NCBI GenBank assembly: GCA_032358255.1
Contig: JAULBX010029488.1
Span: 124,001-188,000, forward strand
DNA: 64,000 nucleotides
Direction: 5' to 3'
DNA from: Heterotrichella gracilis
Taxonomy: Eukaryota > Sar > Xanthophyceae > Tribonematales > Xanthonemataceae
The notes under the pieces are model-generated. The model had not been told where the DNA came from. It saw only the letters and a program-made list of their open reading frames with translations, and did not search any database. The translations under genes and the position numbers were made by a program. Of this stretch, positions 1 through 64,000 are shown piece after piece. Position 1 is the stretch's first letter. Every line of letters starts with the position of its first letter.

Positions 1-3000
1 CAGAAGGGCTGGTAGCACAGGATGGCCACTATCCAGCCAAAGAGGGTGGGTTCGGTGGAACGGACGTGGGAGTCGAACAGCCTGCGGGCAAGGGGGTGGA
101 GAGGGGGTTAAATGAGGCGCAGAGAAGAGGAGGAGAGGGTAGAGTAGGGGTTGGGTCTTGCGAGTTGGCTTAGGGTTGGACAGATGGAGAAGGGACTCGG
201 TAGGACATAGGCACCATCCAGCCAAAGAGGTGGGTTTGGGGGAGCGGACGCGGGAGTCAAACCGCCTGCAGGGTGAGGGATTATTGTGTCAAGCGGGTCC
301 CTACGGTAAGACATAGGGTCCGGCATTGGCAATAGGTAAACATATGAAATAATGATAATAGGACCTTTACTAATACCCTTGAGATAGGGTTCAGATGTAA
401 GGTGAGGTCTGTGTGCGTGCTATGTGCAGTTGCAGTTGCAGCTACATAGCCAGGCGCACGGAAGAGCAGGGGCATCTCAGTATTTGCGACTCACACCCAG
501 TCTGCACATGCAATACCATGGGATGCGCATAACACTCACTTGCATGCCAGGCTGTAGCCAAAGCACACTCACGGCATCCACCAAAACATCATATCATACA
601 AATGCACGTGCTTAGGTAGCCTACCCAATCTGCACGTGCACGCGCATTTTTGCACAGGCGACATCTGCACATGCAATACCATGGGATGCGCATGGACTCA
701 CTTGCAGCCCAGGCTTACCCAAAACACACCCAAGCTACATCCACCACAACACATCATTGTCGTACAGACGGGCTAGATGGCCTACATGTGAACAAATTGC
801 ACGTGCGACATCTACGCATATGGGATTTTTTGGTGGACACAGCACTCACTTGCATGCCAGGCTGTAGCCGAAGCACACCCATGCCACATCCACAAAGAAC
901 AGGGTGTCATACAGGAAGCTGTACAGGCGCATGAAGGACAGGTCGCCGTCCCAGTACAGGTGCCAGATCTCAACCACATTGTTCTCGTAATCCTGCAAGG
1001 ACGGCATAATGATAAACGCGTTTATCTTCCATTACTATTAGTATTGGTAAAACGATATCAACTACTTTACAAACAAACAAAACTTGGCACATTACCCCCG
1101 TAATCCTGCAAGGGAGCGGTATACATACTAGTATACAACAAAATCCAACAAGTGCTCATAGTCTGCAAGGAAGGGGTATAAATACGAACTATTTTACCAA
1201 TATTCAAAAAGTTGTTTCCGTAGTCCTGCGAGCAAGGGGCTCAGGCAATGAAACAAAAATGATTGAAATTTCCCGACCCTTCTCACTTGTTCCTGATGGC
1301 TGGACCAGCAATGAATCATTAAATCATTAAATCATTACATGCATGCAGACATGCTTTGTTCAAGGTAATGATCAGCCTTTACATGTGGTCAATGTCAATT
1401 GATCAGTTCAACACAATCTGTATAGAACATGCATAAAATGCGACTGCTTAAAACCTCATCAGCTGTCACACTTGATGCATGCCTTGTACACCTTGTGATG
1501 AGCTGATACAACGACATCGGCCAACTGTATAGACTGACTGTTGATCATTACCTTGGGCAAGACTTGCTTGATTTATTCTACTATTTTCTTGTCCATGAAA
1601 TGGACTAGGCCTAAGCGTGTCTTCTAATCTTTCTGTCTTTGCTGCAGGCACCTAACACCCCCCTTGCCCCCCTTCTATTACGTTATACCCCCTTTCATGT
1701 TCCTACTCTTGCCTTAATTTACAATCCGGCGGGGCGTTTGGGTTTGGTTTACAAGGGTCTCGGAGCACTGACTGCCGCCTGGGTAGGGTTCGTAAATTCT
1801 CCTGCAATTGTTCACTTGGTAGCCGTATATGGCCACATAGGTGATCACAGCGTTGTCCACGTCGTTATGGACAGCAGACGTGCTTGGCATTGGTGAAAGT
1901 CAACTGCCACCGCTGGCAAGTCCAATGGCGGTCCAACTGCCACCGGTGGCCACCCAACTGCCACCGACACCTAGCATGCCTAACGTTCAAAACGGCGCTG
2001 ACAACTCGTGATTGCCAGTGTGGCCATCTACAGCTACCAATTGGAACGCAGCTGCACTTGGCACATTCCAAATGGGCTATTGAGGAAGCAGATGCCCATG
2101 GTAAGGACTAGGTTAGCAAGTGTTTCAAATCTGGAAGGTTCACAAGTGGTGGTGGGCAGAATGCAGCTTTGAGGCTGGAAGTATTAATGCCAACACCCTT
2201 TCCAAATTGGGCAGAAAACAGTGTTTCACAAAAGTGACCCAAGCACACGGGGACTCTAGGCTACCTTTGCCCCAGGGAAACAAAAACCACCTAAACGAAA
2301 GGCATCTGACAGCACACCAACCAGCAGCACATACACAGCACTGGAGGCGGCACACCATTTCTACCCGCGCCGCCAACCAAAACCCTATCCCGCGCCGCCA
2401 ACCCAAACTCTCTCCGTTGACCAAGAAACTTAAAACAAAACTGTCCCAGGGATTTGGCCCCACCTGCAGCTGGTTGAAGAAGAATGAGCACATGAGCGGC
2501 AGGAAGAATGCCTTGACCAGGTACTCCAGTGCCATCTGGGTCCACCGCATGCCACTCACGTGCCCGCTGGTGGGCTGCCAGGTCACCACGCGGCCCAGGT
2601 TGTAGTACATGTCCTTCTTGCGGGACTCAACCTGGGGCACAAACACAGGCAGAAGATCGTTTTGCCCCTCACGTCAGCAGGCGCAGCAAATACCACATTC
2701 ACAAACCACATCCATTATGCACTGCACTGCCCCACAGCCACCCACCTGCCAGCCATCCACCACCACAAAGTACACCACCACCAGCAGGTAGATGACGGGG
2801 CCCAGCTTGCGCAGCATGTGGTACCAGTTGCGGTAGAAGGGCTGCTGGTACTCCACAAACACAAAGTAGCCAAAGCCGATGACTGACAGCAGGGTGGTGA
2901 AACCGACGAGCTTGAACTTAATGGTATGGGCGCAGGGGGTCCACCTGTGGGAAGGGGAGGAAAAATCAGATGTGAGCTGCAGCCACTGTGGGTAAAATGC

Positions 3001-3739
3001 TGTTTTATACATAAGTTTCTGGATTGTGGATTGGAATCCAGAAACAACCTGGAGGTCGAAGGTGGTTTTACCCCCTCAAATCCGTACCTTGCAATCCTAG
3101 CCTACACATGCAGTAGCCCTGTGTGGAGACCCCCGGGCACCAGAGGCAGGCGAGCAAGCAGGGACCACCCGTAATTGGCCATGCAAGGCAGACTGTGCAT
3201 CCAGCTGTACTGCTGGAATGCATGTAATCAGCTAACGTGGCACGTACGTACCTCTGGATCTGCAGCCCTGTGCTAGGCCTCTTTGCGGGCTGCAGGAACA
3301 GAGCTTCCAGCCCAATGAGCAAACCCGCAGGCACTGCCAGCACCAGCGGCAGGCGCACCAGCAGATGTACCCACCAAATGGCCATGCAATGCAGCCTGTA
3401 ACGCTGGAGTGCATGTAACCACCCAACACGTACGCACCTCTGGAACTGCAGCCCCGTGCTTGGCCTCTTGGCAGGCTGCAGGAACAGGGCCTCCAGGCCA
3501 ATGAGCAGACCCGCAGGCACTGCGAGAACCAGCGGCAGGCGCACCAGCAGCGGGATCCCCCAGTGCTTGAAGGTCGTCGCTGAGAAGAACAGCCCCGCCA
3601 GGGCCACCCAGTTGATCCATGCGCATGTGCAGCTGGTGGGGAAGTGGTGCGCGGTGGGGGTGGGGGAGGGCGGGGAGGAGGGCTTGAGGGCCGTCATGGT
3701 GGGGGGGTGGGGAGGCTGGGGAGGCGCCTGCGGGGTCAC
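1..3739 (-). CDS. Multi-pass membrane protein, isoprenylcysteine methyltransferase-like (3' truncated)
   Basis: Five exons join in phase: 3438-3739, 2746-2944, 2464-2631, 850-992 and 81 down to the window edge. The protein has several hydrophobic segments (near LLVRLPLVLAVPAGLLIGLE, GFTTLLSVIGFGYFVFVEY and GPVIYLLVVVYFVVV), then a polar stretch with RKKDMYYNLGR, then EIWHLYWDGDLSF and the motif LFDSHVRSTEPTLFGW. It therefore looks like an integral membrane protein of at least six spans. From memory, the DSHxRSTEPT motif followed by a tryptophan-rich segment occurs in large proteins annotated as isoprenylcysteine carboxyl methyltransferase family; any methyltransferase domain would lie beyond the left edge, so the function is inference. 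The start may be the ATG at 3739 or the one at 3697. Its introns contain partial copies of three of its own exon ends. Confidence 0.5.
211..272 (-). repeat. Decayed copy of the exon at 1-81
   Basis: The minus strand repeats the acceptor and first part of the exon at 81-1 (DSHVRSTEP region), but with substitutions and an indel that break the frame. The wider copy keeps the order acceptor, exon start, TTTGGCTGGAT. It lies upstream of the true exon, inside the intron. Confidence 0.7.
530..895 (-). repeat. Three tandem copies of an exon end plus its donor site
   Basis: The exon end reading SLACK followed by GTGAGTG (true copy ending at 850) recurs near 697 and 537. The copies are about 150-160 bp apart and share flanking blocks such as TGCACATGCAATACCATGGG. 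The extra copies lie within the intron and keep the donor site. Confidence 0.7.
3252..3565 (-). repeat. Tandem duplication of the first exon's 3' half
   Basis: The segment encoding LVRLPLVLAVPAGLLIGLEA through LQ[F/I]QR, plus its donor, is present twice: the coding copy ends at 3438 and a second copy ends at 3252, a shift of 186 bp. The second copy is almost intact and open but has no matching acceptor at its divergent 5' edge, so it is probably intronic. Confidence 0.8.
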
Positions 3740-6624
3740 AAGGAGATTTTACATAAAAAAGATAAGGTGGGGCCGAGGCGTGAGTTGGGTGATGGAGGAT
3801 TCAACGCAGTCAAGGTTCAGACCTGTCGCTGTTGAGTTTTGAAAGTTTAGGGTTTGCGCTCGAGGGTTTAGGGTTTCAATTGGCCTTGTGGTGGCCTGAT
3901 GGCGATATAAATAAAAATCTACAAAGGTGTCCTTGGACTGACGCTGGAAGCGTAATTAGCAAAGAATAGTGCATTACCCTATGTGATGTGTGATCATGAG
4001 CATGCCACGTTTGTTGCCAGTCCATGCCCGCGGTAGCTGACTAGGTGCAGCGCATGGCACGGGTACAAGGCTCTTAACCCCGGCACAGGGTTTACGTTGT
4101 AGGGTGTCGGTGATACCCTAATAAATACCAGGTACTGCGCATGCTGGCAGCACCGCACCTTGCACGAGCGCTTGTGCAGAGCCTGGAAGGGTTCACTGTT
4201 CAGCACGCCAGTTGCATGCAGGCGCATGGTAGGCCAGGACCCACTGGGTAGGGGCAGGGCGCATGGACTGGTGCCGGTTTACAACTTCAGTGCAGCGCAC
4301 CTGTGAATGAAGGGGATGGCGGTACTGCAGGGACTGAGCTGCACTTTGTGTCGAGTTCGCCTCCAGCTCAGGTTTCCACGTAGATAGAAACCTTCTACTG
4401 TACCAGCAGCTCCAAGGCTTTAGGCGGGCGCTGTAGTGTCTATTCCTGTCAGTGGGTACAGTCACTGAGTCAAAGCTGAGAGCTCAGGTGCATGCACACC
4501 AGAAAGGGCATCAAAACCACCCATGCAAGCCTTGTGACAGCACGAAAGCCAGTCACTGACAGTGGCAACAACCTCTCAAAACGCAGCAGACAGGATATGG
4601 CACCTGAACTTCAGTGCATGCAACCCACACATGTTTAAAAGCTCGCTACAACAGCTTCCGCACACAAACGTGACGTGCAGAGGTCCATGCTGAAGGGTGA
4701 CGCTGTGCATGCACTGAGTGTCGACGCGTTTAAATCTACTCAGGACGTACATGCAACGCAGGGTAGGGACCCGGTGCTGCACCTTGCATGGGCATGGGCT
4801 TCTTCAGGTTCGCATATGCATGTCAACGGTGGGACAAGCGCAAGTGCACCAGGAGGTCCTCTGTGGCACAAGGGCTCTTGGACGACACACCCACGTCCTG
4901 AGACCACGCTCTAGTGCAGTTGTCTACCATTAAGTGGTTGTACAACGCACTCACCAACTTGGCCTCGCCGCAGCGGGTTGAGAGTTGTGTTTCACCTGCT
5001 CTGTTTCACACCGAGAGTTCAGCAACGCTCCCAGTGACACGTTTTGACCTTCGCGCCTTGAGGGCTGCATGCATTCAGTGCATGCAATGCTAGTGACGTT
5101 CTGAACGCCGTAGTCGCTTGCACAAGAAGCGAACGAGCCCCAGACTTACGTTCAATATCAAGCAGTGTCTGTGATGGGTGACAGCTAAAAGTTTCATCGA
5201 CACGAAGCTCCTGCACCGCTCCGTTGAAAGCACTGCTTGCAGCCCACTTCCTAAAAGCATGCATGCAAATCTGCGGTGCAAGTTTTGGTCCCGAATAGCA
5301 CTCTGCCACACCTCGACAAAAACAGCAACTGCATGAGGGATGACACGTTTGATTGGTAACTGGCACTTGCTTTTTAGTCAGCGGGCGTCCGGTGCATGGG
5401 CGAGCCTCAGAATCTAGGATGCATCCTACCCCGTGCATCAGTCCTCCCGCGTGGCGCGCGGGATGGGGCACGAGCGGGACGCCCTCTTAAGTGCTCAGCA
5501 GCCTACTCAGGCTCTGAGCTGAGCTAGCTGGAGGCTTTGCTCTAAAGCTCAAATTTGGGTGCTGGTTTGCTGCTGTTTTGCTGCTAAACCACTCTATGAG
5601 CTCGCGACGCCTGCAGGTCGCCCAACAGTACATTTTGTAACATGCATGCCATGTCATGCTTGCAGGTCAGCAAAACATTGGCAAGCTCAGCCTCTGGGAA
5701 ATCTGCCTGAAAGTCAATCTCAATACATCCACCATTAGCGTTCTCAATGTTTGTTTCTTATCAAAGCTACTCTGGGAAGCACTTCATGTCTCAGAAGAAT
5801 TTTCTTGTGAGAATTTTAATTTCACACATGCTCTCTATACCACTGGCCGCCGCCTAACACGTAGCCCGCAGGGGGCACCACCCTCGCCAGATACTGACAG
5901 CCCGCAGTGGGCACAGCCGCACCTTGATACCCCCAGCCCGCAGTGGGCATCTGCTTCACCTAGTTTTGACAATCCCCACCCAGCCCCTTTTCTCCACCGC
6001 TCTACCCCTAGTGCTTACCCATCCCCAGTCCTTCCCCCAATTTTTTCTAGTGCTCCCACCACAGTCCTTTTGCCGCCCACGCCTGCCCATATACGCCCTG
6101 TTTTTGCCACCCCACGGGGTTCTTCTTTATTCCCTCTCAGACCCTCCACTAACCCCCCCCCATGCCACCACTCCCTCCACCACCTCCTTTTCCCCCCCAA
6201 GGGACGGGTTCCCTGACTGACTTGACTTGGGGGCTATGCGTAGTTGCTATGCCGCCTTGTTTACGCCTTTGGCGTCTGTTTACTTTTTTTTTCTTTTCTT
6301 AAGGAAATGATTCCAACATGACATGATTGTACATTGTACATACTGATTAATAAAAAAAAACTGTTGTCAACTCAGTTTAATTAGGGCCTCTGTGCGTTCC
6401 CTTTCTTTCTTGTCTTTCTAGGGCGCAATGCGGTGATAAGCGTGAAAGGAAGATAAAACGAGGAGGGGTGGCGGGAAGGGGGTGGGGAGGTGAATAAGGA
6501 CGTGGTGCGGGCGCCCTTTAAAAAAATTCAGGCCGGCAGGTTTCGTTGGAATCCCCATTCCGGGCCGGTTATACATATCACTGTCACATGTCGCAAATTG
6601 GATAGCATGCGATGCCACACAACC
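3740..6624. other. No recognised gene; possible retroelement 3' end
   Basis: I see no convincing coding exon here. 3846-3880 holds TTTAGGG-like runs. 5656-6218 is an open plus-strand frame of 186 codons, proline-rich in its second half, in which a block around CCCGCAGTGGGCAC recurs three times (about 5868-5950). It is followed by pyrimidine-rich sequence and an A-run at 6351-6360, which could be the 3' end of a degraded non-LTR retroelement. Low certainty. Confidence 0.35.
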
Positions 6625-7340
6625 TCACGATGATCGTCTGCATTTCTTAATTGGTCGCGCTGCCTCAGGCTCCGCGTCCCCTTCGCCTTCGTCGCCACCT
6701 TCTCCCCCCCCTAGCTCCAGCTGCACCGCCTCACCCAGCACTGTCTCCAGCCCTGGGTTCACCGGCTGCTGCAGGTGCACACGAGACCGGTAGCGGCGGG
6801 TCATTTCTGTGGCGGATTTACCAAACGCGCTCGCCACCTCCGCACTGTTGACCAACTCTATGTTCCTCACAGTCAGCTTCTCCAGGTGTGGCAAGCAGGG
6901 GAGGCGCAGCACGATGATGCCAAGGCACATGGAGTCATCCGTGGGTGCCTCACGGAAAGGTGGTCACAGCTCAAATTGCCCACATTCCAATTGACCAGCG
7001 CACTTGCGCGATGGAGGTCAGATTCATGCATTTGCTGCTGCTGGCCCACAAAGCGCACGTCCTTGCAGACATCCAGCGCCAGCTCCTGTAGCTGTGGTGG
7101 GGCCTGGAGCGCTTTGGTGAGGGGGAAGCCCGACCAGCAGGGCATGGACAAGCTGGTCAGGTGGCGCATGCTGCACATGTCTGCGCTCAGCTTGGCAAAG
7201 GGACCCTCGTCGCTGTAAGGTGCGTAGATGGTGAGGCACCGAAGGGAGTCAGGCAGGCTTTGGCCAGCAGCCTTGGTGAAGGGGAAATACTCCTGTGGAA
7301 AGGTGTACTCAGGGTCCGTCCAGCTGTTTTCATCCTCCTC
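6625..7340 (-). CDS. Leucine-rich-repeat-like protein, C-terminal part
   Basis: The minus strand reads EEEEDENSWTDPEYTFPQEY, then hydrophobic-patterned segments: SLPDSLRCLTIY, MRHLTSLSMPC, PPQLQELALDVC, and in the next frame LPCLPHLEKLTVRNIEL. This spacing resembles irregular LRRs of the F-box/LRR or DRC type, but I see no F-box. It ends with an acidic tail and a basic KKCRR segment at the stop at 6625. The frame shifts between about 6930 and 6965: LRR-like coding continues in a different frame, so there is either an unrecognised small intron or a frameshift. The 5' end is unresolved because a clear first exon is missing between 7340 and the TATA-like site near 7455. Confidence 0.45.
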
Positions 7341-7449
7341 CTCCTCAACACTAGACCCTAAACCCTAAACCAAATCCTGTCTGTCGAGCCTTGGCAACCG
7401 CTGTGTAAAAGGATTGAGGTTTTTCCCAGGGGCCCATGCCATGGGTACC

Positions 7450-7462
7450 ACCCCTTTTATAG
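7450..7462 (-). promoter_or_regulatory. TATA box candidate upstream of the LRR-like gene
   Basis: The minus strand reads CACCTATAAAAGGGG, a textbook TATA element. It lies about 110 bp upstream of the LRR-like coding region and about 140 bp beyond the stop of the upstream minus-strand gene, a sensible promoter position for two genes in tandem. Confidence 0.45.
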
Positions 7463-7598
7463 GTGGTGTAAAATACTTGGCCTTGGCCATCACAGGAATG
7501 CACCGCTTGGCCCCACTGGTGCAAAGGCTGCCTGCTGCCCTGCCTGTACAGCATTGTATTGCTGCAAGAAAAAAACGACACCAACCATCTAACCTCCT

Positions 7599-10041
7599 CT
7601 AATGCTTCTGCGCACGAGCCTCCTTGCACGCCTGCTTGTGCTGGCGCCGGTGAGCATGCTGGCACCCGGTCCCGCAGTAATACACCAGCCCACACGCGCA
7701 CCTGCGCAGGGCAACATCCCCCCCCCCCCCCACCCCAGACCCGCCACACACTCTCCCCTTGTGGTGCTTGTGCTTGTGCTTCTTTGGGGTGGGGCGCTTG
7801 GTGGTGGTGGTGGTGGCGGCGGCGGGGGGAGCTCTTGTCTGATTGCCCTCACCCCTGTCTGCACTCATGCGTTCTGCGACCCGTACCAGTGCGGGGTCCT
7901 GCTGTTCAGGGAAAAACTCTTGTTTAGGGTCCAGGGAACAGGGTTTAGGGTCCAGGGCCCAGGGATCTAGCAGGACATGCAGTGTACGCGTGTTAAGCCT
8001 GGCAGCAAAACCATTGGTTAGGGTTTAGGGTTCTCGAGGGTGCACGGCAGCAACGGTGCACTTTGTGCATCCTCACCCAAGGAGGCGAAGTACATGGGGC
8101 GGAGCACATCCACCATGCGCCATTTTTCATGTGTTATCCCATCAGCCGCACAAGAAACCAATTGAAATCCCATCCTTGCAGAACTACTTAAACAAAAAGA
8201 ACACCTACAATCAATGCCTGCACAACCAAACCAACCGCATGCAACACCCCATCCACTGCACGGAGAACCACATTACACCACCGGTACATGCCCAAACATG
8301 TGCAAAATGCCCCATTCGCCACTGCCCTCAGCGCCTGCTGCATGACCCTAGGGTTGCGCAAGTACACCTCCATGTGCTCGGTTTGCACAGCCAGACGCAT
8401 GCCCCCCTGCGCCAACTGAGCTGGACTGAGACCAGACGGGGTGTACACTGGGATTGCGGTGCTGTATCCTCGGCGTGCGTCGTTGTATGCTGGGCTTGCG
8501 TGGTTGTATGCTGGGCTTGTGGCGGCGTATCCTTGCCTTGCGTCGTTGTATGCTGGGCGTGCGGCGCTGTATCCTCGACTAGCGGCGCCATACACTGGAC
8601 TTGTGGCACCATACGCTGGGCGTGCGGTGCCGTATCCTCGGAATGCATCGTTGTATGTTGGGCTTGTGGCGCCGTATGCTGGGCATGTGCGGCTGTATGC
8701 TGGGCTTCTGGGGCTGTATGCTGGACTCTCATTGCCGTAAACTGGGCTTGTGGGGCTGTATGCTGGGCTTCTGGGACTGTATGCTGGACTCTCATTGCCG
8801 TAAACTGGGCTTGTGGCGCCGTATGCTGGGCTTGTGGGACTGTATGCTGGGCTTGTGGGACTGTATGCTGGACTCTCATTGCCGTAAACTGGGCTTGAGG
8901 GGCTGTATGCTGGGCTTCTGGGGCTGTAGATCGGACTGCCGTCCTGCATAGGAACAGTAACGTCTTGGTCAGTCAGTTGGCAGCTCAAGAGGTCTTCTTC
9001 CAATACGTGCACCCTAAACCCTAAACCCTAAATGTACCAATTGCAACTGCGTGCTATTTCCAACGAACATGCGGCACAAGTAAAGCTGTCCTGGTGGTAG
9101 TGGTGGTCGTGTGTGCACATACGAGAAGGAAACAACATATTAGTCTTGGTGGTGGTGGTTGTACCTGCTTGTTCAGTCCAGGAGTGAAACAGGTGGTAGC
9201 TGCAAAGCCCGTATTTAGGGTTGCATGTCAGGGTCCAGGGTCCAGGATTAGGGTTCAAGGTGAGCTTGAGCGATGCGGGTTTCGGGGAAAATGGGTGTGC
9301 AGGCAAGGTTTGTTTATTGACACTCAAACCCGCTATGTTCTCAGACCGCGGTGCTCATCAGTTGCAACCTTGTATGATATGGTGAGGCAGTACCCTAAAC
9401 CCTAAACCCTGTGAGCTGCAGATGTTAGCGCCACTGGCGTTTGGCCTCTCCTGAACTCAGTTCAGCCCTTGCCTTCCTTACAAGGTTTTAACCCTACAGT
9501 GGTGGAAACAGCAACCCACCAATGGAGCCCTCATATGGTCATCCTCTTCAGACTCGAAGCATCTGGGACCGTATGCCCGACTTTTGGCACGGGAGGCTGG
9601 ACTATCGTCCTGCAGTGGAACAATATTTTTTTAGTTAAGTGGTTGGCAGTTCAATTTGGCTGAAAAGTTGGCTGGAGGTCGTCCGATACAATGTACACAC
9701 ATGCATGAGTCACGGCGTGCTACTTCCGAGACAAAGCATGAACGCAAAGCGGTCCTTCCATTGGCCACGGGTAGCGGTTGAACACATCTCTGAACTGTCT
9801 TCTCAGAAAGTTTCCTTCTGAGCAAGAACCAACAGCAAAGTGGTTGCTTTGTCGCAGGAAAGCAAATATGCATGCATGCGCAGGTCACAAAACACCCCTG
9901 TGAACACCCCTCGTGCCTATGATGCTTGAAGCCACCCGAGAGTTTGAATCGTGGTAAAGGAAAGTTTTTAACACAAACATCGACAGCAAGGGTTCGTCTC
10001 GTCGCAAGCGTGGGTACCTGCTGCTGGTCGTGTTGCTCCAT
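7599..10041 (-). CDS. RNA polymerase II CTD-like heptad-repeat protein with partial MYND finger
   Basis: The central exon (about 8300-9010) encodes 24 consecutive heptads of the form xYSPxSP, including exact YSPTSPA units, then a segment with MEVYLRNPRVMQQAL. Two further exons join in phase: 8077-8174 (reads THEKWRMVDVLRPMYFASL) and 7741-7918 (FFPEQQDPALVRVAERM, then His/Lys-rich). The last exon, 7599-7701, gives CACGLVYYCGTGCQHAHRR and QHKQAC, the second half of a MYND zinc finger. The usual first CxxC pair is not evident. The heptads match the largest Pol II subunit's tail, but no other Pol II sequence is present, so this is a separate protein. A first exon at 10018-10041 (MEQHDQQQ, GTACCC donor) is possible, but its phase does not join directly. 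The end of the heptad exon is uncertain. Function unknown; the heptads could bind CTD-reading factors (inference). Confidence 0.55.
8428..8931 (-). repeat. 24 tandem CTD-like heptads (21-bp units)
   Basis: Units read IYSPRSP, AYSPSSP, VYGNESP, AYSPTSP, AYGATSP and so on, decaying toward the C-terminus into forms such as AYNDARQ and GYGTARP. Tyrosine at position 2 is kept in all 24 units. The DNA unit is 21 bp. Confidence 0.9.
9011..9033. repeat. Telomere-like CCCTAAA run
   Basis: Three consecutive CCCTAAA units immediately upstream (minus sense) of the heptad exon, supplying its probable acceptor TTTAG. Further short runs lie at 9391-9410, 7350-7368 and 8014-8032. Confidence 0.85.
9555..9665 (-). 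repeat. Degenerate copy of the heptad exon's 5' part
   Basis: The minus strand resembles 8930-9000 (GAACTGCCAAC, then GTTCC, then GCAGGACGATAGTCCAG), with many substitutions and loss of the repeat frame. It is an old partial duplication lying upstream of the real exon. Confidence 0.55.
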
Positions 10042-11383
10042 GTCTTCCTCCCCCCTGCAGAGCTTTATCAGCTCTGCCCTATCATAACAGTGTGATTAGT
10101 CGACGCCCAGGGCATTCAGGTGATCTGTCAGCTGCCTCAGGGATAGACTGTTCCAGTCCGTAGAACCCTGGCCGGGCACTTTAAAGATTGTCGATGCGAC
10201 ACGCAAGGAGGTACTCCCAACCTCCAGACTAGGCCCCCTTCCCGGCTTTCAAGACCGTGAACGAAGTGGTTTGTGCAACAGAACTCCCTCACAACAGACC
10301 TCCCTTGTTGTACGATACCTGCCAGTTCTTAAATAGGGTGACCCGCAAACTAATTTACGGTAATAATCACACGAACAGCTATTTCCCAAACGTCAGACCC
10401 ATCCTTCGAACTTACGTCAGTGTGAGTACGGGACAGGGCTGTAGTATACGTCCCAGTCACTGCTGGGCACTAAGCTGCGTCCTATTGTGCACTGTGTGGC
10501 ATATTGCTGCTTCCACGCCCAGCCCCCATGGGGATCTGTAGATAATGACGGTTTTCCCGCCATGCTTAGACCCTGTTCCGAGTCGGTGACCAACATCCCC
10601 TTAGCTGGGCAGGCAACTGTTGTTACATGGACAAGGGAAACAAAGTGAGTACTACGTACCCACTGACAATAGCACAACAGGTCATAAACATGCTGCAGCT
10701 GGCAGTAAACAAAAGAGGCGAAGGCACAACGTGTATGCCCCACCTGAGTTGGCAGCAATGACAAAGTCTGCAGCGCTTAGGCAAATACCCTGGCATTCCA
10801 GGTGCTACTCTACAATGCAAGGTGCGGGTCGGCCTAGTCAAGAGTCCTATCACCCATGCAACAGCAGTGCTTGCTGGTGAGCGGGTGAGGAGGTACCATA
10901 CCACAAGGGAGCATGCAAAATCGTGCTGGAAGCAACGTTAACTCGCCTGCTCTAAATGGTGCAGCACACCCACCACGGTAGGCCAGTCCACGGCACACCC
11001 CGCCGCCAGCCTCGCGAAATAGTTTTGGGTTTAGGCTCAAGGGGTAGGACAACCCTAAACTCTAAACCCTAAATCCGTTCATAGTACCCAGTTCTTAGCT
11101 GCTGGCACAGACTCACCCCCCTCCTTGCACAAGACCCGCTATCCCCTCCTCAGCCCCACAGACAACCCTTGGTTGTCCCCATTTCTCCTTGCTCCTCCCG
11201 CTATCGCTCCCTCCTGGACCGCCCCACACACAGCCCTGATCGCCGATCAGAATAACGATGAAAAGCCCCGGCTGCCGATCCATATTCCCTCCCAACTTGG
11301 CCGCACATGCTCAGGGGGACTAGAACATCATATTCCAGCCCCCCTGACGCATTCCCCCTGCCTCCCCGTTTCCCCCGCTGCTA
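10042..11383. other. No recognised gene
   Basis: Only short open frames without family resemblance. Telomere-like CCCTAAA runs occur near 11053-11080. 11100-11370 is C-rich. Confidence 0.4.
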
Positions 11384-14300
11384 TCACTCCCGCCTGGGCC
11401 GCACGCGCCGCCCCTGCTCGTCCCCACCCGACCCGTCATTTGGCTCAGGGCGCGATGCGGCGCCTGGGTGGCGTGGGCGGGTGTGCCCCCGCTCGTGGTT
11501 GTGCGTGGCGATGGTCTGCAGGATCTCAGCCTGCGGGGTGGTGGGCCGGGTGCATGTGGGTATGGTGGGGGGTGGCGAGTACGTGTGGGGAATGACATGT
11601 GGCGGGGGTTGCGTGGTTGAGGTGGCATGCGGTTGTTGCTGCATCCAACCGTTAGCTGGTGTTCATCCAGAAAACAAAAGCTCAAAAGCTCACTTGCAGC
11701 TGCCGGCAGCTAAACCCTTAACACCCAACCTCTAAACCCTAAGAGAAGCTCACCTGCAGCTGGGGGCAGCTGCCCACCATGTGCTGGTAGCCCTCAGACA
11801 CCATCACCGCCGCAAGGTGCTTGGACACAAAGTCAAGGCACACGCGCTTCAGCTCCTCGGCGTGGTTCTGCTCAGCAAGGGCAAGCGTGGTGGCGACGCT
11901 CTCAACCTGCGGGGTGCGGAAATGAGGGTGTAGGGTTTGGATCCTCAGCGTGGTTCTGCTCAGCCGGGGCAAGGGTGGTGGCAACGCTCTCAACCTGCGG
12001 GATGCGGGGTGCAAGATTAGCGAGCCAGCTAGGGTTGTGTTGGTTTTAAAACGATGCCCGCGCTCTCAACCTGCAAGGGCCAAGGCTTGCAGTGGTACCC
12101 ATGTGCAACCCAACATACCCCAATTAACCTCTGTCATGACCGTGCAATGAAAACATCCCCACCACCGCCCACCCACCTCAACCGTTTCGCACAGCCGTCT
12201 CTCACAGATGCGGCGCAGGCGCGTCAGCTGGAACCTGTCCCCCGCCACCAGCAGGTGCTGGGCCATGGCCACATCCAGATTCTGGCCCTCAAGCTCCTCC
12301 GGCAGGGTGTCGGCATACACGAAGTGCATGAGCGCTCGGAAGACTGGGGCTCGAATGTCTTCCAGGACCACCACTCCATCCTGGCCCTCGCGCATGGGGC
12401 CTCCCAGGAGTGCGCGGAAGACAGGGGACCGTGCCTGCACAGATAAAATTTTGAAATTACATGGATAAAATACGTTATTATAATCTTCTTCTTGGTGGGG
12501 AGTAAGGGCTGGTAAAGGGGAAAAGAGGGAGGATTTTGGAGGTAGAAGAGAAGGGACAGAAGACCTTTGAGCAAATGAAGTGCATGAGGCCGCGTGTTAT
12601 GTCAGAAAGTGGGGGGCTACTGGCTAGAAAACATACCTTGGGGTCTAGGTCCAAGTCTATCTGATTACCCTTGACGCAATTTAGGGTTTAGGGCCCGGGC
12701 GGTAGGGTTACCTGCAGTATGATCTTGTGCGCGTGCAGCTCCTCCTGCTCCACCTTGAATGTCACGTCGGCATTGTCGGGGTTGTCCAGCAGCAGGGCAA
12801 GCTCGGTGCCCAGGCTGTGGGGGGGGATGGGGATGACGGGGGCCTGGAGGAAGAGGGAGGAAAGAAGAGCGGGTCAACATCAAGCCAGGCTACGCGCAGG
12901 CCTTGAAAACACGCACATGGGGTCTTCCCCGCGCATGCAACAATGCATCGCTGCACATGAGTCCATTGCCGTGTGCATGTCTATTGCCACGCGCATGCCC
13001 ATTGCTGCAGCAACATGGATGCGGTGGTTGCACCACCTATGTCCCCTGCCACAAGACTGGCAGATTTGGTGCATACCCACGCCAGACCTTCACCCCTAGG
13101 GATACCAGCACATATGCAGCTTGCTGGTGCCCAGACCACACACCACATACCCACATACACCGTATGACCCCCAGCCCTAACTTCTCAACCTAAAAACCCA
13201 TCCCCGCTCCCACCAACCACCCACCTTTGGCGCCGCCGGCTGCGCCCCGCTCCTACTCAACGCGCCCCCCGATGACACCACCAGCTCAATCGTGTAGCGG
13301 ATGATGATGGTGTCATTCACCAGGTACCCGTTCTCGGGATTTTCCAGGGTCGAGCGCCGCACAAACTTGCGGTAGCCGTGGCAGTTGCGCGCGTTGGGGT
13401 CCTGGCGCGCACAGCTGATCTTGACTGCACCCTGCTCCCGCCGCCGGCCCTTCACCAGGTCCCGACCGCGGCCTGTGGGGTGCGAGGGAGTGTGTGGGTG
13501 AGCAATGTATGCATTTGGTGGTTGATACCCAGGGTTTGACCACACAGATGGCGTGCAACTCACTATCCCCACCACCCCTTTGTTTGCCCCACCAGCATGA
13601 ACTTGTGAAATGCGCACACCACCCTCCCCTCGCTGGCCCTCTCCCCCCACGAACCTCCACCATCACCATTACCACCAACACCGCGCCTCCATCACCCACC
13701 TGTTTGGTCCACCAGCGTGAATTTGTGGAAAGCGCGCACCACCCTCCCCTCGCTAGTGCTCACCACCCCCTGCGGGTTGTCGCCCTCCCCAATGAGTGCG
13801 ACAAACAGCGCGGCGTACTCGTTCTGCGGTAGGGGGTGGGGTGGGTGGGGTGAGGGGCGATAGGGGATTGGGGTCGAGGTGGCGGCGGGATGCTACAGGG
13901 GCACAATGCAAGCAAATACTTGTAGACGTTGTATTGGCTGGCTCTAAATAATGCAAGCAATCGTGTGCATACATTGTATTGGTTGGCTGTAACCCAGGGA
14001 AGCCTTGCAAAGCAAAAGTGGCACACCGTTTTGCGACGGACCACAAGTCAGGTATAGCAGCAGTTCAACGTATGTCATCGCAAAAAACACCTACCGACTG
14101 TTCTCGCCGGATGTGCTGCTGCGCCCCATGGTGGGCCACTGGCGCGGCAGCGGCCCCTGCAGCAGCCGGGGCGGCAGCTGCGGCGGGCGCGTTTGGGGGT
14201 ACAAAGGGAACCAGGGCGTGTGCGGCGCCTTGCGCGGCGGGGGCTGCGTGTGCCCTGGGGCCTGCCGCTGCAAGGGGGGGAGGGGGTTGGGGGGGAGATT

Positions 14301-15753
14301 GTCAGGGAGAGTGTGTGGGAGGAGGGGATGTGTTAAGGGACCTCGTTGTTGGTATACACGGTGCTGGGTGTAAATACCTCTATCATGGGGTTCCTCTGTA
14401 TGCTCATATGCCATAGGGTGCTAAGCGTCAGCCCAATCTATATCTGTGACCCACATGGTAAAGTTCCCTTGTGACGCATGCATGGATATAGAATTAGTGC
14501 CTGTCGAATATGAACCCATGACCCTTGAACGTCTTTTGCCCTTAATATGTAGACCGTAGCATACAACCAAGCCCCTGCTGGCGTGTCAAAAATATAGCCC
14601 CTGGCAGATATGCTTGCCACATGGCTCACCTGCTGCGGCTGGCGCTGGTGCTGCGGCTGGTGCCGCGCGTGCGGGGAGGGCGGGGAGGGCATTGGGTGCG
14701 GGTGGGTGGGGGGCGTTTGCCCCTGCCGCACCCCCACCCCCAGCACCGGCAGCCGCCCCCGCTCCCGCCGCTGCCCCACCGCCTGCGGCAGGGGCCAGGG
14801 CTGGGACGGGTGCGATGCCATCAGAAGACGAGCTCCGCTTGCCGTCAGGGTAGAACAGCAAAACCTGAGTGGAGTGGACACGAGGATTGGCTTGCGAAAT
14901 GGGTTGAGGCATACCCAGACAAGCTACCCTGGGATTACTAGGGCTGGCTGTGGTTTGACACAACCCCACGGGATACACACTATTTCAGCTGAATTTTCTG
15001 AATAGGGTTGGAAAGCACATAGTTGGAACTGAGGGGTTTGCCAGGACGAACTGCTACCTGGTGCCAGGTTCAAGGCATGAAACTAAAGTGGAGGCCCGGT
15101 GTTGTGACTTCAAACCCAGCAAGGGGCAAAGGGGGCGGTATGCGTTTTGGTATGTTTGAGGCATGCAGTAACTATAGACACGGTAGAAGCGTGCGTGTTG
15201 TGCACAGTGTTGCGACCTTTGGTTCAATTCTCTATGGGCCTGCTGCGGGTGTGGGGCACAGGGACGGTCACCCCCCATGCCTTCACTGTACCCCGCCAAA
15301 TCAGGGGATTCCAGTCCGTACCCATTCGTGGCCTCCAACAGTGAACCTCTCACTGGCAATCGGCTCTCCGTCGCCAATTCCTTTCACCAGGCTGTACCCC
15401 ACGATGGTGTGCTCATGCTCCCCTGCCACACGCAGAAAGACACAGGTTACGTTGGGGTTGGATTCAGGGGTTTGCTTCTGGGAGACAAGGGCTCCTAACT
15501 GTCAATTTAACCAATAACAAAGGTCAAGGGTTTTTCAGAGGTTGGGTTCACGATGGGGTGAGGCATATCCAGGTAAACCTGTGCTTCAAGTTGGCATGCA
15601 CATACTGACGAGGGCCGCGTGAAGGGATAAGACGAACCATATGCATGCTGTGCAGGAGGACGCACCTACGACCGTGTCAGTGACGGTTTTGGAGCTGGAC
15701 TTCCCGTTCAGGCCTTTGGGTTCCTCCCTCCTAGCAGCAGGGTTTTGTGCCAT
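11384..15753 (-). CDS. MATH-BTB (BPM-type) protein, probable CUL3 substrate adaptor
   Basis: Ten exons join in phase: 15666-15753, 15322-15422, 14630-14864, 14095-14267, 13700-13823, 13225-13472, 12712-12843, 12177-12434, 11754-11906 and 11384-11530, giving 552 residues from ATG 15753. The N-terminus gives the MATH start (SKTVTDTVVGEHEHTIVGYS, then ASERFTVGGHEW, then FYPDGKRS). An insertion of about 130 Ala/Pro-rich residues (roughly 70-195) follows. MATH resumes with NEYAALFVALIGEGDNPQG and ends with NGYLVNDTIIIRYTIEL. The BTB domain spans about 330-450 (NPDNADVTFKVEQEELHAHK, ARSPVFRALLGG, FVYADTLPEE), then a BACK-like helical segment (HLAAVMVSEGYQHM) and a basic tail. The family presents substrates to CUL3 ubiquitin ligases. 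The Ala-rich insertion splits the MATH domain and is unusual. Confidence 0.88.
11940..12078 (-). repeat. Two extra partial copies of the exon start at 11906
   Basis: The acceptor plus exon start (GCAG then GTTGAGAGCG) recurs at about 12000 (followed by 55 matching bases) and again near 12075 (about 20 bases). Together with the true exon start at 11906 that makes three copies in one intron. Confidence 0.8.
13580..13645 (-). repeat. Partial copy of the exon ending at 13700
   Basis: The segment encoding EGRVV.AFHKF.LV.QT is repeated downstream of its true exon (13700-13823), about 110 bp away, with the copy lacking a clear donor. Confidence 0.75.
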
Positions 15754-16590
15754 GCCTGGCTTATTCCACGGACCGATATCTGAGAGGTGTGACTAGGCAA
15801 CAGGAGACGTATCCTTAACTGCAAAGCTACACCTTTGAAAGAGAATAAAACCTTTAATAATAGGGCAAAGGGATCACGCAACCTTTCGTTGCCGTGTCCC
15901 TGGCTTTGCAAACAACGTTGGGGCAGGGAATTCTGTAAGACAGGGGCAATGGGGTGGGTTTGTAAAGCTGTTGCACCCTTCACTGAAGCGCCAACCGGGA
16001 ATATGGCTACAGATCAACAGCGTCACAGCTTACAACCAAACAATAAGGCTATGCCGGTGAAGGCTGTGCGATCATGAGGCACACAGCGATACAAAACCCG
16101 GTTGGTACGAAACACCCTGTTTATGGGCTTGCCTCGCCCCTCACATTTTTGACCTCCCCGCTTTTGGAATTGTACATGACATTCTCCCCTGGAACCTGAA
16201 TCCACATGCCCCATTTCAGCAGGTTTGGCAAGGCCTTGTGCACCATTCTGAGCGCCACTTCGCAAGATAGCGTGTGTTTCCTGCGGCATTTCTCACGGTT
16301 TGTGACCTTCAAACTGGACAACGACCATTCGCTGGTTCGTGCTGTTGGGTCACGCAGTTTTGAAAACTCCCAGAATCCGAATACCACTTGGGTAGCACGT
16401 TGTGTGCAGAAAGCTTCCCTTTTGCACACAACAACAGCGTAGTTTTGCTGACGGCATGAACGGCAACCCACTCTGCTCGCAGCCCTGCCGCTGTCTGGCC
16501 TACACCTCACCTAGACATCATCTCATCACTTACCACTCATCAATCCCAACTTGAGGTAACCCCTTTGTAAGTGTCCGGCGACTGGCACCC
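15754..16590. other. Divergent intergenic region; no gene seen
   Basis: Lies between the start of the minus-strand MATH-BTB gene and the plus-strand zinc-finger gene. It should hold both promoters, but I can point to no clear TATA element. Confidence 0.4.
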
Positions 16591-19500
16591 ATGGCTTTCA
16601 GAGCACCCAATGCGCCTGAAAAGGACCTGGTGTGTGAGCAATGCGGAGAAGCCATCGAGGACCAGCAAGCCTACATAGAGTGCGAGTGCAACATCGATGC
16701 GTGCGAAGGGAACACCACCCTCCATAACTGGTAAGCACCGCCCACAAATGAAACCTCTGCTGTTAAACCACTAAACATCGAATCTTACCGCACTCGCTGA
16801 GTACCTTGGTTCCCCGTTTTGGGGCAGAGCTTTCCACACAGTGTATAGCTCACAGTGGCATAGTACCAATGAGAGACCCAATGAAGATCCCATGTGTGCC
16901 CAACTCTCTCTATCTGACTAGCGGCCACATACTCGCCTAACCTGGCTCATGCATACCCCAAAACTCCAGCAAAACTTCTCCAGAAGTTTTGGCATGCCGT
17001 GATGTGACTAGCATCGTGTCCCTTATGCATGGAAACGTCCATACTGGGTAAACTCTCCTACACCGTTCCCCTCCCCGTCCCAGGTGTGCCGAGGACTACC
17101 TGAGGCAAGGCAAGGGTGACAAAGGTGCAGGGGGAAACAGCAAAAAAAGGGACCAGCTCAAGGTACAGAGGAGGGTCAAAACCCTGTGTGTGTGCATGCG
17201 CCTGCTTCCAAAGCATGGTCGCATGCCGACTAACACTTTGTAGTATACAGCATGGCGTTGAATTTCACAAGAACAATGACTGTGGTGTGGGTGCACATCC
17301 TATTTGGTGAAAATTCGCCAATGCATGCTGTGGCCATGGGGAGATGCGTGGATGGGCTGTGGCATGCATGCCCATCACCCCCTGTGGGTGCTCACGCCAG
17401 ATTTAAGAGAACGCCATCGATGCCTCAGGTGTATACATGTCTAGTTATATTGCTGGAATGCATGTAACTAACTAACTAAATACCCGCAGGTGTACGCCAC
17501 CAAGAAGCCCTGGCTGTCCCTAGTGCGCCGCAAGTGCCCCCGGGGGAGGGGCAAGGTGGAGCGAGAGGGGGGCGAGTGCAAAGGGATCGTGGTTGAAGCC
17601 AACCTGCGGGATGAGCCCCGAGCTAAGAAGAAGAAGCCTGCTGCGCCGCCGCCACCGCTGCCCGCCCACCCGGCGCCTGGGCCCAAGCCGAAGCAGCCTG
17701 GGCCAAAGCCGGTGCCCAAGGTAGGTGAACAGGGGTTAGGGTTGGGGTTAAGGGTTAAAAGCACCTGAGCAATGCGAAGGCTGCACCATCACGGGGCCAC
17801 AGGACACCAACCACTCATCCCTTCTCCCCACCTAACATACCCACCCATTCTTACCCACCCGCAGGTCCAGCGCGCCCCCCGCGCCTCACATGCCGGCCAA
17901 GGCCAGGGGGCGGCACATGGTCACGGGATACACGACCACCATGGGATACACTGCTGACCTGGCAGAATGCAAGCAATAACAGATTGCCATCCACTCATCC
18001 CCTCTCCTCATCGAGAATACACACTCATTTGCCCCCCTTCCTGCCAACACCCCGCAGGTCCAGCGCGCTCCTCGCGCCTCACATGCAGGCCAGGGCCAGG
18101 GGGCTGCACCTGCGCAGCCTGTACAGCGTGCGCCTCCTTTGCCACACCCACCCAAGCGGGTGGTCAATGGCGGATGGTCAGGTGCGGGGCAGCACCCCTT
18201 GCTGCAGAGGAAACCCTTAACCCTATACAGTTTATATCCTAAACCATCACCTGTGCCACACCCACCCAAGCGGGTGGTCAATGGCGGATGGTCAGGTGCG
18301 GGGCCGCACCCCTTGCTGCAGAGGAAACCCTTAACCCTATACAGATTATATCCTAAACCCATCACCTGTGCCACACCCACCCAAGCAGGTGGTCAACGGC
18401 GGCTGGTCAGGTGCGGGGCCGCACCCTGAACCCTAAAGCTTACACTGCAAATCTGAAACCCTGCACATCACATTTGAACCCTACACTGTTCAACCTGCAC
18501 CATAAATCTTGCATTTTGGTAGACAATACCCCGATTCTCTGCTCATGCCATATCGGTAATTGTACTCTTAGTCATTTACGTTTACCCAAAGTCCGACGAG
18601 GAGTTTCCGGACCCCTACTGTGACGACGGTGCCGATCCCTACAGACCACCCAGTAGGCAACAACCCTAGACGCTGCTTTTGCCATAACTTGTACTGATCA
18701 TGATGCCCTACGTTTACCCTAATAGTACCCTAACTGCCCTGTGTTCGCCCTAATAATGCCTTGAACTTGTGCGCAGATGAGGAGATTTCTGACCCCTACA
18801 GTGATGATGGTGCCGCGCCCAACAGGCCACCCACCAACTCGGCAGACAGGTGCGCCTGGAACCCGCACATTAGGGTTTAGTTCACCCTCGTGAGGGTGGT
18901 GGTTCCCCTGCGTGCTGCGCAATACCAATACATTACAACTGCGCAAGAGAGTTCGGCCATGGGGTGCAGTACCCTACAATGACCCTAACATGTTGCACAC
19001 TCCTGCGAAAACCTTGGTGTGGTCGACCCTAGACAACCCAGCAAAGAGAAAAACCCTGTTGCGGTGGTGCAGCACTGGCAAAACACCCTAGCCCTGTGGT
19101 CTAGGGTGATCCCAGCTATCTAGTATGTCTGCATCACTGAACCCTACTGCATGGGGCAGCATTAAAAAAAACCTGACGTGCCGCGCATTGCGGACAGACA
19201 CCCTACTGTATGGGGCAGCATTGAGAAAAAAACCGTAGCATGCTGTGCATCACTGACAAAATTCTACTGTGTGTCGCAGCCTGGGGTTTGACAGCAGCGA
19301 TGAGGAGGGGGATGTGGGTGGTGGCGGGGTGTGGAGCTATGGCAAGCTGACTCCCGATGAGGTGGAGGCGGCGGTGGTGGCGGGGGCGGTGCCGCCTGAT
19401 TTCAGGTGGGGGGTGGGGGGAGGGTTGTAGGTGGGGGGGGGGGGAGGTTAATGGCGGATGAGGGTCAGGGTGAGGGGGGTAGCAGGGGGCTGTACCGCCT

Positions 19501-22500
19501 GACTACAGGCGAGGGGAGGGGGTGGGAGGGGGTGGCACCAATATCTAGGTTGGCGGTGGGGTGGGGTGTTGAGGTGACATATATAAGGTGGAGGCGGCGG
19601 TGGTTCAGGAGTGGAGTAGAAGGGGGTTGGGGTGACGGGGTAGGTGAAATTGACTTTCAAAGCCTGCAAATTGTCAGCTGCCTTCAAGCATGCTGTGCTG
19701 TCACTCGTGAGCAAAAACCGCACACCATTACACTAAGGGTTCTCTACAAACCCCAAACAAGGGTGTCGTGGAGATGCTGAGCCAATCACTAGCTGCGGTA
19801 TAACAGCTGCCAGCAAACAGGGGGCATACCACCCCCCACCTCTGACAGCTGGCATACCCCACCTGGTGTTGGGCGCAGTGGTTTCTCAACACCCTTGTTT
19901 AGGACTCATTGTGAACCCTTAGGGTGACGTTTACTGCATCGGCTCGCTCGGGAGTGGCAGCTGAGCATCTACATCTTGGTCACCCTGCACGCACTGACTG
20001 CTGTTGGGCGCAGTAGTTACGCAAAACTTCTTTGCGGTTGCTTGTGAACCCTTTGGGTAATGCGAGGTACGCCCAGCGCTCCAGGACCCACATCTGCCCC
20101 TCCCACTGCGCCTGTGCTACTCCATTGCCCAGCTGGACACAGTTACGCCCATCAGCTTCCATCACATTCTGGATGAAATGTGCATTGGAGTGGATCCACT
20201 GCCCCTGCACCCACTCCATTTCGCAGCCACGCCCAACACGCCCTTTCATATTAGCGGCAGCGCATGATTCACACAAACATGCACACACTTGCTGTCAGGA
20301 CCCGGTTCTGCATGCATACCCCATGTGCATGCCCGCACCTCCCCCTCCCAACTGACCTGTACGGATTGCAGCCAACAAACTGCGCCCACACGCATTTCAC
20401 TGCATAGCTGAGGATGGAAGTGGCAGTGCACTCACAAGGGCGTGATCTACACCCAATCACTCCTTCCACACTCGTCAAAGACCACGTTGCAAAAGTGTAT
20501 TCAGTCGTATCCACGCAAAATGACCCTAAACACTACCCTCGCAGGACCCAGTTCTGCCCTCATGTGCTTGCCGGCAGCCTGTGCCCCAACCCCTCCAACT
20601 GCGCATGCGCCCACACCATCTCACAGCTGCGTGTGGACGCGGGGGTGGCACTCGGCAAGCTGCCGCCCGATTTCAAGCTCATGTTCTGCCACGACATGGT
20701 CACAACAGGTAATACCCTACCAGAGAACCCTTATTCCTGCACTCTGAACACGTACACCCTGGGCAACTGAAACCCTACGCCTTAGACAGCTGAACCCTGG
20801 GCACTTAAACCTTGAGCTGCACGTGGAGGCGGGGGTGGCGCTGGGCAAGCTGCCACCCGATTTTGAGCTCATGTTCTGCCACGACATGGTCACCACAGGT
20901 AAGCCAAAGCCGGCAATTAAAAGTCAAACCCTGCATTCTGCAATTAAAAGCTAAACCCTATTGGGTGCCAACCTGGAGAACTGGGACCTCAACAGCCAGG
21001 GCGTACCCTGGGCAGCTGAACCCCATACGTCACATCTAAAACCCCATGAGGGATTCAGGTGTGGCGCTGGGCCGCCCTGCCGCCCAATTTCTACCTCATG
21101 TTCTGCCACGACATGGGCAACACAGGTGAGATTAAACCCTAACAGGGTGTTGTCTTGACTTTCGTTTTTTGGAGCCCCTGCTGGACCCTAGCCCCCTCAC
21201 ACTACCCCAGGGACACCCAAACCCAGCTCAGCCATGGAAGTGCACACGCCCTAAAACCCTAACCCCCAATTTGCAAAGGCTTTCCTGTGCCTTGCACTCT
21301 TTCAACATCAAATTTTGGAATACTGAGATCCTCACCCCCACTTCGCAGGCAGCTGCGCGCTGGGCGTTGCCTGCTCCTGCGCGCACGCCGCCTCCGAACT
21401 GCGCGTGCCCGCGGCAATAGCCTCCCGCCTCCTCCAACCAGACTACAAGGCTGCGCTCTGCCCCGCGCACCAAGGGGGTGGGGGCTGCCCCGCGGGGCTG
21501 CTTTGCCAGATGGCGCATGGGGGAGCGGAGCTTAGGCGGGAGGCTGGGGTGGCACTGGGGTTGCTGCCAATGACCTACAAGACAAGGCTGTGCGAGCACG
21601 AGTATACCAAGGGGCGTGGCAGGTGGGTGCGGTTGGTGGGGTGGTGGTGGGGCGGTGGGTGGTGGGGTGGTGGGTGGTGGGGCGGGTTGTGACATTTGGG
21701 GGAATGTCTCCACCCACACAGTTGCCTATCCAGTGACCGCTGCCCCTTTGGCCATGGGTTGCACAACCTGCGCCTGTTGCCAGCAGGTAGCCGGCTTCGC
21801 CCGAAACCTTATAAACTAAGGTGTGACCGTCGCACCTTCAGGGGATTACGAAATCCTGCCACCCCTATCTAAACCACCTTTCACCACCCCCGCAGCTGCC
21901 TATCCGGCGATCGCTGCCCCTTTGCCCATGGGGTGCACGATCTGCGCCTGTTGGCGGCAGTTGCAGCCGGCGTCGTGCCAGCAGACTACAAGCACCACCC
22001 CTGCCGTGAGGCCATGGCGGGGAGGGGGTGCCTGGTGGGGGCGCGCTGCAATGGGTACCACAGCCTGGATGAAAAGCTGGAGGTGGTGGGGAGGAGGAGC
22101 AGGATGTGCCCGGTGCTCAAGGTGGGTGTGTGGGGTGTGATGGGGGTGAATGTTGGTGGGGGGTGGTGGTGGATTAGGGGGGTGAGAGGGGAGGAGGATG
22201 CATCCTGTCACATGTGAATCACATGGGTAAGGTTGGTGGTGGGTGGGAGGTTCCATGGGCACCACAGCCTGGGGGAGGAGGCTGGATGTGGCAGGGAATA
22301 GGAGGGTATGCCAAATCGCTCAATCCCCTTTTGAGGCGTTCCTTGTAGCTGGCCCAGCATGCTACATGGTGACCCTTCTGCGCTCACTAAACCCTGCACA
22401 AAACACTAATAATACCTCCCTTGCTCCCTCAGGAAACCGGGCACTGCGCCATGCACCCCTGCTACTTTGCACACTCCCCCGCCGAGCTGCAAATCGACAT

Positions 22501-25500
22501 CCTGCCCAAAATCCGCAAGATCGCCGGCCAACCCCCCCGCCGCGCCGCCTCAGTTACCTCCCAGGGGAGTGAACATAGCAATCAAAGCCATGGGGGGGGA
22601 TACCCCTGGGTGGGTGGTGGGAGGGGGAGGGGGAGGGGCCGTCCCGGGGGTGGCGGCCAGTTTGAGAATCCCCGTAGAGCCGGGGTCCCATCTCCGAATG
22701 TGAATGGGCCCCTGCATGCGGGGGGGCAGAAGATTGTGCCCCAGTCTGTGCTCAACAACAAGATGCCGGTGGCCACTAGGAATGCTAAACACAAGGTAAA
22801 ACCCTAAACCCTAAATCCTGAACCCTAAGCCCTTATTAGACCAGTGTTAGCTTTAGGTAGCAAAAATGCTAGGCAATACCCTAGTCTCTGAATCCTGAAC
22901 CCTGGTCAGCGCACCGTAAGCAGACAATAGCAACTAAAGGATGCTAATGCGCCCTACACCGTGCCTTGGCAAGTCCATTCCAAGCTCACGCAGCCATTAC
23001 GAGTGCTGGGCGGAAGTTCATTGCAAACTCAAAGGAACCCACATGTGCATCAGCTCAAGGTTTAGGGTTTAGGGTTTTTGAGGTCGGCACGTGTGGATGG
23101 AATCGGCTGCCGCTAGGCACACAGGAGCTCCTTGAGGGGAAACCCTAGACACTAGACGTTGGCCATCGCAGATTCCGCCATTTGGCATTCGAGCATGGGG
23201 GGCATCCAGCCATTCCTCAAGACACATGAACAATTTGATTGCCCTGTCTTCCCCTGCAGGCTACTGGGTACCCCCACAAGCCCTTCTTCACCCTGTGCAA
23301 GATGTTCCTGCAAGGCATGTGCATCACCGTCAACTGCCCCTACGCACACGGGGAGGCCGAGCTGCTTGAGAGGCAAGCGGTGTACCGAGACATGCGTGCG
23401 GGGAAAGGGAAGATGCCGGGTGAGTCTATTTCTAAACTGGCTCTGTGGTACGGTACCTTTAGTCAGGGTGTAGGTGGAGGGTTATCTTCCAAGCATGGTG
23501 TACCGAGACATGGGTGCAGTCAAGGGGAAGCAGTCAGGGTGAGTTTGTAATTGTGCTGCGTATCAGATATTGAATTCCTTTATTCTAGTATATAAATAGA
23601 AATGAACTTTGTTTTCTGGCAAATAACTTGGTTGCGGCATTTCAAACTAAATCTTCAAACTAAATCTTTACATTATATGTTCCCTACTATGCTGCCACTG
23701 TATGTTTGCTCAGTACTGGATCGGAACAAAACAAGCTTGCCCCTTCTCAATAACCCCAGCAAAGGAGCGAGGAGCGCCAAGAATGGCTTTTTTCTTGATG
23801 CTGTCACCCTTGCAAAATCCTTGTCTTCTTTTCAAGCAAGCTGGGAACTAAATCATGATTTCAAGCCGCATACTTAAATTGCATTCCAATGTCACAGGTG
23901 GGGGCAGGAAGCCTGGGGGCACAGTCAATGCTTGGGACGATGGGGGCTCCCTGGCTGATCAGGTGGTGGATGCGATTACTCTACCGCCTGGCGTGGAGGA
24001 GTCCATTGGGCACATGGGGATTGATTGCTTAAAAAGGTGTGTAACAGTTTGTGAAGGGTGGCTTGGTGATATGATGAGGCGGATGCAAAATAGCATTTGG
24101 TTAGCAGCACTTGATTGAATAGCTCCAAAGCCCAGGTTAAAGAGCGGCTTTTGAGCAGGAATGCATCTCATTATGGAAGCTGACTTGTGCCGTTCACAAA
24201 CCGGAAAAAAATGGTGAAATGGACATCAACCCAAACCACATTCACACCCCTGTTGCAGGTTTAAGCGACTAGCCCATGGCCTAGCTGCAGGATCGGGTGT
24301 TGCTGCCCTCCTTTAACCACAACCCTAACCACGTGTGCAACCCTCGTCGTCGTTACAAACTCTATTTACACACCCGCCCCTGTTGCAGGTTTAAGTTGAA
24401 TAGCGCCATAGCCCAGTTGCGTGAGCTGGGTTTCTCGGGAGCCGACTGCGGCAAGGCGGCCAAGGCAGCGGGGGCAAAAGTGGAGCAGGCGGCGGGGTAC
24501 CTGGTGGAAGGAAATGTGAGGCATTTCAAATTGGAAATTGCATACTGTTCTTCAATCCAATGGTACCCATGCATCATTGTTGTCATTTCTGGGTCTGTAA
24601 CTTGGTGCTTTGACAGTGTGAGAGCTGTTAGGTGCCTGTGGGGACTTTTTGCGGCTAAAAACACAAACACTTTCCAAATAAATAAATACTGTGCTGCTGA
24701 AAGAAGCACGGATGTATTATGATATGGTAAACATGCGCTTATGCTGTGCATCATTTTTTCTCGTGAAAGTGATGCCAAGACTCTTGTCACGCCACATATA
24801 CCAGTGATGCCGGTAATAAAGAATGATGAATTATGACAACATGCAGGATACTTAATGCGTCAGGCGAAAACATTACTCCAGTTCAATCTCAGCATAGTCA
24901 TTATCCATCCTCAGTCTCACAATTCTGATAACATCCATTGCCCCCCCAGGTTCCCCCCGTTACTCGTGATATTGACGTCACCGCCGAAGCGATGAAAGTT
25001 GCCGAGGCTGCGCAGCTATTGGGCGCCTCACCCGATGATGTGCAGATGGCAGTGGTGATGGCGAATGGGGATCCCGATATGGCCATACAGGTGGGTGTAT
25101 GGCGGGTGGGGTTGGGCAGGGGACTGTTGATGAATAATGGGGAGATTTAGCCTGCAATCCAGGTGGCGGTGGTGGTGGTGGCGGCGGTGGTGGCGCTGCT
25201 GTTGGGTCCCGCACCCAATGATGTGTAGATGGCGGTGGTGTTGGATGATGGGGAATAATAGAGGGTGAATTACGAGGGAGGGTCATGTGGGTTGTTATCC
25301 CTCACTGAATAATATGCAGCCGTATCACCTGGACTTCCCCACAATGTGATAACAATTTGACCCTTTTCTCTGGCCCCAGGAGCTTCAGCAGCAGGTATAT
25401 GAGTACACCCAAGCAGACCTGGCTGCTGGCGGGCGCCTGGATGAGGGATGGACCCATGTGACAAATGAGAAAACTCCTCAAAAAACATGTTTTCCTTGGC

Positions 25501-27902
25501 CACAGCGGCAACCATTAACGAGTTCGCCATTCTGAAGAATGATAAGTAGGTACTAACAATCTTATATTACTCCCTTGCCCCCAGGAGCTTCAGCAGCAGG
25601 TATATGAGTACACCCAAGCAGACTTGGCTGCTGGCGGGCGCCTGGATGAGGGATGGACCCATGTGACAAATGAGAAAACTCCTCAAGAAACATGTTTTCC
25701 TTGGCCACAGCGGCAACCATTAACGGGTTCGCCATTCTGAAGAATGATAAGTAGGTACTAACAATCTTATATCACTCCCTTGCCCCCAGGAGCTTCAGCA
25801 GCAGGTATATGAGTACACCCAAGCAGACTTGGCTGCTGGCGGGCGCCTGGATGAGGGATGGACCCATGTGACAAATGAGAAAACTCCTCAAGAAACATGT
25901 TTTCCTTGGCCACAGCGGCAACCATTAACGGGTTCGCCATTCTGAAGAATGATAAGTAGGTACTAACAATCTTATATCACTCCCTTGCCCCCAGGAGCTT
26001 CAGCAGCAGGTATATGAGTACACCCAAGCAGACTTGGCTGCTGGCGTGCGCCTGGATGAGGGGTGGACCCACGTGGCCCCCAAGCACCACTCCTCCAGGC
26101 AGAGTACCCACTCCTCGCCAGCACCCTCAATGCGCGGGGGTGGGGGCGGTGGCGGGCGAGACTTTCAGAGCCCCAATGGTGGGTGGCAATACCAAGGGTG
26201 GTTATTCTTTTGCTGATGCACCCCTCGGCGCATGGCGTTTCACCCCTTGCCGCGCCTCATTGTGAGACGTTCCACTCCTTGGCCGCCACGACTTACAAAT
26301 CAAAGATTAGGCACAAGTCTTCTGGCAGTATTTTCATCTCATGTCTAAGCGGTGCCCGCATCCGTGTGTGTGAGGGGCTTCCCCCGGCCCTAACGTCTGA
26401 ACCCCAATCCCTCCCGTGCAGTTTGGGATATGCCCGGCGCCCAGGAACCGCATGTTGAAGGACAGCAGCAGCAGCAGCAGCAGCGGCAGGGGGGTAATGC
26501 GCATGCGGTGGAGGAGGAGGAATGGCAGGAGTGGCCTGAGGCATATGCAGGGTGGGTGACGTGGGGATATAGGGTTTAAATATAGGGTACAGGGTTTACT
26601 AATTGGGTGATGTGGAGGTGGAGTGGCACAATTGGCCTGGGGCGTATGAAGGGTAGGTGGCGTGTCTATTTAGGGTTTGGGGCTTAGGGTTTAGGGCTTA
26701 GGGTTTTTACATTTGGGTGATGTGGAGGAGGAGTGGCAAGAGTGGTCAGAGGCATATGCCGGGTGGGTGGCGTGGCAATTTAGGGTTTAGGGTTGAGTTC
26801 CTGCTGTTTTCAGGGATGCGGTGCGAGGCTACCTTGCTTTGCAGACAACGCAAGGCCTTGGAATGGTGTGGATCCAAGATTATGGCATGAAAACCATGCG
26901 AGGCATAGATCTGTAGCTATTGCGCTGAAATATGGTCAACCGGATGTGACGCCTTGCAGGGAGGCTCCACAAATCGAGTTTGAAGGGGAGGGAATCGACT
27001 TCGAGGGTGGGCATGATGAGCAAGGGGGGGATAATATTCAGCCTGCAAATGGCGTGGCAGCGCCTGAGGCCAGCTATGGAGCTCCAGCCGGTGATGGGGC
27101 GCAGGCGTCTGTTGGTGATAAGATTAATGGGGGTGGGGAGGATATGGGGAGGGAGGATGGGGCAACTGGGGATCAGCTGGGTGTGCCGGGACAGGGGGGC
27201 GATGCTACAGCGCAGCAAGAGGGAGCGTCAGACCCCGCCGCGGCTCCACCCACCACCGCATCCGCTTCTGCTATGCTCATAAGCACTTTATCCATTACCA
27301 CAGCACCATCACCAGAGGAGGGCGTTGAGGCAGCAACCACCCCTGGCGCCCTCCCCGCCCCCCCCACCCCCTTCCCCTTCTTGCCCCCCTCCTCAGCCAC
27401 AGCCACAGCAACACCCTCCACCCCCCCGCTCGCCAACACACCCCACCCCCTGCAAGGGCCCGCGCCTTCCTGCCTGTCCTCCAAACCCCTGGCCTCGGAA
27501 ATCGAAAACCCCGGGACCGCCACAGCCGGTATCTTGCACAGCATCCTGCTAGCTTCTCAACCCTCAGTGGAGGCGGGTACCCACACACCCACGCCACCAC
27601 CACCACCATCCACGTCCTTCATGGTGGGGGTCCTGCAGCGCACAGCCACCCCACCACCACCCCCACCACCCACCTCTTTCATGGTGGCAAGCCAGCAGCA
27701 GCACAGCAGTGCAATGGGGTCCCAGGCTGCGCCACATGGCACCCCAGGGATGCAGCCTGGTGCGCTGGCGTCACGCTTTTTGCCCATGGCGAGCTCTGTG
27801 GCGGCGCCTGTGGAGGTGGGTGGCGGGGGCGACGGCAGCGAGGGGGGTGGGTCGGACGATGAGGAGTTCCAAAACCTGCTGACCATGCTCAAATTTGGGT
27901 GA
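16591..27902 (+). CDS. Seven-CCCH zinc-finger protein with UBA-like domains
   Basis: Exons in phase: 16591-16730, 17084-17162, 17490-17720, 18058-18181, 18777-18849, 19280-19405, 20545-20708, 21349-21622, 21896-22121, 22433-22795, 23260-23419, 23898-24036, 24389-24515, 24950-25090, 25995-26178, 26422-26551, 26814 to about 26912 (end uncertain) and 26960-27902; about 1240 residues. The N-terminus is Cys-rich (CEQCGEAIEDQQAYIECEC) and followed by a basic region. Residues about 259-640 carry seven C-x7-10-C-x4-5-C-x3-H fingers, for example CPHVLAGSLCPNPSNCACAH and CKMFLQGMCITVNCPYAH, several joined by ALGxLPxxYK-like linkers. Two UBA-like segments follow (IAQLRELGFSGADCGKAAKA; AAQLLGASPDDVQMAVVMAN), then a polyQ run and a Pro/Gly-rich acidic tail. 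CCCH arrays of this kind usually bind RNA; the UBA segments suggest ubiquitin binding. Role unknown. Introns carry many partial exon copies. Confidence 0.75.
17858..18130 (+). repeat. Two copies of an exon start
   Basis: CCGCAGGTCCAGCGCGC and about 50 following bases occur at 17862 and again at 18054. The second copy joins its neighbours in phase; the first runs into stops and is probably intronic or an alternative acceptor. Confidence 0.75.
18139..18425 (+). repeat. Three tandem copies (about 115 bp) of an exon end plus donor
   Basis: The block encoding PHPPKRVVNGGWSG, its donor and the following intron start (with AACCCTTAACCCTATACAG) is repeated at about 18139, 18254 and 18370 with few differences, so it is fairly recent. 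Confidence 0.9.
18586..18849 (+). repeat. Two copies of an acidic exon
   Basis: 18586-18657 (DEEFPDPYCDDGADPYRPP) and 18777-18849 (DEEISDPYSDDGAAPNRPP) are diverged copies of one exon. Only the second fits the phase of the preceding exon. Confidence 0.75.
20084..20450 (+). repeat. Two decayed copies of the first CCCH-finger exon
   Basis: The exon start CAGGACCCAGTTCTGCC (true copy at 20542) has diverged relatives at 20084 (RTHICPS) and 20297 (RTRFCMH). Downstream similarity continues (CCAACTGCGCC, CACAGCTG), but both copies have lost the frame and key cysteine spacing. Confidence 0.65.
20640..21126 (+). repeat. Three copies of the first finger exon's 3' end
   Basis: The segment coding GVALGKLPPDFKLMFCHDMV plus its ACAG/GTAA-type donor appears at 20646 (coding), 20826 and 21057, each ending at a usable donor. 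The third copy has lost a few bases. Confidence 0.85.
21722..21786 (+). repeat. Duplicate finger exon in incompatible phase
   Basis: Encodes CLSSDRCPFGHGLHNLRLLP, nearly the same as the start of the true exon at 21896 (CLSGDRCPFAHGVHDLRLLA). It has both an acceptor and a donor, but ends in a phase that does not join the next exon, so including both would break the frame. Confidence 0.75.
24255..24300 (+). repeat. Copy of the UBA exon's acceptor
   Basis: CCTGTTGCAGGTTTAAG is present at 24252 and again at 24379, the true acceptor. The upstream copy is followed by only a short related stretch. Confidence 0.65.
25378..26070 (+). repeat. 205-bp tandem repeat carrying an exon (four copies of the exon start)
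   Basis: Exon starts lie at 25380, 25585, 25790 and 25995, exactly 205 bp apart and nearly identical. Each encodes ELQQQVYEYTQADLAAG. The last copy runs on into a longer exon; the first three meet a stop unless spliced at CAT/GTGACA, which would give 78-nt phase-0 exons. Confidence 0.92.
26500..26795 (+). repeat. Repeats of the EEEEWQEWPEAYA exon end with telomere-like spacers
   Basis: The block GTGGAGGAGGAGTGGCA..GAGTGG..GAGGCATATG plus GGGTGGGTG donor recurs near 26500 (coding), 26607 and 26719, separated by TTTAGGG-like runs. Confidence 0.8.
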
Positions 27903-27947
27903 AAGTAAGGTCCCACCTGAACCCTGGCGCAGGAGGTACCCTTTAGC

Positions 27948-27952
27948 TGTAA
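27948..27952 (+). terminator. TGTAA polyadenylation signal candidate
   Basis: TGTAA, the usual chlorophyte polyadenylation signal, lies 46 bp after the TGA of the CCCH gene. A 5-mer alone is weak evidence, but its position is right. Confidence 0.4.
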
Positions 27953-28950
27953 GTGCACCCAGTGGGTGGCACCTGGAATGGCGGGTCAGATGAACCAATG
28001 GCCAATCAGTATGTTTGCTAATGAATCATGACATCAGCATCGATGTCTCCCTAGGAACCGTCAGTTTGCACTTTGCTTAATGTCCTTGATACAGCATTAA
28101 ATAGCCCCCCCAAGACTCCGTTCAGAATACCATATGGATGGGGGATTTCACCAGGCCCTGGGGTTAGGGTTAGAGTCTGCTGCCTGGTCAGTAGCTGGCA
28201 GTGTTTTAAGAATGTGTGTGTAGAGCTGGGATTAGTAGCCTAGTAGGTAGTACTTCAGGACTTTGATGTTCAATGTAGAAACGCAGCAGTGTGAGTTTGG
28301 AATTTGCCCCTGGGGCACCCCTTGAGTGTTATTTTGTTTTTGGTTCAAGAAAGCGTGCGCTTGCCTGTATGTATAGTAATCTGTTTAGTCACCTCCAAGC
28401 TAGGAGCTAGGCACTGTGTGTGGAGGGGAGGTTCTGTATGCGTGATGCAGCGCAGCTTGCATGCACTGCGTGGGCCATGTCTGACTCAAGAAAGATGGAA
28501 AGTTGCAGCTGACAGCGTAAAACGCGATGACAGTGCCCCCCATATTCCGTCTTTGTGCAATCCCTTGCCGTCTTCTTCTATTTGGAGAAGTACTTTGTAG
28601 TTTCCTCTAACAGCCTGTTACGGCCCAGCCTGAGGGCCAGAGCAAGGCCCTTTGCCATGGCTGCAGCATAAATTTAAACCTCTGAGTCTATCTGATATTC
28701 ACCAGGGGAGGTATGCTCATGCCATGCCTGCTGCACGCTCCATCTGGATTGGGCAAGGTTCTGGCTGCGCCAAATGCAAGCTGGAGGGGCACCCATTGCT
28801 CCGCACTGCGACAAAAACACCATTGTTTTCACCTGCAGCCTGTTCCGCTGTGCCTGCCAGCAATGTGCTGCAGCTTCGCCGGGCTTTGAGTTCGAGCAGA
28901 CAGCGCTTGCAAGCGAATGGCACAACACAAAGCGGCAACGCGGCTTGATG
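27953..28950. other. Intergenic; no gene seen
   Basis: Between two plus-strand genes. It holds only short frames without family resemblance; the right end should hold the promoter of the wall-protein gene. Confidence 0.4.
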
Positions 28951-28954
28951 AACG

Positions 28955-28962
28955 GTATATAT
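28955..28962 (+). promoter_or_regulatory. TATA box candidate for the proline-rich wall protein
   Basis: TATATATT preceded by GG, about 200 bp upstream of the ATG at 29163, leaving room for a 5' UTR of roughly 175 nt. Confidence 0.35.
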
Positions 28963-29162
28963 TCTGTCTAACTCTCAGCATCCACAAATCAACACGCGCA
29001 GCCAGGCGTTGTTCAGTTTTGAGGTGGTTGTTCCCCTCGCATGCTTTCACGTGGCTTTGTACAACTGTGACGTCCCGTCTCTGCCAGATCAATCGCCAGA
29101 TCAACACAGCTCCTTATGCGCGGCTGGACGCAGATTGGGAAGCCCCGGTTGTATTGAGAAGC

Positions 29163-32100
29163 ATGAAGATGCACTGCGCCATGGTTGCCACCTTGGTTGT
29201 CGTCTTGGGCGCAGTCGCACGGGTGGATGGATGGGAGAGTGAGTCACTGCCATGCCGTACGACCTTGTGCAGTGCAGTTCGTGTGCAGTGCTGTGACACG
29301 CAGTCTCATGAAATGCACTTGTAAATGTCTCGTGTTGACGTTGCGCCTGCTGGAATCAGGGCTTGTTTTGCCCTGTCCGTGTTCTTCATGGTTGGCATCT
29401 GAGTGGCAGCTAGCTCGAGAGTCACCCCCTTGATGGGCAGCAAGTGGCTGCGCTAGCGGCCTACCCAACCACGATGCGCCAACCAGCCTTGTTTTATGTC
29501 ACATATCCTTGATTTTGACCACCATAACAGTGATATTAGGCCTGCAGAGTGCACGTTTGCAAGGGGTATTGCCCTGTGACCCTTGCGTACCCAGCCCTTG
29601 ACATCGGCAGTGTTTACCACGCTTGTTATCTTGCTGCCTGCAGATGTGACGCTCCTCGCGCTTCGCCAGGGTCTGTGGGTGCCCCTGACGCCCCGCGCGC
29701 AGCAGGAGACCCAGTTCTGTGGCGAGTTTGAGTTCGGTGTGCACTGCCCCACCCAGTGCACTGCAGGCTGTGATGCGCACATCACGAGCTCCACGGCGAC
29801 TGGTACGCTGCCGTGTGTCGGTCTCGTACACGCTAAAAACCTGTTACAGAAGTCGCAACCTGCTGTTTCTCGTCTCCTGTAGAGCAGTAGGCCCCTGCAG
29901 GGTTAGAGGTTGGAGGTCCATTTGCACATCCCATGGCAGGGTTTTCAAAGTTCAAACGCCCCTCCAAAACCTCCCACATCGGAGACCCATGTTCCTCACC
30001 CAAATCTCCTCTTTCCCATGCAGGTAATGTCTTTGAGATATTCCGCGACTCGGTGTTCGTCGGGACCTCCGCCCTGCACCGCAATGGCCGCCCAAACCCC
30101 GTAGGGTCCACCTCCCAGCCTGTTGCCACAACCACCTCGCTGCCGATGGAGCCTGGGGAGGTCCACCGATACGGCGTGGTGGGCACGACGGTGGAGAACG
30201 AGTTCGGACAGCCGCTCAAGATGCAGCTAAAGGGCGGCCCGGCGGCTTGCGTGCGGCTGTCGGCCACCTGCGGCACCCACCTCACCGGTGAGCCAGTTGG
30301 CGATGGCATGCACACATGCACATGCACGCATGCTGCCAACGCTGCCGATCCGGTTCGTAGGTCGCCCGTAGCGTGTATCAAGGTCTGTATTCCGAGGTGC
30401 GCCGAGGTGCCGAGATACGATTTTCCAAAATTTTGGGTGCGTTTGGCCCGGTCGGTTGAACTTTGCCCTCAAGGTTGCAACGTGTCAACTGCTGCCGATT
30501 CGACTTGGTATTCCCAACTTTGGTGAGCTGTGATCTGGCTGTACAGAGTTGCCTATTAGGGATTTGCCGACCTTGTTATACCTTGTTCGACAAACAGCGG
30601 CAGCTTGCTAGCAAAGATGTCTGGCGTATATTTTAAGGCCTGCGATACCAAACAGCCTAGCTGTACATGTGTACACATGTGCACGTTTGGGACAACCTCA
30701 GCCGATGCACCCCGTTCCGTGACCAACGTCGGCACGTTAACGAATATCACGATCACTATGGTTTGCGGCATCTTCTATCATTCCGGACTGTGCCTGGCCC
30801 GTACTCACACAACTGATGCATATGCTTGCAAGTGCTGGGTTAAGACCTGTACATGTACAGAGAACAGGTGCCTATTGGACTAGCTAGTGAGCATGCACCC
30901 ACACACACATCCAGCAGCAACTGCAGCAACTGTTAGTGCTGAGCCTCGACAAACGCCAGAAATGAGCCTCTTATGTCTGTGGGTGGTGTTTCGACCTGCC
31001 AGCCAGGGGCTGCTTATATAATGCTTCACCCCTGCAAATTTAAAGCCTTCACGGTGAATACACCTCCCATTTTCCATTACTACTAGCCTCCCATATTTTA
31101 CTCTCTGATAAAAGTACATCTTTTACTATATCTCCTCCTGAATTAAGCACCTCCCATCTTCAACTACAACTACCCCCAACCCCCCACCCCCCCCCTCCCC
31201 CTCTTTACCCAGATGCGGACATCGCCGCCAGCTGGCACCACACCCTGCCCCACGCCATGGAAGCCGCACGCACCTCGCTGTACGAAACCCTGCGCAAGGG
31301 AACTGAGCGAATTGATAGCCACTTCACCCTCGCGGCCACAGGTGCGCCACCGGTTAGGGTTAAGGGTCATCAGGTTAGGGACTAGGGTGTAGGATGTGCA
31401 GCCTGGCGGCCCGGCCACAGGTGCACCACTGTTTAGGGTGTAGGGTGTAGGATGTGCGGCCGCAGGTGCGCCACTGGGTAGAATTGTGGGTTATATCTTG
31501 CGTGGGTGTCGCTGTATAATGGGCGCCCAACCCTTACTTAGGATTACTTGCACAGCCCTGCGCCGGCTGGTGGTGACGTCGCCACAAGGCTAGCCATGCG
31601 GCTACTTCCTCCTACATGCCACTACGTGTTTCCCTTGCCTAAGGTGCCTGGTGCCTGGGTCCGCTCATGCTGACTCATGCAGGTGCCTGGGGTTGTCCCA
31701 TGCCTAGGGTTTCCCTTGCCACAGGTTTTGTCTTTCTAGGGTTTCCTCTTGCCAAGGGGGTTTTCCTGGGCTAGGGTATTCCTGCACAATGCACACAGTG
31801 TGGCGGCTGCAGGTGCTGGTAACCCAGAGCCACACCCTAATGAGCTGCATTTTTTTCAGCCTAATAGTACCGGGAGCCCACCCTAAACCTTGAATGTAGT
31901 GTTCATGGTTTTGGGTGTTCCTTGCAACATGCTGGCAATTCGGCTCCTTCGTGCAGGCGCTGAGGTCGATGGTGTGGATGTCAGTGATCAACGTGAAGGG
32001 GAGGACCCAGCCAATGAGCTGCATGACGTCACCCTACTGCCAGTTGGGCCCCCCCCTGCTGCACCAGGTGAGCACAACTAGCACAACAAACAATCAATAA

Positions 32101-35100
32101 GATCAAAGGATTAAAAGAGTTATAAGATTCAAATATTACAAGATTAGTGTAGCGTCAGTAGCCCTCCCACCTGCTGAGCCAGGTGAGCGCAAGGTTTGGT
32201 AACAATTAAAAGGTCAAATATTGTTGAGATTACAAGGTCAAAAGATGTGGAAGGTAAGAAGGCAACAAGATGAGTATAAGACAGTCACATTAAAGGGAGC
32301 CAACAATAAGAATCAGGATAATGCGGGGTGATCGATAATCCACAAGGATAGCCTTTGAAACCCGCAACAGGAGGAGTGTCGTATCTGTACAACAGACACC
32401 AGAAAATGTGGGCGATGAGGCTGTCAGAGTCATGCACATGTTATTTATAGGGGTGATTCGATGCTTTGCCCCTGCGCATTCTCACTGGTCTAGGATTTAG
32501 GGTTTGGCGCACGTCCCCTGTACTGCACCCCCGAGTTGAATCCCCCACCCCCCCTGCTTCCTCCCCTGCCTGCAGCTATTCCCCCTGAGGCCATTGACAG
32601 ATACCTGCCAGGGGCGGGGGACGCACTGCACGTGCCCCTGGTTGCAGACATGGCCACGCCAAACAGGCAAGACCCTAAACATTAAATCCTAAACCCTCGA
32701 CCCTAGACTATAAACCCTAAACGTGCCGCTGGTGGCAGACATGGCCACGCCAAACAGGCAAGACCCTAAACCCTAACCTTAAAACGCTAACCCCTTAAGG
32801 TGCCGCTGATGGCAGACATGGCCACGCCAAACAGGCAAGACCCTAAACCCTAACCTTAAAACCCTAACCCCTTAAGGTGCCGCTGATGGCAGACATGGCC
32901 ACGCCAAACAGGCAAGACCCTAAACCCCAACCCTAAACCCTGGACCCTAGACCATAAACCCTAAATGTACTGCTGGTGGCAGACATGGCCACGTCAAACA
33001 TGCAAGACCCTCAACCATAACCCTGAACATGTTGCTTCAGTAGGTCATAGCCACAGTCAACCCTGTACAGGCAAGGGTTTCTGGCTAATGACCTTCAACT
33101 TCTGTGTTCATCCCTTTTCGCCTGTCTACTGCTTTTATGCTATGCAGGCAAGACCCTGTAGCTGTAGAGCTTACTTCTTTTGGTTTCCATCTGTTTACTG
33201 TTTTCATGATGTGCAGGCGAGACCCTAGGGTTTTGATCGAAGCTGGAGACGCTTCTGAAGTCAGCCGCAGAGGCCACCACGGCCACCACGGCCACCACCA
33301 TGGCGCCTATTCCCCACCACCACAGCCACCACCACCACCACCATCGCCGCGGAGGAGGAGACACCGCCCCCCACCAGCACCACCATCCCCATCCCCGCCA
33401 CCACCAGCACCACCACCGCCAGCACCAGCACCACCACCGCCAGCACCACCCCCAACCTCACCACCACCACCACCATCGCCATCCCCACCGCCGCCACCAT
33501 CACCTTCCCCACCGCCGCCACCGTCATCATCACCACCACCGCCACCACCCAAGAAAAAATCTCGACCACCACCATCCCCACCATCGCCATCCCCACCACC
33601 CCCATTGCCATCCCCGCCACCACCCCCATTGCCATCACCACCGCCGCCACCATCGCCATCACCACCACCGCCACCACCCAAGAAAAAGTCCAAACCACCA
33701 CCATCGCCACCATCGCCATCCCCACCGCCGCCACCATCCCCATCACCGCCGCCACCGCCATCGCCATCGCCATCGCCACCATCCCCAGAGCCTCCATCAC
33801 CACCACCCAAGAAAAAGGCCCATCCACCTCCATCACCACCACCACCATCCCCATCGCCCCCACCACCGCCATCACCATCACCGCCATCATCATTTCCACC
33901 ACCAACACCACCACCCCCTTCTCCACCACCAACACCACCACCCCCTTCTCCACCACCAACCCCACCACTGCCATCACCGCCACCATCCTCACCCCCTCCT
34001 TCACCACCACCAACCCCACTACCCCCTTCACCACCACCAACCCCACCACCGCCATCACCGCCACCATCCTCACCACCGCCTTCACCACCACCATCACCCC
34101 CACCGCCTTCACCCCCGCCGCCATCCCCAAAACCACCGTCACCATCCCCACCGCCGCCATCACCACCCCCACCATCCCCAAAACCACCGCCGCCCTCCCC
34201 TCCCCAGCAAGGTATTTTTAGGCACTGCCTGCAGGCCCCAATCCTCATATCCAATGCTTAAGGGTTTAGAATTTAGGGTTTAGGCCCAACGCCTCTTACC
34301 AGTGCGGGTTATGCGGGTTGCTTTGCGTGCAGATGGAAAGTTCTGTTCCGACTCGATGCCTGGCCCAACATTTGCTACATTGAAATTTCATTATTTATGT
34401 GATGCAATTTGTTACAGGCAGAGGGTGGCATATGCACATTCTTGTTGCACAGTTATATGTGATTTATCACATGGATTTATCACGACACACTGCTGCACAT
34501 CTGCCAGGAGCACCTAATGCACCGATCCGCATGCATGGCGCCATATAGAATATTCTACTACCAAAGTCCTGTATTGCGCTGCCTGCAGGCGTCAAGCCCA
34601 GGCCTCTTGGGGAACAATGCGCACATGCTTACCCTAGCTAGCCTAGTGATTCCCACATGCTCAGCCCCATTTTGGCGCATGTTCATGACCATCCACTGCC
34701 TGCAGGACACTTTTCCCTACTGGATTTAGGGTTTAGGGTTTGTTGTTTGGGTTACGGGTAGCCTAAATCCCTCAACAGGTGCCTAATTCACATTTCGCAT
34801 GCATGCAGACCCCAAGCCCTGCAGAGGCAAGAAGCCCGGCCCGGACTTTGCAAAATGCTTTTGTGAGCTGCTGGTCCCCAGCGGGGCTGGTCCCAGGTAC
34901 TACCCCGACACCTACCACGGGTGCAATGGGGGCATCTACTGTGACAGCCACGGGCCTGGACCGACTTACTTCACCTGCCCTGGGGGAGCCAAGTAAGCAC
35001 CTGCACCTGCATTATTTTAGGCTGTGCCAAGCCATGGCGTTGCTTAGGCTTTTGTTGTATACCCTACCTGCCCATGGGGTAGGGTTTAGAGTTTAGGGTA

Positions 35101-35553
35101 AGCTAGCTAAGCTTCAACATATACCCATGGAGGTATCCACTGTAACAGCCACAGGCCGGGACCCACCTACTTCACCTGCCCTGGGTGAGCAAAGTACGAA
35201 TTTCACATGCAGTGCACGGTGCACATGGCAAAATTCATTGCAAGTTATGGAATTAATTGCAAACTTCAATTCATGTTCTGCACCAGGCGTTGCCACCTTG
35301 GGACCCATAGGGTCAGCTTTTTGGGACAGGTATCTGCTGTACGGCTTCAATCAAATAATTGATAGCAGGGCATCCCGCACGTGGTGATAGTTGCAATAAT
35401 CAACAAGAGTCATGACTGTTTACATGACCTAATCCCTAAACCCTAAACGATCATGCTGCCTCACTCAGGTTTGGGGATGATCCTTCCTCAGCCTACTGCG
35501 ACAAGAAGGTCAAGTGCAAGGTGACAGATGATTACAGCGGCGATGACAAGTGA
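29163..35553 (+). CDS. Secreted proline-rich (HRGP) wall protein with C-terminal chitin-binding type-2-like domain
   Basis: Nine exons join in phase: 29163-29238, 29644-29802, 30024-30287, 31213-31341, 31957-32067, 32576-32666, 33217-34211, 34809-34992 and 35469-35553; 697 residues. The first exon is a signal peptide (hydrophobic core MVATLVVVLGAVA). Residues about 25-275 form a Cys-containing N-terminal region I do not recognise. Residues about 290-608 are almost pure Pro/Ser (SPPPPPSPSPPPPP type), interrupted by KKKSRPP, KKKSKPP and KKKAHPP, as in extensin/pherophorin-type hydroxyproline-rich glycoproteins. The C-terminus reads YYPDTYHGCNGGIYCDSHGP, YFTCPGGAKF and AYCDKKVKC, the six-cysteine layout of peritrophin-A/CBM14. 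The sixth intron needs a GC donor (AACAG/GCAAGA). Probably an extracellular matrix protein that links polysaccharide and glycoprotein (inference). Confidence 0.8.
32627..33015 (+). repeat. Five tandem copies of an exon end (DMATPNR) with telomere-like spacers
   Basis: GTGCC(G/C)CTG.TGGCAGACATGG, then CCACGCCAAACAGGCAAGACCC, recurs at about 32627, 32722, 32801, 32879 and 32966. Spacers are CCCTAAACCC and variants. Two shorter echoes of GCAGGC(A/G)AGACCCT lie at 33147 and 33213; the last is the acceptor of the next exon. Confidence 0.9.
33300..34205 (+). repeat. Proline-coding low-complexity tract
   Basis: CCA/CCG/CCC-rich simple sequence inside the wall-protein exon. It keeps all six frames open, producing artefactual His-, Gly/Asp- and Val/Met-rich frames. 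Confidence 0.9.
35120..35185 (+). repeat. Partial copy of the chitin-binding exon's 3' end
   Basis: Repeats 34930-34985 (ATCTACTGTGACAGCCACGG through TTCACCTGCCCTGGG) about 200 bp downstream, with frame-breaking differences and a weakened donor. Confidence 0.8.
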
Positions 35554-36937
35554 TCACTCTGAGTCAGACTTTTGAATCATCAGAACATCCCAGAGTGCCG
35601 CTACGATGCACTCCAACTCTTGATATAGGGGAAGCGATGACTATCAACACGGCCGCAGCAGCAAAAGATGATGCTCATCATCAGAAGACTGAGAATGCTT
35701 GCACACTGTTTCTTGCAATTGTCTCTGGTCCTCTCAGACAATTGCACGAGGACTCCTCGGAGTTATGCACGTCCAGACCTCTTTGATGAGACGTCTTGCG
35801 CTGGCTCACTGGGGAGTTAATTTCGTCACGTCAATGATCAGCATTGGTGGCCGTCGACAAGCGAGTCATCATGAATTAATGTACAGCTGCTGCGACGTGT
35901 CCTTTTTCGAAGTCTGTCCCTCAAGCAATGTCCTGATGCGGCCGGTGTCCCTCATTTGGGACCAGCCTGATGTTCAGCGCACTGGTATTATATTCCTAGT
36001 CACAAGAACTAGTAGCCTGAGGTAGTCATTTCAAGCCTCCAGTCACTGTGCCACTAGCTATTTGTGAGTCAGTAAGCAAATAGCTACTAGCTAGTAGCCT
36101 AGAAGCTTAGCAAGATTTTACAGCAGGTGGTGAGCTCCTAATGGTGCTCTGCCTCAGCACCCTGCGGTGCTGGGTAAGGTCATTTCATGTATATATTTCA
36201 TGTCAATTTCATTTCATTTCATTTTGTGGCCAGGCCATTTGTGGTCACAAAAGGCTGGTGTAGTACCCTGTTGTCACTGCCGTTGGATCAGCACAATTGC
36301 TCAGTGTTCATGGTATTGAACATTTCCTGCACACTGATAATGCTCTGCTGCCATCACATTGTATGGCTTCAGAGGTACCCGCAAGGAATATGCACAGTCA
36401 GAGTAGTAGGGCATTTTTGTTTCAGCAAAATTGGAATTTTTATGCCAGTTACTGCAACCTGCAGCATTTGCCCCGATATTGCTCAGCCTTTGCTACCATT
36501 TAATGTTGTTCAGAGGTTTCATGTGGTACTGCAAACTTGGAATTCCCCTTTTATCAGCTAGCCCTTATAAGCGTATACGGACACTGTTTCCTTGTACTAC
36601 ATCAGAGGTTCAGAGGTTTCATGTGACATCACGAACGTAGGCCAAGCCTTCAGGGCAATGGCCATAGCAGCAACTTGTGGGCTGCAGCCCGGCTAGGGTT
36701 TAGCTAGCGCCTTACAAGGTTTCCTGAAGAGGTGGCTGTTTCGAAGATTTCATGGTGATTCAGGATGTTTGCCTACATACGCAGTGCTGCGTGTGTGTGC
36801 ATCTGTTGTGTGATGACTAGGCAGCTGCCAAGCCTGTACCCGCGCTGTTTGCCCTAGAGAGCTCGCATATTCCAGTTGGTCAATAAACATAATATGCTCA
36901 GCAGCGTATTGGTTATGTTGATGCACGGATTCGCACG

Positions 36938-37136
36938 GACATTATTGTTGCTGTCTGTTGTCACAGAGATGTTTAACACTGTTGCCGTTGTTGCTATCTG
37001 TTGTCACCTCTTGTTGCTCACCGTTGTCACCTAGTGATATCCATCGATGCTATCTGTTGCCACTTCCATGTTGCTAACTGTTGTCGGTAGACGTGTTGCT
37101 ATCTGTTGTTACCACCATGTCGCTAGCTGTTGTCAT
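36938..37136 (+). repeat. Degenerate GTTGCTATCTGTTGTCACC minisatellite
   Basis: Seven or more imperfect copies of a unit built on GTTGCT(A/G)(T/A)CTGTTGTCAC with spacers of 10-25 bp. Confidence 0.7.
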
Positions 37137-38132
37137 CAGAAAATTGTTTTTGCCTCTAAGATGTGATAGGAATCCCATCCAATATCAGCGATTGTGCAAG
37201 CTGTCATTTTCTGTGCCGGCAAGCATTGTTGTTATCGTATACCCCTTTTCACGCGCGTTGATGAATGGAAGAGTCACTATGAGCCATATGCAGTAAAAAC
37301 ACTCTTTTCACAATAAGGGAGTTTTTTGATGGATATCACGACAGAAATTATCGTATGGAAAATTGGACAATGAAAGATCCCTGAATAGCACACCCTTAAA
37401 ATCCCCATTCAATTTGCTCTCACCTTTCAAATGACTTAGTTGACACCATGGCCACCTGTTTCACAGGCGTGCTAAATCGTCAAAGTAACGATTTACCCTG
37501 CTTGCCATCAACGGCAGAAAACCCATGGCGTGTAGATATTCCGTCGGTGGGGTTACATCCAGGGTCCAGGGTTAAGGTTTTGACCATGAAATGCTTGGGC
37601 TTGGGAGGTGCTGTTTTGAACATGCTGCTGCTTTAACTACTGTACATGAAAGACACGTCTGCAGCTACCGTATATGAAAGACACGTCTTTTGGAAGGGCC
37701 CACTCAGAACGGCCAAACCCTCCAAACCCTCCAGTGTGCCACAAAAAGCAACTAAGTGCATGTAAAGCATCCCCTGCCATGCTTCTCTGGGGTTTTCTGG
37801 TCACCAGGGTGTCACACCTCCAAACCCTAAACCCTAAAACCTAAGCCCATTAGTCACTTGCACGTCACCCCACAGCGACGAGGCGACGCATGCAATGGCC
37901 TTTGCAGCAGGATATGTGGGCGTACGCAGCCTGACAGGCAAACAGGCACACGCGGCCCCCCCCATATGGGCGCACGACACTGCACAGTTGATAACGCAGC
38001 GCCAGCGTTCTGCGCATGATCGACGGCTGTGGCGCACGGCAAGGGGTAGCAGTACTGTAGCAGCCCTCTGCCAGCCTCTTTTGCGTGTGTCAAGGGACTT
38101 GAAGCAGCACCAGCAGCCAGGGTTTTGGGGTG

Positions 38133-38159
38133 TTTAGGGTTTAGGGTTTAGGGTTTAGG
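38133..38159 (+). repeat. Interstitial TTTAGGG array
   Basis: Four consecutive perfect TTTAGGG units, the longest clean run in the window. Confidence 0.9.
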
Positions 38160-38217
38160 TACAACCCTGGCAAATCTCAGTGCACTCCTCTTGCTTTTGG
38201 CTCTAATATTCAGCACT

Positions 38218-38306
38218 ATGTGTATACTGCCCCTGAACGGGTGTCCAGTAAGTTGATCGATTGTGTGCCAACTTTACTGGGACCCTTTCAGAGGTAGTAT
38301 CACACA
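38218..38306. mobile_element. Hairpin element, copy 1
   Basis: A left arm (GCCCCTGAACGGGTGTCCAG) is mirrored by a right arm (CTGGGACCCTTTCAGAGGTA) around a short loop. It is the same element as 38818-38903, about 600 bp away. Likely a foldback/MITE-like element or a structured RNA; no transposase is seen. Confidence 0.55.
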
Positions 38307-38817
38307 GACACGAAGCTGGGCATCTGTTGGCCCACGAGCATTGCACTGCTTGGCAGATGCACTGAGATGCACAAGCGTTTCCACGCTTTTGAGCCTCCCA
38401 CGACGCGGTGCTTCTTATCTATCAAAGTGGTCGTTGGCACCACGGCTCGCAGCCCATAGCGTGTCGGGCGGTGTGCCTCAAAGGGCCTCCCAACGGCATG
38501 CCTTGTAACCAACCCGTCACTTACCCCTAGCACAAGAAGGATGAGGTCAACGGGCGTTGCTTCTTGGAAGATATAATGGCTAAGCTGGGTTTATCCGGTT
38601 CAGGCGCACCTCCAGGGTGGCAGCGGGTGGGTGCATGCATGCATATATGCATGCATATGCTTTTCAGTGGGAACGTTGTGCTTGATACTCTTGATCCGTG
38701 GCCAGGCAGCAGCAACAGCGCCCGCACCAATGCCTGCGCTTTATGCAGCTTTACAGCGGGAACACACGCGTTTCTGGCGGCGGCGTCACCCCCGTGACAG
38801 GGGTTGTTCGCAGGACG

Positions 38818-38903
38818 TTGTGTACTACCCCTGAACGGGTTCCAGTAAATTGGTCAGAATTGTTCCAACTTTACTAAGACCCGTTCAGGGGTGGTATCAC
38901 AGT
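38818..38903. mobile_element. Hairpin element, copy 2
   Basis: Arms TACCCCTGAACGGGTTCCAG and CTAAGACCCGTTCAGGGGTG pair over about 30 bp with a loop near TCAGAATTGTT. Better conserved than copy 1. Confidence 0.6.
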
Positions 38904-40135
38904 TTACAGGAACCTGATTGCACTTGCAATGCAGCCCTGTCACCTAATCTCAATCTGTGGTTCACCGTTATAGATGCAGCGTGATAAGTGAACAATATTT
39001 GCAAGGCATGCCTATGTGCCCCAGGTTGCACCTCAACAGGTGCACCTGGAAACAACACGCTCTATCGGTGGGTATGCACCAGCGCCTGCACCAGCGCAGC
39101 TTGCAGGGGGGGGGCGCGCAACCTGCGGCTGCCTCACCATCCGGCAACAACCTTGTTTCCTGAGACCAGCAGCAGCCAAGCAGCCGCTGGGTAAGGTGTG
39201 GTGGGTATGCACCAGCCCCTCACCATGGCGAGATCAGCAGCAGCAAAACTGCCGCTCTCCCCAGGGGCTGAGTATGGTGTGGTGTGGTGGACAGTCCCAA
39301 ACAGCTGCTGTTGCCTGGCGAGGTGGTGCCTCCTGGTAGTTACCCTTATTTAGGGTTTAGGGAGTGGGAGGTGGATAAGAGGTGGACCACCGGCACCCTT
39401 GGCATGGCATGGCCCCGTGGCCCCTTGTGCACGCCAGCTAGCCACCTCCCCAGCAGCTGTGCACTCCTCACAACCAGCGTGCCTCCTGCGCATTAAAAAC
39501 TGCTACACCCACAGCCTTCCCCCGGCGCCTGTCGCGCAGAGGCCCAGCCCCAGCCCACGTGGTGCCAGTGGAGCAGTTGGTGTCGGATAGATCAGGAGGC
39601 GCAGCAGCAGAGTTGAGTTCACTGTTAACAGTTTCATTTGTGAGGTGGCAATGTAGCTGGCCTTGTAGTGCTCGCTCTCTTTCTGGGTGTTCCAATGAAC
39701 TGCACCAAGGGACCAAGGGACTTTGCCATGACGCGTCTGCCAACGTTACACGCAGCTTGCCTTGCAATACACAAGCACCACTAACGTGGTGCGCCAGAAG
39801 TATACCTAGGCTATAACCCTGGTTGGGGCCTTGTTTTCTTCTATCCTCAACTATCAACCTCTCAGGATACAGCAACCGGTTGCACACAGTGCTCTTCTGG
39901 TGAGCGCAAAAAGCATGTAGCTAACTGTAGTCCAATCAACACTGAAGTTGGTACACATGTCCAGTTGGCACAACCAATAGTCGTCCACAATGCACTGTTA
40001 ATGACCACTACAGGTGCACAGTGGCTCACAGCTACGCAGTTATAGATAGCCACCAACGACATGAGGGGCCCAACCACCACTGGAGATCTATTTCAAACAC
40101 ATGAGGTGTACAACACGTCCAGGTGTCAGCCCCAT

Positions 40136-40372
40136 TCAAGCGTCCACCGTGTATGTGAACTTCTTCTTGCTGCTGGTCTCGGAGTTTTCCCCTTCCTGCT
40201 CCGACTCCACCTCGATCTTCACCTTGATCTTGCCGTCATCCTCGACGGAAGCCTTCACCTCGAACTCAATCTCGGCCTTTTTCTGCCCGCCCTTGACCTG
40301 TGCGATGACAATAGCAGCCAGCTTCTCCATCAGCTCGTCGTACGCTGGGTCTCCATACTTTGGGGTGGCCAT
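40136..40372 (-). CDS. Small acidic protein of unknown function (78 aa)
   Basis: A single coding exon starting at ATG 40372 (MATPKYGDPAYDELMEKLAA) with a helical N-terminal half, then an alternating charged/hydrophobic half (AEIEFEVKASVEDDGKIKVK) that looks like beta strands, then KKKFTYTVDA at the C-terminus. The acceptor at 40397 (CACTGCAG/GTGCAG) and donor at 40676 (CAACAG/GTGAGC) suggest an intron in the 5' UTR. No signal peptide or membrane span. I do not recognise the family. Confidence 0.65.
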   Translation of the reverse strand: MATPKYGDPAYDELMEKLAAIVIAQVKGGQKKAEIEFEVKASVEDDGKIKVKIEVESEQEGENSETSSKKKFTYTVDA

Positions 40373-40396
40373 CTTGCTGGTTGAAACTGGCTGCAC

Positions 40397-41508
40397 CTGC
40401 AGTGGATAGAAGCATGGAATGAAAGTTAACTGATAGCAACCCAGTGGGCTAGATGGGTGGGTGGGCTAGGTGGGCGTGTGATGGGCAGATGCATGCGGCG
40501 ATGGGCGCCCACTCTCGGAACCTATGCACGAACGGAGACCAGCTCCAAAGCCTCAGATCTTGAAGATGTGCATATGAAATAGTTTTCTAGCCACGCATCA
40601 CGCTAGATCGTGCTGGGTACGCGGAAACCGAAACTGCAGACAGTGGTGTCGACACTTTAGAACTTGCGCGCTCACCTGTTGAAGGGTTGTCGCACGTTCA
40701 ATTTTGCCCTGGTGAATAGCTTTAAATCTGGAACAAGCAGCCTAGGATACGTATGTTCCGATAGTATGGATAGCAGCGCTTATAAACGGGTCGCTTGACC
40801 TTCAAGTGACTGCAGTCTCGGCGGGACAGCTTCGGGCGCAAAGGGTTTTATCAAACCCTTGCACCCCACCAAATTCAAGCCAAGGTTGCCAACTGCCAAT
40901 GTTGATTGGGCACTGGCGCCGCACTTGGCAAGTTTTCTAAAGTGGGTATTACCACAGGCTGCACCGATGGTGTCGTCAATAAGGCAACTTCACGCAGCAG
41001 TGGCCAACCATGGCCCACCTGACGGTCTTAACCCATTGGGCACCGGGTGTGACATGGGGACAGTGAAATGGTTTACATTTCAAGAGCAGGCAACACGTGA
41101 CGCCGTGATGCCCTGCACAGGTACTAAACAACTCCGCAAACAATTGAGCACGGCGGTAAAAAACAAGCATGCAAGACTGCCAGCAAACTGTGTCAACTGG
41201 CGTGAGCTGGGATCTGGTTGTAAGCCCCTATCTGTGCTCAAGCCCACCAACTGCTGGCGGTGTTTGGCCTGACTCCCCAAACCCCACAATAAAACCCTAC
41301 CCATGTGCTGTGAACACCCTTGGCAGCAATGCCATCGCCTCCCCTCCACCCCCCCGGGAGGAAACCCCTCCTCCCCTTGCGCCCCCACTCCACCACCCAC
41401 ACACAGCATGCATAGGTGGTGGTCCACCCACCACTGCCCTGACCCCCTAGCCTGGAGCATCCTGGCTGCTGCGCTAAAAACCCAGCCCTAAACCCTGCCC
41501 TAGGGTTT
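40397..41508. other. 5' UTR intron and intergenic sequence
   Basis: 40397-40675 is the probable 5' UTR intron of the small acidic protein. 40790-41508 shows no convincing gene; it includes short CCCTAAA-like pieces near 41480-41510. Confidence 0.35.
40779..40787 (-). promoter_or_regulatory. TATA box candidate for the small acidic protein
   Basis: The minus strand reads GTTTATAAGCG about 100 bp upstream of the 5' UTR donor at 40676, a plausible core promoter position. Confidence 0.35.
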
Positions 41509-48388
<6,880 letters not shown>

Positions 48389-50219
48389 TCAATCCAGCTC
48401 GTCAAACACATCCTGGGAGCTGTTGCTGCTGTCTTCAGCCTCAAGGCCACCATGATCAATACCAGCCACGGTACCACCAACTGCGCTTCCACTGGTGGGT
48501 GCCACTGCCACATTGGAAAGCAGCGACAAGGACGCTAGAAACTCTGTAGCGGAATCCCCTGACCCCATCCCAGAGGCATCTTGGCCCTGGGGATCAGAAT
48601 CATTAGGGTCCAGGGGTGTCCAGGTCACCTCCTGGACAGTGGTCCCAGACGCTAGCAGGTTGTCTCGGGTGTGAGTCAACTCAGGAGGCTCCTCCTCATC
48701 CTCCCTCGCAGAGTACCGAGCCAGCCGGTCCCTCGCAGCAACCAGCTCAGTTGGCTCCTCCTGGGTAGGTGCACGTGATTCGTGGGTTTCTGGACTGGGG
48801 AAGTCGTAGCAGGAGTCGTCTTGGAAGACTGTGTCATGTGTCTCCACCAAGTTTTCCCCCTTGTCTGAGTCTCCCTCGGCGATGGACAGGCCCATCATTT
48901 CTCTCCTCTGCAGAACATGAGGTATTATGTCACAGATTTTACCACACTTTGCTAGGTTTGGGAGGGTGGAAAGTGCACTACAGCAATGTGTCAACTTGGC
49001 GATGGACAGGGCCATCATTTCTCTTGCCTGCGAAACATGAGGCGGGGGACTTATAAACACCACTTCTGATTCACAAGGGAAGGTTGCCCCTTTTGAGACC
49101 TTGGTATTCAAGAAGATAGTACAGCAACGTTTCAATTGTTGAAAATAAGGTTACCTTTGCCAGCCCCTCCCTGCGGATGCTCTTCATGTATTCCAGGTTG
49201 GCCCTGTCCTTGTCAGCCTTTTCCTTCATGCACAGCTCCCTCTCAGCCTTTTCTGCTTCCAAACCACCCCTCACCCTGCACATCACAATTCCAAACTTAG
49301 AACAACAAATGAAGGTAGCTACATCGTCACTTGTAACCACTAGTCTGCAGTCGTAGTCTCACCAGGCCTCGCTGCAGCGCCGGTCATCTTCAAACACTGG
49401 CTTGTCATCCAGGTATGATAGGTTGGGCAAGGCAGCGATGACCATCTTCCGATAGCTCCTCATCTCAGAAACGAAAGGGTTGCCCTTCAGATACAGGCTC
49501 TTCAGCTGGGGCATCTGCGACAACACCTCCAGGAAAGCAGCATCCTTGATGTTGTTGTTCTGAAGGTCAATGGTGGTCAGATTTGGGCAACCCAGCAAGC
49601 ATTCAAGTCCTTCTATTGCAGAAAGCTTGTTGTTGGAGCACAGCAGCGTCTCCAGGTTTGCACAATCCTGAACCCCTTCCAAGCTGGTCAGCAGGTTGTT
49701 GCACACGTTGAGGGTGCACATGCTGGTTTGCTGCCCTATCCCTTCCAACGTCGACAGGATGTTCTGCTGGACGTACCTGAAGAAGGTTTGCAAGGTTTAC
49801 CACATGTATTCCACAGTATTTTGAGACTTTGGGTATCCAAAGTGTATCGCAAAGGCGATTGGGCGACTTTGAGGTGTCAAACAGGGCCACATGCCGTGTG
49901 ATGCCAGCTGATGCATCACATTCACACACACACATCTACCTGTCACTGAGGCAACCAGGAGAATACCATAAGCAGGTAAATGTTTTACAGATACTTACAG
50001 GCATTTCAGTTCCTGCAGTGGAGGCAAGCCCTCCAAGCTTTGGAGGGCATTCCCCTCCAGGAAAATGGCTTTCAGCCCGGTGTACTCTTCCAAGTTCGCG
50101 ATCGTCGTGAACCCTTTGAAGTGCAGGTAAATCTTGTCGTTCAACGAAGGAGTGACGTACAGCTTGCTGGACTTGCAGATCTCCCGAAGGCACTTCTTGG
50201 TCATCTCTATGGCGACCAT
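48389..50219 (-). CDS. ODA7: Dynein axonemal assembly factor 1 (ODA7/LRRC50 type)
   Basis: Four exons join in phase: 49999-50219, 49363-49776, 49155-49275 and 48389-48907; 424 residues. The start [20 protein letters not shown], then LYLHFKG-like [20 protein letters not shown], is characteristic of the family. Five or six SDS22-type leucine-rich repeats follow (for example [39 protein letters not shown]), then the LRR cap [19 protein letters not shown], a charged coiled coil and an acidic Ser/Thr-rich tail. The protein acts in the cytoplasm to preassemble outer and inner dynein arms, so the alga builds flagella. The intron before the last exon contains a second copy of that exon's start. Confidence 0.92.
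49005..49040 (-). repeat. Copy of the last exon's start in ODA7
   Basis: GAGAAATGATGGCCCTGTCC and CATCGCCAAG after a CGCAGGCAA acceptor echo the true exon start at 48907 (GAGAAATGATGGGCCTGTCC). The copy soon runs out of frame. Confidence 0.8.
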
Positions 50220-51056
50220 GGTGAACGCCCGCCCAGATTCAGGCTGGAAAAGGGCGAATGCTCAACGCGTCGTTCGGTTACTGCTGTAGCTGCAAACTGG
50301 GTCAACGTGGGGCTGTTGAAGAGTTTGTCGCACTGCCCATATGTCGTAGCTCGAAGACGATCACCAATGACACTCGCAATGTGTCGTGGTTGCTGCCGCA
50401 GGCACTGAGGTCGGGACTAGCACCCACAAGCGAACTAAAATACAGGCTCGTGTGTACAGCTCGTGTATAACTGTCTTTTGCATAAACACACCTCGCCACA
50501 TCGACGTCGAGTTGTTCCAACTCACCACGATCTGCTTGGGAGTATTTGCCGTACCCCTATGGTGGCGTGACCCACAAAGAGGTGCATATGCATGCATATT
50601 GAAACGTGCAAGAACTGAGGTCTGCACAGTATCGGGTCCCTCCCTGCAACATCACTTTGCACTAGCGGCTTCAGCTACTGGCATTGATGGCCTTTCAGGC
50701 GGCGTGTTCAACGAAAGCATGTGCCCAGTACACGCAACGTGGGCACATGCACACCATCAGGCCCACCCTGGCAACCCAGTACGTGCTGTAGACTAGCACA
50801 ACCTGTTCAACTTGTTCATCATAGCCTAAAAACCTACCGCCCAAAACATGATGAGTCTGGGTGCGTTTTCCTGACCCACAGCCTGGCTTACATGGTGTGG
50901 GTAACTGCAGGCAGCACTGGGGCTTCATCAACAGGAGCCTTGACCAACGCTCCACAGGCAGTGCGCAGAGACCCTTGGTACATGTTTCTGATTTTTTTTT
51001 TAACGGTACCTTTGGCACTCAAACGGTCATCTAACCTCATGGCATGTGGGTGCCTT
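50220..51056. other. Divergent intergenic region; no gene seen
   Basis: Upstream of ODA7 on one side and of the unresolved plus-strand gene on the other. I can assign nothing specific. Confidence 0.35.
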
Positions 51057-51974
51057 GCAGAACGCATTGGAGGGCGAATCTGACCCGGGCCAGCCAGAGT
51101 TTGGCACGCAGGAATGGCTGTCGAGGCCAGCAGCGGTACGTGTTTTCTAGTTGCTGGCGGCATGCACAACAAGCTTTGTTAGCATCATACTGTTGCCAAC
51201 CCATGTCATGCCTTGGTGACGTCAGCCCCATGGCATTAGAGAGCGCCAGGGCGCAACTGCTTGGCACTGCTCAGACAAGGCTGGCTGCTGACCCGGCTGC
51301 GTTGCCAGAATGCATTCTGTACTTAACTGGTGCTGCATCCCCCACATCACTTGCCTACTATGAATCGAGTATGTTTGCGACCCAAGTCACATTGCCTCCC
51401 AGGTGTCCCTACCGAGCACTGCGAGGACGCCTGGCGCCTGGTTTACCCTAGCAGGGTTTCTGAAGATACTGCTGGTGTCGCAGCCCTTCTCCCCTTTTGC
51501 CCAAATGCTGGATACGCTAGGTATGGCAGATCCTACACCATAAACCCTTGACCAACCCTAATCCCTTTCGTCCTGCTGCACTAGGTATATGTGTCTCTCC
51601 CGCTGCTGCGCTGCAGATGACCGCGTTTGCATATGGGTAGGGGTGGGATCTACGATGGGAGAGGTTTCTCAAAGCGCAATGTGAAAATACAGTAGGGCTA
51701 GCCATATGCAATGGCGGTTTCAACACAGCGGAGGGGCGAAAGAACGCCTTTAAACCCTAAAATATACCCTAAAACCCTTCGCCCTGCTGCAGGAGTGGCG
51801 CTTCCTCTGGGCCCGTTTGCGCTCCTCTCCATGATCCCGGTGGCAGCAACCCTAGGGTATGCCGCCAAGTATATTGTGGAGAACAAGCTGCACACGCGCA
51901 AGAATGTGGTGCGGGGCGTGGTGCTGGCCAGCGTGGCCCTGCTGATCTTCTTCAAATCCTTCATGGGAAGGTAG
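51057..51974 (+). CDS. Possible small membrane protein (unresolved exons)
   Basis: The best part is the last exon, 51793-51974, reading GVALPLGPFALLSMIPVAAT, then GYAAKYIVENKLHTRKNVVR and a second hydrophobic stretch VVLASVALLIFF before the stop: two membrane spans with a basic loop. 51057-51134 (NALEGESDPGQPEFGTQEWL), between good splice sites, is a likely earlier exon, and 51404-51450 (PTEHCEDAWRLVYPS) may be another. I could not make all three join in one phase, so the model is incomplete. Family not recognised. Confidence 0.35.
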
Positions 51975-52196
51975 GAACTTTGAAAATTGCACAGAAACAC
52001 CAAGCAATTGACAGTGATCACGATTGCAAGGGATGTTGCTGTGTGCAACAAGGCATACACCTCTGCCTGGCGCGCTGCTTGCCGCACCAGCAGCTAGCTC
52101 CAGATGACTTTATCCCTTTTATGCATTTCATTTTCAGTTGAGTATCCTAAGTTTTGCCATCTGTGTGTGCACAGCTCGACCCACCAGCGGGTGCCT

Positions 52197-53040
52197 CCGG
52201 CGCACATGGTGCGGGCGGCCCAGGCCAGGCGTGCCGCTGCGGGGTCAACCGGCAACCCAGGCCAGATGCCAAGGCTGCGGCAGCCAATACAAGGCGCAGG
52301 CCCAGATAGCAGCAGCCAGTGAAGATATTAGTGACGCCAGACACAAGGCGTACAACATGCTGCAGCTTTTGGGGTATTTTTTTTCGGGGCGCGCAGAGGC
52401 GCAGCAGCAGTGGTAGCCTTTGGCGCACGCTGCGGGGCAGCACAGGCCAGGCGGGCTGTTGCTGAAGCGACACCTGGCGCAGAACATGCAGCAGCCAGTG
52501 AAGATACTAGTGACGCCAGACATCAGGCGTACAACATGCTGCAGCTGTTGGGGTGATTTTTTTGGGGGCGCGCAGAGGCGCAGCACCAGTGGTAGCCTTT
52601 GGCGCACGCTGCGGGGCAGCACGCCCCAGGCGGGCTGTCGCTGCGGGATCAATCGGCAACCCAGGCCAGATGCCCCTGCCGCGGCAGCCAATACAAGGCA
52701 CAGGGTTTGACAGCAGCAGCCTGTGAGAGGACTCCCAACACCAGACGCACAACATGCAGCTTTTGGGGTGGTTGTCGGACACACGCGTCGACAGGGGCAG
52801 CAGCATTGCGAGCCTCCAGCGCACGCTGCGGGGCAGCACAGCCCTGTCGGGCTGTCGATCAAGTGGCAACCCATGCTAGATGCCACAGCAGCGGCAATGT
52901 GAGATGCGGCCAATGAAAAGACAGTGGGCATCACGCAGCATCTGCAGCTTTTGGGGTTTGTCAGAGCACGCACAGGCGCAGCGGCAGTGCGAGCCTTTAG
53001 CGCATGCTGTTGGGGCTGCATTGGCAAGGCTCACTAAATA
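52197..53040. repeat. Tandem array, units about 180-220 bp, four to five copies
   Basis: The anchor GCGCACGCTGCGGGGCAG recurs at 52423, 52602 and 52819, with weaker copies near 52200 and 53000. Other shared blocks are GCAGCAGCCAGTGAAGATA and ACAACATGCTGCAGCTTTTG. The minus strand stays open for 260 codons, but with no protein-like pattern beyond the repeat. Confidence 0.85.
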
Positions 53041-54389
53041 TCGCGTGTCGCTGCTGGAGCACCACGGGACGCTGGTCCCTAACTAGTATACTGTAGCAAT
53101 CCACTGAGTGATTTCCTCAGCGCCCCCGGTTGTACTGTGTTCTTGAGGTGTAGATGGCCGCTCGAGAGAGGACTGGGCGCCAAGTATTTGTTGCCGTACT
53201 TTAAGGATAATAATTGTGATAATTACAGCTTTTAGCCACCTCAATCTTGTTTCCAAGCAAGCAAACAGGTGACAATCCATTCATGATATATCATATATGG
53301 CAGTCCTGAACACATTGCGCAGGCACTGCCGATGATCATATGGCAGGGCCTGGCGCGATGTTGGTTACGCCATAATAACTGCATTGCCATGAAGACCGGT
53401 CTGAATTTATCAGTGGCGATATCAACAATGCTGTAGTCCACTGTGGTGCAGCATAAAAAACACCAAAACAATGCAGCAAAAATGTCCCAAAAAAGGCCCC
53501 ACGGTGAGATTATATGCATGCCCAATAGGGGGCCGCAATGTTTAAAACACCATGCATCAATATGACATTGCTCTCGCCACCACTGGGCGCATGGCGCATG
53601 CCATTGAAACAAAAATGTGGTTAAGCATTTAAAATGAAGTATATTGATTGCATCCCTACCAGTAATGGCATGGCATACAAACCAATACACAATGTGCTAT
53701 AGCAGAAAAAAAGGTTTCCTGTGCCCTGTGACAGCCTATATGGTTTCACTCGCAACCTGATTGCAATGGCAACAGCCCTGCAGGCGTGCCCCAATGACAA
53801 CTAAAACATATAGCAGGCCCCGAGGTATGGTGTCCCTTCACATTTGTTTGAATGGGGCCCAATTGCGCCTGCCTCTACAAGGAAATCCCCGAGGGGTAGC
53901 TTCTGCAGCCATAAACCTTAAAACCCTAACCCCACATATATACCTTCCCTCAAATGACCTGGACACATCCCTCCTCAGTAAATCCCCTCTCCCTACCTCC
54001 CTCGCATTTTGAAAAAGCAAACAACCCTCGCCCCCCTCACAATCTGCCCCTCTCACACTAATCACCTTCCCACTAAAAAACAACAAAATGGCAGTGAAAG
54101 CACGTCGCAATGGGGCTGGCCCCGCCAATCCCAGTGCGAATACAAAAAATGAAATGAATTTGCCGTCCCGTGACGACCCCCCCCCCCTTCCCCTCGCAAC
54201 TTGACACTCTTTCGCTGCACTCAATAACCCCACCAATTGCTTGGCCATGGACCGATACTCAGATGACCTCACCCAGGCAGACTCACGTTCACCCGCCGAG
54301 CTGAGTAAGATGAGAAAACCCCCCATCAGCATGACCAGGAAAACAATGGGATATCTCCCGCCATACATGCGGGACACACACCCTTCCTC
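53041..54389. other. No recognised gene
   Basis: A repeat-poor stretch with short frames only. 54240-54330 is a diverged copy of the last exon of the neighbouring TPR gene (SSAGERESAWVRSSEYRSMA), lying beyond its stop codon. Confidence 0.45.
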
Positions 54390-56887
54390 TCACAGCTTGA
54401 CACTCTTTCGCTCCTCTGCACTCAGCACCCCCACCAGCTGCTTGGCCATTGACCGGTACTCAGCCGACCTCATCCAGGCAGGCTCACGCTCACCCGCCGA
54501 GCTGAGTACCCGAGCCGCATCGTGGTAACGCTTCAGGTTAGCCAACGCCTCCACCTACAACCACAGGCGGGGGGTTGTACAGTGCTCTGGAGGGTTTGCA
54601 GGGTCTCTGGTAGGGTTTTTCAGCGAGCAGTTTTAGCGCTTCAGGATTGCCTGGCCTCATCCTGTACCATGTGCTGGGGTGTATGTTTTCGCGGCATTGC
54701 AAGCACAACCAGACAGGCCGTTTCTCCTTATGTACATCCTTGCCCCCAACACATTATGCCTCTGTATATTGGTGCACACGGCGCAGGCATGCAGCTGGAA
54801 AGCCGGACGTGGAGGCCGTGCAAGGGGTTAATATCAGTGGTTGCGTAGGTGCGCAGAAGTACCCTTGCTTACCTGTCGCACACATGCTGTTGTGAACCCA
54901 GCAGGTGCCAGCTCAGCTGCCAGCTCAGCATCCTCCAGTGCCCCCTGTGCATCGCCCATGCCCAGCCATACCCCGGCTCGATTAGCCAGCAGCATGTGCC
55001 TGCAACAGGAATCGGAATGTCAGAAATACAGCCAGATCAGCCAAGACATGGTGCACCTAGCGGTACATGCATGTACTCTTGCACCTGCGCGCATAGTTGC
55101 TGCTCTCTTCCCCTGCGTACCTGCTGGCGGTTGCAGGTGCAGTGCCTGTGTGTGCAGTGCAACAGTATTTGTTTTTTATTAGTTTTCCCCTGACATGTAT
55201 TCTCCCTTCCCTGCCCGCTGGCGGTTGCAGGTCAGGTGCCTGTGTGTGCATCTGGTGGTTTATAAATACTGCCTAATTAAAAGTTACTTTCCTTACTTTC
55301 AACTAATTAATTTCAAATACATTGTTTTCCTTACCTGCCCGCTGGCAGTCGCAGATCCAGTGCAGGGGTGTACATTGTTTATCTGATGCTTTTTTGACAC
55401 TGTCTTATTACAGCTTATTTTTTTATTCAGTCATCTTTTTACCCATTTTCCCCCCAATTTTCCTCACCTGCCCGCTGGCGGTTGCAGATCCAGTGCCTGT
55501 GTGTACAGTGCAGCAGCTCTCGACAGCTGGTTGTCCCGTGCGGCAGCATTGCCAGCCAGGCGCAGCTGCAGGGGGGGAAGGGGACATTGCCGTTAACACA
55601 GAGTGAACCTGATCGATGACAAGTAGTGTATCACTATGGTATCCAACAGACCAACCACCCACCACCTCCGCCACCACCACCACCACCGTCGCCATCACCA
55701 CCACCACCGGCGCCCCCACCGGCGCCACAGCCACCACCGCCGCCGCTGCCGCCACCAATTGCCCACCGCCCACATCGGTTGCTTTGCGCTCTGGGCTCAC
55801 CTCGATGGTGCACAGCGCTTGAGAGAGGTATTCCTTGGGTGCCGAAATTGACCTAGAATTCAACAGCAGACCAACTAATGCCACCCGTACCACCACGCCA
55901 CCCCCAACGACACCACCCCCACCCCCACTGCCGAACCCACCTCCGTCGCCTTGAGCAGCACCGGGCTGACATCGATGTTGCACAAGGTGCGCAGCGCCTG
56001 AGAGAACACCGCGGGCGTGCTCATGTAGCCCAGCTGGACCTCCAAGGGGAGCACAACCATGTTGGGGCCGCTGCCGCAATTGCCAAGGCACCCCACCTCC
56101 ATCACCTGGACCTCAGGCAAACCCAGATCTTTGGCAAACTTGGCGATCTGGAGCAGGGGAAGAATTTAGGGTTAGGGGTTTAGGGTTTGAAATTGAGATA
56201 CAGAGTGCAGGGCTTAATGGTAGGATCAGCGTAGACTGGTTTGCAGCCAAGCGAGAAGGTGGTGCTGGGGACTGGGTGGTGGGGGACACACTACACTTGA
56301 CAAGGGTGCTGGGCGAAGGGTGTAGGGTATAGGGTTTTATGGACATGCAGCACAGGACATAAAGGCTAGCCTGCTTATACGTGTGGTCACATTGAGGTGC
56401 CCTAAATGGTACAGCACGCCATTCAGAGCAACAGGGAAGGATTTCCTGTAACAGACTTTTTTCTATGCTTTTGCAGTTTTGCCACAAAATGTGAACCAGG
56501 AGCCAAAGAGGCTTCCAACCAGGAACCACCACCGCCACAGCCCACCAACACCAACACTGCCACCAACACCAACACCAACCACCCACCCACTCCACAGTGT
56601 GTGAACAGGAGCCCAAGAGGCGTTCCAGGCTCGGACCACCCACACAGTATTTGCTGCAAAGCTCGACCAGGCGGTGCCTCTCCAGACCCTGCAACCCCTA
56701 CCTGTTGCGATCCCTGGCGCTTGCAGGTTTTGTTGGTGCATATCCGGAACTCGTACGCCTGGTGGATCGAGCCTGTATCCATGCATATGGCGCTGGACGC
56801 ACGGTTGGCAACACGTGGCCTTGCAGCCTTGATGGCGCCAAAGGGCCGGACCTGTGCGGCCCGGCTGGTGGTAACGGGAGCTTGCAT
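54390..56887 (-). CDS. Thioredoxin-like [2Fe-2S] protein with TPR repeats
   Basis: Five exons join in phase: 56702-56887, 55941-56147, 55468-55565, 54873-54999 and 54390-54554; 260 residues. The N-terminus, rich in Arg/Ala/Ser, may be a plastid or mitochondrial transit peptide. A thioredoxin-like ferredoxin fold follows: FRICTNKTCKRQGSQQIAKF, then VMEVGCLGNCGSGPNMVVLP, which supplies the four cysteines expected for the cluster (CxxxxC and CxxxC). Then come TPR-type helices: AAARDNQLSRAAALYTQALD, HMLLANRAGVWLGMGDAQGA and EALANLKRYHDAARVLSSAG. The combination suggests a redox or electron-transfer protein that binds partners through the TPRs (inference). Introns carry copies of exon ends. Confidence 0.82.
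55105..55380 (-). repeat. Three extra copies of an exon end and donor
   Basis: The true exon end at 55468 (CTGCAACCGCCAGCGGGCAG on the minus strand) recurs at about 55340, 55210 and 55115, giving four copies spaced 95-130 bp apart. Confidence 0.85.
55740..55855 (-). repeat. Diverged copy of the [2Fe-2S] exon's 3' end
   Basis: Encodes SAPKEYLSQALCTIEVSPER, parallel to STPAVFSQALRTLCNIDVSP of the true exon, with a donor-like GTGGGCGG. Confidence 0.75.
56475..56645 (+). repeat. Two copies of an intronic block in the [2Fe-2S]-TPR gene
   Basis: GTGAACCAGGAGCCAAAGAGG and GTGAACAGGAGCCCAAGAGG, both followed by CGTTCCA/CTTCCA and GGAACCACC-like sequence, about 100 bp apart and separated by a CCAACACCAAC low-complexity stretch. 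Confidence 0.6.
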
Positions 56888-58012
56888 TGAACAAAAACTA
56901 CTTTGTTTGTAGATTTACTCCGTAAAAATAGAGGTGTGGGGCAGGGCCCTGTCACATGGCAGTGCGCCACCACAGAATGTGTGGTCCGGGCGAAGGATAA
57001 AACTGTGCTGTGAAACGTGCCAGAGGCAGACCAAGCTTACGCCAGCAGTTTTGGAGGTACAGCCCAAGAACAGCCTTTGTGGTAGCAAACAACTGCACAC
57101 CATAGGAGTTGCTTGGCTTAAACTACAGCAACGCCGACACCACGGAATATTTTTGCCGCCAGCTCACCAAACCCTAACGAAGGGTTTGTTAAAACCCTAG
57201 CCTAAATAATTTTCAAACCGTTCGAGTTTGAAATTTTGGGCAGAAATTTTTAACTCGTTCCTCTAACTTATTGAATTCGGCAAAACGCCAGAGTATGTTC
57301 AATCCTCCGTATTTAGTTCGATCTCGAAACGTGGCGTGCACTGTGCAGCAGCTGGATGTTATATTTTGGTACCCGCATGCATGCACCCATGGCATGCTTG
57401 TGGCTGAATTCTGATAGGGGTGACCCCGAGACCACTCGCAATCTGACCTGCATGGAAATGACCCGTTCATAAATCAGTAATTCAGTACCAGGTAAGTGGC
57501 AAGGCACAAGTCACCCGTACGATGCACGTGACAGCAAGGACAGTGGAAGGCACCATTGCCCCCGTTACCGAGCCTTGTGACTATCTGTTTTTCTTTGTGC
57601 ATTGTCTATGGCATATACTCTTACCGTCTCTGCACTGAGGCCATGATCATCCATGGTAGCTGTTCCAGGGGGGTTACCAGATGAAAACCCCCATGCCTTC
57701 CAAGATCGTACCCATTCTTGTCACTTGCAATTCTTCGTACACCCACAATGGTACCCTCGCCATGCAGGATCTCCTTACAGATTTTAGTAGCAGGGCCAGC
57801 TCAATCCGTGTAGCCAGGGCCTTGTATCTCGGGGGTAGCAGTTGAGCCCCACCGGTGGAGCTCGGTCCCTAAAGAGGGTACCTGGAGCTCGGTCTACTGA
57901 AGACAGCACACCAGACTTGCTAGAGCAAAATACACCTCCTAGAGCACACCAGACCACCTCCATCGCGCCAGCCCCAGTGCTACACTGACCGCTCGCCCCC
58001 GCCTGGCGCGCA
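56888..58012. other. Divergent intergenic region; no gene seen
   Basis: Upstream of both the minus-strand [2Fe-2S]-TPR gene and the plus-strand lyase-like gene. No clear promoter motif. Confidence 0.35.
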
Positions 58013-59705
58013 ATGCAAGCAGCTCAACCCCCACCGCTAGCCACCAGCCACAGCCACCATTACACCCACCACCAGCCACAGCCACAGCCCACCAGTCACC
58101 ACACCCACAGGTCCCACCAGCCTGTTTCTCCAGGGTTTCCAAGGGCTTTGGGACCCACCCCCTCGCCCTCGCAACGAGGCGCCTCCACAGCAGTCGCCAG
58201 CTTTGCAGCCGTGCTGCGACGCACCCTCACCCTAGTCTTTGCATTACTCACCTTGATTCAGCTGGGCGACAGGGGAGGGGAGGGTGTTGGTTTCCTGCCA
58301 GGAGGTTTTTTCCAGACCAGCCCAGCGGCGCCAAAACCCTCCCCATCTAAAGCTCCCACCAGTCAGGTAATCCAAAACCATCTCCACCACCCATGCCGCT
58401 TGCATGCCACCTCCACATCCACCACAGCCACCACCACAGCCGATGTCGTGGCCACCTCAACGCACGCATCCCCTGCCGGGAGATTGGGGCGCAACCACAT
58501 GCCACCGCTGCACCCAGGCAAACATCTCGTCCGCTCCACCCACTCACATGAACACCCCTTGCCTGCCCCACACGCACAGGCCATAGCACCCGCACATCCC
58601 CTCTCGTCCACCCTCGTGCATCCCCCTTTGCCTACTCCCCCCAAGCACATCCAAAACACCACACTATTGACGAGAAATCCTGCTGACACACACAGATACC
58701 CCTCCTCCCCTCCCACCCACCCACATGTCACCGCCCTTTCCTGCCCCCCACCCACAGGCCATGGCGCCAAGTCGCGGGGCCCCAGTGGCTGCCCTACCTC
58801 CCCGTTTCTCCTCCCGTGCCCCCCCTGGCTACGCGCATTTCGAGGATGCCCTCAGGGGCCTAAATGGGACCGGCGAAATGACGCGGGTGGAGCTCAGCAA
58901 TTCCAGCGACACGGGCCTCAATGCCACCCTTGCAATTGTGCCCAACCCCTACCGGGTGGGGATGGGGTTGGATCCCAGCGGGGATGGTGCGCCCCCCTTG
59001 CTTGGGGTTGAAGGGGCGGAGAGGATGTACGAGGTAGGGGTGGAATGGCGACCAGGGGAGGGCATCGAGGACCCCAAATTCAGCTACCGAGCAGAAATCT
59101 TGGGTGCGCGGCCACCCCTGCATGCAGAGTGCGTCTATAAATGGTCGGTGTTTTTCCCACCCAACTGGCAGCCCACCACCGCCCCCTATCAGGACATGTT
59201 CACCATCATCTCCCAATGGAAATTCTTCCCAAGCAACATTGGGTACCATTTTGGGGGGCAGGGCAACTATTTGGTCCACCTCTTCCACGATTATGACCCC
59301 GCCACGGGCAACAGCGTCCCCACCCCGGGATTTGGCCACCTGGCATTTGGGTTTTATTTTTACGACCCCAGGGAGCCCACGCAACAGCTGTCCTACGCCT
59401 ATCACAAGATCGTCCCGGATTTGGCCCCCCACATTGGAAAATGGCTGCATTTCCGTAAGGAGGTGAAATGGACATGGGGGCCCTCAGCCTACCTGCGATT
59501 CTACGTGAACGATGCCCTGGTGCTGGATTTGGCCCAGCCAAATGTGCACCCAAACGCCTCAAATGTTCGCCAGCCCTTTTTCTCGCACGGCATCTACAAG
59601 GGGTACGAGGGCGGGGGGTGGGGAAATGGGACGGATTTGGTGACGGCGAGGTCCCTGTGGGTGGGTGGGTACCGCATGTTCATCAAGGAGGGCCAGCTTT
59701 CCTAG
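58013..59705 (+). CDS. Polysaccharide-lyase-like protein with N-terminal membrane anchor
   Basis: Two exons, 58013-58366 and 58758-59705, join in phase 0 to give 433 residues. Residues 1-55 are His/Pro/Ser-rich, followed by a single hydrophobic span (TLTLVFALLTLIQL near 71-84), which suggests a type II Golgi membrane protein or an uncleaved signal anchor. The globular part has the spacing of the beta-jelly-roll lyases and lectin-like proteins: FSYRAEILG, ECVYKWSVFFPPNWQP, DMFTIISQWKF, HIGKWLHFRKEVKWTWGPSA and YLRFYVNDALVLDLA. The W-LHF-KEVKW block and the following strand resemble glucuronan/heparin-lyase-type families. Catalytic residues cannot be assigned. It may act on wall or sheath polysaccharide. 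The intron contains a second copy of the acceptor (GCACAGGCCATAGCACC at 58572). Confidence 0.62.
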
Positions 59706-60720
59706 GAGGTGGCTCAGCAGCCCCTCTTTTATTTTCAATTTCATTTCAGTGCATGCAAATTGCGAGGGTTGAACTTCTTAAACGTTTCCTGATGGACCAT
59801 TGTCCACTCTGCTGCAACACAGCGCCATGCACTGCATATTATGGCATTGTCCGGACGTTTGCACACCTTGACTGTTGAAATGTGGCCCCCTTCCTGCACA
59901 AGGTCAAGGATAATAAGATAATAATAGGACTATAATTATCTTATTACCCTTGACAAGGTGGGGGAATAGTGATACCCGCAATGGCCAGGGGCCGGTGAAA
60001 TTTACCTCAGCAGGAACAGTCATAGGCCCCCAAGGTCAAGGACGGGGAAATTTAGCATAAGCTGCTAGCAATTGACACGCTGTAGGATGCTCCTGTCACA
60101 TGATGTAGAGGTTTACACTGTACTTGCGCATCAGCAGGTATGACACAACCCTAGCTAAGGGCTGGGCACTTCTCTAGCTTGTGCACAGGGGTGTAGACCA
60201 TGTTTAGATAATATCTATATTATACCCCGGTGTACCCCAGCCTTTGCCCACTCCTGGTCCCTCTGCTCAGCCTGCCCACCCCCCACCACCACCCCGAATC
60301 ATCGCTGATAGGCTGGGCTGGCATGGCGAGGGGTAACACCATCCCACGGCACTCGCCCCTGCTTTACCACTGCCAGCTCGCTCTTTGCTCCCCACGGTTC
60401 TTACACTGACAGACATTAATCGGGCGATGCTTAGGTGCTATGCCATTGTGACCCACGCCATGTTCCACGTTCCAGTTTGCATGCCCACTGGCATTCCCCC
60501 CAATGCTGTGCCATTGGTTGTAGCTGCTCATGCAGCAGGCGCACTTTAGCTGCACCATGAAACTGCCCTATCTGTGCTAACAGCTGAACACTCAAGGCTA
60601 CCACTGGACTGAGCTTAGCACAAATATTGAGGTGCAGCCAGGAGGTCTTGGGATCACCTCCGGTAATGTATGCACAAAATTAAACACTGGAAGATTTTAC
60701 CTTTTCTGGGTTTTGGGTTT
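59706..60720. other. No recognised gene
   Basis: 3' flank of the lyase-like gene, then short frames only. Confidence 0.4.
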
Positions 60721-61577
60721 GCAGCGTGGTACAGTAACTTAGCGAGATTTACGGAAAATTTACTGGGGAAGAGGGGATGACGAGGGGCCCATGCATACAC
60801 CAACTGCAAGGTTGTGTCGAGGAGAGTGTGTGTACAGCGGTTCTAGCAACACTGAAACGTCGGGCTTACACTAGTGCTGCTGCGCAACTAACCTGGTGCC
60901 AGTGAAAGGGCTTCCACACCACCGATGCATATGAGCATGTAGTTTGGAACATATGCATGCATACGCGACGACCCAGCTGCACGCGTAGCAGTGTTGCAGC
61001 GTGGTACAGTGAATTGGCGAGGTTTACGGGAAACGTACTATGCAAGAGGGGGGATGACAAAAGGCCATGCATACACCAATTGCAAGGTTGTGTCGAGGAG
61101 GGTGTGTGTACAGCGGTTCTTCCAACACTGAAACATCGAGCATACACTCATGCTGCTGCGCAACCACACTGGTGCCAGTGAAAGGGCTTCCACACCACCG
61201 ATGCATATGAGCATGTAGTTCGGAACATATGCATGCATACGCCACGACCCAGCTGCACGGGTAGCAGCGTGGTACAGTAAATGTGGCGGTTGGGAGGCGA
61301 ACTGACAGGCAACGCTGCAGCCCAGCCCAAACCTCCAGCGTGGTGCAGTAAATTGGCGAAATTTACGGGAAACTTACTGTGCAAGTGGGGATGACGAAAA
61401 GCCATACTTACACCAATTGCAAGGTTGTGTCGAGGAGGGTGTGTGTACACCGGTGCTAACGTGACTGAAACGTCGGGCATACACCAGTGCTGCTGCCCAA
61501 ATACACTGGTGCCAGTGAAAGGGCTTCCACGGCACCGATGCATATGAGCATGCAGTTTGGCACATATGCATGAATAC
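60721..61577. repeat. Tandem array of three copies, unit about 270 bp
   Basis: The start GCAGCGTGGTACAGT recurs at 60721, 60996 and 61336, with a short extra start at 61266. Shared blocks include TGCAAGGTTGTGTCGAGGAG, CCAGTGAAAGGGCTTCCAC and ACCGATGCATATGAGCATG. No coding pattern is evident. Confidence 0.92.
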
Positions 61578-62540
61578 ACGACCCAGATTGTAATACTTTA
61601 CACCCCTTGCTAAGCCTTCGCGCCCAAGTCGAGGACAACCATGTTAAGGGACTTTAGTTAAAGAGGTTGCCACGACAGGAGCAAAAACTCTACCCGGTGC
61701 TTCCCTCTCGAAGTGTTACTGGGTAACGTGAAGCGTCTTGCATAAGTGTTGACAACTTGTGTCTCAAGCTCTGGTTTTCTCACGAACCCCTCGTTGCTGT
61801 CTGATCACAACCGCAAGACTTTTGCTGTTTTCAGTAGCCTGAGGGCTTACATCAACTGGGTGTGACGGCCAACATGGGCATTTGTAGCATTGCTTGTGCG
61901 TATGCATGCATACGTAGTGACCGCACCCCAACGTAAACCTCCAACAGCGCGACTTATTCCACTAGACCATCAAGGTTGGCACATTAAATTACACTTGCAT
62001 GCTGCATTGGCCACGCCTTGCAGCCCGTCCAACGTCTGTGGACAATAAGTGCAAGTGAAACCCTCGAGGGTATTTTTCCAGATTGACAGCAGGCACCCCA
62101 CCAAGAGACCCATAGGGTACCCTTTCCCACACTTGCCGCCCCCTGCCCCACACAAAATGCACCCATGCCCACTCCAAGTTGCTTCCATATAGCCCTGGGG
62201 CAAAATTGGGTGGTATAGTGGCTTCCGCACACTAAGCGTCAGAGCCTACCCCATAGACGGCACGCCTCAAACAAGCTCGGCGCCCGCTCTCCCTGATTCC
62301 CAGTGGGGCCAATACGGTTGTGAAAACTGGATTTGAAAAATTGGACGTCAGAAGTGGTTCCCCTCGCGCAGCATGACAAAACCGGTTTCCGAACTGGATG
62401 CCCAACACCGGTCTAAAGGCCCCCACAAGTTTGATGCCACAATCGGTTCCCAAAAGGTCCCATTTCACAAGCGATGTCCGATATAGGATACTGGACTTTC
62501 CCGGTGTCCCTTCACACCGACGGATGTGGTACAGTAAACT
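61578..62540. other. No recognised gene
   Basis: Short frames only. Contains GTGGTACAGTAAAC at 62526, a fragment of the array unit seen at 60721. Confidence 0.4.
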
Positions 62541-62554
62541 TCAACAGCGCCCCT

Positions 62555-63110
62555 CACAAGTGTTGGTTAGGAGCAGAGGGTGCAGGGGCTGGCGGCTGCT
62601 GCGGTTGCAAGGTGGGGGCGGCGGTGGGGAGGGGCGCTAAGGTTGGTGCTGGAGGGGGTGCGGACGGTGCAGGGGTGGGGGCGGCTGCGGGGGCAGGGGA
62701 GGGTGTGAACGGTGGTACTTGGAAGGGGAGGTAATGTTGGTATGTCCAGATACTGGGTTCACATCCTTGCCAACTGTACAACAAAAAGTGGCTGCTTAAT
62801 TCTGGCTTCAGAGCTCCGTCACAACAAAATGTGTCAGGTACAAAATAAACGATGGCGCATGCAGGGTAGCTTCTACTTGAAAATGTACTACATCTATCCC
62901 ATCGCAGGGTCCGGGGCAGGACACTTCAGAACCCTAAGCCGTAGGTTGGACCCTATCCTACAGCAATGTGCCCCTCCCTCACCCGTGTGTGTTGCAGGGG
63001 CAGGTGCGGGGGCCGCCGGTGGAGCTGTGGGGGCAGGGGTGGGTGCGGCTGGTGGTGGGGTGGGTGCAGCGGCAGGTGGGGTGGGTGCTGCTGCCGCCGG
63101 GGGCTGAGGT
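62555..63110. repeat. Two Pro/Ala-coding simple-sequence blocks
   Basis: 62560-62725 and 62995-63107 are similar GC-rich blocks that on the minus strand read PAPAAAPTPAPSAPPPAP and PPAAAPTPPPAAPTPAPTAP. They may be further exons, or decayed copies, of the gene at the right edge. Phase could not be settled. Confidence 0.45.
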
Positions 63111-63397
63111 GGGGAGGGGGCTGCGCATGGGAGGCGGCAGGGTGTCAGTGGGATGGGGAAGGGGGGTGTATATCGTATGTGGAAGGATGGGGGGGTGGAG
63201 CTTGCTCCCTGGAAACTTTAAACCATTATTTTTGCCTACTTCACCTCTTTCCTGTGCCATCCATTTGCACCCTGCACACGCGCCCATGCAGCAGGGCGAA
63301 ACGAAACAAAACAAAACAAATGTTGAACACGTCAACAGACAGGTAGATGACAAGGTACACTATGCATAACGCAGAGGGGGGGAGGGGGGGATTGCAC

Positions 63398-64000
63398 CTG
63401 TGGAGGGGGCAGCGGCTGTGGCCGGTTTGGGGGGGGCGGCGGCAGCAGGCAATGGAGTCGCCCTGGCTGTGCTTGGCTGCGGCTGTGGCTGTGGTGGTGC
63501 GGTAGGGGGTGGGGGGTGGGACAGCTCCGACTTTATGTACTGTTCATCGGGGCCGCGCACCGCGGGGGGTGGGGGGTGGGGTGCTGTGGGGGCCGAGGGG
63601 GCGGTGGGGGGTTCCGGCTTGATGGCCACGGCAGCCTGCAGTGGTGGGTGTGATGGTGGTGGGTGGTGGGTGTGTGGGTGGTGGGTCGTGGTTGGGCGTT
63701 TTGGATGTGGGTGGTGTATCTGTGGCTGTGGAGTGGTGTGTGTGGAGTGGGGTGTAGGTGCATGGGGAAAAAGCCACTCTGCAGAGTTGCATACCCTTAA
63801 GGGTTTAGGTCAGGATTCACATGTAGGGTGTTAGGTCAGGGTTAAGGGCCCAAGGGTTTCCGGTACGCACCTGCGCATGTGGTGCGCCCGCCTCCCTCCC
63901 GCCCGCCTGCGCCCCCCCTGCCGAATCCTCCAATGCCCTCCCCACATGCCTGCCCTCATCCTCTTCATCCGAGCCATAGTCATGGTCCTTGAGGGTGCGC
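63398..64000 (-). CDS. Acidic/proline-rich protein, truncated at the window edge
   Basis: Two exons join in phase 0: 63871 to beyond 64000 (LKDHDYGSDEEDEGRHVGRA, an acidic segment) and 63398-63635. The second reads AAVAIKPEPPTAPSAPTAPH, then GPDEQYIKSELSHPPPP, then a Pro/Ala/Gln tail. The two IKxE motifs (IKPE, IKSE) match the SUMO-attachment consensus. Acid-rich plus disordered proline-rich composition suggests a nuclear regulatory protein, but no domain is visible. Confidence 0.4.

Follow-up and report, generated by a model that had tools for sequence, protein, structure and literature searches.

A tandem array of heptapeptide units resembling the CTD of RNA polymerase II is encoded on the minus strand of the window, i.e. 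the whole stretch of 64,000 nucleotides analysed here. Most probably, a 21-bp minisatellite was expanded locally in a degenerate, internally deleted copy of a SAP-like/MYND gene and gave rise to the array, and the resemblance to the CTD arose by convergence. Observed in the sequence are the duplication of an exon edge together with its intron acceptor, higher-order repeats, lesions of the gene copy, a separate RPB1 gene, and the absence of codon constraint across the array as a whole. Unequal exchange or replication slippage would have amplified a seed like SPAYGP already contained in the exon, and this would have occurred in a gene copy that was already free to drift. The period of 21 bp would keep any stop-free frame open, so that the heptad of proline, serine and tyrosine would persist and now drift. 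The copy would yield no working protein, or at most a truncated one. These results suggest that a CTD-like array may arise by local 21-bp expansion without any link to RPB1, and a match to the Rpb1 repeat profile alone is therefore no proof of CTD mimicry. If translated, the array would show, as a natural test, which features of the heptad are sufficient for CTD factors.

Structure of the heptad array

Twenty-four contiguous heptads of 21 bp each, without gaps, were found at positions 8928..8425 of the minus strand, the first tyrosine codon beginning at 8928 and unit 24 closing at 8425. Tyrosine is present in all units, encoded by 22 TAC and two TAT codons. The first-pass annotation had described exactly this, 24 tandem heptads with tyrosine in every one, but its coordinates (8428-8931) are one codon off the true ones (8425-8928). 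It had also noted a decay along the array and proposed local expansion, and both are borne out by the division into SP-rich and degenerate units (Table 1) and by the periods and near-identical units described below. Unit 24, YTPSGLS, is marginal as a heptad. Among units 1-23, three contain YSPTSP and seven YSPxSP, while SP is found at positions 5-6 in 15 and at positions 2-3 in seven. For positions 1-6 of these units, YSPTSP was matched at 83 of 138 places.

Table 1. Features of the array and its putative host gene in the window
Feature	Position	Strand	Remarks
SAP-like N-terminal domain relic	10054..10182	minus	GTG near usual Met position; in-frame TAA at 10096-10098
Copy 2 of 90-bp duplication	9565..9654	minus	intron end, acceptor, exon start DDSPASRAKSRAYGP
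Putative upstream exon DDSPASRAKSRAYGPRCFESEEDDHMRAPL	9520..9609	minus	in phase with array exon
Copy 1 of 90-bp duplication	8899..8988	minus	intron end, acceptor, start of array
Open part of putative array exon	8191..8943	minus	GCAG acceptor, heptads, then non-repeat stretch; stop just below 8191
SP-rich units 1-12 of array	8928-8677	minus	
Degenerate units 13-24 of array	8676-8425	minus	
Possible exon ...DGITHEKWRMVDVLRPMYFASL	8075..8165	minus	tentative; no paralogue found
C-terminal exon, degenerate MYND finger	7602..7874	minus	Pfam match ~7626-7721

Analysis of the array with TRF revealed a period of 21 bp (score 274, 8448-8928, 22.9 copies) and a higher-order period of 84 bp (score 338, 8653-8928), the higher-order copies being identical or nearly so. 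With tandem units and higher-order duplication, the array has the properties of a minisatellite. Like minisatellites with a whole number of codons per unit, it has several open frames; it differs from them in that it happens to spell a CTD-like peptide. A plus-strand frame over most of the array is even longer than the heptad frame (289 versus 279 aa). Since several frames are open because the period is divisible by three, the open heptad frame alone is no evidence. At the protein level, the heptad frame matched the Pfam family RNA_pol_Rpb1_R (PF05001) with 53.9 bits, above the cut-off of 20.3 as for RPB1-type CTD repeats, and RPB1 chains were the top matches in a PDB search. A low-complexity herpesvirus family was also matched, with 21.1 bits and below its own cut-off. 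Disorder is expected for the encoded stretch.

The RPB1 gene of the genome

The genome holding the window comprises 68.5 Mb. Proteins of the chlorophyll a/b-binding family are matched 43 times in it, which is the basis for calling it algal. Genome-wide scoring of all 24 candidates with the Rpb1 repeat profile showed that only two loci pass the cut-off, the window array and a locus on contig C297. The latter is the true RPB1 gene: domains 1, 2 and 5 match Pfam, and the best matches of one core exon are Pol II RPB1 chains. Its CTD is encoded in two exons, and 29 contiguous heptads match YSPTSP at 174 of 174 places in positions 1-6. YSPxSPxYSP pairs are the functional unit of the CTD; 31 such diheptads are present in the two RPB1 CTD exons versus three in the window array. 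In the window, no polymerase core domain was detected in six ORFs scanned around the array. The array cannot be part of RPB1, since that gene, including core domains and a CTD, is located on C297, and the initial statement that the array gene is not Pol II holds. The array shares with the RPB1 CTD seven-residue, tyrosine-first tandem units with SP pairs, but it lacks polymerase domains, matches the consensus far less well and resides in a lesioned gene copy. The CTD of yeast RPB1 is itself reported to be encoded by a 21-bp repeat, the DNA of which undergoes expansion and contraction (PMC4882425).

The array resides in a copy of a SAP-like/MYND gene

Judged by its motifs, the host of the array is one copy of a large, expanded algal gene family, the members of which start with a SAP-like motif and end with a MYND finger. 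"SAP-like" is a label given in this analysis, as the Pfam resemblance of the motif is below the cut-off. The MYND match in the C-terminal exon is partial, covering profile positions 7-39 of 39, and scores 31.5 bits (cut-off 22.7). Searches of the genome revealed 32 further matches to the SAP-like motif (33 including itself) and 58 further matches to the MYND exon (59 including itself). In eight paralogue pairs, identified by eye, the SAP-like motif is followed by MYND on the same strand at a distance of about 4.8-7.9 kb. Both motifs occur in the same order and on one strand in the window copy, with a gap of 2.2 kb. The partial MYND finger and the MYND-family context of the first-pass annotation are thus supported by the Pfam score and by the paralogues. 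One paralogue (L047, ~1153-1659, minus strand, contig C74) contains two tandem MYND fingers plus the remnant of a third one with a stop.

The chain of exons linking the array to the MYND finger was inferred from splice-like sites and the order in the paralogues, and the gene model of the window copy is uncertain. The putative exons at 9609-9520 and from 8943 onwards are mutually in phase and have usable splice sites, so that translation might begin 3' of the TAA codon. The stretch just 3' of the array matched only itself in the whole-genome search, and no convincing paralogue of it was found among the matches listed from 15 fetched loci. A search for literature on the family yielded nothing specific.

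Lesions of the window copy

Twelve of the 32 other SAP-like copies were aligned with that of the window. Eleven of these 12 carry Met a few residues before the motif where the window copy has Val (GTG), and all 12 code for a residue at the position of the TAA codon, one having a stop elsewhere in the motif. A middle domain of about 220 residues, for which no Pfam family was found, was detected at E 1e-34 or better in seven of 14 fetched paralogue loci, one of the seven being the source of the query itself, and more weakly in another one. Some of the loci are cut by contig ends, and the domain is not universal among the loci read. In the window, it had no match at E 1e-3; the best one between positions 7000 and 11500 had an E-value of 3.2. 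The sequence DHMRAPL in the exon at 9609-9520 resembles DHKxAPL in the middle domain of three paralogues, with insignificant E-values, and may be a scrap of this domain.

For the MYND finger, 15 full-length sequences from the fetched loci were compared, the best-scoring part of the 59 matches. Partial fingers, one of which carries a stop at the Trp position, were left out of the counts. Both cysteines of the first pair are kept in 13 of these 15 sequences, whereas one of them is changed to Ser in the window copy; Trp, kept in 15 of 15, is replaced by Arg (WPQH to RRQH). The combination of a Met start, an open first domain, the middle domain and a full first cysteine pair is accordingly not found in the window copy, which differs from its family further by the heptad array inside. 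These lesions are known from one assembly. Stops occur in five of 33 SAP-like and seven of 59 MYND-like matches, the window included, and although matches may run into introns, these numbers indicate that broken copies of the family are not rare. The MYND exon of the window copy is still open, and its mean dN/dS to eight paralogues is 0.47 versus 0.41 among those eight (eight of the 15 full-length fingers, chosen mostly as gap-free). Decay of the window copy, if any, is therefore recent or incomplete.

Selection within the array

Maintenance of the heptad of the kind seen in RPB1 should leave mainly silent differences between units. This is the case for the RPB1 CTD, for which dN/dS is 0.21 (bootstrap 0.15-0.30) in 29 contiguous, unselected heptads; an earlier set of 34 heptads, picked by a pattern fixing four positions, gave 0.22. 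Units 1-23 of the window array gave 0.94 (bootstrap 0.57-2.00), with unit 24 omitted, non-independent units treated as independent and bootstraps resampling units. Three of the five alternative frames yielded values lower than the heptad frame (0.70, 0.91 and 0.65). Codon constraint of the RPB1 type is thus not seen array-wide. The two halves of the array behave differently: in units 1-12 the heptad frame is stop-free and has the lowest dN/dS of the six frames (0.50, bootstrap 0.37-0.84), in units 13-23 the highest (1.32). The value for the SP-rich half may reflect some past constraint, or few events. Across the whole array, the heptad frame appears to be free of codon constraint, while the SP-rich half alone leans toward it. 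Within the SP-rich half, units with identical peptides have at most one nucleotide difference (0-1 nt), which indicates recent duplication; one other such pair, units 6 and 16, differs by four. In RPB1, same-peptide units differ by 4.6-5.7 nt (means).

Origin of the repeat

The start of the array and the start of the putative upstream exon, each with the preceding intron end and acceptor, lie in the two copies of a 90-bp duplication (Table 1), which are 68% identical (61/90). The intron part of the duplication alone scores above all 1000 block shuffles. Since the edge of the array exon duplicates the putative upstream exon reading DDSPASRAKSRAYGP, a seed of SP plus AY(G/S)P was present locally.

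A search for the 21-bp motif, with a pattern allowing up to two mismatches, revealed it on eight contigs besides that of the window, and the reversed pattern on none. Four of the eight were inspected. About four units of a related motif are present on C367 (L040, 5776-5871) and about two on C425 (L065), the latter in AT-rich DNA; both stretches look non-coding. C45 and C239 share just 27-29 bp with the array. The 21-bp motif may be a dispersed repeat. When the whole genome was searched with the array ORF (E 1e-3), only its own locus, RPB1 and the short stretch on C367 were obtained. The 14 fetched loci of MYND paralogues gave no match. Neither search thus revealed the array in a paralogue, and a family-wide feature is rejected for this genome. 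Homologues without the YSPxSP pattern had been named at the outset as evidence against a CTD mimic, and within the genome this is the situation encountered among the fetched MYND paralogues. Bacterial and archaeal genomes and viral contigs contained 18 and three pattern matches, respectively, none of them confirmed; the patterns are peculiar to the array, and the numbers therefore give no base rate of CTD-like arrays.

Mimicry, capture or linker

The first-pass annotation had raised the possibility of a working CTD mimic. In yeast, mimicry of the CTD by proteins other than Pol II is real: Trf4, Mpp6 and Sen1 carry CTD-mimicking NIMs, and binding to the CID of Nrd1 was measured for Trf4 and Sen1 and is cited for Mpp6 in two reports (PMC4186968, PMC7110113). 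The decoy idea is therefore sound in principle, yet the window locus lacks most of its signs. According to these reports, the yeast mimics are single short motifs, that of Trf4 consisting of acidic residues plus Tyr, whereas a whole array is predicted from the window. A truncated or re-started protein might be made, the SP-rich half of which would serve as a substrate of CTD kinases or a CID ligand and hence as a decoy or titrator. The three diheptads, the dN/dS of the SP-rich half and the yeast precedent speak for such a protein, but the lesions of start and first domain, the missing middle domain, the damaged finger, an array-wide dN/dS of about 1 and the searches for further array copies in the family, which revealed none, make it unlikely. 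A working mimic is not supported; a related 21-bp motif in DNA that looks non-coding also speaks against it, even if the SP-rich half leans otherwise. An ordinary low-complexity, disordered linker of an expressed MYND protein, unrelated to transcription, would fit the open and on average constrained MYND exon and the low-complexity stretch preceding the finger in some paralogues among the matches listed. As the same lesions apply and no fetched paralogue has a linker of tyrosine heptads, we regard this as quite improbable. It is very doubtful that transcription begins at a downstream start and yields a short MYND protein in which CTD kinases phosphorylate the SP-rich heptads. Such a decoy would have originated in a minisatellite, without descent from RPB1; if true, it would show the origin of a CTD from scratch. 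Searches of the literature, with thin coverage of subscription journals, revealed no CTD-length array outside RPB1, and nothing was found on CTD evolution in green algae.

Capture of a CTD coding fragment from RPB1, followed by decay, is favoured by the unit YSPTSPA common to both arrays, by the local alignment score of 65 between array and RPB1 CTD DNA, a value without shuffled control, by the distance of 3-9 nt between each window unit and its nearest RPB1 heptad, and by the RPB1 Ser2 codons, 11 of 29 of which are AGC. On the other hand, 27 of the 29 serine codons in the array belong to the AGY type while Ser5 codons of RPB1 are TCN in 27 of 29, which argues against capture of an RPB1 tail without being conclusive. 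No RPB1 core domain was found in the scanned ORFs beside the array, the edge of the array is a duplicate of its own upstream exon, and the repeat on C367 is closer to the window array than to RPB1 (local scores 46 and 34). Capture is accordingly judged to be highly improbable. The expansion of a minisatellite in a dying gene copy also has points against it, namely the dN/dS of units 1-12, the tyrosine in every unit, the open MYND exon and the in-phase exons.

Other features of the window

Telomere-like TTTAGGG/CCCTAAA motifs occur 65 times in the window, whereas base-shuffled sequences contain about 7 on average. Examples are located at ~9011-9033, 9392-9411 and 8017-8031, and some lie beside putative splice sites. 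On the minus strand, an open frame at 6873-7364 shows a weak leucine-rich-repeat resemblance (11.5 bits, below the cut-off), and the region 11740-13450 contains what we take to be exons of a MATH-BTB (BPM-type) protein. Two near-perfect tandem arrays were detected by TRF, one of 205 bp at 25374-26075 (3.4 copies, 98% matches) and one of 114 bp at 18136-18426 (2.5 copies, 96% matches).
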